DNA of 64,000 bases from Toxorhynchites rutilus septentrionalis (Eukaryota > Arthropoda > Insecta > Diptera > Culicidae), in the NCBI RefSeq assembly GCF_029784135.1, contig NC_073746.1, positions 33,138,387 through 33,202,386 of the forward strand, in the 5' to 3' direction. The notes under the pieces are model-generated. The model was not told the DNA's origin, ran no database searches, and saw nothing but the letters and a program-made list of their open reading frames with translations. A program made the position numbers and the translations under genes. Below are positions 1 to 64,000 of the stretch, piece after piece. The first letter of the stretch is position 1. Each line of letters begins with the position of its first letter.

Positions 1-42
1 CTTTTTTGAAAAAAGTCAAAACTTACATCATCAGCTTGTAAC

Positions 43-1306
43 TAAAGGCTGTGTCACATCAAATTGCATCACGGAAAAAACGCTGTAGAAATTCGCCCAG
101 TAGACCGATTCTTTTGAAAATTTTAGACAGTAAAATAAAAACTATTAAACAACTTTTGGCATTTTCTTTTTATTCATACTTCGAGCCCAAGCCCGTATGC
201 TCGCACCTTCCTCTTTACCCCGTCCATAAGGTTCTGTACAACGTCAGGTTGTAGTTTTTATTGAACAGAAATCCATTTTCTCTTGAAGTCCGCCTCCGAT
301 TTGACAACTTTTGGGTTCTTCCGGAGGGCCTGCTTCATAAAAGCTCCGGCGCGTTGGGCGGGTTCATTTCCTTTGGCACGAAGGTGACCCCGTTGGCTTC
401 GTACCACTCCAACACGTCCTTTGAATAGTGGCTCGAAGCGAGATCCGGCCAGAAGATGGTCGGGCCCTCGTGCTGCTTCAATAGTGGTAGTAAGCGCTTC
501 TGTAGGCACTCCTTAAGGTAAACCTGCCCGTTTACCGTTGCCGGGCGCTCCGCTTTCCGCAAGAGCAGATCGCTTGCCACACCATGTACTTTTTGGCTAA
601 CTTGGATAGTTTCTGCTTGCGAATCTCCTCCGGAACGCTGAATTTGTTCTCTGCGGAGAAGAACAACAGGCCCGGCAGCTGACGAAAGTCCGCTTTGACG
701 TAGGTTTCGTCGTCCATTACCAGGCAATGCGGCTTCGTCAGCATTTCGGTGTAGAGCTTCCGGGCTCGCGTCTTCCCCACCATGTTTTGCCTTTCGTCGC
801 GGTTAGGAGCTTTCTGAACCTTGTATATACGCAGGCCCTCCCGCTGCTTGGTCCGCTGGACGAATGAACTTGACAAATTCAGCTTATTGGCGACATCCCG
901 GACCGAACTTCTCGGATCACGACTAAACTGCTTAACTACGCGCTTGTGATCTTTTTCACTGACGGAGCACCCATTTTTGCCGTTCTTCACCTTCCGGTCG
1001 ATGGTTAGGTTCTCGAAGTATCGTTTTAGTACTCTGCTGACCGTGGATTGGACGATTCCCAGCATCTTACCGATGTCCCGATGTGACAACTCCGGATTCT
1101 CGGAATGAGTGCGCAGGATTAATTCACGACGCTCTTTTTCGTTCGACGACATTTTTCCAAATTTACGAAAAATTTACAGTGAAGCATGGCCAACGTGATC
1201 TATACACTCTTATCTGATTATAAGCGAAAGCTGAAGATATAATTCCTAAAAATTAAATTTCTACAGCGTTTTTTCCGTGATGCAATTTGATGTGACACAC
1301 CCTTTA
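43..1306 (-). mobile_element. DD37E Tc1/mariner-superfamily transposon, copy 1 (decayed)
   Basis: The element lies between TA dinucleotides and has inverted termini of about 49 bp that begin AAGGGTGTGTCACATC. The left end carries a G-to-C change (AAGGCTG). It belongs to the same family as the copies at 20694-21994 and 58750-60053. It is about 40 bp shorter than those because of internal deletions, including roughly 25 bp near 340 and about 15 bp near 540. The transposase reads leftward on the minus strand and is broken. The family assignment rests on the 37-residue spacing between the second and third catalytic residues, seen clearly in the intact copies; this spacing is known from mosquito ITmD37E elements. 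Confidence 0.9.
262..1152 (-). pseudogene. DD37E transposase pseudogene (copy 1)
   Basis: The frame starts at an ATG (MSSNEKERRE), the same start as the intact copies. Residues 1-206 cover the N-terminal helix-turn-helix DNA-binding region (RDIGKMLG..QSTVSRVLK) and the first catalytic aspartate (VMDDETYVKADF). The frame is then lost near position 540, where about 15 bp present in the other copies (encoding FVMTG) are missing. The second catalytic block (FWPDLASSHYSKD) survives in another frame. A second deletion near 340 removes the RPIEKYW block that holds the catalytic glutamate, so no active enzyme can be made. Confidence 0.88.
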
Positions 1307-1453
1307 TTCTAGTTATGAATATTTTTTTGCCGTTCGATTTTTGTTTTATCGCTAAAAGATAGATAAACAAATAAGGGTATAATAGATACTAAAAATATTC
1401 TTTGTATTATTTTCACGGTGCTCGAAAAAAACGTCCGAAATTCGAATATCCCC

Positions 1454-1932
1454 TTAAGGGAGGACCCCGGTCTGGAATGTCGGAAAAAATGAATTTTGGT
1501 TGTTTGCATTTTTGAGAAGCTCATGCCCTCTGAAATGTTGTCCTAAAAGAATTTTTCGATATTTACAGCCAAAAGTATGAAGTCAGCTCAAGGGATATAG
1601 TATATCTGTACGAATTTTCAAACGCGTTTTCTCGAAACCATGTTGTTTCAACTGGTGGTATCGATATTTCAGGATCTACTCGACCGATTTGGCTGATTTT
1701 TTTCTTCAGCATGTAAAAATGAATTATCTAAGGCGTTACATATCTCATTCTTTCGATTTTTTAAAAATCGCTGTTTAGAGACTTTTCATGAAAAACATCT
1801 GAAACTACATCTTCAAACATACCTTAAACAAAAACCAAAATACACGAACACTTCACTTTATTCGTAACATCCGAAAAAAATCCACAAAAAGTCATTATTT
1901 TCCGACCTTCCAGACAGTGGCCCCCCCCTTAA
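1454..1932. mobile_element. piggyBac-type MITE (TTAA-flanked)
   Basis: A 479-bp segment is bounded by TTAA at both ends. Its imperfect inverted termini begin GGGAGGACCCCGGTCTGGAA on the left and, read from the other strand, GGGGGGGGCCACTGTCTGGA on the right, followed by a shared TCGGAAAA block. There is no coding capacity. TTAA duplications with G/C-run termini fit non-autonomous piggyBac-superfamily elements. No autonomous relative is in the window, so the assignment is structural only. Confidence 0.6.
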
Positions 1933-1943
1933 TACCGTCTAAT

Positions 1944-2217
1944 CTTCTTCTTCTTCAATGGCACTAACGTTTCTAGAGGAACTTCGCCGTCTCAACGTAG
2001 TATTACTTGCGTCATTTTTATTAGTACTTAGTTGAGATTTCTATGCCAAATAACACGCCTTGAATGCATTCTGAGTGGCAAGCTCTAGAATACGCGTGAT
2101 CACAGTGCCAGTCGGAGGAAATTTCTTTGACGAAAAATTCCCCCGACCAGAACGGGAATCGAACCCGAACACCCGGCATGTTAGTTATGACGCTAACCAC
2201 TCGGCCAAGGGAGCACA
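1944..2217 (-). mobile_element. tRNA-derived SINE, copy 1 (Feilai-like)
   Basis: Read on the minus strand this has an A box (GGCCGAGTGGTTAGCGT) and a B box (GGGTTCGATTCCCGT), then a non-tRNA body and a GAA-repeat tail. A 10-bp target duplication ACCGTCTAAT flanks it at 1934-1943 and 2218-2227. It matches the plus-strand copy at 40633-40920 along its whole length. Feilai is the known tRNA-related SINE of Aedes aegypti; I use the name only as the likeliest relative. It is not a tRNA gene, because the acceptor-stem pairing and the normal 3' end are missing. Confidence 0.85.
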
Positions 2218-2227
2218 ACCGTCTAAT

Positions 2228-4660
2228 ACCGTCTAATACCGTATTTATTAAACAATGGCATCTCCAACTGACAATTCCGATGAAAACCCAATAAATATTC
2301 AAAATCAGTGTAACCAAAGGTATTTCAAATGCCCATCGGCTTACATTCCACCGTCCAATGATATTCCCGCTCGAATTAAAGCGGGATTAGGGTTACCGTT
2401 GCTGATCAATTATTTATACTTGAATTTAGCCACACACAAGAACCGACGGCGAAATGAAAAACATTCGGAATGCGAGAGCAAGCTTCCGCGCTCTTTTTTC
2501 CGCGTTGAGCCAATAAATACAGAGAGAAACACAGCACACCGCCACAGGCAAGTTGGCACTCGCCTCACGAATGTGAATGCGATTAATATAAACGGCATTG
2601 GGATTTCATTAACACTCCTATACTCACGCATTGGTATGTCAGACCGGGAAATCAATAATTCGTTCATTTCTCAGAAAATATCAACACTACGACTTTGCGA
2701 TTCTCTCTAGCTTCCTTATTCGTCGTTCGCCATCATTTAGCGTATCGCATGTGTAGGTACAAAGGGGACGTGTGCCACTTTTTCAACACTTTTGGTCTGA
2801 CACACCGACGCGAGTATAGGAGTGACTTTTTTGGACAAGTGCCTTTTTTCATATTCTACAATATAATTGAATGAAATGTATAAATTAGTGTTAGCGGCGT
2901 GGAATATTTATTGAATAAAATGCTTAAAATCATTACCGGACTATTCGTATTTGATTTCAGTCCCTTTTGTAACTGGATTGAACATTAACTATTCGTCGAT
3001 ATATTCGTCGTTAGATTCATACGTTCAAAAGCAAAATATAAATGTTTGACTTTCGTATAGTTGTTCGCTAAATATAATGGTCATGCATATACACACTGGT
3101 GAAAGAATTTCACTTGTGGAAGAATTGTAAACAGTAAACTATTAACTAATCGGTGGCTTATGGTAATTTTTAACAGTTACAGTTTCGGGGATATTTTTTC
3201 TATAATGAACAATATCGACAAGAAAACAAGAAAAAGAAAAGGAAGCTCCTAGAAATCCTTTTATATCATCTTTTTATGCCCCATCTAAAAAAGCATTAAT
3301 TTTTAGTTTACCAAGAAAACAGAGACAAAAAATATTAGAAATATGTAAACTTTATATTCCAGTAATTATCATCTGGTAATTATCTAGAAGGCCGTTATAT
3401 ATTCTTCTCATCGATAAAATACCCGAAAAACACGCAACAACTGCATGAAATGTAAAAAATATGTTTTTTTCGAGCATGCATTTATGCTAAGTTCTGATTC
3501 TAACTCCAATGAAACCACAATCGATGAATACGTTTTCATGTTATTTTATAGCTCTTTATACTTCCATGAATTATATTCAGTTCCTTACTTTTAATTAATA
3601 GCAGAGAAAAATTCAAATTTCGTTATTTGTGTTGGAGTATCAAAAAATACTCTGTTTTGAGGAGGTTGAATTAGATGATCTATTAAAATATAATATGTTT
3701 TGGAGTTTTTTTCATTTAATAATATCCTCTTCTTCAAATAAATGCCAATAAAGCCTGAAAAATACACAATGGCAACATTACAGAGAAGTTCAATTTTCGG
3801 TCTGTGACACCGTGCGCGAGTATACGTGTTATGATTTTGCACGCGGGTACAGGAGGGTTAAATTGATAAAGCCTCGGGCAGAATGAGGATCGAATGGAAT
3901 CTAGTTTCTATCGCATTTAAATAGAGAAAAAACTCAATGGTATAGACTTCGGTAACTGATACCAACACGATATTGTAATTCCAGGAGGTAAGCGGCGACT
4001 TTTTTGGGCATGACTTCTTCCAGCGTTTTTCTATCGAAAGCAAACAAGAGTCGAAAGGTCGCTCCTGGAATGACTCACGTCCGTCATTCGTTTGTATTCC
4101 CATCCGTGACGCTCACGGGAGCAATTTTTCTCCACACATTCGCTGCATCACCACGTATGCAGTTTAGGCCCACTCTGAACCACCTTTTTGGATGGAGAGC
4201 CCATCTTGAATAAATAAAAGTTGTCATTCATCTTCATGCAAACATTATTACTGCCTTCTCGTTCTTTGTGTTGTGTGTTGTGCGAATCATCAGATGGAAT
4301 ATTGGAATGGACGGACGTGACGGGAACACCATGGAAATACTCCTGGCATGCATTCTGACCGGGGCCAAATGTGAACCATTTTTAGGCCGTCTCATTCAGC
4401 TCGCTGCATTCGGTCCATTTGTCACACTCTCATGAATGTTTGATGACGACGCTTTCTGGTTTATGTATAGTTTAGCATGCTTCTGCATGTGCTCCCGTGG
4501 GATTGAAAAGGTATATTTTGCAGGATAGGAACAATCGAGCAATTAACCATTTTTGAAGTAGGATGTAGCTTTATTACATCGAGAATGAGATATGTGACGA
4601 GCATTGGAATGATTGCACGAAATCGTGATTGTGACATATGCTACACAATGCATCATCAGT
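2228..4660. other. No recognisable gene
   Basis: About 2.4 kb of AT-rich DNA. The longest plus-strand frame (2255-2710, 151 codons) has no recognisable motif and overlaps an antisense frame of similar quality, so I do not call it. A CGTAAAAT at 4661-4668 is the left target duplication of the next element. Confidence 0.6.
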
Positions 4661-4678
4661 CGTAAAATGGATTGTGTC

Positions 4679-4876
4679 ACATTTACCCGAAACCCACTCA
4701 CCCGAATGACAGTTACCCGAAAGCGACAGCTACCCGAATGTAACATCTACCCGAATGCAACAATTACCCGTATGTAACATTTACCCGAATGTAACATTCA
4801 CCCGAATGCGACCGTTACCCTAATGTAACAATTACCCGAATGTAACATCTACCCGAAAGTGACACTTACCCAAAAG
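4679..4876. repeat. Left 17-bp minisatellite array of foldback element
   Basis: About 11-12 degenerate units follow the pattern TACCCGAATGTAACATC. The ACCCGAA core is conserved and the spacer between cores varies. The array is the inverted partner of the one at 9543-9792. Confidence 0.9.
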
Positions 4877-4995
4877 AAGGATATATTCAAATAAAGGGCG
4901 AACACGAAATTATTGCGACACCGAAAATGTCATGCCAATTTTTTTATAATGTTTAGAATCAAACCAAAATTTTAGGGTGGTTTTATACATATATT

Positions 4996-5301
4996 AATTA
5001 TGTTACATGAGGATATCGAAGAGTTTTTAAAAAGGAAAGACCGGTTTCACAGAGAGTACAAGTTAGACTGATTTTATTATTGTCAATTTTACATCATGAA
5101 GCCTAGCCATTTACCTAAAGCCCTTACGCTGCACATTCTATCCAGTCCGTTGTCGCGTCAGGTACAGAGTCCGAATCGGTGTTTTACGTTGGTGTCCTAA
5201 ATTGTTGTTTCGCTTGCGTTTGCGAATTGATGCTACCGATAAACTGTTCCACAGTGATCGGTTCTGTTGCTGTGGGGAAAATGATGTTGCTTGCGTTAAC
5301 T
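4996..5301 (-). repeat. LTR (3' LTR relative to transcription)
   Basis: This is the downstream 306-bp LTR of the provirus. It holds the last ~38 codons of env and the env stop codon at 5184-5186. It differs from the other LTR near 5021 (G against A) and near 5160 (T against C). Confidence 0.93.
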
Positions 5302-6917
5302 ACTCCCTCATCAAGTTTGGATCGTCCCGATACAATTGTGTTGGGATGATGGTTGTCTGCTGAACTGATGTTTGGTTTTTCTTCATTGGGTGTCCTTTTC
5401 TTCTGGTACCAATGGTAAACTATGACGATCAAGCCTATAATGAAGCATATAGATGAGAGGCCCAAACTTGTTGATGTTTGGATGAAATATCGGGTTTTAA
5501 TTATCTCCAGTTGTTCTCGGTTTTGGAAATGTAATTTCTTTAATGTGTGAAAGTCCAGGTTCTGCTCGAATTCGTTTTGTTCAATTTTCACGCCATCCAG
5601 AGGCACTATTGTTGGGATAATTCTCGATGGAAACGTAATGGAGCTAAAAGTTTTGTTGTTCAGTGAGATTGTACAGTTCTCGAAAAACAACAGCATCGTT
5701 CCTGTTAAAACTCTGTTGTTATGTAGACAGTCGCTTGATAGTGTGACTGTTGTGATTATGATGATGATATGGTTGTCTGTCAATCGTTTTATGTTGGTTG
5801 TATTCCGATAGTTCGTAAAGGTGCATTTTCCTGGGGAGCCTCGTATGATTTTGGAGAAGCATCTGTCGTCTGAGGTATCGTCTAATTTATCTTCTTCGCA
5901 AATGGAATTTTCGCCGATACTTTGGCAACTGCCTTTGATGAAATAGGTGGAGTTTCCGTAGATTGCTGCTTTATGCCAAGGGAGTTTGATGATTTGACCG
6001 TTGATTGGAAGTGGTTCTAGGAGAAGACTGGTGAATGGATGTGGTAAAATCTGCGGGACGCCGATGATGAAGTAGAGGATGGATTCCTTGAAGAGGGCTC
6101 TGATGTCTAGGTAATCGTATGCTTGGTCTGGATGTAGAATGGTAATATTTTGTTCTTCTAACTTATCTGAGATAAGCTTTAGTTCTTCTGCTTCTAGAAA
6201 ATTCTTAGAAATGATATTTATTTTTGCAAGTTGTATAACTTCGAAAATTGAGTCTAGGTGTTCTTGTATTAGGTCGACATGATAAGAAATTTTAAATGCC
6301 TGTCGGATTGCTGTGAAATTTTGATTGACAAGTTTGTTGGTGATTAGAGATTGTCTGGCTGATATAATTTGTTGCTTGATTATTCTTTGTTGTTCATTAA
6401 CGGAATCTATTAATTTGTTTATACGTTTTCCTAGATGTTTGTTGATAGTTACTTGAATATTATTTTGTCTTATAAGTTCTTGGTTGCCTCGTTTTAAGTC
6501 ATTTATATCGTTATCTATTTGGATTCGATCTTTTTCATCTAAATTGCCTGTAATCGCCTTTATGGCTGAGCCTAGAAAATTGAATGCTCCTCTCTTGTTT
6601 CTTCTATTTGGTAACAATTTCATATACGTGTTTTGGGCTTTCTTAAATTTGGACTGTAATGTGATATAAACGTCGCTGAAGTCTGTGAATATTTTAAGTC
6701 CGTCGATAGTGATAGCGATGTTGTTTAGTAATGGTCTATAGTCTTCCAAGTCTATTGTGTGATATATCCTGTGACGTCCAGTCTTAATTAGTACGTTTCC
6801 GGTCTGTAACGTCACTAGTCCTGGGTTTCTGGTCAGGTCATGTATTTGTATCGTTCTCGATGATGAGGTCGTGATGAACGTCAGCGTAATTAGTTTTAGA
6901 AGTTGGCTCCGCAACAT
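5184..6917 (-). CDS. env: Errantivirus-type envelope fusion glycoprotein
   Basis: An intact frame of 577 codons counted from the ATG at 6915-6917. The frame stays open upstream to 7016 but has no ATG there (a TTG is the first possible codon, preceded by a stop), so I chose the ATG directly before a hydrophobic signal-peptide-like segment. A basic furin-type site RRNKR lies at residues 105-109, followed by the glycine-rich fusion-peptide region GAFNFLGSAIKAITGNLD that is characteristic of F-like envelope proteins of errantiviruses and baculoviruses. A transmembrane segment lies near residues 483-504, with a cytoplasmic tail of about 72 residues whose end is encoded by the LTR. The family role is membrane fusion and entry; whether this copy is expressed or functional cannot be judged. 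No frameshift or stop interrupts it. Confidence 0.9.
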   Translation of the reverse strand: MLRSQLLKLITLTFITTSSSRTIQIHDLTRNPGLVTLQTGNVLIKTGRHRIYHTIDLEDYRPLLNNIAITIDGLKIFTDFSDVYITLQSKFKKAQNTYMKLLPNRRNKRGAFNFLGSAIKAITGNLDEKDRIQIDNDINDLKRGNQELIRQNNIQVTINKHLGKRINKLIDSVNEQQRIIKQQIISARQSLITNKLVNQNFTAIRQAFKISYHVDLIQEHLDSIFEVIQLAKINIISKNFLEAEELKLISDKLEEQNITILHPDQAYDYLDIRALFKESILYFIIGVPQILPHPFTSLLLEPLPINGQIIKLPWHKAAIYGNSTYFIKGSCQSIGENSICEEDKLDDTSDDRCFSKIIRGSPGKCTFTNYRNTTNIKRLTDNHIIIIITTVTLSSDCLHNNRVLTGTMLLFFENCTISLNNKTFSSITFPSRIIPTIVPLDGVKIEQNEFEQNLDFHTLKKLHFQNREQLEIIKTRYFIQTSTSLGLSSICFIIGLIVIVYHWYQKKRTPNEEKPNISSADNHHPNTIVSGRSKLDEGVVNASNIIFPTATEPITVEQFIGSINSQTQAKQQFRTPT

Positions 6918-7094
6918 ATCTTGAATGTTCCTAGATTTGATGGGAATCAATGTAGCGTATCTCGAGAATTTATTTGATAAAAAGGTATCACTCGTGCGTC
7001 CGTTGTAGTTCTCCAATCGTCAGCCACTCGATATTCGTTCGCGCGGGAAATCACTTTCGAGAATTGGATCTACGCGTGAACACTTGAACGAGCG

Positions 7095-7112
7095 ATCCTA
7101 CCGACTGCGCCA
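7095..7112 (-). promoter_or_regulatory. Primer-binding site (tRNA-Ser type)
   Basis: On the minus strand TGGCGCAGTCGGTAGGAT directly abuts the upstream LTR and shares its terminal T. This complements a tRNA-Ser 3' end, the primer used by many insect errantiviruses, and sets both the direction of the provirus and the LTR border. Confidence 0.88.
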
Positions 7113-7417
7113 ATTATGTTACATGAGGATATCGAAAAGTTTTTAAAAAGGAAAGACCGGTTTCACAGAGAGTACAAGTTAGACTGATTTTATTATTGTC
7201 AATTTTACATCATGAAGCCTAGCCATTTACCTAAAGCCCTTACGCTGCACATTCTATCCAGTCCGTTGTCGCGCCAGGTACAGAGTCCGAATCGGTGTTT
7301 TACGTTGGTGTCCTAAATTGTTGTTTCGCTTGCGTTTGCGAATTGATGCTACCGATAAACTGTTCCACAGTGATCGGTTCTGTTGCTGTGGGGAAAATGA
7401 TGTTGCTTGCGTTAACT
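7112..7417 (-). repeat. LTR (5' LTR relative to transcription)
   Basis: This is the upstream 306-bp LTR. It would hold the promoter driving env on the minus strand. It also carries an untranslated copy of the env tail-coding sequence. It borders the primer-binding site at 7112 and the TATT target duplication at 7418. Confidence 0.93.
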
Positions 7418-7424
7418 TATTTAC

Positions 7425-8451
7425 TTCAAAAATCAAAAGAAAAGTTAATCGATGGAGCCTTGAGTGTAAAATTGAACGCATTTTCGCTTGATGCCCTCCA
7501 TCAAAGTCTTTGCAGTGTCATCCGGTACCAGTTTCTCAGTTTTTTTTCCATTTTCTTAACATGCCCTTCTCGTCTTTGACTGTCTTCTTGCTCTTCCGAA
7601 GTTCCCGCTTCATTATTGCCCAGTACTGCTCCACCGGGCGCAGCTCCGGACAGTTTGGCGGGTTCAGTCCTTTGGAACAAAATGGACAGAATTGGCCTCA
7701 TACCACTCCAGGACACTTTTAGAATAGTGGCATGATGCCAAATCTGGCCAAAATAGCGGAGCTTCGTCGTGCTGCTGCAAGAACGGCAAAAGGCGCTTCT
7801 CGAGGCACTAAAATTTGTAGATCTCGCCATTTACCCTTTGTCACGGAAGGCTCACTCCTCAGTCCGCAAGAGCAGATGGCCTGCCAAACGAGATATTTGG
7901 AGGCGAACTTCGACATTTTCTTTTTCTTAAATTTGTCGTCCACATCGAACTTGCTCTTGCCGGTGAAAAACTCCAACCCCGGAATTTGCTAAAATCGGCT
8001 TTTATATACGTTTCGTCGTTCATCACACAGTAGCAATATTTTGTCAGCATCTTCTCGTAGAGCTTCCGTGCCCGAGTTTTAGCCGTCGATTGTTGCCGCG
8101 GTTTGGGAAGTTCTGTACCTTGTATGTTAGTAGTCCAGCTCTCTTCTTTGCATTCTGGACGTAGCTCTGCGACATGCCGATCTTTTTAGCCAAATCACGG
8201 CTTGAGACGTTGGGATTTGCTTTAATCATCCGCTTCACCTTTCCCTCCGTCTTTTTGTTCTCCGGTCCCGGTTTTCTTCCAGCTCCTTTGCCGTGGTCCA
8301 ACGTCAACCGCTCCTGGAACCGCTTCAACACTCTGGAGACGGTTGAATGGTGAATGTTCAACATTTTTCCCAACTGCCGGTACGACAGGTCAGGAAATTC
8401 CAGGTATTTGGAAAGAATTTGTTCTCTCGACTCGCGTTGGTTTACCTCCAT
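7425..8451 (-). pseudogene. DD37E-type transposase pseudogene (second subfamily)
   Basis: The start is the ATG at 8449-8451 (MEVNQRESREQ). The first ~130 residues are open, with a helix-turn-helix (YRQLGKMLNIHHSTVSRVLKR) and a second DNA-binding block (SSRDLAKKIGMSQSYV). Several frameshifts follow. Recognisable pieces include the first catalytic block (VMNDETYIKADF) near 8020 and a C-terminal fragment near 7450-7550. The provirus lies in or just beyond the 3' end of the gene, so the break in coding is mostly older decay. Confidence 0.82.
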
Positions 8452-8846
8452 CTTCGTTGAATCGAAAAACACGACTTCGAGTTTGACAGCATGTAGACAA
8501 TACACATCAATGAGAAAGTGTGCAAAATTTGGTTGATTTTTACCCAATGGTAAAAAAGTTATGCCCTGTTGAATGTGTCGCAATAATTTCCTGTTCGCCC
8601 TTTAATACACAAATTTTACTATATTTGTATTTGTATTTGTATATTTAATTCTGATCAGTGTTATATAAAGATCATATTTGTCTCATACTTTCATTTCCAT
8701 TCAAAAAGTATTTTTCGTGGGAAGTACAAATCGAGAAATACTGGCATTGAATAAAATCCTTTTCAAAATAATGAAAAGTGAAAGAAAGCAGTTTTATAAC
8801 GTATTATTAAGTCCATCCATTCTTATGGATGACGCAGCCCCCTTAC

Positions 8847-8970
8847 GAGCGTCGGACGCCATACGTTTATCTGGTGCATCACGTTTGCAGCCAGGCAATC
8901 AAAATGCATGACATGCATAATTAACCGGGCAAACGTAATGCACCAGGTAAACGTATGCAGTCCGACGCTC
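8847..8970. repeat. Long imperfect hairpin, 42-bp arms
   Basis: GAGCGTCGGACGCCATACGT at 8847 pairs with the arm that ends ...GTCCGACGCTC at 8970. The arms (8847-8888 and 8929-8970) match at about 38 of 42 positions around a 40-bp loop. It lies in the interior of the foldback element and may be a small MITE or remnant. No target duplication is apparent. Confidence 0.75.
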
Positions 8971-9542
8971 GGTCGGACCTGACTAAAGGATCTTCTAAAA
9001 AAAAGGTCTTCTATGTTTCAAACAAACCGGGCAATCGGTGGAACACAGGTTTGCTTGCGAGAGGCTTCCGCTTCCGACGGCGGTTCGGCGGCCTACTCGG
9101 ATTGCGTCTCCTCGGCGATTGCTATCCTCGTTAAATGGGGACTTCGCCCCCATTACATTGATCTCAAAATAAATTTCATCACGAAATAATAAACTCATGA
9201 TAAAAATTGCGCTGTGGCGGCAAATACGTAAGTACCATTTTTCCTTATATATTCTTTCAACATTTTCATTAAACATTTTTATGTAAAAGTTACCTGTTTA
9301 ATTTTCGGAATATTTCGTAACCACTGCTCATTTCTGAATGATCTCTTGGTCTTAAAGAGCAATACGGAAAGGAAAGAAGACAGCATGTCAATTGTGCCTA
9401 CACTAATTTCTAAAATTGACACAGCGAAGTCTTCAACATCTTTTTCGAATTTTCTCATTACAAATTCTCAGTTTACTTCGTAACTTCCTAACAGCAGATT
9501 CGACATAACTCAAAAACTGATTTGTCGGAATTTTTCCTTCTT

Positions 9543-9792
9543 CGTTCGGGTAAACATCCCATTCGGGTAAATGTCGCATTCGGGTAAACGTTGTATTCGG
9601 GTAAATGTCGCATTCGGGTAAACGTTGTATTCGGGTAAATGTTCATTCGGGTAAATGTCCATTCGGGTATATGTTGCGTTCGGGTATTTGTTACATTCGG
9701 GTGAATGTCATTCGGGTATGCGTCACATTCGGGTAAATGTGCTTCGGGTAAACGTGTTTCGGGTAAATGGAATTCGGGTGAATGGGACACAA
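9543..9792. repeat. Right 17-bp minisatellite array of foldback element
   Basis: About 14 units of the type CATTCGGGTAAATGTCG, the reverse complement of the left array at 4679-4876. A 115-codon open frame crosses it, but this is a by-product of the 17-bp periodicity. Confidence 0.9.
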
Positions 9793-9802
9793 CCCGTAAA
9801 AT

Positions 9803-11207
9803 ATATCCATCAGTTGACCAACTAATAAAACACAACTAGTGACAGTAGTGAATTAATTACACAATTTAACGGATGAAATTTCGAAGATATTTCATAATCA
9901 AATAAACAAGCGTGAAATGAGCTGCCGAAATAATGGCGAAATATATTCAACTAAATGTTGAACCTTCAAATGAAATAAATGTAAAATTTATGAAAAAGCC
10001 AATATCATAATAGAATGTTTTATTCGACAAGTTCATCACTATTATTTCGCACTTCCGGTTCTGTCAATGATGGGGAACGATAGAGGAGATGTCAATGTAC
10101 GCAACCACATATAAAAGAAGATATGTTTCAATTTCGTATTGAGGCAAGAACTAGTCAAGAAGAGGACACTTCCTCATTTACGACAAACTATGTCATGCTC
10201 TAGATAAGAATGCACAGCCATTCATTCGTGTGCAAACAGCAATCTCAGATAATCTTTCGTGCAAACGTTCGAGCATTCTGCGCTACAAACAAAAACAAGA
10301 ACAAATCACTCCCGCTATGAAAATGCAATGTGACACAGTAACATGACTCCGGAAATAGCAATTTTTCCAATTTTCTGTCCCGATGGTTTCATCCATCGCC
10401 ATAATCGGAATGAAAGATGATCATATCGCATAAATTGTTCACGAGCAGAAAATGAGCCTCAGCCACACATTCGAGCATCTGGTTGATGAAAACTCCGAAT
10501 TAATTTTCTCTCTGTTTCCCTCTTTCATACGAGGATACGAGGGTGATGTTTACGGAAGGGCTTATGAGTGACAACCCGCCCAATAGTTAATGGAAAAGCG
10601 CACCATTTGCGTAATTTGTAGTTGCACCAGGAGCTGGTTTTCTTGGAACACAATCGCGTCCTATGCAACGTGAAATTCGTTGGGTTTGTTGAGCGGTTTA
10701 ATTGAATCCATTGTGGGTCAAGTGAGCCAGTGTGTGTTGGATGGTGTTCACAGAATGTGGTAATCCAGTTGACGAGGATGAAATTGGCTGACGGAAAATA
10801 GCGTGTATAATTATAAGTGGAATGTACACTTCGGTTCGCAGGCTAACAGCCGGTAATTTGATAGAAGAGACATAGTTGGGGTTTGCAGAAATTGCCTGTG
10901 ATATTGAATGAGTTTGTTAATTCGAGTTTCTTAATTTCAAAAACAAATTAAACGTGTCCTCTTTTCCGCTGCTGAAGCATGGTTCATGAAAGTTATTATG
11001 GATTGAAGACATATTTACTTCATGAACAATTACTTTTATGAACATCATATTATTTTCATGAAAACATCAATTGATGTGCTCTGAGAATTAGAAGAGCAAT
11101 TAGAAGAGCAGCGGAAGCAACTGTTGCTTTACTGCAGCTTCATGTTGAGTTCTTATCAATGTATGATGAATAGGGTATGATACCGACCACCGAAAAATGA
11201 AGGGTAA
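9803..11207. other. No recognisable gene
   Basis: AT-rich unique-looking sequence without a convincing coding region or repeat structure. It may be ancestral intergenic DNA between the foldback element and the hAT element. Confidence 0.55.
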
Positions 11208-11522
11208 AATGTATGCAGGGCTGCCAACTATAATTTTCAAAAATCAGGAAGAATGAAAATAAAAATCAGGAAAAATCAGGATAACTTATATTGGGTAGTT
11301 TATAAAGTTAATGTCGATTTTTGGAAAAAACAAAATCAAATTCAATCTTCACTGGATGCTCATGAACGATGGTTTTAGATAACTGTAGTGAACATCATTT
11401 GCCATGTATCGAGGTTTATTTGTGACCAGCGTCTAGATTTGGTTATCATCAGTGGCCGCACGAACTTCCCTAACAAATTTATTTAATTTATTGAATGAGT
11501 GTTTTTATTTCTAAAAGTGTTA

Positions 11523-11901
11523 TACCGTTCTGAATCATATTTCGGACACTTTGTTCTAATATCTTGCTATGCTGAATGAACGATGATATAACTGAAAAAA
11601 AATTATTACAATTTCTTCTATAGAGTAATCCCTTAGTTTCACTATCATTTCACATAATTTGAAATATAACATAATCGGCAAAAATCTAACAACACTACTC
11701 ATTATCGTTTGTGCTCGACGTTTGCTTAGTTTCATTTGAAAAGCATTTTATTCGAGGATTTTCAATCAAATAGGTACCAAAGTAGAAAGCATATTGAACT
11801 AATTTATTACAAATATCAACCAAATAATACCTGTGCATAAAGTTTGGATCTGTTTTCTGCATCATATGTCTTAAGCGTCCGAATTATGATTCAGAACGGT
11901 A
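11523..11901. mobile_element. TA-flanked MITE, copy 1
   Basis: A 379-bp segment with TA at both ends. The inverted termini are CCGTTCTGAATCATATTTCG on the left and CCGTTCTGAATCATAATTCG from the other strand on the right. It has no coding content. A longer relative lies at 52631-53253. TA targeting suggests mobilisation by a Tc1/mariner-superfamily transposase. Confidence 0.75.
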
Positions 11902-12042
11902 CATCGATGTGTTGCATTTGGATATTATTTGCTACGAAAATATGACGGATCTTGTATTTTCTTTATTTTGCTCTACATAATTATTAGCGGCTAATATTCC
12001 TTCCATTGTTTACTTTCCTAGTCTATGTCTAATCTTAGTTTT

Positions 12043-14105
12043 TTTTTTATCCAAAATATATATTTTATTAAGGCTCATATGGCGTCAGCCTAACGGGGCC
12101 GGGAGTTCAATATTTTGACAATGTTTGCTTAGACTATGTTAGTAATATGTAACCGATTACTCGCGGTTGACTCGAGGTTAGTATTACAAGTGTTCTCATA
12201 ATTGGTATGTTGCAGTCTTCGATGCTCTGTACGTGTGCCCGACACGGGATACCTCCTATTGGGATGCAGCTGACCATTAATCAGCAACGCCCCCTTATTC
12301 TGTACCCCATATCTAGCGTGGTGCGTCTTTCTCGACTCGAGGAATCCAGGATAGAATGGTCACTAGCCGGCGCAATCATCAGCTCGTGTAGAGTTGTCAT
12401 GAGCGGTACAACCTTTGACTCTTGTTGGATGATCAGTGGACTGCACAACCTTTGGCCCGTGTATCTGTAAAGAGTGTGTGTATGTATTGCCGCGACTAAG
12501 TAAAAGTTTATAGATCGGATAGGAGGGATATGCAACAGGGACACAACGAAGGAAACATCATTAAACGTTGACATTGGCGTTTCTGAGGAACAGGTATAGA
12601 TGAAGCAGAAGATCAAGATCACGGCTACCTAAGATATCCCGGACGGGGATATCCGATTGTCTGCCTTGTGCTCTCAGTGCTCTAGAGAGCTGAGAGCGAG
12701 CAGCATGGAACCGGATACACGACCAGACAACATGCTCGATGTCGTGGTAGCCATCGCCACAATCACAAAGATTGTTTGCTGCGAGCCCAATGCGATAGAG
12801 ATGCGCGTTTAGGTTGTAGTGATTGGACATAAGCCGAGATATCACGCGAATGAAATCACGACCTACATTCAATCCCTTGAACCATGCACTCGTCGAGACC
12901 TTAGGGATAATCGTGTGTAACCAACGACCGAACTCATCTCCACTACACATGCGTTGCCAACTTACGAGCGTATACTGACGAGGAATGTGGAAAAATTCAT
13001 TATAAGCAATTTGCCTTTCAAAAAGTGTGCCTTCTAAAGCGCCCACCTTAGCTAGCGAGTCCGCTTTCTCATTCCCCGGAATCGCGCAATGAGAGGGAAC
13101 CCATGCTAAGGTAATCTTGAATAATTTTTCGACCAAAACACTCAATAGTTGTCTTATTCTTGTTAGGAAATAAGATGAGCATTTATCAACTTTCATTGAG
13201 CGGATTGCCTCTATTGAGCTGAGACTGTCTGAAAAAATAAAATAGTGGTCGATGGGCAATGTTTTAATCCCTAATCCCTAATGCGTAATATATCGCACCC
13301 AGTTCAGCGACATACACGGAACAAGGATCTTTGAGTTTGAAAGAGGCACTGGAATTTTCATTGAAGATGCCGAAGCCAGTGGACCCGTTTATGAATGAAC
13401 CGTCAGTAAAGAACATTTTATCAGATCTAACTATGCCCCCATATTCTGCCGAAAATATCGGCGGAATAGAATCGGAGCGTAGGTGATCTGGGATTCCATG
13501 GATTTTTTGTCGCATGGACAGATAAAAAATGACAGAGGAATTGCAGAAGTAAGGGAAGCAAACTTGGTTGGAGATGCCTGGTGAAGGGTGCACGTCATGG
13601 GTAAGGTACTCATGGTATAAAGACATAAAACTTGACTGAGGAGTCAGTTGGAGTAGATTTTCGAAGTTATCAATCACCAATGGATTCATGATCTTGCAAC
13701 GGATGAGAAATCTGTAGGATAATTCTGTGAACCGAAGAGTAAGCGGGGGTACTCCTGCCAAAACTTCGAGACTCATCGTATGTGTCGAATGCAAACACCC
13801 CATGGCTATACGCAAGCAACGATATTGTATCCTCTCCAGCTTGAGAATATGAATCCTGGCAGCTGATCGGAAGCAAAAACTGCCATATTCTAACACTGAC
13901 AATATCGCTGTTTTGTACAACTGAATGAGGTCTCCTGGATGGGCACCCCACCATGTTCCGGTAATTGTTTGGAGAAAATTGATTCTTTGTTGGCATTTCT
14001 GTTTCAAATACGCAATGTGTCTCCCCCAGGTACACTTAGAATCAAAATATACACCCAGGTATTTGAAAAACATAGAGTGTTGGATCGTTTTGCCGGATAG
14101 GTGAA
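12043..14105 (-). mobile_element. I-like non-LTR retrotransposon, copy A (5'-truncated)
   Basis: The T run at 12043 is the reverse complement of the A-rich 3' tail. The right end stops inside the reverse transcriptase region. TTAGTTTT occurs on both sides (12035-12042 and 14106-14113), a likely target duplication whose exact length is blurred by the T run. Only the last part of ORF2 remains. Its protein is close to that of the element at 29278-34759, but the 3' untranslated region differs, so it is a sister subfamily. Confidence 0.82.
12561..14105 (-). pseudogene. I-like ORF2 fragment: RT end, RNase H, CCHC
   Basis: The fragment begins just before FKYLGVYFDSKCTWG, in the C-terminal part of reverse transcriptase. 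The RNase H domain follows with all four acidic positions: FFTDGS, VAELGAIYYAL, FSDSLSSIEAI and PGNEKADSLAK. It ends with a CDCGDGYHDIEHVVWSC zinc-binding motif. The frame shifts near 13260, where the tract AATCCCTAATCCCTAATG appears to contain a small tandem duplication. The RNase H domain separates this group from CR1/Jockey-type elements elsewhere in the window. Confidence 0.87.
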
Positions 14106-14689
14106 TTAGTTTTATTAGAATTGAATTAATAAACTCGTTCTACCAATGTTGAGGAATGAGAGAGAATTAATAAGCATGGTATATGCCCTCGCACAAGTTG
14201 AAAAGCGAATGATCGTTCATGTTTTTTTCCAAAAACCTACAGTATCACCACAATCAATTGCAAAGAAATCAATATGCTTTAGAATTAATTTTTATTTAAC
14301 AAATGAGGAAAACATATCATCAGTGGAAGATTTGTTGAATTTTTCCTATTTTGATGTCATATGATTAGGTTATAGATATATTTACCATAGTTCAATCGTT
14401 AAAGTGGGAGCAAATGATATATACAATATTGACTGTGAGTTCAAAAATTTTCATCTGAATAATTTGACACTATGAAACGTATTCCTACATTAATAACTCT
14501 AGACTATATCTCCATACACATTATGCTCTATAGAGCAGTGTTGTTCCTCAAATTTAATCTCGTTATAATTTCAGAAATTCATCAGACAATCTGGTTTCAT
14601 GAAATTTTCTAACACTGTTTTGAAAAGATAAAAAAAGTTATGTACAGATTTGCATAAAAAAATGTAATCTTTATACTAGTGCGGACCGG

Positions 14690-16705
14690 AGACCTATTTT
14701 TTTCTATTTATTTCTATAAAAAATAATAATACAAACTGCCTTCTAAAGGCTCTTTAAGTATGTATTACCTTCCCTTTTTTATGGTTAATTCAATAACATA
14801 AATGCTTTTTACAATCTATTCTGAATGTAGCTAGTCAAGTTGTTGAATACATCATGTGATAATACTTCGGACAACCCCTCAACATGATAGATTTTGCGGC
14901 ATGGGTCCAAATAATTTGTATTTGAATGTTGATCACCAACACCTATAAGAGGAAAATATAAACATGCAAACAAAGAAGGGAAATGTATAGAGAAAGGCAG
15001 GATAAAAGTTCATAGAAAAGTATTGAAATTATTATAGCCAAAGGATTCAAAGGGAGTGCAAGTTAGATAGAGCCAATAATTATTACAAGGAAAAATTTAT
15101 CAAGAAATTGTAGAAACCATTGTAAATAGTAGTGGAATAAAATAGTAGTAAAAAATAGGAATTCAAAAGGAATAAAGTGGTATCAATTCCCTAAATAATA
15201 TATTGAATGCAAAAGGAGCCACCGAAACTACCGAAAGCGGATTGAAATTCCAAGTGCGAATATCGGGGATATATCGCAACCCAGGAGGAACCAGACCAGG
15301 GGGCAAGGGCCCGTATCCCGAGTAAACACAAGTTGTTGCTTTAATCGCACGTGGTAGGCTGTTCCATACCGTTATTGCTCGATATTCGAAAGAAATTTTT
15401 AAAATTTTTTATTTCGCGCCTTGAAAATAGCAAATTATGAGTTCGTGGAAGAGATGACGTAATGAAAAAGTTTTCCAAGTATTTTGGGGCGTTTTTTTCA
15501 GAATTTTAAATGTCATTGTACACGTTCGAAGATCTAAATATTCGCTATAACTACAGTTGAGTATTAATTTAGAAAATTCTGAGATATGGTCAAATCTATT
15601 AAGTCCATACACAAGTCTAGTAATAGAATTAAAGGCTAATTGTAGTTTTCGGAAATTTTTATTCATTGATTTAGCGTAAAGTATATCATCCTATTCAAAT
15701 AGTGGAATAATCAATGATCGAACAAGTTTTAGTTTGATATGTTGAGGGGTGAATTGTTTGATTGCCACCAAGGTCAGCATCGCATAGTAAACTTTTTTAG
15801 AAACTGTATTAGTCTGAGCTTTCCAGTTTAAGCTACTGTCCATTAAAATGCCAATGTTTTTAACAACTTCCTCGTAAGTGATTTCCTCGTTGTACATTTT
15901 GATACACGGTGCTCCGTGTCTATTCATGGGTCTAGATTCAAAGATTATAGCTTGAGTCTTACGAGCATTGAGAATCAAGCCATTGTTATTGCTCCAAGAT
16001 ATTATATTTTGAATATCAATGTTGATCATGTCTACAATATTTGTTAAATCATTAGGCTTCTCTGATAGATATAACTGGCAGTCATCGGCATCCAGTTGAA
16101 TCATTTATGAACATTGAAAATAATAGAGGGCCTAAGATAGACTCTTGCGGTACGCCATTTTCAATCTGGACAATATCAGATTTGGTAGCGTCGAAATCAA
16201 CATATTGAGAGCGGTTCGACAAATAGCTTAACATCAACGCAACAGCAGATTCATGCCGCATAAAACAGCGTTCAATTTTTTACAAAGTAAAAGATGATTT
16301 ATAGAATTAAATGCTTTACTAAAGTCGAGCAACACTAGCACAGTTAGCATTTTTTTTTTGTCAAGAGCGTCGAATGTCATTATCAATTTTAATGAGAGCG
16401 GTTGTGGTGCTGCAATTTTTGTGATATCCTGATTGAAAGCGACATAGTAGTTCATGCCTATTTAAGAATACGTTCAACTGGTTTGAGAGAAGCTTTTCCA
16501 AAATTTTAGAGAGTGCTGAAAGTATGCTGATTGGTCGGTATTCTGACTCCTTTACAGGATTATCAACCTTTCCAATCGGAACAACTCGAGCGATTTTCCA
16601 CAACCTTGCCAAAGTTGATGTAGTGATACAAAAATTCAAAAGATCTGTAATAAATGGTAGTGTTACTGACATTTCCAACCGAGTTACGAGAGGAGAGGAG
16701 AAATC
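14690..16705 (-). mobile_element. Degraded CR1/Jockey-type non-LTR fragment inside hAT
   Basis: The borders are estimated from where homology to the other hAT copy stops (about 14630) and resumes (about 16705). No clear target duplication was found. It retains about 1.5 kb of decayed reverse transcriptase coding sequence and a 3' non-coding part, and is more decayed than the neighbouring I-like insertion. Confidence 0.65.
15180..16690 (-). pseudogene. Reverse transcriptase pseudogene (CR1/Jockey type)
   Basis: The pieces in order on the minus strand are: RLWKIARVVPIGK with EYRPISILSALSKILEKL (RT blocks 1-2), VLLDFSKAFNSINH (catalytic block A), a degraded catalytic block ending DADDCQLYL (the usual F/YADD), and a C-terminal domain with KNIGILMDSSLNW and an RAITVWNSLP-like end near 15370. 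Several frameshifts and stops separate them. There is no RNase H domain. It resembles the ORF2 at 22205-25003 in design but is a distinct, older family member. Confidence 0.78.
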
Positions 16706-16821
16706 AGGATCATTTTAGAAAAAAACAGACAAAATTTAGTGTTTGTCAGGATATCAGGGAACGTGCCAAAAAGTCAGTGAAATCCTGAAAATTCAGGAAG
16801 GTTAGCATCTCTGAATGCATG

Positions 16822-19800
16822 CATCCAGACTTGCCAGCGTCAACGGAGAAAAAAATCGCTTCCAATTTGTCATATACCACGTGCTCCATCAAAATCAAAA
16901 CAAGTGGAGGCGCATCATGTATCGTGATGGCAAAATTTCATCATTTTTTCCAAATCACTCATCGTTTGAGGAACGAGCATTCGAAAAAAATAATACCGCA
17001 GACACATTCGAACCACTCTCAGGGCAAAATGAATTCTATTTGGTAGACGGCAAACATTCCGTAATGCCATTTACGCCATTCTCTTCGTCCCGAAAATGTG
17101 TTTTTATGTCGCTCTGCTAGCCGTTTCGCCATTAAATCATCATTTCGTGACCGACAGCCACTTTGCGTCGATCATTTTGCAAGTAGTCCAAGCCATTTGG
17201 ATGGCGCGTCAAACGAACTACATACTGCACTCACTTCATTGTTTCACCGAGACAAAAGAACTAATGTAAGAACATTAAACGTTTGCCAGGGCCCTTTAAT
17301 CTTCCTGTCCATCCATGAGTATTCATTTGGTTTGAAGCATCGAGTGGGAAGCAAAAAAAAGTTCATCCATTAACGAGCCCACGCCTCGGACATCCCGGCT
17401 CGGAATGGGTGCGGGTTTTGGGTGAAAATTTACATTTACTTGTGTCCATCACTGACTTTCCTGATTCCATCATGGAAAGATTTTTATTTTTTGTCAAGTC
17501 TTTAAAACATAAATAAATGTTTCTTCCTTCAAATATTTTCGTTCATTCATTTTAATTCGCGTATATGAAGCAAGCTTTTTATTTCGAATGAAAAATGTTT
17601 CAATATTCCATCGTATTTTTTTTGTAAATGAAATCACAATCAAACAATAACATAAACCATTCGCACTAACCCATACCCACCCAAATATGGGAACCTAATG
17701 AAAATTAACCTCAAACAATGTTACGAGCGGAAGTTTAATTCAGTCCATGAATTAAATTGCGCTCGTTTCATTAAAACGAGTCAGTGCCGTAAAAGTGGCG
17801 ATGAATTCGAAAGGCTTAGCATTTCACCTTCGGGCCATTAAAAGCTACTTTTTACGACACCTTCACTTCCATGTCCGTGTGGGTTATTTCCGGGCAATTT
17901 CCCAGCCGATGATGATGTCGGAAGGAAATGTGTCTATTATAGTTAAATGTCGCCATTTGGTTGCAATTAGTTCTCGTAGCGAAGATCAACCTTTTTAATG
18001 CCAATTATGGAACTTTTTTTTTTTAGCAGAATGTTCTATGTGCCCATTTTTGTCGAGAGCAGTAATTTACTAATCTCATACAGGTTAAAAACAATGTGTT
18101 GTTGGATTTCATCCTGGTTATAAAGAAGTCTGTGCCTGTGGGACTAATATTTCATTTGTTCATTACAACAGGAAAAAATATGAAATTCTAAAGTAATGAA
18201 CAAAAATTTTTTTCCAACATTCCTAGTAAAAGTTATATTTTCCGTTTCAACTCCCCCGGCAAATATTTTTATTCGAATCTTGCTTGAACTGCTTCGGTAG
18301 TCGTCCACAACAAAAAGTGACTTGGCTTGAAAATGAATTGACTAGCGTTGACTAGCGAAGATGACTGGTGAACTAGTCCAGTAAGTGGTTATTTTAACTG
18401 ACTCGACCACTGAATACAAATCTGCCTCTTCATTCAACTGACTTCAATCCACACATACTTTTCCCCCTGACTCTATTTTAATACCCGCGTACCCAATCTT
18501 ATTTTACATCCATATAAAGAGGAACGAAAACTTGATTTCTGATGCAAAAAAGTAGTTACCCCATCAATGGACGGTTTATTGTCTACCCATCGTAAACTCA
18601 AACCAACGAACTTAGTTTTTTATCAAGTATGCTATAAAGGTCCTCGCGTTAGTATTAGCGTGCAAAACAGCGTATACACACTGACGCTATTTTATACGTG
18701 TGAGTAATTTTCGTGTATGATACAAAATAATCTAGCTCACCTGCAGCGTATGCCAAACCACGTTGAACTCGAGATGAGAGAGAGAAGAGAGGAACGAATT
18801 CGTTTTGGGGGAAGTCACTTCAAAATGCAGTGAGGACAATTTGACTGGGAAGAATGGCATGATATAGTCGAGTTAGTAGAGGGAAATAGCGACTAAACGC
18901 CCAACTGACTGTTTATTCGTTTTGGCGGAGAAGGTGCGTGAAGAAGCCAAAAGTCATTACTAACTGAATATGGATATAGTCAGTCAGATAGTCAGCTGAC
19001 TATCCTCAGTTGACTATGACTATGCAGAGCCCTGGTTTCAACAATGAGCAGTCGATAAAGTATCATTATATATGGTTTACGTTAGTAATATTCTGCGTGA
19101 GGAGGTTATTCTCAACTTTCGATTAATTCTGGAATAATATACGATGTAATGAACAAGCGGATTCCTACACCATCAAGGTGGTTTTGAACACTATCCTATA
19201 TAATTTTTGTTGCTAAAAAAGGTATTAGATAATCTACAGTGTTTTACCCTGACCATTATTTGATGATTTCATCCATCAATGATGCATCAATGCATCAGTG
19301 TAAAACACATAAGATATCTTGATACTAATTTAATTTCACTAGACTAATCAAAGGCCATATACATGGTGTTCCATTCGACGAGGGAAAATGTTACTTCACA
19401 TGATAGGTCATCATTTGAGCCTTAATGAAAATAAAGACTTGTTGTTGGATCCCATGCTCTCCTGTGGTGTCTTCTGGATTATATGAATCATGTCGGAATA
19501 AAATCGCATCTCTAAGTGATCTCATGCATCGTGCTAGTAAATTCGTGCCTAAGAATACTCTATGAACTTCTTATTATAAGTGTATAATTCTCATCAGCCA
19601 TATCTTAAAATTCAACCTAAAAAAATTACAACATTGTTGACGCGGAACTAGGTTTTTCAGGAAGGGTACCAAATCAGAGAACCAGTAACGTTTTTATTAA
19701 ATGAAGTTAACGTTAATAACCATTATCACTGTGAACGATATCTGATTATTTGAATACCAATCAAATCGGAAATTTTCTAAGATTTATTTGCTATGTTATA

Positions 19801-20693
19801 CATTGCAATTCCATAATTCCTAAACGGGTTAATGTATGAAAACTGGAGCATTCCCATTTTTCCATACATTTGTTCTGTCGATTTGTGTGCTTACCTTCCG
19901 GTACCGACAATAACGAGCAACCAATACATTAGTTTTTGTTCGTTTTAAATTTTTTGGTATAAATAAGCCGTCCGCGATTTATAATCACAGTCGCCAGAGG
20001 CGAATGAACTGAAAAGTTTAAGACCCCTTTAATTCAACATCATCATCATATAATCACAGTCACGAGCGAGCTAGCAAGCACATCACAACGAGCGGACATG
20101 ATTCGTTCATAATGGTAATTTTACACAAATATACACACACAGCTCGATACACGAATGGAATGAAAGGAAGATATTGCGAAAAAAAAATTCCGTTCACATT
20201 CATTACACACCCTCGAAGAAGAGGAAGTCCTCTGTTTCAAAGTATGCTACGACAAAAAAGGTGCCTGCAGGATATGGGAAATTTTCGTGCCAGTGCGGAT
20301 ATGAGAGAGTATCCATAATGATAAGACATGTGTAAATCTACGTCGAAAATGCGGTCGTGTCCTAGACACAACCCCCTCCAATTTTAATTTGCGGCAATGG
20401 TGTTTCACTCTAGAGATTTATACAAACATATACAAACGAATCGTAGATAATTCTGCTTTTAATGAGGTCTATGTAAGCTGCTTGGACTGCTTATTTGTCT
20501 ACGTCGTGATCAAAAATCAAAATAGGCATTGTAATCTTGTCATAACGATCAGAAATTTTCAACGCAATACTCGATATGTTCACAATCTCGTACGTTCGGA
20601 AACATGGTTGAATACGGAAAGTGGTCCATCTGTTTACAACGTCCTTATGGAACGTTTAAAAAAATTTAATAATCGACTTACATCCAAAAGTAG
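16822..20693. other. No recognisable gene; TGACT-rich repeat at 18330-19033
   Basis: Most of this stretch shows nothing assignable. From about 18330 to 19033 it is rich in GACTAG, TGACT and TCAGTTGACTAT motifs and ends GACTATGCAGAGCCCTG, which read from the other strand (CAGGGCTCTGCATAGTC) looks like a hAT-type terminus. I could not find the matching opposite end, so no element is called. Confidence 0.4.
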
Positions 20694-21994
20694 TAAAGGG
20701 TGTGTCACATCAAATTGCATCACGGAAAAAACGCTGTAGAAATTCGCCCAGTAGACCGATCCTTTTGAAAATTTTAGACAGTAAAATAAAAACTATTAAA
20801 CAACTTTTGGCATTTTCTTTTTATTCATACTTCGAGCCCAAGCCCGTATGCTCGCACCTTCCTCTTTACCCCGTCCATAAGGTTCTGTACAACGTCAGGT
20901 TGTAGTTTTTTTGAACAGAAATCCATTTTCTCTTGAAGTCCGCCTCCGATTTGACAACTTTTGGGTTCTTCCGGAGGGCCTGCTTCATAATCGCCCAATA
21001 TTTCTCTATAGGGCGAAGCTCCGGCGCGTTGGGCGGGTTCATTTCCTTTGGCACGAAGGTGACCCCGTTGGCTTCGTACCACTCCAACACGTCCTTTGAA
21101 TAGTGGCACGAAGCGAGATCCGGCCAGAAGATGGTCGGGCCCTCGTGCTGCTTCAATAGTGGTAGTAAGCGCTTCTGTAGGCACTCCTTAAGGTAAACCT
21201 GCCCGTTTACCGTGCCGGTCATCACGAAGGTGGCGCTCCGCTTTCCGCAAGAGCAGATCGCTTGCCGTACCAAGTACTTTTTGGCAAACTTGGATAGTTT
21301 CTGCTTGCGAATCTCCTCCGGAACGCTGAATTTGTCCTCTGCGGAGAAGAAAAACAGGCCCGGCAGCTGACGAAAGTCCGCTTTGACGTAGGTTTCGTCG
21401 TCCATTACCAGGCAATGCGGCTTCGTCAGCATTTCGGTGTACAGCTTCCGGGCTCGCGTCTTCCCCACCATGTTTTGCCTTTCGTCGCGGTTAGGAGCCT
21501 TCTGAACCTTGTATGTACGCAGGCCCTCCCGCTGCTTGGTCCGCTGGACGAATGAACTTGACAAATTCAGCTTATTGGCGACATCCCGGACCGAAATTCT
21601 CGGATCACGTCTAAATTGCTTAACTACGCGCTTGTGATCTTTTTCACTGACGGAGCATCCATTTTTGCCTTTCTTCACCTTCCGGTCGATGGTTAGGTTC
21701 TCGAAGTATCGTTTTAATACTCTGCTGACCGTGGATTGGACGTTTCCCAGCATCTTACCGATGTCCCACAACTCCGACTCCGGATTCTCGAAATGAGTGC
21801 GCAGGATTAATACACGACGCTCTTTTTCGTTCGACGACATTTTTCCAAATTTACGAAAAATTGACAGTGAAGCATGGCCAACGTGATCTATACACTCATA
21901 TCTGATTATAAGCGAAAGCTGAAGATATAATTCCTAAAAATTAAATTTCTACAGCGTTTTTTCCGTGATGCAATTTGATGTGACACACCCTTTA
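20694..21994 (-). mobile_element. DD37E transposon, copy 2 (full length)
   Basis: A 1301-bp element with TA at both ends. The inverted termini start AAGGGTGTGTCACATC and match for about 49 bp. It holds an uninterrupted transposase gene and is the best candidate here for an autonomous element. Confidence 0.93.
20866..21840 (-). CDS. DD37E transposase (copy 2, intact)
   Basis: 324 residues from the ATG at 21838-21840. The N-terminal ~110 residues hold two helix-turn-helix blocks (DIGKMLGNVQSTVSRVLKR and SVRDVANKLNLSSSFVQ). The catalytic residues are the aspartate in VMDDETYVKADF, the aspartate in FWPDLASCHY and the glutamate in ELRPIEKYW. The last two are 37 residues apart, giving DD37E. The role is cut-and-paste transposition at TA. 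Compared with the 58951-59898 copy it has ESELWD in place of ELSHRD in the first helix-turn-helix, which could weaken DNA binding. Its C-terminus reads through a 7-T tract, whereas the other intact copy shifts frame there. Confidence 0.92.
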   Translation of the reverse strand: MSSNEKERRVLILRTHFENPESELWDIGKMLGNVQSTVSRVLKRYFENLTIDRKVKKGKNGCSVSEKDHKRVVKQFRRDPRISVRDVANKLNLSSSFVQRTKQREGLRTYKVQKAPNRDERQNMVGKTRARKLYTEMLTKPHCLVMDDETYVKADFRQLPGLFFFSAEDKFSVPEEIRKQKLSKFAKKYLVRQAICSCGKRSATFVMTGTVNGQVYLKECLQKRLLPLLKQHEGPTIFWPDLASCHYSKDVLEWYEANGVTFVPKEMNPPNAPELRPIEKYWAIMKQALRKNPKVVKSEADFKRKWISVQKNYNLTLYRTLWTG

Positions 21995-22204
21995 GTATAA
22001 ACCATATCATTTTCATTTCATTTTATTCATTGCTATACTTGTAGAGTAAGATTTTTTATCTTGTAAATTTCTACAATCGGTGTCTATGTTTTTCTAACCA
22101 CATTATTTCAAATAAAAAAAAAAAAAACTCTTAACTGATTACAATTAATATACATATAAACAATTAAACAACTAAATATATCACATATGCCCGTTCCATT
22201 CTGT

Positions 22205-25003
22205 CTAATTCCTTCTGCCTATCCATTCCATACATTCACGATAGAATTTTGCAGCTGATTGTATAGTTTTAATGTAGGTTGGAAGCTGATTCCACAAAGT
22301 AATTGCACGAACGAAGAAGGTACTACTGTAGTGAGAGGAGTTATGTTGCGGTACGATGTAGTGTCTTACTCGAGACCTTCTGAATGGTTGCAACTTTTCA
22401 GAGAGGTAGTTTGGACCTTGATGGATAATTTTGAATAAGGTAACACAACTTCTAACTTTAATGAAATCAAAAAATGAACAGCCCAGAAGCTGCTGTTGTA
22501 GGTGGCTTACACTGTCATATATTGACAAGTTAAAAACCCAACGCACGCAATGATTCAAGGCAACTCTTAAACGATTTAGAGCACTAGCAGAGGCATTCAA
22601 AATCAACTCTAATCCGTAAAAAAAGTGTGGCCTCAAAAGTGAACTGAAAAGCTTCACGTTTGTTGAAATGGATAACATACGAGCCGTAAGCCTTAAATGT
22701 CTCAATCCGGCATAGATTTTCGCGCATTGGGAGTTAACTTGGGAATCCCATTCTAAATCACGCTGAAAAATTATACCGAGATTAGAAACTTTATTAACAT
22801 ATTCAATAATATCATTATTAATTACTAGGCTTGGTAATTCAATACGTAGATGCCGTCTGGAAATGAACATGGCTTTCGTTTTGGATGAATTTATTGGAAG
22901 AAGATTCCTTAATGACCATAGCGAAACATTTCTCAAATCATTGTTGATTGAACAGATCATTTCGTCGACAGATGCATCAATTGAGCAATGATATAATTGA
23001 ACATCATCTGCAAACATGTGAATCCTGCAGGTTTGTAGCACTGAGGGAAGGTCATTGATGAATAGAGAAAATAAAATTGGACCCAACACTGATCCTTGAG
23101 GAACACCTGATAGTATACTGATGGGTGCAGAGAGTTTACCATCTATATCAACCACCTGAGAACGAGCACTTAAATAAGATTTAACCAAATATACAGCCTT
23201 ACGAGAGAATCCGAACTGGTGGGATAATTTTTCCAGTAGTTTGACGTGAGAAACCCTGTCAAATGCTTTGGCAAAGTCAATAATTATTAAGAAGGCAACT
23301 CCCCTTCTATCGATAAATTTGTGTATATCATCGTGAACTTTGAGCAATGAAGAAGTTGTACTGTGCCCTGATCGGAAACCTGATTGGTAGGGACTGAGCA
23401 GGTCAAATCGATTTATATACTCTTGAACCTGGTTTTTAAGGATCTTTTCGAAAGCCTTAGACAAAGAGCAAAGGATGCTAATGGGACGAAGATTATTCAA
23501 ATTTGTGCCTGTTGTTTTTTTCGTAATTGGAATTACTTTCGCGATCTTCCACGCCCGAGGAAATTTACCACTTGATATAATCAAATTAAACAGATAGGAA
23601 ATTGGAGCTATAACGAAGGGCAGGATTAGCTTAATAAATTTTAAGGGAATTCCATCTAAGCCAATTGCATTGGAAGTTATAGATGAGATAGCCGCCACAA
23701 TTTCCTAGTTACTAAAAGGAGAAAAATTGAAACCATCAGCGTTCTCATATGGTATCGCTGGTAATTCGCAGTCTATAGTGAAGTTTTCCCCAAAAAAATT
23801 TACTTCATCGGGAGAATTGTTAAACTTTATGCTGTAATTAGAGCTACTAACAACATTCAAATGCTTTACTTTTTTCCACATCTCTTTGCTAGAGTTAGCA
23901 GATTCCATGAAAGTACTTAAGTAGTTACGTTTAGCCTTGTTTATCAAATGAGTTACACGATTACCTAACCTTCTAAACTGCATGTGATCTTGTTCATTTT
24001 TTGAAATAACCCAAAGTCTGTACGCAACATCTCTCTCAATCATTGCGTTCAATATGTCATTATTAAACCACTTTGCTCTTGAGTTGATCCTCACTGGTCG
24101 TAGAGGGACAAAAAATTCAAAGAAACTTACCATATTCGTATTAAAAAAGTCAAGAGCTAAGTCGGAATCAGTAATACTATATAATCGGGACCAATCAAAA
24201 TTTACCAGCGTGGTTTGTAACAAAGGATAATCAATGCGATTATAATCTCTAAAAAACTTCTGATGACCTTCTTCACTACGAATTATGTTGAGGGATGAGA
24301 AAATAATATCGTGTTGAGAGAAACCAGGAGCAGCAACTTGATTGAAATTTAGTACGAAATCAGTGTCATTTGTTATCAATAAATCAATTAATGAACTTCC
24401 ACTCGAATAAGAGTGTGTTGGCTCATTGTTGACGACGGTAAATCCATAATTTTCTAAAACGCTACAAAAACTTGAATTTCTACCGCCAGGATCCCGTAAA
24501 TTAGTATTGAAATCTCCTTGGTCCAAGAAGATAGAACAGTCTATCCGAGGGGGAGAATAAATAACACCGAGAAGAAATGTGTTATTGTTCACCCGAACTT
24601 CAATGAACATATATTCAGTTCGTTTACGGTCTTCCATCTCCGCTACCACCTCAGAAACATCGATTATCTTACAATTGAGATCTAGTTTGTGGTAAATACA
24701 AACGCCTCCACCTCGACTGTACCGTCGATCATTTCTTAAAAGTTGATAACCATCCATAGCAATTATGCTATCGCAGATACTCTCATTTAACCAGGTTTCA
24801 GACAAGCAAATTATATCAATTTTACTGTCGGTAAAGCATTGCTTAAATTCATTGAACTTGGTTAATTGACGAGCACATAAGCTTTGTACGTTCATATGAC
24901 ACACATTTATACAATCGTCAAGTAATGCCACATTCATAACAGCTCGTGGAATATCAGCAACACCTTGTCCCGCTCGTACAACGTTCATCTGATTAACCGA
25001 CAT
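22205..25003 (-). pseudogene. ORF2 polyprotein (endonuclease + RT), one amber stop
   Basis: The start is the ATG at 25001-25003. The N-terminal apurinic-type endonuclease carries HMNVQSL, LSETWL and GDFNTNL; the usual SDH motif reads SQHD. A single in-frame TAG at 23705-23707 interrupts the frame, which then continues without a shift into reverse transcriptase: RAWKIAKVIPITK, IIIDFAKAFDRVSH (block A), SGVPQGSVLGP (block B) and MFADDVQLY (catalytic FADD). The C-terminus ends with AITLWNQLPTYIK. The total is about 930 codons, a normal ORF2 length. Apart from the one nonsense change it would be intact, so the element is young. Confidence 0.87.
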
Positions 25004-25405
25004 CGAAAAGCATAAACATGATCAATAGTATGGACTGAAGAGGCAAAATAGGCGGCAGGAATGGAATAAGCAGTGAAGTAAAGTTCAAAACAATATACAT
25101 TTCAAAAGAATTCATCAATATTCTACTCATTCAATAATGTGGTTTTCAATCGCTAATAATCATTGAATCATTGAAGTCGATACAATGCAACAATGATTTC
25201 TTCCGCTACGGTGGCGGAGAGGAACAACAAAACAGCAAGAACAACAGCAATGGCAGCAACAGCAGCAACAGCAGCAACATATTCGATGTCTATTGATGTT
25301 TGACTTTCAGGAGGGAAGATAACAAGGATAACTAAAGGAGTGGAATGACGGGAAGAAAAAAGAAATGAAGGAATAAACAATAACTTGTAAGGAAGGGGTT
25401 TAATG

Positions 25406-26263
25406 TCAACAGTTGTTGGTGTTCTCCGGTTGAAACTTCGCTAACTGATCCACATTATATATCGGCAGCGCTGGTGTATCCTCAGTCTGCTTCACGTAAA
25501 TAGTTCCATCCTTGGAGTAAACAAGTTGAATTATCCCACGTTGCTTCAGCTTAAGAGCAATCCCTTTGATACGACGAGCCGATTCGGTGAGATTTTCAAT
25601 TATGTAAATGCGCCTGTTGACATCATATCCAAGCTGGGCCAAACTCAGATTCCTTTTGGCGAGGTAACGATGAAAGAATTCATCCCGGGATGCCCTGAAG
25701 GCAAATTGGATTAGAATGGGTGGAGTTGCACCTGCAACGATAGGTGCTCTGGCCAAACGTTTGGTGTACATCAGTGGAACTTTTGTATCGCAATATCCAA
25801 GTGCAAGGGAAACTTTCTGCACCACAATATCAGTGTTTTCCGTAGAACTGTATGGAACACCGGTAAGGATAAGATCGTTCGATTTTGATAGCTTGTTAAC
25901 AGCATTCCTATTCTTGTGAACATCCGATTCCAGTTGTGCGTGAGAATCATTCAACTTGTTTAGATCACGTGCATAATCGGTTTTTAACTGATTCACCTCG
26001 TCACGTAGAGTCGCAATCTCACAAACCACTGCATTATTACTAGATTTGATCTTCTGCTCGATTTTCGCGTTCCCCTCATCGATCATTTGTTTTATTTGCA
26101 GCAGTAAGCTGTCGAAGGTTTCAAATTGTTCCTCGGTCTTATCCAGGTCTTCCCTTGATCGTTTTTTGTTTTGGTTCTCACTGTTGGTAACAGTAGACAA
26201 AGCAATAGCAGTTTTACCCATCTTCGCAGCCACAGAACGAGTCAATGCTTTGTTGGTGTTCAT
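25406..26263 (-). CDS. ORF1 nucleic-acid-binding-type protein of non-LTR element
   Basis: 285 residues from the first ATG (26261-26263); the frame is open further upstream without an ATG. Residues ~45-130 form a likely coiled coil rich in E/K/L/N (LLLQIKQMIDEGNAKIEQK and on to KNRNAVNKLSKS). The C-terminal half (DLILTGVPYSS and on) resembles the RRM-like ORF1 domains of CR1-type elements. No zinc knuckles are present, unlike ORF1 of the I-like element. The family role is binding the element RNA. The frame is undamaged. Confidence 0.75.
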   Translation of the reverse strand: MNTNKALTRSVAAKMGKTAIALSTVTNSENQNKKRSREDLDKTEEQFETFDSLLLQIKQMIDEGNAKIEQKIKSSNNAVVCEIATLRDEVNQLKTDYARDLNKLNDSHAQLESDVHKNRNAVNKLSKSNDLILTGVPYSSTENTDIVVQKVSLALGYCDTKVPLMYTKRLARAPIVAGATPPILIQFAFRASRDEFFHRYLAKRNLSLAQLGYDVNRRIYIIENLTESARRIKGIALKLKQRGIIQLVYSKDGTIYVKQTEDTPALPIYNVDQLAKFQPENTNNC

Positions 26264-26639
26264 CCAGTGAATGGTTAATACGGTGTTTGTGTATAACAAT
26301 GCGGATGAACACTTTTTATTAGAGAGTCGCACTTTAAAATTGTTTTTATTTTTACTTGCGTCAACAATGTTCGTAAACTCCACACTGCTCAGGTGAGTCT
26401 TAACGGAACGAGTCAAATAATCGAACGAAGGTGTTGCTTGAGTATGTAGAACAAGCCAAAAAACTTCATCGAATCGCGACTTTATCGAACAACTTACATC
26501 CTGCTGGTATCAGTGATGCCAGACTTTTACATATCAATATCGGTAAGTTTAAGACATGTGTCAATTATCAGTTCACACCGCACTCAAAGCGTGTATATTT
26601 TTTTTGTATTTATGTATGTGCTGTTTACGTTACCTAGAA

Positions 26640-29180
26640 TGAACAGATCCTTCAAATGAGCAACTTACTGCATCTCAAAGGGTACATATGGTTATATGAA
26701 CAAAAATTGAGTCATATCAAATGTTTCACTGACACTCATCAGGGTGATATGCACTAAATTTATCAATTTTGACTATTGAATAATATACATACCACGAGAG
26801 TACCCATGACTCGACCGAACCTCATCGAAAATACTGTTTATGTTGATCATAATGGATAGGAGTTACACAGCAGAACCATCACCATCAGTCTGAAGCGTAA
26901 AATCAACAACGTGTTGTACAACAATTGTCTCATAAACCAACAATCGTCGAATGAAAACCAACATTCCGAGCCACGACACGTTAACTATCAGATGAGCGTC
27001 AGCATTCGCGGCTTCGACTGTCTCATCTGCGCACCCCCCGTGTTGCGATTTTCATTCACACAAAACTGTCCGATCCGAAATCACGCTTCTATGTCATACA
27101 ATTTATTGTTCCCGTTCCCGAAACAACACTCCACAGCTGGGCTCCTAGCATAGCTCCCACAGCAGGGATGAAACACCGGTTGTGAATTATTAATTCCACA
27201 ATCGTTTAGATGGCTCCGCTGCTTTATCCCGGCGCACTCACAGGAAAATGGCGGTCACCGAGGTTGGCGGGACATTTCCCAGGAGCCTCTCATAGAACTG
27301 ATGCGTGGGTGTTTGCTTTAGCGCGGGAAATAGTTTTGACAAATATTTTGGGTTCATGATAGCTAGTGCAGACAACTGCTCGGAATGAGTTCGATAATTT
27401 ATAAATGCACTTTAGGAGGGCGGTCACCACGTGATTTACGCTTCCAATTGGTGTTTTGCCCCATGTCGAGATTATTCTGATTTAATTAATTTATTGTTTG
27501 GGTGGGAGATGATGTTTATGGTTATTGAGCGGTTTGCGGTTCGATTGAAGTCGCTCCCCGTTTGGTTTTGGTCCCGTGACGCGAGTGCCACTATTAGGTG
27601 CATAATTTAGGTAAAGCTGTTCACAAAACGATGCAGAAATTTGGAGCCATTTGGGGTTAGCGGCATTTAATGGTTCCATCAAGCTATCTTATTCAACAAG
27701 ATTCTTGTAAACTTATTGAATATTTTAGAAAATAAGTACTAATATGTATAAAACTCTTAGAACTGTTAATAGAACTCTCCCAAAAAAATAAATCTTTGAA
27801 AATTTGTAAATCTCAATGCTCAATTACTGGAACATCTAATACACTAGAATTACCACCCCACCGCCCCCACCCACACTTTCAGCACTGCTGACGTAACCGG
27901 TGAAGTTGTGATAATTGCCATTGACCTTTCGAATAGTTTCTCTAGATCAGCTAAAAGTTGTACCCTTGTTTATGATGAACACGGGAAATGTTGTTCTAAA
28001 TAAAATAGAATGAGCTCCTCAAACTCCAGATCTCAGATCAAGTTCAGTTTTGATAGTCCGTCTCCCGTCCCCCTTTTCCACACAAATCAATACATTCTCC
28101 CATTATGAAGATTACAACAAGGATACTGTCATCGATTCAACGCTTTTGTTTCGTCCACAGATAATCATAATTGATACAACTTAATTAATACCAGCGGGGA
28201 AACATTTGCAGCCTACACACCACTTATTCATCAGCCTTCGGAAAACAGAGCGACATTCCCCAAGCGGCACGAGACAGTAATGAACAAGTTCCACCATCTA
28301 AATCTCCTCTCAACGATGATGACACAACGATGACCGATAAAACTCTGATCTCAACTTCAATATCAGCCCGGATTTGCTGTGGGCCTCAGATTGGTTTTAA
28401 TTCGCCAAAACTTTTTCCCCCCCATTTGATCACCATGGCTTTCTGTGTGCGAATTGACACCACTGAATTGGCTGCGAAACATTCTCCCCCCATCCCACCC
28501 ACCGGTGACAGGGATAGAGAGGGCGAGATAGAGTTTCGTTTGCTCCATTAACCTTATCTTTTTATCAATTTATCCCGGCACCTGTTCTGAAGCGGGGGAA
28601 GTGAAAAGCGTTACCGGACACCGAAACGAAACTTTCCGACGATTGCTTGCGTGTTTCGTGTCATCGTTTTCGTTTCGCGTCGATAGGATGATATTTTTTA
28701 GATTTAACTCATTACAGTTTTTTATTCGCCATCGGAAAGCCCAAATCGTTCTGGTGAGATGGAAAAATAATCATCGCCCGAGGGATCAATTTACGAATTT
28801 TCCAATATTGACTCGAAACGAGTTGCGCTTTTCTACGTTCTTTGGCGGTAATTATGATAAAACTCATAATTATTACGAGTGTAATTAAAATATTAATTGA
28901 TCAGCCATGAACATCGTATGAGATGAAACATATTTAATTGGAACGAATATGATTCGTTTTCCAAATGATATTTTTCGAATTTTATGCTCCTACATTACAA
29001 CTGGCGACGAGAAAAAGGATTTTTTTCACGAAGCATATGAAATAGTAAAATATAAAATTAAAAATTAGAGTCATTGTGAGTGTAATTCCACATTTATCAA
29101 GCGGTGGAGAAAACATTATGATAAGCAAAATAGTTATTTTGAAGAGCCAATTATATTGATTGTGACAACATTAATTGACG
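26640..29180. other. No recognisable gene
   Basis: No coding frame with recognisable motifs and no clear element borders. Short frames on both strands overlap one another and look random. Confidence 0.55.
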
Positions 29181-29549
29181 GATTTAATGTGAAACCGTCT
29201 TGGGAGCTGGCAGCACCATCTCGAATAGCAGTGGAACGTTGTGGGTGTGCAATGTATTCGGTCATTTAAGCAGCTTTTTTTTATATATATATAAATCGTT
29301 TATTTTTACAGGCTCAGTTACATTAGTTTAAAGGAGCCGAATTCTTAAATATATGTTTTAAAACTATACATAAATAATTTTCCTAACACTATGGTTAGTA
29401 AGGTGGAAAACCGATTACTCGCGGTTTACTCGAGTTTAGAGGGTGACATATTCTTTCAGGAAAGGTGTGGGATATAAGGGAATTGTTACAATGTTGATGA
29501 TCACACTCGATTCTTAAATCTATTCGTATATCTATTGTATATTTACATT

Positions 29550-32500
29550 TCAAATTATTTTGCTGTTTATACCAAGGGGGCCAATCGCTCGCAATGGATG
29601 AAAAGGAGGGTATAAGGACATAGGTACAATCACACACGAAGATCGATATTTATTTATTTTATATATTTGGGTCATGTAATCAAGGTCTAACCGAGCCAAC
29701 ACATCTCTCACCGGCACATTGGGCTGTCTTCCTCGGGCCCGAAGGGAGTTTTCTAAATTCGATCTGGCGACCAGATACACCTCGCACGACCAAACAATGT
29801 GCTCGATGTCGTGATAACCTTGGCCACAAACGCAGAGATTGCTGCTGGCAAGATTGAAACGAAAGAGTAGTGCATCTAACGAACAGTGATTGGACATGAG
29901 TCGGGAGAAGGTGCGAATAAAGTCCCGACTCAAGTCCAGACTTTTGAACCACGGCTTGAGGCTAACCTTAGGGATAATCGAGTGAAACCACCGGCCCAAT
30001 TCATCTTCATTCCATTTGCGATGCCATTAAACTATGGTATTTTTGCGGACTAAAAAATAAAATTCATTGAAGGCGATTTGACGCCAATAAATGTCGCCTT
30101 CAATCGCACCTACCTTTGCAAATGAGTCAGCCCTCTCATTACCCGGAATTGAGCAATGAGAAGGGACCCAGGCAAAGGTAATGACATAACAGCGTCTGGA
30201 TAAAGCACTCAAAATTTCTCGTATTCTCTCAAGGAAGTACGGCGAGTGTTTTCCGGCCTCACTGAACGGATAGCTTCGACAGAGCTAAGACTATCCGTTA
30301 CAATGTAATAGTGTTCAACAGGTCGTGAGCCGACGCTGTCCAGCGCCCAGTATATCGCTGCCAATTCAGCAATATACACTGAGCAAGACAAAGATACTGA
30401 ATTCGTTCGAGTTTAATGAGGTGTGTTTTGGCAGCTGATTGAAAACAGAAACTGCCATACTCCATCACTGAGAGAATAGTTGTTCGATACAACATTATAA
30501 GATCTTCGGGATGGGCTCCCCACCAGGTGCCGGTAATTGTACGGAGAAAGTTTATTCTTTGTTGACATTTTTTACTCAGATACCTAATATGGGCCCCCCA
30601 AGTACATTTGGAGTCGAACCAGACCTCAAGATACTTGAATGACATAGCATGAGTGATCGGTTTACCCAAAATTTGAAGCTTTGGTTTTGCTGGCTTATGC
30701 TTCCTAGAAAAAACCACCATCTCTGTTTTCTCCGTGGAGAATTCGATCCCTAGCCCAATGGCCAAGGTTGAAAAATTGTTCAAAGTATCTTGTAAGGGTT
30801 CTTGCAGGTCGGATTCGTTTGATCCTACGACAGACACCACTCCATCATCTGCAAGTTGTCTTAGGCTGCAATTTTGTGTAAGGCAATTGTCGATGTCGCT
30901 TACATAGAAGTTGTACAAAAGGAGGCTTAAACATGAGCCCTGGGGGAGTCCCATGTAGGAGACCCGACTTACTGTCGAATCCCCGTGAGAAAAATTCAAA
31001 TGTTTCTCACAAAGCAAGTTATATAACATATTATTCAATAGAGGCGGCAGACCCCGAGAGTGTAATTTGTCTGACAGGACCTCTATTGAAACTGAATCAA
31101 AGCCCCCCTTTATGTCCAAGAATACTGAAGCCATTTGTTTTTTTCCGGCGTAAGCCATTTGAATTTCTGAAGAAAGCAACGCAAGGCAATCATTCGTCCC
31201 CTTGCCCCTGCGGAACCCATATTGTGTATCTGAGAGTAAGCCATTCGTTTCAACCCATCGATCAAGGCGAAACAAGATTATTTTCTCCAACAATTTCCGT
31301 ATACAAGACAGAATTGAGGTCGGACGCGGGTTTTCCGGGTTTTTGAATAGCTATAATTCGCACTTGTCTCCAATCATCTGGAACAATATTATGCTCCAGA
31401 AACCGATTGAATAAGTTCAACAAGCGATGTTTTGCCACATCAGGGAGGTTTTTTAACAAGTTGAACTTAATTCTATCTGTTCCTGGAGCCGAATTGTTAC
31501 AAGAAAGGAGAGCAAGAGAGAATTCTACCATCGAAAACTCGGAATCAAGATCGCACCTATCTTGTGGTATATCTCGAACAATTCTTTGCACGGGAGCGAA
31601 ATCGGGATAAACCTTTCGCGCAAATTTAAAAATTCATCGATGTGAATGTTCCTCGCTTTCACTCGATGAAGAGCGATTTCTCATATTTCGAGCCACTTTC
31701 CATAATTTTTTCATTGACGTTTCTCGTGACAAACCTCCCACGAAATTTCGCCAATAAGCACGTTTTATACCTTTGATCAAGTTTTTAAATTGATTTTCAA
31801 GGTCTAAATACGTTTGAAAATTGTCAATGGTTCCTCGTTTCCGAAAAGCTTTAAATGCATTCGATTTTTCTACATAAAGCTTTGAACATTGGCTATCCCA
31901 CCATGGATTGGGAGGCCTTCGGCGAATGGAGGAACCTGGGATGGGTTTCGTTTGAGCGCGAACCGCGCTGTCATGGATCAAACGAGAAAGGAAGTTATAC
32001 TCCTCCAATGGAGGTAAACCATCTCTGGAATTGATGGCTAGAGTAATCGCGTCCGCATATTTTTTCCAGTCAATGTGAGGTCATATGCCATGTTTATAGA
32101 TTCAGAAGAATTCGACCCAATGGTGATGGAAATTTTGATTGGCAAGTGGTCACTACCGTTGGGATCCTGGATTACATTCCACTTGCAATCTAACGATAGT
32201 GAATTCGAGCAAAGCGAGTGGTCAAGAGCACTTGGGTTAGCAGGAGGTTTAGGTACACGTGTTGTTTCCCCAGTGTTCAAAACGGTCATATTGAAGCTGT
32301 TACAAAGGTCATATATCAACAATGAACGATTGTCATCGTACGGTTCCCCCCAGGTAGTTCCATGAGAGTTGAAGTCTCCCAAGATCAATCGTGGCTCAGG
32401 AAGGAGTGAGCACATGTCAATAAGTTGCTTGCGGCTAACTGTAGCTCTCGGAGGCAAATACAAGCTGACGATACAGAGGTCTTTGCCTCTGATGTTTGCA

Positions 32501-32796
32501 TGACAAGCAACAGCTTCGATCCCTCCAATAGGTGGAAGGTCAATTCGAAAAAATGAGTGGCACTTATTGATCCCCAATAGTACCCCTCCGTATCTGTCAT
32601 CACGGTCCAAGCGTATAATATTAAAATAGTGGAAAGAGAGATCATCTCGCGAAGAAAGCAAAGTTTCGAACAGAGCAAAAACATCACAATTGAATTTATG
32701 AATTAGAAATTTGAATGTATCCAATTTAGGGATAAGACTACGACAATTCCACTGTAAAACAGTGATATCTCCGACCTCTCTATTTGAATTAGACAT
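29550..32796 (-). pseudogene. I-like ORF2 (endonuclease, RT, RNase H), broken
   Basis: The start ATG at 32794-32796 overlaps the ORF1 stop (ATGTCTAA). Domains in order: endonuclease with QWNCRSL, LGDFNSHGTTWG and GSDHLPI (32038-32796); RT with DIKGGFDSVS, GLPQGSCLS and a catalytic LADD (RQLADDGVVS) at about 30400-31590; the C-terminal part of RNase H (IAELAAIYWALD, VTDSLSSVEAI, PGNERADSFAK) at about 30030-30390; and a CVCGQGYHDIEHIVWSC zinc motif at 29550-29999. Comparison with copy A shows a deletion joining LERIQY to CSVYIAEL, which removes the end of RT and the first RNase H aspartate. There are several frameshifts. Confidence 0.87.
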
Positions 32797-34313
32797 CAAG
32801 AGAGATGATCATTGCAAGGAGGGGCCATGTTTGCATCAATTGCTGCAAAATTGTCATTAGTACTGGAAGCATTGAGATGACAATGGGTCTGATGGAATCG
32901 GAAACATTAAAACACATGAAGATTTGATCCACAAGGTCAGTCAACTTTATAAATCCCGATTGGGAAGTTGAGCTGCATGCAAAAAAAGGGACATTTGGGG
33001 TTTTTGATGTCCCCTCGAGTGCTGGGTCGTTCGAAGGTGAACTATTCCCACGGAAGCCAGGAGGAACCTGATTTTGATGATATTTTAGGCAAGCTAACAT
33101 GGGGTACCACCGATGGGACTTGTCGTTGAACTTTGGGAGTGGACACATTTTTGCGCCGGGAATTCCCTTTGAAAATAAACGGTGTGCCCTCGTTAGCTGT
33201 ATCCGCTTCCAATTCGTCAACTGGCAGTGAAGCAAAGACATTGTTTGTTGGTAATGGTTGTTGTTGAGCCAGTGGGGAAGCGCCCTTTAAAATATCCGCG
33301 AAAGTGCGTTTCGAGCGTTCCTTCAAAGAGCGCTGTTGTTTATCCCAGCGACTCTTGTAAGTTTCGCAAGCTGAGAGCACGTGTGGGGATCCCCCGCAAT
33401 ATGGACACTTATGCTCTGTCGCACTGCAGGATTTCCCCTCATGTTGCTCTCCGCAAGTGGCACAGCGCTCCTTGTTGGCGCAATAAGCTGCTGTATGACC
33501 AACTGACTTGCATTTGTTGCAAGTCATGGGCTTTGGCACGAAAAGTCGCACCGGCAGCCTCAATTTGTCCACCATAACGTAGTCAGGGAGGGCGGCACCA
33601 GCAAAAGTGACTCGAAACGAGTCGTACGGCGTAAATTTCTTTTCTACTCCTTCCTGGGTAACTTTTCCAAGTTGGCGACATTCCAAGATTTTGACTTCCA
33701 TCGAAGGAAGCCTCTTGAACCTGTCAACTCCCATACTTTGTATAGTTTTGCACGTCAGACCCGTTTCAGATATAACGCCCCCAATTTCTACGTTATGGGA
33801 GGGAATAAAAACTCGATATTCGAGGATGAAATGCTTATCAGCAACAATATCGGTTAGTCACGACAACTCGCAGTTTGTTCGGTCTTACTTTGCAAATTTC
33901 GGAAACAGAGGTGTATCTTTTCAGATCTGTCATAATCTGTACGACCCTCAAGCTTTACCATTAGGTTTGGGCCGGAAAAAAACAACCCAAGGACCAGCGT
34001 CAGGCGCATCGTCCGGATAAACCCTGACACGGGGAGCGGATACAATAGGAGAGGAATTCGATGACAAGGTTTGAGTGGGGACAGTAACATCAGAGGGGGG
34101 AAGGGATGTCGATGATTGGGTGGAAGTATTGGAGGAATCAGGGGATGGGTTTGCAATCTTTTTTTTGGAGGGGGGCTTGGTAGTGTGAGTTGACTCGTCC
34201 CCAGAAGAAGAATCTTCGGGCATAGGAGTCCGTTTAAGGGACTTACTACACCCTGCTTGAGCAAGCGAGGGGGAGTCTGAAATGTCCATGTCTAGACCCC
34301 CACCCTCCTCCAT
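32789..34313 (-). pseudogene. I-like ORF1 (gag-like, zinc knuckles), frameshifted
   Basis: It starts MEEGGGLDMDISDSP at 34313 with a low-complexity S/P/T-rich N-terminus, then the RPKPNGKA region, where the frame is lost near 33950. The central part (33042-33734) has three zinc knuckles: CNKCKSVGHTAAYC, CATCGEQHEGKSC and CPYCGGSPHVLSAC. Another frameshift near 33050 leads to a hydrophobic C-terminus ending at 32789. The family role is RNA binding and RNP formation. Confidence 0.85.
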
Positions 34314-35573
34314 TCTTAGAACGAACGATTATTAGCTTTACAATTTTTTTATCTCACTTGTAAAAAAAAAAATAAAAAAACTTAAATAAAATAAAAATAA
34401 TCACATAGATTTGTTGTTCCGATATGCGCTCTGTTACCCTATAAAGGGAGACACAAAAGTCACGCGCTACGGAGACAACACAATAGCAGAAGTTATTGTT
34501 GTACTCAACTGAGCGTCAACCACGTGTTGACGATGCCGTTATGGTTATTGATCCACTACAGACGCCGATCCAGACCACTGCAGAGGCGCTGCTTCCTCGG
34601 TTCTGGCTGCTTTGGGCACTTTGGGCACTAATTCACCACAGAACACACGAGAAAAAAAAACCAACTCGTTGGGGAGAAAAGAAAAAAAAACTTCGAGAAC
34701 AATGCTTGAGGAGTGATGAATAGCACATCCAGCTCCATCAAGTTGTTAGCGAGAAATTTTTTAAGCAGCTTTGCATAGTTAAAATCTTCGAAAAAATATA
34801 AGGTCATTTTTGCCACCATGAAAAGAGTTGCGCGCGTGTATGTGTGTGTGTGGCGGCTGCTTCGTTGTCTTCCCGGGGAACTGTTTTTCGATGCTGATAC
34901 TCTCTCGGTCAGCTTCTCTTCTCCTTCCGATCGATCGGCTTTTCTGCGCTCCCTCACAGTTAAAACAAACTGATTGCGTTTCAGGTCAGGTCAGGCCAGG
35001 TAGTGAATCTCTCGATCCCTCGCCGTCCAGCTCGTTCAGTAACGATGTTGTCTTGTCGACGTCCTCACGAAAAATGAATGGGTTTCACCACCAGCATATC
35101 GCTTAAGTATGCTTTTTGTCCGTGATTGAATCGAGAGAAGGTGTGGTTAACGATGGCAATTTGGAAAGCAAACTAGAGGGGAATGAACTCTCTGAGTTTG
35201 AAACTTTCGACGACTGAGCAATAATCGATTGAAAATTATATAATTTTCCGTTGCGCGCGCATACAATATTGGATACGAAAATATCCTACTGATGGGGAAG
35301 AATAATGTTCAGAAGCTTTCCTGCTAATTACACTTGATTGAAAAATTACAAAATCAATTGTATTTGGTCGCTGTGTTATATGGTTAAAAAACATTAAAAT
35401 AAACTCTTTTGCATGAATGTTTTTTTTCAATCCCCAGGGAACTGGCAGATTATTTTTCAGCAACGATTAGATCTTTCCGAAATTTTCTCGATGCTGAATG
35501 GCATTCAAACGGAAATACTCCTTTCAGTTTGGCCTGCAAAAAACTTTTCTGAACTCTAATCCATCAAATTTGG

Positions 35574-35589
35574 AGCCCTGAAAAGGGCC
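35574..35589 (-). terminator. Histone mRNA 3' stem-loop
   Basis: On the minus strand GGCCCTTTTCAGGGCT forms a 6-bp stem (five Watson-Crick pairs plus a closing G-U) with the TTTC tetraloop of replication-dependent histone mRNAs. It lies just downstream of the H3 pseudogene in the same direction. In the family this element directs 3' cleavage without polyadenylation. Confidence 0.75.
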
Positions 35590-35606
35590 GTAGATTATAT
35601 GCTAAG

Positions 35607-35975
35607 CTAATATAGCATATAGGAGCTAATATCTCCTTGGATTCGACGGGCCAGCTGAATGTCCTTCGGCATGATGTGACGCGTTTTGCATGGATAGCAC
35701 ACAAATTGGTATCTTCGAATAGACCTCCTGCAGCTTCTTCTAGTCATAACCGCGGAACTTTGGAAGCGCAAGTCGGTTTTGAAGTCCTGAGCAATTCCAC
35801 GAACCAAATGCTGCAAAGGTAGCTTGCGGATCAGCAATTCGGTCGACTTCTGATAGCGACGAATTTCACGCAAAGTTCCCGGTCGATAGCGATGTGGCTT
35901 CTTCACACTTCCTGCGGCTGGTGCGCTTATCCGAGCTGCTTTCGTGGTGCCTTACCACCGAAAGACTAACGAGGA
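35607..35975 (-). pseudogene. Histone H3 pseudogene
   Basis: The minus strand encodes most of canonical H3 from the GGKAPRK part of the tail onward, with clear blocks [46 protein letters not shown] and [12 protein letters not shown]. The first ~8 codons, including the start, are missing. A stop lies in the tail, two codons (VA) are lost after RPGT, and indels between SAVM and IMPKD shift the frame. The C-terminus is replaced. The histone stem-loop follows at 35574-35589, so the source was a replication-dependent H3 gene copied as DNA or as non-polyadenylated RNA. Confidence 0.9.
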
Positions 35976-37595
35976 CTGTCCAGGGCTCCAAATTTGATGG
36001 ATTAGAGTTCAGAAAAGTTTTTTGCAGGCCGAACTGAAAGGAGCATTAAGCGAAAATCGTGGTGTCGATGATAATTCGATACCGATAGGTGCCATGGATA
36101 TGGATTTGATAGTGAAGAATATGAAATACATGACATTATGCAGTGAATCTTTCCCCATATCGAAGAAATCACTTTGATGAAACTGCATTATAAAATTATT
36201 TGTGTACGAATGCCGCAATCGATAGTCGACTCTAATTTGCGCTTTGTAATTTCCTCAGAGGACTCAATTCCTCCTTCGAGCATTAAAAATCTCTTTCTGG
36301 CAAAACTAAGTGGTACGAGTCACATTATTCGAAAGATAAAATGAAGATGTTTTCTGCCTATTTCTTTCAACCTCCAAACATCTCTTTCTCCCGTTTGTCG
36401 TTTTTGCGTTCGCTAATCCTTTCTCACAACACCCATTTCTCATTTGAGAAATTGTTGAGTAAACATCGTTTGCCAGTGCGCGTAGAGCGGGAATTTCTAA
36501 AGATTCATTGAACCTCTAATAAATTGCCGAAAGACGTGGTCTTACTTTGATCGCACTTGATTGAAAAATCCAAAACGAAATGTATTTGATCGCAGCATCA
36601 TATGAGTAGGAAGCAAATAATCGCTCGAAAATTACATGATTTTCGCGATGTGAAACATTTTCTGTTTTTCATGTTATGCATCCAATATTGGATACGAAAA
36701 TTTTCTACTGATGGGGAAAAATAATATTCAGAAGCTTTCCTGTTAATTGCGATTACCAAATGTATTTGGTTGCAGTGTTGTATGGATAGAAAACATTCAA
36801 ATAAACTCTTTCGCTTGAATGTTATTTCAATCCCCAGGGGAACTGGTAGATTATGTTTCAGCAACGATGATAGCAACGAGGTGTACGTGTGTGTGGCGGC
36901 TGCTCTGTTGTCTTTCCGGGGAACCGTTTGGGGCTCTACTCTCCTCCTGATGGATTCCCTTCTGGCCTAAGGTGCACAAACAGGCTTTTGGTGACACCGT
37001 TCATCAACGCTTTCATGATAAACGAAGTTAGCTTCACCACAACAGCGACAACATGCTCCAATCGCTGTTCAATTATAACTGAGTGAGTTTCCGAGCGGCG
37101 CTCGCTTATATACCGATTGGTGATTTCAATAGCCTGTTTTGAAAGCAATTTTAAAGCTATTGAAACAAGTTTTTGGATGAGAAAATAACAAGTATATAAC
37201 GCGTAGACATTTTATCTTTCGAATGAAGTGTTTATCATACCATTTCGTTCAGTTGTTTAGGAGCTATTAACACTCAAAATCTCGGTCTCCGGCGTAACGC
37301 TTTCGTTTTCGAAACTTTGATTTTACACCCCGGTATAGAAATGAAGGACGTAGTCCTACGTCAAAAACAACTAATCTGTCTAAAGATCTTCAGATCTTAT
37401 TGAAATATGAACTTTTGTCGCAGACATTAACATTTTATCTTTCACAGTTTCTGGTATACATGTCATTTTTTATATAGACTCCTGAAAAAATAATGTTCAA
37501 CTCATGACATTTTTGCGTGTAAATTCACGCGTTTGACATATTCTTGACATGTTTGTGAATAGAAAAAAAATTGCAGAACATATAAATCGCGATAA

Positions 37596-38054
37596 TATTG
37601 AGTTGGGGAAAAAGAAATGTCGTATATTGTCAACATATGGCAACACATAAACATATCTTGTGTTGTACTTATCGTATCGGGTCATACTATACGGCTATTT
37701 GAAGACGACAATCTGTGCGTTTTGACAGTGTTGTGATTGTCCTTTTCAGTCTCAAGTTATAGCGCGTCAAAGATTGAGTCCACCAAGCAAGAAATTCGCC
37801 ATATTTTACGTTTTTATTACCTGCGAGGTAAAACTGCAACGAAGGCGGCCGAAAAAAATCGTGTAGTTAATGGACCCGACACTGTAACGATTCGCACATC
37901 ACAGCGTTGGAGGATAATGAAGTTGCCTTCTAAATGGCAACAAGTTTGCGAACAAAGCGGCGCATATTTGACTTAAATTGGATAATTTGAAGTATGTTAA
38001 ATAAAGCGTCAAATTTCCATCAGAAATACGACATTTTTTTTCCCCAACCCTATA
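37596..38054 (+). mobile_element. Internally deleted mariner
   Basis: A 459-bp element with TA ends and inverted termini GTTGGGGAAAAAGAAATGTC on the left and GTTGGGGAAAAAAAATGTCG from the other strand on the right. About two thirds of the transposase gene is missing. It belongs to a different mariner family from 56868-58144, judging by its termini. Confidence 0.85.
37737..37976 (+). pseudogene. Mariner transposase relic: N-terminal HTH fused to C-terminus
   Basis: An open frame of 79 codons from a TTG. It joins the N-terminal DNA-binding region (STKQEIRHILRFYYLRGKTA through TSQRW) directly to the C-terminal end (MKLPSKWQQVCEQSGAYLT), skipping the catalytic domain. The natural initiator codon appears changed to ATT (IESTKQ where relatives have MES/MEQ), so translation would be poor. 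The catalytic aspartates are absent. Confidence 0.8.
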
Positions 38055-40621
38055 TTTCAAATTCTACATCAAAACTGTCTTCGTACGACTTTTAGAACAT
38101 ATCAAGACCAACATTTTGCGATGTACAACTAGTTAATATATTAGTCCTACTCAATTTTAATTTACTCAAACACAAAAAATAACATGGTTTTGAAAATCAC
38201 ACATCATTTAGAGTGAAACATGCCCTATTAAATGCTGCCGACAAACTTTGTTTATGTTCACCCCAGAAAGAATGACAAACAATTGAAGAGAGCGTATTTT
38301 TTGGGAAGAAATATGACTAACATTCAGTGAAGTTGAGATATTGACAAGTTCTGCATCGCAATTTTTTCATGGTGACCCCAACGCAACTTAGGAAAAAGGC
38401 GCTATATCGGTTATTTCAAACGATAGAAGAAAACTTTGTTCTACAAAGATATATCAAATAACGGGGGCTACAACATTGTCGAACTATGTTTACCTCTATC
38501 TATAAAGATAAGAAAGTTACATTTTTTATTTCATATGAGCGCTCTTTTATATGTAACAACTTTGTCGAAGACAGTTTTTGTATAGAGAATGTCGAGCTCT
38601 AAATGCTAATTTCCACTTAAATGCACCTCCATTATGCATTGTGCAATTGTCAATCGAGTTGATATGCAATTCGTCTATTGTAAACCATTTTGAATCGCAT
38701 AAATCAAGAAAGACAATATGAGTTTTATCCTTAGATTTACCATGGTTCTCTCAATGCATTAAAAACTAATACCCGACCTAAAACTGATCCATGCTGAGGC
38801 TGCTATTGACAACCGGGAACACATTCCGAACACTTAAGTCTCATCACTCAAAATGGCACTCTTTCGCGAAATTAATTTTATTTCTGGGTACAATAGAGCC
38901 TTCTTTTTTATTAGACTACTACGGGAATCGAACCCGAACACTCGTTATATTAAATTAAAGTCTATTAGCTAGTCTTTTTTTGGAAAAATGTTTTGCTCGT
39001 AAAAAAAATTGATTTTGCTTTTATTGATTGTATTTGTTTCTTATAGTTTACATGGTTTTGGGACCAAGGGTACCGATTCAATTGATACCTGTAAATGATG
39101 TTAAAATGAAGTCTATAACCCAAAGAATGTCAGGCATTTGATTATTCAATTATATAAAACATTAAAGTCGTTTGAAAATGAAGTGTCCGCAATTTGAATC
39201 ATGTGTAAAAACATGATTCATATTCCGAACACTAATTTTAATGAAGATTTCTGCATAAAATATCATTTTATTTCATCCATTTATTGTAGATTCTTACCAT
39301 TTCTAGCACTTAATATGAAAATAACAAACAAAATAGTTGAAACAATAACAAAATCTGAAAAATGATCGATGCTTGATTTTTACGAAATTTTCTAACGCAA
39401 ACATTTTATCATTGGTTTTGACTGTCACTTTTTGCAAATGGTTAATATTATAAATTATAGGCTGCATCGATACCTGTAAATGATGTCAAAATGAATCCTA
39501 TACCTCAAAGAATGTTTGTGTTTTCAAAATTCAATTATTAATAACATAAAAGTTTAGAAGAAGTGTTCGGAATATGACACAAAACGGTATCCCCATTTGC
39601 CGCTAAATTCCCTGATGAAAATATAGAAACCCGTCTCGCGGGACCCATAAGCGTAAACCCAGCCACGTATTGGACGCCTAGTTTTGTGCTTGGTCAAGGT
39701 CCGAAACGACAGTGATTCATCCGTCGAGCCGCAGACTACATTTACGTCACCATCGTCACCAACGTCAACGTCGGATGATAGGATATCGTAGGTAACAAGC
39801 GCCGGGCAGGAACACAGAAGCTGGGGTTAAAGCGATTAGGCACACATGGCAGCATTCTCAACGCTTTCCGGGTAAAATCTACATGGGTTGTGTTGTTAGT
39901 GTTACCGCTGGGAAAGTGAAACTTTATGTTCACGCAATCAGGGCTGCGTGGGTGGACGGTTTCGTTAATGTACATCACGGCTGTCAAGAAGGGTGAATGT
40001 TTCCACATTACATTGTTCAGTGAGCACCGTGATTAAATTAAATTGATTCAGGATCACGGTCTATGATTTTTCTCTTCTAGTTCCATCCTGTTAGCGATGT
40101 AGTAATGACGCTTGATATGCCCTCTGAGTACTCAGCGTTGGAAAATGTTTTCATTCTAGTGGTAATTGGACGTTGTTGTAATATTTCGGGCTATGAATAA
40201 GAATTGAATCATTGAATAAAAATTTATAAACAAATTAATAATAATTTAAAATCTGGAATCTAGTATCTAGATTCCAAAAATTGGAAACTGAAATCCAGAA
40301 CCTGAAATTTATTGCTAAGAAGGAGTTGAATTTAAACAAAACAAACGCAACTTCATCCGTGGGAATACATTTTGCATTCGATGTTCGTATCGCCCTCCAC
40401 GAAACAGTCGTGTGCTGCGAGTGACAATCACATTTGGGTTACTTCATATTCTTCAAGGCGCTCTATTTCGCACTTCCGGCGTGGGGTTTCTTTCTCTCGT
40501 CAAACCGCTTCGTTCATTAGTAATAGTGCTAGTGCAAAATCAGCGAACGAAAACGGAAGTAAAACCAGACCACCTATCGAGTCACGTAGCTCTGATAGAG
40601 ACAAGTTCTTTTCGCCTAGTT
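38055..40621. other. No recognisable gene; SINE-like scrap at 38920-38955
   Basis: Near 38925 the minus strand holds a B-box-like GTTCGGGTTCGATTCCCGTA without an A box, probably a SINE remnant. ATTCCGAACACTT near 38826 and its inverse near 39557 recall the termini of the TA-flanked MITE family, but too weakly to call. A minus-strand frame at 39742-40008 has no recognisable motif. Confidence 0.4.
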
Positions 40622-40632
40622 AGCAGTGCACT

Positions 40633-40920
40633 TGTGCTCCCGTGGCCGAGTGGTTAGCGTCATAACTAACATGCCGGGTGTTCGGGTTCGATTCCCGTTC
40701 TGGTTGGGGGAATTTTTCGTCAAAGAAATTTCCTCCGACTTGCACTGTGATCACGCGTATTCTAGAGCTTGCCACTCAGAATGCATTGCAAGGCGTGTCA
40801 TTTGGCATAGAAATCTCAACTAAGTACTAATAAAAATGACGCAAGTAATACTACGTTGAGACGGCGAAGTTCCTCTAGGAACGTTAGTGCCATTAAAGAA
40901 GAAGAAGAAGAAGAAGAAGA
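40633..40920 (+). mobile_element. tRNA-derived SINE, copy 2 (Feilai-like)
   Basis: A box GGCCGAGTGGTTAGCGT and B box GGGTTCGATTCCCGT, then the same body as the 1944-2217 copy and a tail of about eight GAA repeats. It is flanked by AGCAGTGCACT at 40622-40632 and 40921-40931 (11-bp target duplication). The long clean tail and exact duplication suggest a fairly recent insertion. Confidence 0.88.
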
Positions 40921-40931
40921 AGCAGTGCACT

Positions 40932-42400
40932 GCTGCTGGCAAACGTGACCGAAACCAGAATGACGTTTGTGTATGAGGCTCTAGCTTTTCGCCGGAGGCT
41001 GGGGATGATCGAAAACAAAACCATACGTTGGCAGTATCCAGTGCGGGAAACCGCCCATCGACATCCCGCTCTGTGTTACGGCACTATGTTTCATCGGCAA
41101 AGTCGCATCCACAGATATTCAGTTCTCACGTTTTGCCCTCAATTCCAATGTTCTTTTTGGGCCAAAGTAAGGGTTTCATTCATTTATACCTTAACTTTCG
41201 CCCACTCCATCCAAATTGCTGTTCACTTTTGTTTCAACCAGGTAATTCGTTCTCACACGCTTGCTGTTGCTGTTTGTTTGACAATAACAAAAAGTAATAG
41301 AATTCACCCAACCCCATTCCCCATGGCATCCAATGGATGTGTTTCCGGTTATCAAATCCTTGATAAATCATCTAATCATCTAATCTAATCAAGTTTAAAA
41401 ACGAACAAAGTGCATTCGCAAATGAACCTTTACATGATTTAAATAATAATGATGCAATTTTTGGTTGTGGATGCTAATTACGAACATAGGAACCCATTTT
41501 ATATAAAGAAAGCTATATTATGCTGCCTAAATATGCATGGTTGATGTAAGTGCCAAAATAAAAAAAATCATATGAACCCTTCGGGTCACTTTTGACTGTT
41601 AATATTTATTGAATAGAGATAGATTGATCAATATAAATTGTTTCCAGCCATTTAATTCAGCGAAAAACAAGAAAAAAGCATTTTAGATCACTGAGCGGTG
41701 TCGGTGGTTACGTCACCTATGCAAACATGGGCAGTATGGAGACGTTAACATGTCTGCTTTAGATTTGTATCCAATGATAATATCGTTTTGATAACTTTGA
41801 TAAAGCCCGAATGAGCAAATATTTTGCATAGGGTATTTTATCGTGTAAATCAACATTTCACCGGAAATGTGAAACAATGAGATGACCATTTTTATCGGCC
41901 TCCTAAATCATACGTTTTACCTTGTATTTCAAAAAAACGACGAAAAACGAAAGTCCCAGAGTGTCGATTTTTTTCGAGTGAACAGTAGATCTCGACGTTT
42001 CATTCAATTCAAAGACATTTGGCCTCAATATTTTTTTTTAAACTCCCAATTTCCGATGCATTCTAAAGGATATCCGAAGTGATGAAAAAGCGCATTGAAT
42101 AAAAAAATTCCGTAGTCCAACGTCTATAACTTTAGTCACTTTATTCAAAGTTTTTTCCATCGAAAATTATTTTGTGTTTCCTTTGTTTTGTTTTCCTTTT
42201 TTTGTACTCGGATCGTTTTTAACCAAAATTAATCATTTGCTGTCGGTAATGTTTGGTTCGAACGATTTCATCAGGATTGAATAATTTATTTAAGATCAAA
42301 CTCTTTTGATCCCTTCAATAAAGAGTATTGTCTTCCGTTCATTGTGATTTGGCCGTGCGCCCGATGTTGATGGTTCCCCTGATGCTACCCTTTAGACGCT
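40932..42400. other. No recognisable gene
   Basis: A plus-strand frame of 147 codons (40945-41388) overlaps another plus-strand frame and has no motif I can name. The rest is AT-rich and featureless. Confidence 0.45.
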
Positions 42401-42526
42401 TAGGATTCTCGAAATAAATTTATTCAGAGTTTTCCGAAAATTTTCAATTTTCATGTTTGGTTGGAATATGTGCATTATTTTTATGGGACCCCCTCTCCTT
42501 TCCAGAGGAGGAAGGGGTATCATACC

Positions 42527-43700
42527 CAGAGATGTCAACCTTCCTGATTTTTCAGGATTTCCCAAACTTTGTAGCAGGCTCCCTGATATCCTGACGAACA
42601 CTCAGTTTATCCTGATTTTTCTGAAATGATAATGATTTTTCCTGATTTTTATACTCTTTATATTATTCGTAATAAATATACTGGTTTCCATGCCAAAGTT
42701 TTCTGTCATGATAGCTTTGGGGCACACTTGTATATATCTTACACTAAGTTAAACTTTGTACTTAATTTTTTTTTATCTCTACCCTCAATTGTTTCGTAGC
42801 TTCCCAAAACAGTGCTAGAAAATTTCATGAAACCAGATTGTCTGACGAATTTATGAAATTACAACGAGATTAAGTTTGAGGAACAACACTGCTTTATTGA
42901 GGAAAATGTGTATGTCGATGTATCCCCAGTGTTTTTAATGCAGGAATACGTTTCAGAGTGTAAAATTACTGAATAGAAAATTTTTGAATCCACAGTCAAT
43001 ATAAAAAGATTTTATATTTGATTATTTCGTCTGATTCAAAGTAGAATTAACTTTAATGATGGGACTATGGTAAAAATATCTATAACCGTACTAAATATCA
43101 TAAAAATTAGGAAACATTCAACAAGTCTTCCACTGCTGATATGTTTTCCTCATATGTTGAGTAAAGATTTATTCAAAAGCATGAATGCTGAATTCAGTGA
43201 AAATTTTAATATTGATTTCTCTGCAATTGACGGTAGTAATGTAAGTTTTCAGAAAAAATATAAACGATCAAAAAGTCAGGCGAAACACTAGCATTTCCGC
43301 TTATGCGAGAATTTATACCATGCTTATTAATTCTTTTACATATCCGGTCTTCGCCCGAAGGAAGATATACTCTGCTTCGTGTGAGAATTGGAATGGATTC
43401 TGTATAATGAGCTACTACCAAGCAATCTGTTTCTTACATGTATGGCTCGCAGCAGTTTCCGACGAGGAAGCAAATATGTTCTGGGAGCATAGAATATTTC
43501 AGCTGTGTGAAAGATGGCGTAAGATTGTGAACCAGAACTATGGATATAAATAAGTTATAATGCTTTGATTGGAAATGATGATTGTGTTTTCCCAAAAATC
43601 GACATTAACTTTTCGGATAACCCAATATGAGCTGTCCTGATTTATCCTGATTTTTATTTTCATTCTTCCTGATTTTTTCATATTATAGTTGGAAAGCCTG
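42527..43700. mobile_element. hAT-type element, copy 2
   Basis: 1174 bp, in opposite orientation to the copy at 11216-16813. The termini are CAGAGATGTCAACCTTCC and, from the other strand, CAGGCTTTCCAACTATAA. They are flanked by ATCATACC and GTCATACC (8-bp duplication, one difference). The ends hold several TCCTGATTTTT motifs. No hAT transposase is evident. Confidence 0.82.
43410..43553 (+). pseudogene. Possible mariner transposase C-terminal scrap
   Basis: The translated end VSDEEANMFWEHRIFQLCERWRKIV..NYGYK follows the usual mariner C-terminal pattern (W, DEE, F, GI, L, RW, V, G-Y). It lies inside the hAT copy. It is too short for a firm call; a chance match is possible. Confidence 0.35.
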
Positions 43701-44259
43701 GTCATACCATCATAGAAACATTTCTCGTACCCAAAAACCCTCACATTCAAAATTTGGCTCCATTTGCTTGATTAGTTGTCGAGTTATACAGAAGTTTGTG
43801 TTTCATTTGTATGGCAGCTCCCCTTTAGAGAGGGGTGTCGAACTACCATAAAATCATTTATTGCATCCTATAAACTCCACATGCTAAATTTCGTTTCATT
43901 TGCTTGAGTAATTCTCGAGTAATATAGAAATTTGTGTTTCGTTTCTATGGCAGACACCCCCCCACCCTTTTAGAGAGGGGGGAGGAATGTCGAACTACCA
44001 TAGAAACGTTTATAGATCCCTAACACCTCTATATGCTAAGTTTGATTAGTTCTAGAGTTGTTCCGCAAACTCCATAAAAACATTTATTGCTCCCTGAAAC
44101 CTCCGTATGCCAAATTTGGTTCCTTTTGCGTGATTAGTTCTAGAGTTATGCAGAAATTTGCGGTTTCATTTCTATGGCAGCTCCCCCTTAGAAAAGTGGG
44201 AGGAGTGTTGAACCACATTATAAATGTTTCTTGCCCCCTAATACCAAATGCCAAATTTG

Positions 44260-46820
44260 GCCTGATGGGACACAACACTTCTTCTGTTGGCCAATTCTGG
44301 TTTGAAACTACTTTATGGTTGGTCTTCAGCCTTTGGGTGGTCAACTTCGATTATTCTTGTGATTTCATCGACATTCAAAATAATGGAGTTATTTTTCCCC
44401 AGCCTAATATTAAATTGATTATATTTCGAGAACGGTTAGTCTCAGGGAACAATGTTAAAAATAGTTTTCATAGTAAATTGTATGTAGATTTTTTTTGTTA
44501 CTTTTCTTAAATGGTGTCGTTTCCGCCTCATCAAAATGGAGCGATTCATTTTTGAAAATTTATGAAATTTTAATACTTTGTGAATGTTACGAATCGTTCA
44601 TTCTGAGAGTCGTGCTCCTCTAATTTATTCGAAATTTTGAAAATTCGTCTAGAAAAACGGCGGAACCTTTCGGAGACTTAAACATCTATGAAACGTTCAC
44701 AGATGTTTAAGGCGACTAAAAGCACTAGGCTAAAAACTTACCTGCAAATATTTGAACTTGCTGCGATATTTGCAGAATTACAGTGGATTTTATAAAGCAC
44801 TAAAAAATCTTTTATTTGATACTTTTTTGAAATCGATGCAAAAAAATTAAATAATTTTCCCTTCGTCATAGTTACAAATTATTCTTGTGCAGAATTCATT
44901 GGAGTTCTCAAAACTGCCTTCCGGTTTGCCATGCGATGGTTGTTTAGTGAATTATTCATCATCAAAGACGAAGGGGTAATTTTTCATTCAAACTGAAATA
45001 TTTCTGTGTGTGAAAGCAGGAACGTTCTTGGAACCAAATGAAAGCTGGTTGATAAGGTTAATTGGATTTGCTATTGAGTTTATTTCCCAAAAAATATGTT
45101 AGTCCAGAATGATCTTGAAAAAACAGAAATTGATTTTTCATTTCTTCCCGATATTGTTTCCCACTACACCTACACACACCAAGATAAAAATATGTGCGTA
45201 GAATTTTGTAATACCTGAGAGTTGTAGCTTCAAAATAATGTGCATCCCATCGATATGCGTTGATTTTTCACAAAGTTACAGCATGTCAAAAATTTCCGAC
45301 TTCGCACTCTGTTTCTCTATTTTTTTTATCGAGTGTATACAAAAAAAAGTCGAAAGGTGGTTGTTTTGATATTTTTTTTTTTAAATAATTCGTTGTTTTC
45401 CAACAACTATGTCAAACATCATATTTCAATTAGACATTTTGAGTTTGAGTTACGATCTTTTGTAAGAAAGATCAATGGTACTGAATACGGCCTTTGAAAA
45501 AATCAATCTTAATTACAATTGCAAAACTCCCGATACTAGTTCAGAGTTACGTATTCCAGTATTTGTGATCAATCATTACATATTATGATTATTCTTCATC
45601 CACCACTTACGACCCAGTCGGCAGCTATGGTAAAATAATGATCTCATACAAAACGAGAATCCCAGTAAAACCCTGGAATGTACCCAATTATACTCTAGCA
45701 AGATATTCGTGTTCGAATTTCAAACTTATTCTTACTTTTATTCTTATTTTTCTTTTTTTTTGTTTGTTAATTTATGAAAATTAAAAATTAGATTTTGTAT
45801 AGCTTCCATCATAAGTACCAAGTTTCAAAAAAATCTGAAAGGGTCGAGTCAATTTTACCTTTAACCTGATAATTGTGAACAGAAATATCGAGTGAGGGAA
45901 TTATCCATGCCGCTTGTCAATATGGTTTTCAAATGATAGATTTTCTGCGCTGTACTGACAGTTCGATTGTTAAGTTCACAAGGTTGACGTCTAGATGGCA
46001 CCTCTTGCACAAAATCTACTCAACTATCACAAAGCACCATCTTTCAATGGATACGTGTCAAAATTTTACAGCAGTCGGTCGAATGGTTCGTGAGTTACAG
46101 TATTGAGAGTGTAGCAATTTCGTGTATTGATAAAGCATTGTTTTTGTACTCTGCTGGAGTAGAGTCCGGATAACCGGATAACCATGCTCATATCATATTT
46201 GCTAGTATTTCAATAAGTAATCATCCAACACAAACTTGATAAAAATCTGAACAATGTCAAAATTCAAACATTTTCCACCCCCGATGTCGTTATTGACAAA
46301 GTGCTGATTAAAGTTTTCGAATAATCGTCGGTTAGTGGAACCAATGTTCTTCTTCTTCATCTTTTTGGCTTTAAGAGTATTTAAACTTTTCAGTTCATTC
46401 GCCTCTATCGCCTCGCCTCAATGTTCACGACAATTATCACATTGAATGATCGAAAAAACAACAAAAATGCATGGAAATTAAAAAAGAATAATAATCACTT
46501 TCATATTAAGTTTATCCACACTCATCCACACACTTTCGCACGCCACTCCACGGCAGATAACCACATCATTTTAACATCGGCATGTGGTTTCGGATTATCA
46601 TTCGTTTACGCGCTCATGTTACAAAAAAATGAGTAGAGTTGATGAAAAATAATGTCCCATTGGACGTAAGCGTCGGAGGCCATCATTTCTATAATCCTAC
46701 CATAATCCGATTTGGTAATTGGAAGCCCCCGTACTGTCGAATCAATTTTATTTCTTTTCGAATTTTCACGGTTTGATAGGTCAGGGAGGTTTTTTTTTGG
46801 ATCATTTGTCGAATTTGTAT
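44260..46820. other. No recognisable gene
   Basis: AT-rich sequence with homopolymer runs. A small hairpin lies near 44665-44710 (CTTAAACATCT / AGATGTTTAAG). TTTTCAGTTCATTCGCCTC near 46390 is repeated in inverse near 20000, which marks a dispersed repeat I cannot identify. Confidence 0.45.
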
Positions 46821-46833
46821 TTTTTCCTTTTTT

Positions 46834-46917
46834 ATATATTTTTTTATATTAATTCGTTTTTTTTACAGGCTCAGTTACTTAAGTTTAAAGGAGCCGAATT
46901 CTTAAATATAATTTTAA

Positions 46918-46961
<44 letters not shown>

Positions 46962-47309
46962 AATTTTCTTACATCTATGGTTAGTAAGGTGGAAAACCGA
47001 TTACTCGCGGTGTACTCGAGTTTAGAAGGGTGACATATTTTTAGGAGAAGGATGGGATATAAGGAAATTGTAACAATGTTGATGAGCACTCAATTCTTAA
47101 ATCTATTCGTATATCTATAGTTTATTTACATTTCAACTTATTCTAATATTTATAGCAAGGGGACGAATTACCCGCAAAGGAAGGAACGGAAGGAAAGGAG
47201 GGTATAAGGATGTAGGGACAATCACACACGAAGATCTATAGCTTTAAGGAAAACATATATATGGGACATGTAATCAAGGTCTAACCGAGCCAACACATCT
47301 CTCACCGGC
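46834..47309 (-). mobile_element. I-like retrotransposon, copy C (3' fragment)
   Basis: 476 bp matching the 3' untranslated region and end of ORF2 of the 29278-34759 element, truncated at its 5' end. TTTTTCCTTTTTT occurs at 46821-46833 and 47310-47322, a 13-bp duplication. An (AT)n tract at 46921-46959 expands a short AT stretch of the parent. Confidence 0.88.
46921..46959. repeat. (AT)n microsatellite
   Basis: About 19 AT units within the 3' region of I-like copy C. Confidence 0.95.
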
Positions 47310-47322
47310 TTTTTCCTTTTTT

Positions 47323-48556
47323 GATGAATATCTGATTGATGGGTTTTTATCACCTTTCGTTTTCGTTAGTCAGCAATACCAATGTTTCGAATTTGAAGTT
47401 TGATGTGGTTTGGTGAAAAATATCCCAAATAACACAAAGCAAAGAAGCGAAGTTCAATTCCATGATTCCCGATCGGCCCACATCGACCCTTCGCGATACA
47501 TCTTTAATATCGCAATGCGCAAGAGGCTCCGGATTCGGTATCAATATATTATAATCCTCGATGAACTGGAAAAATCCATTGCGAACCGAACAACAATGCA
47601 TCGGTGGATATGTTACTGTTCCGTAGCCTATAAACCCTGCCCACACACACCACCTTTGGAGTTGCCCATACACTCCATTGGTACAAAGGGGTAACTCCAA
47701 CAAATCCGATCCGGTGAGATATTGTTTTCTCCTAGCCAACAACACCAACACATTTGGGAATGGCGTGAAATTGGCGCCAGAAAAGACATAAAATACCAAT
47801 CGTACATTTTTAATTAATGAAGCTTCAGCGATTTATTATTGAATCATTTTTTTCCCACTTCGGATTTGGGATTGGTTCCGGAGATATCGGGCGGAAGCAA
47901 GCGAGTTATGCGAATTTCAAACGATGTCGAAAAGAGTGTTTTTGAGGCAGTTCATCCAGTTCAGCTCACCTTTGATCTGAGCAAATTGGTGAAGCCAAAA
48001 TCCTTTCGTGGACGACATTGATTAGCTTTACGACCATCCAAACACAATCGTTTTCCCTTCCGAGCCCATCGTCGACAACTGTGGGGTCGTATAGTTTTAT
48101 GTCACTCGTAATTTCATTAGAAATCAGGTCCCTTTTAGAGGATGGCTGCGGGCAGGGTTATCCAGGTAGCTTCTGATCCGGCTGTTTTCGGCTTTTATTT
48201 AATTAAGCTTAATTACACCTTTGGTTATTCGATTTATGCTATTTCGGTGCTGTGCGTGGGTAGTTTGGGTGAGATTTTTGGTCATAGTAACAGGAGGAGA
48301 CGGGTCGTATTACATTGTCACTTAATCCGTCCAACAAATATATTCAAGACATTCGAGAGGTTTATTGAGAATAAATGAAGCTTAATGCTGGTCGCTGGTG
48401 CCGTTGCTTTTTATGGTAACGCCAGGATAATTTTACTCAGGTAAATCAGGTAATTTGAGGTTATTTTCAATTAGTTTACTACAGAATTGTATGTTCCTCA
48501 TTGGTGTTGATTGTTCCTTATATTTTCACGCAATATTGCACATCGAATAATAATCA
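47323..48556. other. No recognisable gene
   Basis: A 149-codon minus-strand frame (47350-47799) and short plus-strand frames occur but show no motif, and they overlap frames on the other strand. I cannot support a gene. Confidence 0.45.
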
Positions 48557-48567
48557 GAACAATTCAA

Positions 48568-48687
48568 AATGGAGGTGATTTGGCGTAGTGGTAATATCCA
48601 TACCTCTCACGCTAAAGGTCCAAAAATGAAAGTAAAGTGACGAACCAGCCAAAAGTGTTGGAAGTCACTATAATACAGATAAAAAAA
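48568..48687 (+). mobile_element. Second tRNA-derived SINE family, copy lacking the B box
   Basis: It shares GGAGGTGATTTGGCGTAGTGG (A box), CCTCTCACGCTAAAGGTC and the tail CACTATAATACAGATAAAA with the copy at 61508-61663. The segment with the B box (about 28 bp) is deleted. It is flanked by GAACAATTCAA (48557-48567) and GAACGATTCAA (48688-48698), differing at one position. Confidence 0.75.
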
Positions 48688-48689
48688 GA

Positions 48690-50219
48690 ACGATTCAATG
48701 AGAATATAGTCCATTCAATATAGTTCATCAACGTTCGTTGCTGAGACGAATCAGCCTAGTAGGCTGAAAGTCTCAAAAATTAAATAATTAAAAAAAAACA
48801 TACAGTATTATACAGTGATGGTTCGCTTGTATCACAAATTTTTATCTTGGTGAGTGTAGATGTAGATAAAAATTTGTTCACAAAATATTCTATAACTTGA
48901 GAGAAGTGTTGCCACATTTTCATCTGTACCAGAGGGGTTAAAAATCTTTCCCATCAGTACATTTCCTACTAAAAATCTGTACCAGAAATCTGTACCATCA
49001 AAAATATTCGTTGTGGAAAAATATATTTTATTAGAAAGAAAAAAAAACACTCATTCATTTCCTATAAATACTACATTTACATTTGCAAGTCATTAGTGTA
49101 TTTGATGATGCTTATACATAGCTATCATGTTCAATCAAATCTTTTGATCTAAAAATAGTCTTCTAATTTAAGAATATACAAAATATTCAAATATTCAAAT
49201 TCAACGAAATAAATAAAAAAAACAAAACCTTTCCAATTAAAACAACAGAAACGCATCACGCATTCAGTACCGGCTCTCATGATATGCCTGATGCATACAT
49301 AGACTTAAAATGAAAGGAGGTAGATGACTTGTTCCTGAGGGATCCGACCATTATTGTTTGTGTTTCCTCCATGATCGAGCGTCAGGTTCCTTGAATCAAT
49401 ACTCTTGGATCGTTGTTTTCCCTCAAATTGTATTGATTGGTGAAAAAATTCTGCATACTATTGAATAACAAGAAGCTCCGTAAGGCCATCTGTTCGTGCT
49501 GATTTTGGATATGTTTGAAAAAATTAGATCGTAAAACTCTTTGATAATGATTTGGTGGCCCTGAAAAGGTCCTGTTACGGCCCAGACAGACAGAAACTAA
49601 AAAATAACACACATTTTCATTCTCACAATACACTTTATTTAGAGCACAAAAACTACACGACAAAATTAAGTTCAGTTGCAAATAAACGCTCGATCAGTAT
49701 GAATCAGATCTGACTATCTGACATCGTCGGGTAGTCCCAGACACTTTGGATTAGAAGTCTAAGTTAGGGAAACGTTTTTCGGTAGTAACAAAAACTCCAC
49801 CAACCTTCATGTATTCGCAATGTCGATTTTCCCAGGCACCTTGTTCTAAACCAAGGTGCCTGGGAAAATGGACTGTGTCGGGGAAACACAACACAGCACA
49901 AGCTTGTATCTTCGATTTCGACCAATCAGAATGCAGTATTTTCGTTGGGATAATGGTTGAGATTTTTCAATTGTTCGATAGTTAGTTTCATAACATATAT
50001 TATCTCATTCAATGTAAAAAATTGTTATGTAGTACAAAACTCTCATCAATCCATCATAAAATGAATGGACAACAAGCGTTTGAAATTTTTCGCTAGCATT
50101 TTCAGTGATTGGATGCTAAATTTTTATATTCTTACTATAAATCACTCCACGGCAACCGTTGATTGTTTGCCAATAATAATAACAACAAAACTCTGAAATT
50201 CCGCCTGCGAATGACGAAT
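48690..50219. other. No recognisable gene apart from a perfect hairpin
   Basis: AT-rich sequence. CTGTACCAG/CTGTACCATC motifs repeat near 48920-49000. The only sharp structure is the hairpin at 49826-49869. Confidence 0.5.
49826..49869. repeat. Perfect 18-bp inverted repeat (hairpin)
   Basis: ATTTTCCCAGGCACCTTG at 49826-49843 is the exact reverse complement of 49852-49869, with an 8-bp loop. No element border or target duplication is evident. Confidence 0.9.
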
Positions 50220-50344
50220 CCCAGGTTTTTTTTACGCAGATTTTTCAATTAACGTTTTTTTTTTTGACGCGGATTCTTGAATTAATGCGTTTTTTACGCG
50301 GTTTTTTTACGAAGTACGTATCCCCCGCGTAAAAAAAACCTGGG
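50220..50344. mobile_element. ACGCGG-repeat MITE, copy 1
   Basis: The perfect 18-bp inverted ends are CCCAGGTTTTTTTTACGC (50220-50237) and its complement at 50327-50344. The inside holds repeats of TTTTACGCGG and AATTAACG. Related copies lie at 51113-51323 and 61791-62174. Confidence 0.72.
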
Positions 50345-51112
50345 TGTAGAAGCATGTCCGAAAAAGAGCCAGAAACTATTGAGAAGCAGAGCAGAGGAGC
50401 CCAAATCCTGTAAGGAGGATAGTTGTAAAAGCTTTTATCCATGGTTATTATGCAAAGAATGAAATGGATAAACCTCCAAGTCGGAAATTCCCCCTGTGAT
50501 CTTTTCAAGTTGAAAAATATTTAGTTTATTTAGAGAACATCAAAGGAATTTCTCGGCGACCTTCTCAAGTTGCAAAAGATAAGCTCGGTCGTCGCGATTG
50601 AAAGAAGTTGAAATGTAATAGAAGTGATGAATAAAACTATTTAGTTCGAGTATTTGATGTCTTTTAATGACTTTCTCAGGTTAGAAAAAATACAAATTTT
50701 GATGTGCAACGAATATATGAATGCTACTGATTTGGTACAGAATTTTGAAAAAAAGTAAAGATGAAAAATAATTGTTACGCTCCAAGAACAGATAAAAATG
50801 TGGCAATACTGATTGGAAGCTGTGAAAGAGGAAACGCCGAAATAGAGTAGGAATCTTCATTAATGGTTTGGTGTTTGATCGAGGAAGAGTCACAGAGTTG
50901 AAAAGTCGAGAAGTTAATACATGCGACCGAATATGAGGAAATCTTTACCAACTTCAATACGGAAACTCAAAAGTACCGGATGAGAAACAAGAGCAAAGTA
51001 TACTCATAAAATTGCGAATTGGAGAAGCGAAACTAACGATCAATTGTTGGTCAAGTAAAGAAAAGGAACCAAGTTTAATAATCGTGGTAAAGTTGTTCGG
51101 AATATGAATGCC

Positions 51113-51323
51113 CCCTGGTTTTTTTACGCGGTTTTTCCAATTAACGCGGTTTTTTTACATGGATTTCTCAATTAACGCGGTAACCGAGTTAAAAAGACCA
51201 GTGCAATATCGCATCTCTCCCTCAGCTCACGTTTCTCTCTTATGCTCCGGATTTTCCGATCAACGCGGTTTTTTACGCGGGTTTTTTACGAGGTACGTAT
51301 CCCCTGCGTAAAAAAAACTGGGT
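51113..51323. mobile_element. ACGCGG-repeat MITE, copy 2
   Basis: The inverted ends are CCCTGGTTTTTTTACGC and the complement of GCGTAAAAAAAACTGGG. The internal motif TTACGCGG and the TACGTATCCCC block near the right end are shared with copy 1. About 85 bp of extra sequence sits in the middle. Confidence 0.7.
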
Positions 51324-51422
51324 GTATAAGAAAAAGGTATTAGAGGTAAAGAGAAGTGTGAGTTTGGAAGTAGGAGGAAAAAAGAGGAGAATTTTCTAAA
51401 TTTAGAAAATTTCATGAAAAAA

Positions 51423-51424
<2 letters not shown>

Positions 51425-51518
<94 letters not shown>
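51425..51518. repeat. (AT)n microsatellite
   Basis: Roughly 46 consecutive AT units, the longest simple repeat in the window. Its length in the assembly should be treated as approximate. Confidence 0.95.
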
Positions 51519-51520
<2 letters not shown>

Positions 51521-51569
51521 GGAGTGATGGATTCTTATGGACTCGAAGACTACTGAACCGATCGACATG

Positions 51570-52090
51570 AAAATTGGTATGTTGAAGTTAGTTTTTGGGG
51601 TCGGAAAAAAAATAGAAATGAAACATAAATTTCTGCATAACTCGAGAACTAATTAAGCAAATTGAACCAAATTTGGCATATGGAGGTTTTAGGGAGTACT
51701 AATTGTTTTTACGGTGGTTTGACACTCCTTTTCTCCTCTCTAAAAAGGAGGAGGAGAGGGTGTTATACAACTCGAGAACTAATCAAACAAATGGAAACTT
51801 AACATATAGAGGTTTTGGGGATCGATAAACGTTTCTATGGTTGTTCGACACTCCTCCCTCCTCTCTAAGGGGAGGCTACCATACAAATGAAATACAAATT
51901 TCTGCATAAAACTACTCGAAAACTAATCAATCAAATGAAGCAAAATTTGGCATGTGAAGGTTTTTCAATATGATAAACGTTTCTTTGATGGTATGACACC
52001 CCTCCGGCTTCTGAAATGAAGAGGAGGTCCCGTAAAAATAATACACATATTTCAACCAAACATATTCCAACCAAACATGACAATTGATTT
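51570..52090. repeat. Degenerate repeat, inverse of the 42400-44260 family
   Basis: Units with AACTCGAGAACTAATCAA, TTTGGCATATGGAGGTTT and CTCCTCTCTAAAAAGGAG recur every 100-200 bp. They match the reverse complement of the region at 42400-44260. Confidence 0.65.
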
Positions 52091-52130
52091 TTTTTTAATG
52101 TGATAAAACGCATTCCTATGCCTTCTTCTA

Positions 52131-52520
52131 TCTATATAAATAAAAATGGATCACCGAATGTGTTGATGAGAGCAACACTCGAGAAAGGAATTGTCCAATT
52201 TAGGGTTGTCTTTATCCTGTCATATTTTCTGTAGCAGACATTTATTCCATGTAACGGAGAAACATGTTATTTGCAAGTGGTCGGAAAATATTGAACGAGA
52301 ATTGTGTCTGAAAATAATCCCCTAATAATAATATTATAATGACGAGTTTTGGTAGAAGTACTGGGAATTTTATAGTGAAAGGTAATTTTAAAGGGTAGAT
52401 TAGAAAATCAAACAACGAACAGTTCTGCGATTGGACCTGTGAACGTGCGTTAGTAAGAAAACGTGAATGTGATAACGAAACATAAATTTTGGGCGGGACG
52501 AAGTTTGCCGGGTCAGCTAG
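52131..52520 (+). mobile_element. Small non-autonomous Helitron-like element
   Basis: 390 bp starting TCTATATAAATAAAAATGG after an A and ending GCCGGGTCAGCTAG before a T. It therefore has 5'-TC, 3'-CTAG and A/T insertion, the Helitron rule, with no inverted ends or target duplication. The ACGAAGTTTGCCGGGTCAGC end resembles 3' ends common in insect Helitron-type elements. No helicase or Rep coding sequence is present. Confidence 0.62.
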
Positions 52521-52630
52521 TACCAAATAAAATGTTTCGATTTCAGTCGAACATCGTTTATTCGGTTTTGAGGCTGTACCTTCTTGAATTAAGACAATTT
52601 GCAAATTTTTCGCGCTGATTTTTTCGAACA

Positions 52631-53253
52631 TACCGTTCTGAATCATATTTCGGACACTTTGTTCTAATACCTTGAAATACTTAATGCACTGATGATACAA
52701 CTATAAAATTAATATCACAATTGCTTCTTTAGAGTAATCCCTTGGTTTCACTACCATTTCATACGGGAACTACATTTTAATTATAACATAATCGGCAAAA
52801 ATCTGACAACACTACACATTATTGTTTGTGTTTGACGTTTGCGTAGGGTGAGCACATAGAACTTACCCGTTCATAAATATTTAAATTTCTCCCGTGTTTC
52901 ATCAGTTCTCATAATCGTTAACAGTTTACTGTGATTGCTTGGTAAGTGCTTTACAGTTGACTATAAAATATAATCAAGTGTAATGTAATTTTCGTCCAAA
53001 AAATAACAAAATAAAGTGTCCGAAATTTGAATTCAAAGTGTCCGAAACTGGATTCTTATTCGCTCCATTTGGAAAGCATTTTATTCAATGATTTTTTTTA
53101 TGTTTTCGAACAAATAGGTAACAAAGCAGAAAGCTTGAAAACATATTGAACTAATTTGTTCAAAATTTCAACTAAATAAAACCTGTGCATAAAGTTTAGA
53201 TCTGTTTTCTGAATCATATGCCTTAAGCGTCCGAAATATGATTCAGAATGGTA
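52631..53253. mobile_element. TA-flanked MITE, copy 2 (longer form)
   Basis: The termini are CCGTTCTGAATCATATTTCG and, from the other strand, CCATTCTGAATCATATTTCG, with TA at both ends. It matches the 379-bp copy at 11523-11901 at both ends and carries about 240 bp more in the middle (about 52850-53070). This extra part contains further AGTGTCCGAAA motifs. Confidence 0.75.
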
Positions 53254-53830
53254 GCTTATTTTGAAAAATCGTAGCTTTTGAACTGGACAGGTTTTCGTTA
53301 GTCTTACCTGTAAATGAAAGATATTGTGAAATACTGAAATGACCGTTGTAAGAAAAATTATAAGCCTGAAAATATTTTTTTTTATTTCAATTTTTTGGTT
53401 TTTTTAACGTGGTAATAACAAGGATATCATGTTACATGTAGTTTGCTATGTAGAATGGTGTCCATAATAAAAAATTAATATTTTCGTTTTTTGCGAAATA
53501 TATTAGGGGAAATATCTTCAATTTTCGGGTAACACTTCAACAATCTGTCTAGCATCTCAAAAATCACAAATATTCGTAAAAAGGCGACAAAATATGCACA
53601 ATAGACGATTTATCAGACCACCCTCATTGAGGAATAAATATGTGTTTGATCAAAATTGAAACCCTTTTTTCGTCTATGTTTTTTTTCCCATGGAATTAGT
53701 GTATGGATATAACAGGACAAAAACAAAAAGACATCTAAACTTTTGTTTTGTAATTGTAATACACAAACATAATAATGGAGATTATGAATGAGAATAACTT
53801 TACCAATGAAATTAACGATGTGATAGGATG

Positions 53831-54789
53831 GACGAATTTCATGCCACTCGTCTTAGGAGTTGGTAGCACCATCTCAGATAGTAGTGAAACGTTGTGGGTG
53901 TAAAGACATGGGTCATTTAAGCAACTTTGCATACTTGAAATATTCGAAAAATAATTAGACTACGTTTTTGGAAAAAGCCATTTTTTTCCTAATTTTGTAC
54001 AAAAATTTATAACTTAAAAACTATGATACCTACAACATTTTTGTCAAAGGATGAAATGTAAGAAATTGTTTGAATTTTTACAAAAAATAGCAAAAAAATG
54101 TTGGAAGAGATTTCGCTGACATAAAAGTTATTTAAAAAATAAAAATTAATTTTTCTCAAAAACGTGTTTTTTGGAGTCTTCATACAAAAAATTACTTATA
54201 TTCCAAAAACTATAACATATAGAATGTTGACGTCTTCGACAAAAGTTCACATTTCAATAAGATCTAAAACTTTGTCGAATACACTATATCGCTATCTTGA
54301 CTTTAAACAAAATTAGGATCAGTTGTATTTTTTTTCAAAGAAAACATGAAAAAGTTGTTGTTCGAAAAACTTTTTCCCTGTAAAAGTGCCCATCTCCCGA
54401 TGTATGGACGACTTGTTGGAAATTTTAAGGGTCATTCATATGTATATTTTAGGGAATTTTAAAAAAATACGTTTTTGAGAAAAATGAATTTTAATTTTTA
54501 AATAACTTTTTTGTCGGTGAAATTTTTTTGGTATTTTTTGTGAAAATTTAAACAATTTCCTACATTTCATCCTTTGGCATGAATTTTTTAGGTATCATAT
54601 TTTTATGTTATAACTTTTTGTAAAAAATTTGGAAAAAAAATTGGCTTTTTCCCAAAGTAGTCTAATTATTTTTCGAATATTTCATGTATGCAAAGTTGCT
54701 TAAATGACCCATATCTTTACACCCTTAACGTTTCACTGCTATCTGAAATGGTGCTGCCAACGGCCAGTTGAGTTGGCATGAAATTCGTC
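53831..54789. mobile_element. Long-inverted-repeat (foldback) element
   Basis: It begins GACGAATTTCATGCCA and ends with the inverse. The arms of about 350 bp (53831 to ~54190 and ~54440 to 54789) pair imperfectly around a ~250-bp centre. Arm landmarks include GGGTCATTTAAGCAACTTTG and its complement, and AAACGTTGTGGGTGT against its complement. There is no coding sequence and no certain target duplication. A fragment of the same family surrounds the I-like element at 29278-34759. Confidence 0.78.
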
Positions 54790-56640
54790 AATGGTTCTAA
54801 ATTGAAATCGAATTCTCAATCGAAAGAAATGAATTTTGTAGCAGTCGCTGAGAACTCTTCAATTTGATGAATTGGTTCAGATACCAACGGAAGTGTATTG
54901 TGTGTAACAGAGTCGACAATAACGAGCTTATTCACTTTGCAGCAATGCAGTGTAAACTTCGTCTAAATGAGACCTACTTTAAAGCTATAAACATGGCTGA
55001 TTTTCCATGCATTGTGATAGCAGAGGTAAACTTTAACCAGCATGTCAAGCTCCTTAGATCGACGCTATTATTGCTGCCACTTCTTCGAAACTTCGAAAAA
55101 ACTTATGAGTCCTTTTTTATTCCTCCTCATCGTCCCCCCGAGACTCGAACGCGCTCGTAGATGGTGTGAAACTGATGCGTAATCAATTTCTCCGGAAAGA
55201 ATTTTAATACTTTCATCAAACTGTCACCTTGGGCAGAGTCGTCCGGCTGAGGTGGAAGGAAAAGTTCACCGGCAGTTGGGTGAGAATTTTATAGCTTTCT
55301 GAAAAGTGCCTCCCATGTCGTCAATTTGCATGAGAATGTGACACAGAATCATGCTTTCTTTCTTCTGGTCGAGCACACTTTCTGCCGATGATGCTGATGC
55401 TGGTGTTGGAATTTCATTATGCGCTACTGATTGCTATCAAATGGACAACTTTTAGATGGCTCTTGTGTTTCGGCATCGAGGAACCGGTTTGAGAAAATTT
55501 TTCAGCCATCATCAGCACTTCTTTGGTTTGCTTATCGTATCGCTTTTTGAGTTGGATCCCTTGATGTTGCTTGAATTTATTATGGACCTAGAAAACGATT
55601 ACAAATGAAGTCATCTGTGCGATGTGTTAGTAGTGCCTGCATCACTGTCACCGCGTTGATGTTCTCTAAAATAACAACTTGAACAATTCCACAACTGAAC
55701 CAGTTACGGTATCCGACCAGCAAACATTCCGAGCAATAAATAATTGCCCGCTACAGAATTAAATTTAATTGGGCGCCACTTCCATTCTGAAGAGGGCTAG
55801 CAACTGGTTCTCCTCCTGTCCTGGCGCGCTTGAGTGTGAATTGCAAATTTGTTGACCAACTTTCGACAAAGCTACAGTGCTACCGTGGAAAGAGTAGTGG
55901 TAGTGAAACTGCGATACTTTTCACTATATAAATATCCTTCTCGCTCACCGTAATAGTGTCATTTGATATTTTATTAAACTAACGATTTCAATTTTCAGTT
56001 TAATTGCAGACAATTCGTGTTAAAGTGAGGGAGAAATCGGTGAAGGGCTTTTAAGTGGTTCACAGGGGAGCTATCAGGAATTATACAAATGGTTCCGCAT
56101 TATGACAGACTCGTTCGCTTGGACGCAACGCGGTGATGTTGAATTAGTTTTCTTTCCTTAAACGCTTCACCCTGTCTCACCCTGCGTGATTTCCTACGAA
56201 TGGATTCATCATTCAAACTATCTGTTTGGAATCAGTCCGGAAGAGCACGCAATCCAATTTAAATAATTTCCTCGAATCAGCTGTTTGCTTTGGTTGGTAT
56301 AGACAGGAAAACGAATTGAATGTTCATCGAATTGGATGCTCATCGACAGCAATCAAATCATGTCTTTTTGTTGTTCAATCCAACATTTCATGGTGATTTT
56401 TTCGAGTTGTGGTTAAATGCTATGTTAAAAATTGCCCATAAAAATATATAACGCTTATGGATTCCAAGTAGACAATGTCCATCCCTCTCATTTGTATCTT
56501 TATGAGAAAAATCTATTACAGGTCGTACTCGAATATTGAGTTTTTTTCACTCCGGTTAATCGAATCCTCCGGATAATCGAGTCATGAAAAAAAAATTCTC
56601 TCGGTAAACGTAATATAATTATGAGTTGCACCTATTTATC
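54790..56640. other. No recognisable gene
   Basis: A 98-codon plus-strand frame (54864-55160) shows no recognisable domain. The remainder lacks any structure I can name. Confidence 0.45.
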
Positions 56641-56867
56641 TAACTGTTTCATCTAGGTTGACCCGTTTGTATGTTTGTGACTTTGTAACTTTGTAACTTT
56701 GTATGTAGCGCTGTACCACGTTAAAATAAATTTAACCCCCTTCCTGTTGACCGATTGATCTGAAATTTGGAACACATCTTTATCTCTGGTGTCATCATAA
56801 AACTGCGTATTCCATGATCTCAAAAATCCAAGATGGCGGCCGCTACAAAATGGCGGATTTTATATAT

Positions 56868-58144
56868 TAGGCTGTCAAAAAAGTCCTGCGGTATTTTTTT
56901 GAATTTTCATTTGTTCATAAAATTAGTTACAATCATCTGATTTAAGTCAAATATGTGCCGTTTTGTTCGATGACTTGTTCCCAACGAGATGCCAACTTCA
57001 TAATACCCCTGTTATAGAAGCTCGCTTCCTTATTGGCAAAAAACTCGGATAGCCAATTTTCACAGGCCTCTTTTGTGGCTAACTTCTGACTACCTAGCTC
57101 GTTCGCCATGGACAAAAACAGGTGGTAGTCACTTGGTGCAAGGTCCGGACTATACGGCGGATACAAAAGAACCTCCTATCCGAGCTCTTGGAGCTTCTGG
57201 CGCGTCACCAAAGAAGTGTGTGGCCTGGCGTTGTCCTGATGGAAGACAATGCGGCCTCTGTTTATCAAAGATGGCCTCTTCTTCATGAGTGCTACCTTCA
57301 AGCGGTCCAGTTGTTGGCAGTACAGGTCCGAATTGAGCGTTTGGCCATAGGGAAGCAGCTCATAATAGATTATTCCTTGACAATCCCACCAAACACACAG
57401 CAGAACCTTCCTGGCCGTTAATGAGGGCTTGGCCACCGTCTGAGCCGCTTCAGCGGGCTTCGACCGCGACCGTTTGCGCTTCACGTTGTCGTAAGTGACC
57501 CACTTTTCATCGCCAGTCACCATCCGCTTCAGAAACGGGTCGATTTTGTTGCGATTCAGCAGCGATTCACATGCGTCGATACGGTAAAAGATGTTTTTTT
57601 GCGTCAACGTGTGTGGCACCCATACATCGAGCTTCTTTGTGAATCCAAGCTTCTTCAAATGGTTAATAACGGTTTGATGACTTATCCCCAGCTCTTGGCC
57701 GATGCTACGGCTGCTACTATGCCGGTCTTTCTCGGCAAATTCAGCGATTTTGTCGCAATTTTCGACGACAGGCCTTCCGGGAGCGTGGCGCATCTTCGAC
57801 GACCTCTACACCAGAACGAAAACGTTGAAACCATCGTTGTGCGGTGGAAATGGAAACTGTATCGGGTCCATAAACTGCACAAATTTTATTGGCAGCTTGA
57901 GATGCATTTTTGTCTTTGTCATAGTAGTACTGTAAAATATGTCGGATTTTCTCTTTATTTTGCTCCATATTTGCGACACTATAACTCACGAACGACTTAA
58001 CCAAACAAAACACTGCCAAGGACTATATTATAGCGCGTACCTTTCCAACAAGCTGTAGTATGACTCGATGCAATGAATACAATAAGAACTACGCGCTTAC
58101 AACGACACCTCACGGAAATACCGCAGGACTGTTTTGACAGCCTA
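56868..58144 (-). mobile_element. Mariner (DD34D-type) transposon
   Basis: 1277 bp with TA ends. The inverted termini begin GGCTGTCAAAA and continue to TCCTGCGGTATTT, about 28 bp, with one or two differences between ends. It is inserted in the GATGGCGGC repeat region. Confidence 0.9.
56942..57968 (-). pseudogene. Mariner transposase, two frameshifts
   Basis: The start is the ATG at 57966-57968 (MEQNKEKIRHIL). The N-terminal helix-turn-helix runs to about residue 60, then a frameshift near 57790. The middle part carries TGDEKWVTYDN (first aspartate), WWDCQGIIYYELLP and FHQDNARPHTS (second aspartate). A second frameshift near 57170 leads to YSPDLAPSDYHLF (third aspartate) and the end RWEQVIEQNGTYLT. 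All three catalytic residues survive, so only indels disable it. Confidence 0.88.
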
Positions 58145-58749
58145 ATATTTTTTCTCAAAACCCCATCAATATGGGTATCGAATGAAAGGGAACACAAGTA
58201 GAACCAGTAGAACACAATTATTTACGGAAAATGTAAATTAAAGATGGCGACCGCTACAAAATGGCGGATTACATATTTTCTCAGAACCCCATCAATATGT
58301 ATATCAAATAAAAGGGATTGACTAGTAGAATACAGTAATTGATGAAAAGTGCAAATCTAAAATGACCGCCACCGCAAAATGGTGCCATGTATATTTTTTT
58401 CAAAACCTCATCAATATTGGTATCAAAAGAAAGTTCTCGACTATGTAGTAGAACATAGCAGATCTCGAAAAATCCAACTCCAAGATGGCCGCATTCCCCA
58501 AACTACTAATTACTTTTTAAATAGTTTCATTCAGCTTGAGCTGTTTGTGTGTATGTTTGAATGTTTGTAGGGTTGTTCCACATTAATAGAAAATTTAACC
58601 CGTTCCTGTTGACTGATTGAAATTTGGAAGACATCTTTAATTCTATTGCCATTATAAAACTACGTATTCCATGATCTTGAAAAATTGGAGAACACGAAAC
58701 ATAATAAACAACATAAATTCAAAGAGGTCGCCGCCACTAAATGGTTGAC

Positions 58750-60053
58750 TAAAGGGTGTGTCACATCAAATTGCATCACAGAAAAAACGCTGTAGAAATT
58801 CGCCCAGTAGACCGATCCTTTTGAAAATTTTAGACAGTAAAATAAAAACTATTAAACAACTTTTGGCATTTTCTTTTTATTCATACTTCGAGCCCAAGCC
58901 CGTATGCTCGCACCTTCCTCTTTACCGCGTCCATAAGGTTCTGTACAACGTCAGGTTGTAGTTTTTTTTTGAACAGAAATCCATTTTCTCTTGAAGTCCG
59001 CCTCCGATTTGACAACTTTTGGGTTCTTCCGGAGGGCCTGCTTCATAATCGCCCAATATTTCTCTATAGGGCGAAGCTCCGGCGCGTTGGGCGGGTTCAT
59101 TTCCTTTGGCACGAAGGTGACCCCGTTGGCTTCGTACCACTCCAACACGTCCTTTGAATAGTGGCACGAAGCGAGATCCGGCCAGAAGATGGTCGGGCCC
59201 TCGTGCTGCTTCAATAGTGGTAGTAAGCGCTTCTGTAGGCACTCCTTAAGGTAAACCTGCCCGTTTACCGTGCCGGTCATCACGAAGGGGGCGCTCCGCT
59301 TTCCGCAAGAGCAGATCGCTTGCCACACCATGTACTTTTTGGCAAACTTGGATAGTTTCTGCTTGCGAATCTCCTCCGGAACGCTGAATTTGTCCTTTGC
59401 GGAGAAGAACAACAGGCCCGGCAGCTGACGAAAGTCCGCTTTGACGTAGGTTTCGTCGTCCATTACCAGGCAATGCGGCTTCGTCAGCATTTCGGTGTAC
59501 AGCTTCCGGGCTCGCGTTTTCCCCACCATGTTTTGCCTTTCGTCACGGTTAAGAGCCTTCTGAACCTTGTATGTACGCAGGCCCTCCCCCTGCTTGGTCC
59601 GCTGGACGAATGAACTTGACAAATTCAGCTTATTGACGACATCCCGGACCGAACTTCTCGGATCACGTCTAAACTGCTTAATTACGCGCTTGTGATCTTT
59701 TTCACTGACGGAGCATCCATTTTTGCCGTTCTTCACCTTCCGGTCGATGGTTAGGTTCTCGAAGTATCGTTTTAGTACTCTGCTGACCGTGGATTGGACG
59801 ATTCCCAGCATCTTACCGATGTCCCGATGTGACAACTCCGGATTCTCGAAATGAGTGCGCAGGATTAATTCACGACGCTCTTTTTCGTTCGACGACATTT
59901 TTCCAAATTTACGAAAAATTGACAGTGAAGCATGGCCAACGTGATCTATACACTCTTATCTGATTATAAAACCAAAGCTGAAAATATAATTCCTAAAAAT
60001 TAAATTTCTACAGCGTTTTTTCCGTGATGCAATTTGATGTGACACACCCTTTA
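58750..60053 (-). mobile_element. DD37E transposon, copy 3 (full length)
   Basis: 1304 bp with TA ends and the family's ~49-bp inverted termini (one internal change on the left, CACAGAAA for CACGGAAA). It inserted into the GATGGCGGC repeat region at GACTA. The transposase frame is open over its catalytic domain. Confidence 0.93.
58951..59898 (-). CDS. DD37E transposase (copy 3, catalytic core intact)
   Basis: 315 residues from the ATG at 59896-59898. The helix-turn-helix is of normal form (ELSHRDIGKMLGIVQSTVSRVLK). The catalytic set is VMDDETYVKADF, FWPDLASCHY and ELRPIEKYW with DD37E spacing. The tract at 58963-58971 has 9 T where copy 2 has 7; this shifts the frame so the protein ends ISVQKKTTT and loses the NYNLTLYRTLWTG tail. 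Whether the tail matters is unknown. Otherwise it is at least as well preserved as copy 2. Confidence 0.9.
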   Translation of the reverse strand: MSSNEKERRELILRTHFENPELSHRDIGKMLGIVQSTVSRVLKRYFENLTIDRKVKNGKNGCSVSEKDHKRVIKQFRRDPRSSVRDVVNKLNLSSSFVQRTKQGEGLRTYKVQKALNRDERQNMVGKTRARKLYTEMLTKPHCLVMDDETYVKADFRQLPGLLFFSAKDKFSVPEEIRKQKLSKFAKKYMVWQAICSCGKRSAPFVMTGTVNGQVYLKECLQKRLLPLLKQHEGPTIFWPDLASCHYSKDVLEWYEANGVTFVPKEMNPPNAPELRPIEKYWAIMKQALRKNPKVVKSEADFKRKWISVQKKTTT

Positions 60054-60510
60054 TGTATTTTGACATATTGGTGTACAAATTGAAAATCGAAAATCGAGCT
60101 AATCGTAAAAATTGTCCAATTTCAAACGCTTCTTGCTCAGTCATTTCATGATGGATTGATGAGATTTTTGCGTCAATCAATTTCGGCACTTCATAACAAT
60201 TTTTCACATTGGATAAAATAATATATGTCATGAATCCTAACGGAAATACCCACTTCTGATTGGTCAAAATTGACGACACATGCGACGGCTCATGTACTTA
60301 CCATTATTGGTCAGTTATTTCCTGATGGATTTACGAGATATTTGCATCAATCGATTTGAGCACTCCATAACAATTCATTACAATGGATAAAATAATATAT
60401 CAAATGAAACTAACTATCAAACAATAGAAAAATCTCCAAACGGAAATAACTCGTTCTGATTGGTCGAAATTGAAGATACGGAGAAATAGACATTGCAAAT
60501 ACATCAAAGT

Positions 60511-60770
60511 AGAGGGAACTTTTGTTCCCACCGAAATGTGTACCCTAACAGAGGCATCAAAACCAAGCTGCCTGGGGGAAATCGAAAATACTGCCCGGAG
60601 ACGAATGAATCGTAAGATTTAAAGTCTCTGTAAACAAAGGAAAACAAGAAGAAGAAAATACTGCCTGGGGGAAATGAAAATACGTGTTACGGGGGAGTTT
60701 TTGTTCCCACCGAAATGTGTTCCCTAATAGAGATTTCAAATTCAAGATGCCTGAGGGAATTCAGCATGTA
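60511..60770. repeat. Direct repeat of about 75 bp
   Basis: TTTTGTTCCCACCGAAATGTG with a downstream TGCCTGGGGGAAAT-like block occurs at about 60518-60600 and again at about 60697-60765. A further TACTGCCTGGGGGAAATG lies between them. The origin is unknown; it may share the CCAGGCA motif of the hairpin at 49826. Confidence 0.6.
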
Positions 60771-61507
60771 AATACCCTGGTGATCGATAGTTTAACAAAC
60801 GGCGCGCACAAATGGATAGTGCTCATTATAACTAGTGTGGACATTGCTGATTGCATACGTGCTGGAGAATAAGTTGGGAGCGATGAACGAGTGTTTTTTT
60901 TCATTTTCGTTCCAATAAGAATATTGAAGAACAATAAGAAGATTGAAGAATGATGTTTCAATGAACTGAATAGAACATATGTTGGATAGTATATAAATAA
61001 AATTTAAATTTGGAACTTTTATATTGGTTACTTTGTGAAATTTCATCTCAATGACCGATCATGCATTGTAAAACTTTTAGCACAAGTGTAGGTGTGAAAA
61101 TGTATATGGTAGCAGGTGTATGCTCTACATATCGTATTAGATGCTGTTAGTCCAATTGAAATTTGCATTGAGGCATATAACATCGTGTTCCGTTGGGTTT
61201 AAAGCAATCACTCAGAAAGTAAAAATTATAAATTAAATTACCTTTTCTCTTTCAAATATATTTTCTCTATAATAAAATAGCTTTTTTTTCTGATGAGAAA
61301 AATTGATAATTGTGTTCTATCGTAATACGCACCATCCAATGACTAATCACCATCCTTCTAACATCATCACTCGGTTGTGAACACTGGTGAAGTGAACAAA
61401 CAATACCTAACAACCAAACAAAACGGTTCTTTTCAGAGCCAACAAATCATTATCGGAGAGTTTAAAAATGTTATTCTTCAAACATATCCAAAATCAGCAT
61501 GCAACAG

Positions 61508-61663
61508 TGTGGAGGCGATCTGGCGTAGTGGTAACATCCATGCCTCTCACGCTAAAGGTCACGAGTTCAATTCTCACTCCCGACATTCTTCCAAAAATGG
61601 AAGTAAAAGTGACGAACCAGCCTAATTGAGTTGAAAATCACTATAATACAGATAAAAAAAAAA
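61508..61663 (+). mobile_element. Second tRNA-derived SINE family, complete copy
   Basis: A box CTGGCGTAGTGGTAACATCC and B box GGTCACGAGTTCAATTCTC, a short body, then a CAGATAAAAAAAAAA tail. It is flanked by CATGCAACAG at 61498-61507 and 61664-61673 (10-bp duplication). It is about 155 bp long, shorter than the Feilai-like family. Confidence 0.83.
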
Positions 61664-61732
61664 CATGCAACAGATAGCCTAACGGAATCCTACGTCAACT
61701 ATGCGGTCGTGTCTCGGGCACAATCCTCCTGT

Positions 61733-62596
61733 GACTTTTTTGCGATCCCTCAATATCGGTATCAAATGAAATGATTTGACTAATAGAATTCACTGAAGTC
61801 GCTTTTTACGCGGTGTTTGCAATTTACGAGGATTTCGGAATTTAGGCGGATTTCGATTTTCTTTTACGTACCAACCGTATTGTATTGTATCACTGATTAG
61901 TAGCTGAGAAATAAGAGGAAATACAGATATGATGATCGCAGCATACAAAAAAAAATCAGTTAATCAATTGTTAATAATGAGTTGCATTTTTAATTAATAA
62001 TCCACTGTTTGTTAGATTTTCATACGGATTTTAAAATTCACCCAGTTTTTTTTTACGCGGATTTTGGAATTCACGCGGTTTTATTTTACGCGGATTTTGG
62101 AATTTACACAGTTTTCTTTTACGCGGTTTTTGTTTACGCGGCACGTATCCCCCACATAAAAAGCGACTCCAGTGTACAGTACATCATGAAAATATTCCGA
62201 AGAAAATTAGGTGAGAAAAGACATTGGATTTTCATTATCCACAGTTAGTTGTTTCATCATATACCCCACGATTTTATTCTAGTCTCATCATTGCCCTAAA
62301 TAAATGAAGAAAAGGATGTTATAATTACTAACTGCTACTTGTCTAATTATTTTCTAGCTTTTAGTACATTAAACCGATTAACTTAAAAAGTTTTTTTTAC
62401 TTATTTCATTTTCTAGTTTTTAGTAGATTATCTGTATCATCAGTATACTTCTCTACATTTAAACCATTCAAAAACAATTTTTTTTCTTATTTTTATTTCT
62501 TACCTAACTTTCTTCGGAATATTTTCATGATGCACTGTATTCTATTTGTCAAATGATTTCATTTGATACCAATATTGAGGGGATTGCAAAAAATAC
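61733..62596. repeat. Inverted repeat interrupted by MITE
   Basis: The left arm has two parts, 61733-61790 (CAATATCGGTATCAAATGAA and on) and about 62175-62216 (CATCATGAAAATATTCCG and on). The right arm at about 62504-62596 is the inverse of these two parts joined. The MITE at 61791-62174 therefore inserted into an existing palindrome whose arms are about 95 bp. The arms contain the same GGTATCAAATGAAA motif as the GATGGCGGC units. Confidence 0.75.
61791..62174. mobile_element. ACGCGG-repeat MITE, copy 3
   Basis: The ends are CACTGAAGTCGCTTTTTACG and, from the other strand, CACTGGAGTCGCTTTTTATG. The interior has four to five repeats of TTTACGCGGATTTTGGAATT near 62045-62145 and the GCACGTATCCCC block shared with the copies at 50220 and 51113. 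Its outermost ends differ from those copies, so it is a subfamily. Confidence 0.68.
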
Positions 62597-62837
62597 ATAG
62601 TTTATCATTTTGTGGCGGCGACCTTTTCGAATTTATATTTATGTTGTTCATAGTGTAGTGTATTCTCCAAGTCAAGTCATTCATCCATTTTTTGACGGTG
62701 GCCAAGTTGAATTTTCCAAGATCATGGAATACGTAGTTTTATAATGACAGTAGAATTAAAGGTATGTTCCAAATTTCAGATCAATCAGTCAACAGGAACG
62801 GGGTCAATGTGGGACAACCCTACAAACACTCAAACAT
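62550..62837. repeat. Inverted copy of the GATGGCGGC-type repeat
   Basis: The reverse complement of the 58500-58740 segment: TTTGTGGCGGCGACC, GATCATGGAATACGTAGTTT, AATTTCAGATCAATCAGT and ACATACATACAAACA. It ends where the R1-clade sequence starts. Confidence 0.72.
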
Positions 62838-63505
62838 ACATACAAACAGGGTATGGTGGCCCTGCCTGGTTGGCGGCTCTGGAAACCCACCGAAATCGGA
62901 GGAAGCTGAACAGCACATTCCGACTCATGGCCATGCGAGTCGTCAGTGCTTATAGGACCAATTCGACAGAAGGTGTGTGTGTAATCGCCGGAATGATTCC
63001 AATCTGAATCACTCTGGTGGAAGATAGCGAGTGCTACAAGCGACGGGAAAGCAGAGGTATCCGGAAATTGATGAGAGCGGAGTCGTTGGACAAATGGCAG
63101 TATGAATGGGATACGGCAGAAAATGGTAGATGGACGTACAGGCTGATACCGGTACTTTCGACCTGGTTGAACAGGAAACACGGTGAAGTTAACTTCTACT
63201 TGACGCAGTTTCTGTCTGGACATGGCTGTTTCAGGCAATATCTACACCGGTTCGGGCACGCAGTTTCACCCCTCTGTCCGGAGTGTGGAGATATGGAGGA
63301 AACACCGGAGCACGTCGTTTTTGTCTGTCCCAGGTTCACCGAAAGGCGCGAGGGGCTGCCTGCACTTCATGTCGGGAATATTGTGGAGGAGATATGTCGC
63401 GACGAGATGATCTGGAATACCGTGAGCAGTGCAATCACACAAATCATGTCGGAGCTGCAGCGAAGGTGGAGGGCTGACCAAAGTGCTGACAACGCCCGAC
63501 GGTGA
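62838..63505 (+). pseudogene. R1-clade ORF2 C-terminus, one in-frame stop
   Basis: The frame reads YGGPAWLAALETHRNRRKLN, then LMAMRVVSAYRTNSTEGVCV, typical of R1-clade ORF2 after the RT domain. It meets a single in-frame TGA at 63005-63007 and continues in the same frame. The second part contains LTQFLSGHGCFRQYL and the CCHC motif CPECGDMEETPEHVVFVC. The stop is at 63503-63505. No RNase H is seen. Confidence 0.83.
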
Positions 63506-63549
63506 AAGGTGAACAACGGCGACGGCTGTTGCAAGAGATGGTACCTCAC

Positions 63550-63973
63550 GAGAGTAGCTGTGACGGGGTGCGCGCTATGTTGGAGGGCACCACCTAATCG
63601 GCTCTCCGCTGGGAAGAGAAATCCTGCGATGGTGACTGTGACGGGGCGCGCGTCAAGTTGGAGGGCGCTTCCTAATCGGTGCACGTCTACGTCTACGTCA
63701 GGTAAACGGATACTGCCACGGAGAACAGCAAAAGGCCTGCCTGGCAACGCCTGGCCTGGCCTGGATGGAGGATCACTGCGAACGTTTCGACGGAGCGAGC
63801 GCCTAGGAGGGCGTCATCAAATCGGTGTGTACCCCACGAGAGTTGCCGTGACGGAGTGCGCGACGGAGGTTGGAGGGCACTGCCTAATCGGCGCTCCGTT
63901 GGGAAGAGAAATCCTGTGACGAGGCGCGCGTCAAGTTGGAGGGCGCTTCCTAATCGGTTCACGTCTCGACAGG
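63550..63973 (+). repeat. Tandem repeat in the R1-type 3' untranslated region
   Basis: A compound unit at about 63550-63703 recurs at 63838-63973: GAGAGTAGCTGTGACGG, TTGGAGGGCA, CTAATCGG, then GGGAAGAGAAATCCTG, GGCGCGCGTCAAGTTGGAGG and CTTCCTAATCGGT. A third unit appears to start at about 63985. It is GC-rich, in contrast to the rest of the window. Confidence 0.8.
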
Positions 63974-64000
63974 TGAGAAACCCCGCGAGGGTGGCTGTGA

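What the first reader, a model, noticed from the sequence alone, without database searches (positions are those of the whole stretch)
4996..7417. Env-only provirus that looks like a reverse-transcribed spliced env RNA
Seen: two LTRs of 306 bp with two differences, a TATT target duplication, a tRNA-Ser primer-binding site, a purine tract, and one undamaged 577-codon env frame starting about 190 bp after the LTR; nothing of gag or pol. Known: insect errantiviruses make env from a spliced subgenomic RNA that keeps the 5' leader with the primer-binding site. Inferred: this unit was made by copying such a spliced RNA, giving a mini-provirus that carries only an entry protein. If mobilised in trans it would be a non-autonomous element, and its env could be a raw source for host co-option.
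Basis: partly seen in the sequence, partly recalled or inferred. Interest (0 to 1): 0.86.

Follow-up and report, generated by a model that had tools for sequence, protein, structure and literature searches.

The report
Mini-proviruses copied from spliced env RNA
In this genome, messenger RNAs for a virus-like envelope protein were spliced, copied back into DNA and inserted as small stand-alone proviruses carrying only the entry-protein gene, more than once and probably in more than one family of elements.

Summary
The unit (4996-7417, minus strand) has two 306-bp LTRs, TATT target duplications and an open 577-codon env (PF07253). The genome holding the window (unnamed, 903 Mb) carries full-length relatives. 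Against them the leader-env join is two exact GT-AG splices with no microhomology: leader exon 1 (CAA|GTAAGT), a 56-nt exon cut from inside the integrase coding region, and env at its ATG (TATAG|ATG). Whole-genome pattern scans find both joins at the same four places and no copy that skips the middle exon. The copies share no private variants and follow different parental lineages, so there were at least two, probably three or more, separate events. Complete LTRs and 4-bp duplications point to the elements' own reverse transcriptase and integrase, not a LINE. A survey of 70 of 90 env hits from other families found three more copies joined at the parents' env acceptor, each adding a start codon in frame with Env; their 3' ends were not seen. 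Precedent for the mechanism: SDARE of murine leukaemia virus. Ten paper searches listed no such germline env-only copies in insects. RNA evidence and onward mobility are untested.

The parts
7112..7417 (-). 5' LTR (306 bp); both differences from the 3' LTR are private to this LTR among the eight complete 5' LTRs aligned
7418..7421 (.). target-site duplication TATT, 5' side of the element
   Evidence: read directly; the two parental pairs outside TA repeats have 4-bp duplications TATA and TATG
7095..7112 (-). primer-binding-site-like TGGCGCAGTCGGTAGGAT next to the 5' LTR (tRNA-Ser assignment recalled)
6974..7111 (-). exon 1 leader, 138 nt, ends ...TATCAA; parents continue GTAAGT (donor)
6918..6973 (-). 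exon 2, 56 nt, in parents 657 nt upstream of env inside the integrase-core part of pol, flanked by TTTTTAG and GTACGT
5184..6917 (-). exon 3: env reading frame, 577 codons, Pfam Gypsy PF07253; starts at the parents' acceptor TATAG|ATG; last 118 nt inside the 3' LTR
5302..5312 (-). polypurine tract GATGAGGGAGT
4996..5301 (-). 3' LTR (306 bp)
4992..4995 (.). target-site duplication TATT, 3' side of the element

Best explanation
The unit is a non-autonomous, env-only LTR provirus made when a doubly spliced subgenomic env mRNA of an errantivirus (gypsy-type, env-bearing LTR element) was reverse transcribed and integrated by the errantivirus machinery. Shown: exact removal of two GT-AG introns (about 4.39 kb and 657 nt), complete LTRs, 4-bp target duplications where readable, four copies at different places, at least two parental lineages. 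Inferred: the spliced RNA was packaged with Gag-Pol supplied by full-length copies, primed by a tRNA at the retained PBS, went through both strand transfers, and was integrated by the family's integrase. The retained leader exon, middle exon, env and LTRs must therefore hold whatever cis signals this route needs.
For: Parents read TATCAA|GTAAGT (10 of 11 copies; one has ATAAGT), TTTTTAG|exon 2|GTACGT, and TATAG|ATG. Exon 2 is 100% identical in 8 of 11 acceptor-side pieces; the other 3 carry a 14-difference variant with GT-AG signals at the same places. Pattern scans, up to 2 mismatches: exon2-exon3 join at 4 places, control 0; exon1-exon2 join at the same 4 exactly, plus 4 two-mismatch matches (backwards control 3); exon1-exon3 direct join 0, control 4. 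Window and L009 have intact 577-codon env and two LTRs; L028 has two identical LTRs and an 8-nt deletion; flanks of L009 and L028 differ. L029 has both LTRs and TACG/TACG, split by a ~1.9-kb insert. Parental pieces encode gag (448-codon frame, matches just below Pfam cut-offs), pol (RVT_1 E 3e-39) and integrase. Three further copies in other families join at the parents' acceptor and bring an ATG in frame with Env.
Against: No RNA was seen: packaging, priming and the transcript are inferred. Target duplications of L009 and L028 cannot be read because both sit in (TA)n. L028 is on a 10-kb unplaced contig. 3' LTRs of the three copies in other families, and donors of two of those families, were not seen. 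All four focal copies carry exon-2 variant A (24 of 33 unspliced loci with a readable exon 2 do), and all four lie on the minus strand of their contigs; the sample is small.
Confidence: 0.95

Rival explanations
1. Gag-pol was lost by genomic deletion or recombination in a full-length provirus.
For: Internal deletions do occur in this genome: L144 keeps the donor and gag-like sequence and then runs into env, not at a splice site.
Against: Two separate deletions would have to end exactly at four splice borders, without microhomology, keep a 56-nt internal piece, and be found at four places.
Confidence: 0.01
2. A LINE retroposed the spliced env mRNA (processed pseudogene route, as in HERV-W).
For: An A-tailed insert that looks like a non-LTR element (by eye) interrupts L029, so such machinery is likely present.
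Against: Both LTRs are complete and no poly-A tail follows the 3' LTR in the window, L009, L028 or L029; LINE-made ERV copies lack U3 of the 5' LTR and U5 of the 3' LTR and have poly-A (PMC6995185, passages). Readable duplications are 4 bp as in two parental pairs.
Confidence: 0.01
3. One env-only founder arose once and was then remobilised in trans, giving all copies.
For: All four copies have the same exon choice; L009 and L028 share one LTR type and differ at few sites.
Against: No private variant is shared by window, L009 and L028. L029 shares five leader/LTR alleles with L006 and its readable env alleles with L049, both unspliced loci. LTR types differ (306 versus 310). But LTR types can mix: the full-length copy at C2:339.1 Mb has one LTR of each type, and few sites are informative, so one founder for L009 and L028 is not excluded.
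Confidence: 0.12
4. A host-domesticated env gene.
For: Env is open in the window copy and in L009.
Against: Recent LTR-flanked insertions, 2 of 4 copies broken, star-like divergence, 577-codon env also in 23 of 36 unspliced loci.
Confidence: 0.03

Closest known systems
SDARE of murine leukaemia virus (splice donor-associated retroelement)
   Same: A spliced subgenomic retroviral RNA is encapsidated, reverse transcribed and integrated, and the integrated copy transcribes it without splicing (PMC2925334, abstract and passages).
   Different: In the passages seen it is studied in cell lines and comes from an alternative donor inside gag; here germline copies of a doubly spliced env RNA from the leader donor, in a Metaviridae-type element.
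Reverse transcription of fully spliced HIV-1 RNAs
   Same: Spliced RNAs are packaged and reverse transcribed (PMC1868081, abstract and passages).
   Different: In the passages I saw the products are cDNA in virions and cells; stable germline copies are not described there.
Drosophila env-bearing errantiviruses (gypsy, ZAM, iERV clade)
   Same: Env is made from a spliced subgenomic RNA; the three other-family copies use a short peptide-encoding exon after the leader, resembling the ZAM and Beagle subclades (PMC12992720, passages).
   Different: The focal family uses two introns, a 56-nt exon inside the integrase coding region, and an env exon that brings its own ATG; those passages describe one upstream exon only.
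HERV-W processed pseudogenes made by LINE-1
   Same: Integrated copies of ERV transcripts, some with a putative intron removed (PMC6995185, passages).
   Different: Truncated LTRs and poly-A tails there; complete LTRs and 4-bp duplications here.

Membership tests
SDARE-like retroelement (integrated copy of a spliced retroviral RNA) | integrated DNA whose internal join equals a splice junction of a full-length parent | tested here: met
   GT-AG borders in parents; splicing itself not seen in RNA
SDARE-like retroelement (integrated copy of a spliced retroviral RNA) | complete LTRs and PBS, so made by retroviral reverse transcription and integration | tested here: met
SDARE-like retroelement (integrated copy of a spliced retroviral RNA) | spliced RNA present in particles | not testable with these tools
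   no RNA data
SDARE-like retroelement (integrated copy of a spliced retroviral RNA) | uses the alternative donor SD' inside gag (MLV SDARE in the strict sense) | tested here: not met
   the donor is 138 nt after the 5' LTR, in the leader
Errantivirus (Metaviridae), env-bearing | parents carry gag, pol and a gypsy-type env between LTRs | tested here: met
   pieces taken from different copies; gag matches lie just below Pfam cut-offs
Errantivirus (Metaviridae), env-bearing | the env-only unit itself encodes gag and pol (autonomous member) | tested here: not met
   1,810 nt between the LTRs, filled by leader (with the 56-nt exon) and env
LINE-made processed pseudogene | LTRs cut to R-U5 and U3-R, poly-A tail | tested here: not met
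Domesticated env gene | single locus that has lost its LTRs | tested here: not met
   LTR-flanked, multicopy
Domesticated env gene | purifying selection across species | not tested
   no related genome was available for this

The most novel reading that the evidence does not exclude
Spliced env RNA is a regular second genome of errantiviruses: in several families it is packaged, copied and integrated often enough that the envelope gene spreads on its own as short two-LTR proviruses, which supply Env to full-length or env-less elements and feed raw material for host co-option. All cis signals for packaging would then lie in the short leader exon plus env and LTRs.
Probability: 0.3. Interest if true: 0.88.

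Novelty: new variant of a known kind. Interest (0 to 1): 0.75.

Why it matters
It gives a direct, splice-exact route by which a viral entry gene becomes a separate unit, and a natural sufficiency test: what these copies retain must be enough for packaging, reverse transcription and integration. A gypsy review calls the packaging element of gypsy unknown (PMC4276936, passages); in this family it would be confined to exon 1 (138 nt after the LTR), exon 2, env and LTRs. The copies also serve as DNA fossils of mRNA structure, revealing a 56-nt exon inside the integrase gene without any RNA data.

Tried and rejected
Deletion, LINE retroposition, assembly gap and domestication were considered and rejected (see rivals). 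Viral contigs held no relative. Phmmer against PDB sequences gave one hit at E 0.18, not used. L079 and L085 lack a pol match upstream but keep the intronic side of env, so they are loci with rearranged upstream DNA; L144 is a gag-to-env deletion. The count of unspliced env starts and the search for LTR partners of L110 did not complete, so no genome-wide ratio is given and the 3' LTRs of the three other-family copies are untested. Searches got only 'busy'; the same requests were answered later. The species was not identified; the only hit with a source name among 26 env relatives is from Aedes albopictus, 61% identity. Structure prediction was not used.

Full report
OBSERVATION. The element is on the minus strand of the window. 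LTRs of 306 bp lie at 7112-7417 (5') and 4996-5301 (3'), differ at two sites and are flanked by TATT at 4992-4995 and 7418-7421. Between them are a 194-nt leader without ATG, an open env frame of 577 codons (6917..5184) that ends 118 nt inside the 3' LTR, and a purine tract within env next to the 3' LTR. Env matches Pfam Gypsy (PF07253), E 4e-39. Both LTR differences are private to the 5' LTR among the eight complete 5' LTRs aligned, so they look like mutations after insertion.

PARENTS. The window lies in an unnamed 902.6-Mb assembly of 514 contigs. An LTR search scored 40 of 140 candidates, all at 98-100% identity. Several pairs are spaced about 7.1 kb apart (full-length), one 6.0 kb, and two about 2.1 kb: the window element and a second one at C3:303.16 Mb. 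Pieces of different full-length copies show a 448-codon gag frame (Ty3_capsid E 1e-5, Retrotrans_gag E 6e-5, both just below Pfam's cut-offs), a pol frame with RVT_1 (3e-39) and RNase H, and integrase (Integrase_H2C2 9e-13, rve 8e-9).

THE JOIN. Parents match the window element from the LTR to leader position 138, where they read TATCAA|GTAAGT (10 of 11 copies; one reads ATAAGT). The next 56 nt of the element occur in parents 657 nt upstream of env, inside the integrase core coding region, bordered by TTTTTAG and GTACGT. Identity is 100% in 8 of 11 pieces; the other 3 have a variant with 14 differences and GT-AG signals at the same places. Env follows at the parents' TATAG|ATG; pol's frame ends about 30 nt before that ATG in L016. 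Neither join has any base that could belong to both sides. By coordinates of the copy at C2:339.1 Mb the introns are about 4.39 kb and 657 nt (my arithmetic), together equal to the size difference between that copy and the window element.

COPIES. A search with leader plus env start scored 40 of 148 candidates: 4 match throughout, 36 only from the env ATG. A junction query scored 40 of 44 candidates with the same 4. Pattern scans with up to 2 mismatches give the exon2-exon3 join at 4 places (control 0), the exon1-exon2 join exactly at the same 4 plus 4 two-mismatch matches elsewhere (backwards control 3), and the direct exon1-exon3 join nowhere (control 4). Other conceivable spliced forms were not scanned. 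The four copies are: the window; L009 (C3:303.16 Mb, identical 310-bp LTRs, env 577 codons); L028 (contig C445 of 10,190 bp, identical 310-bp LTRs, 8-nt deletion, frame stops at 508); L029 (C2:99.46 Mb, LTRs 297 and 306 bp, TACG on both sides, split by a ~1.9-kb A-tailed insert, frame stops at 181). L009 and L028 both lie in (TA)n but their outer flanks differ. Eight full-length pairs were checked for duplications: two are readable outside TA repeats (TATA, TATG).

SEPARATE ORIGINS. I fetched the 3' part of 37 unspliced loci. L060 was dropped (env start word not found); of the other 36, 33 keep exon 2 at 680-713 nt upstream of env (24 variant A, 9 variant B), 3 were not readable, and 23 keep 577 codons. 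For the tree I also dropped L035 and L036 (shortened) and trimmed L029, L050 and L057. With 34 unspliced loci and the 4 env-only copies, the env-only copies do not cluster; most branches have weak support because the family is very young. Window, L009 and L028 share no private variant. L029 shares its readable env alleles with L049 and five leader/LTR alleles with L006, both unspliced loci. LTR type separates window (306) from L009 and L028 (310). Against this, one full-length copy has LTRs of both types, so types can be exchanged; I therefore claim at least two separate events and think three or more likely. A shared founder of L009 and L028 is not excluded.

OTHER FAMILIES. PF07253 gave 1,603 first-look candidates, of which 90 were scored, at 155-176 bits against 135 for the window's env. 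64 of 70 have pol there. Of the other 6, two are rearranged upstream, one (L144) is a gag-to-env deletion, and three (L077 C3:121.15 Mb, L110 C2:71.23 Mb, L139 C3:125.06 Mb) carry LTR-like sequence, primer-binding-like site, leader and a short exon joined where their parents have CTTTACAG|ATTCATC, TTTCTTACAG|ACTCGCC and TTATTTCCAG|GATCCCAG. For L139 the donor is visible in L144 as CTT|GTGAGT, with one G that could belong to either side. In all three the short exon adds an ATG in frame with Env followed by a hydrophobic start that looks like a signal peptide (by eye); the parents' env exon has no ATG there, and the leaders (323, 318, 236 nt from PBS to ATG) have no upstream ATG. I did not see their 3' LTRs or, for two of them, the donors.

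MECHANISM. Shown: splice-exact structure, complete LTRs, 4-bp duplications where readable, several places. Inferred: packaging of spliced RNA by Gag from full-length copies, tRNA priming, strand transfers, integration. LINE retroposition is contradicted by complete LTRs and absence of a poly-A tail.

KNOWN WORK. MLV's SD' RNA is encapsidated, reverse transcribed and integrated as SDARE (PMC2925334, abstract and passages). [quoted passage not shown] Drosophila env RNAs are spliced from one upstream exon depending on subclade (PMC12992720, passages). PMC13172572, on env-bearing elements in mosquitoes and other insects, does not contain 'splic' or 'subgenomic' in its main text; nor does PMC5408687. 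Ten full-text searches of the open library listed no paper on env-only germline copies of spliced errantivirus RNA, judged by the titles and abstract openings of the rows shown (2 to 20 rows of up to 2,743 matches); subscription journals are mostly missing from it, and Chary and Hayashi 2025 on metazoan errantiviruses, cited in PMC13172572, was not found there. That the original SDARE report is Houzet et al. 2003 is recalled.

VERDICT.

Noticed in passing
G000, whole genome: Very many env-bearing elements: 1,603 first-look candidates for PF07253; the 90 scored are all over the cut-off.
   Followed up: partly
L012, L013, L020 versus L010, L011, L014-L019, exon-2 region: Two versions of the integrase-region exon (14 of 56 differ) in copies whose env is nearly identical, suggesting recombination in pol between lineages.
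   Followed up: no
C2:339108640 and C2:339115802: One full-length copy has a 306-type 5' LTR and a 310-type 3' LTR, suggesting exchange between LTR subtypes.
   Followed up: no
L021 (C2:305366300-305366700): One full-length copy has ATAAGT instead of GTAAGT at the leader donor.
   Followed up: no
L029 and L069: The env-only copy at C2:99.46 Mb is split by a ~1.9-kb A-tailed insert; by eye its start resembles the reverse-transcriptase-like frame at window 13264-14073.
   Followed up: partly
C2:24887436-24888836: PF07253 hit with a 561-codon open frame like L139, longer than the 511 of many hits with the same profile range; may be another env-only copy; its upstream side was not fetched.
   Followed up: no
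window 4675-4871: Tandem array of 17/51-bp units (ACCCGAATGTAACATTT) just beside the element.
   Followed up: no
window 532-1152, 20866-21840, 58951-59898: Three similar frames that look like Tc1/mariner-type transposases (recalled, no family search made).
   Followed up: no
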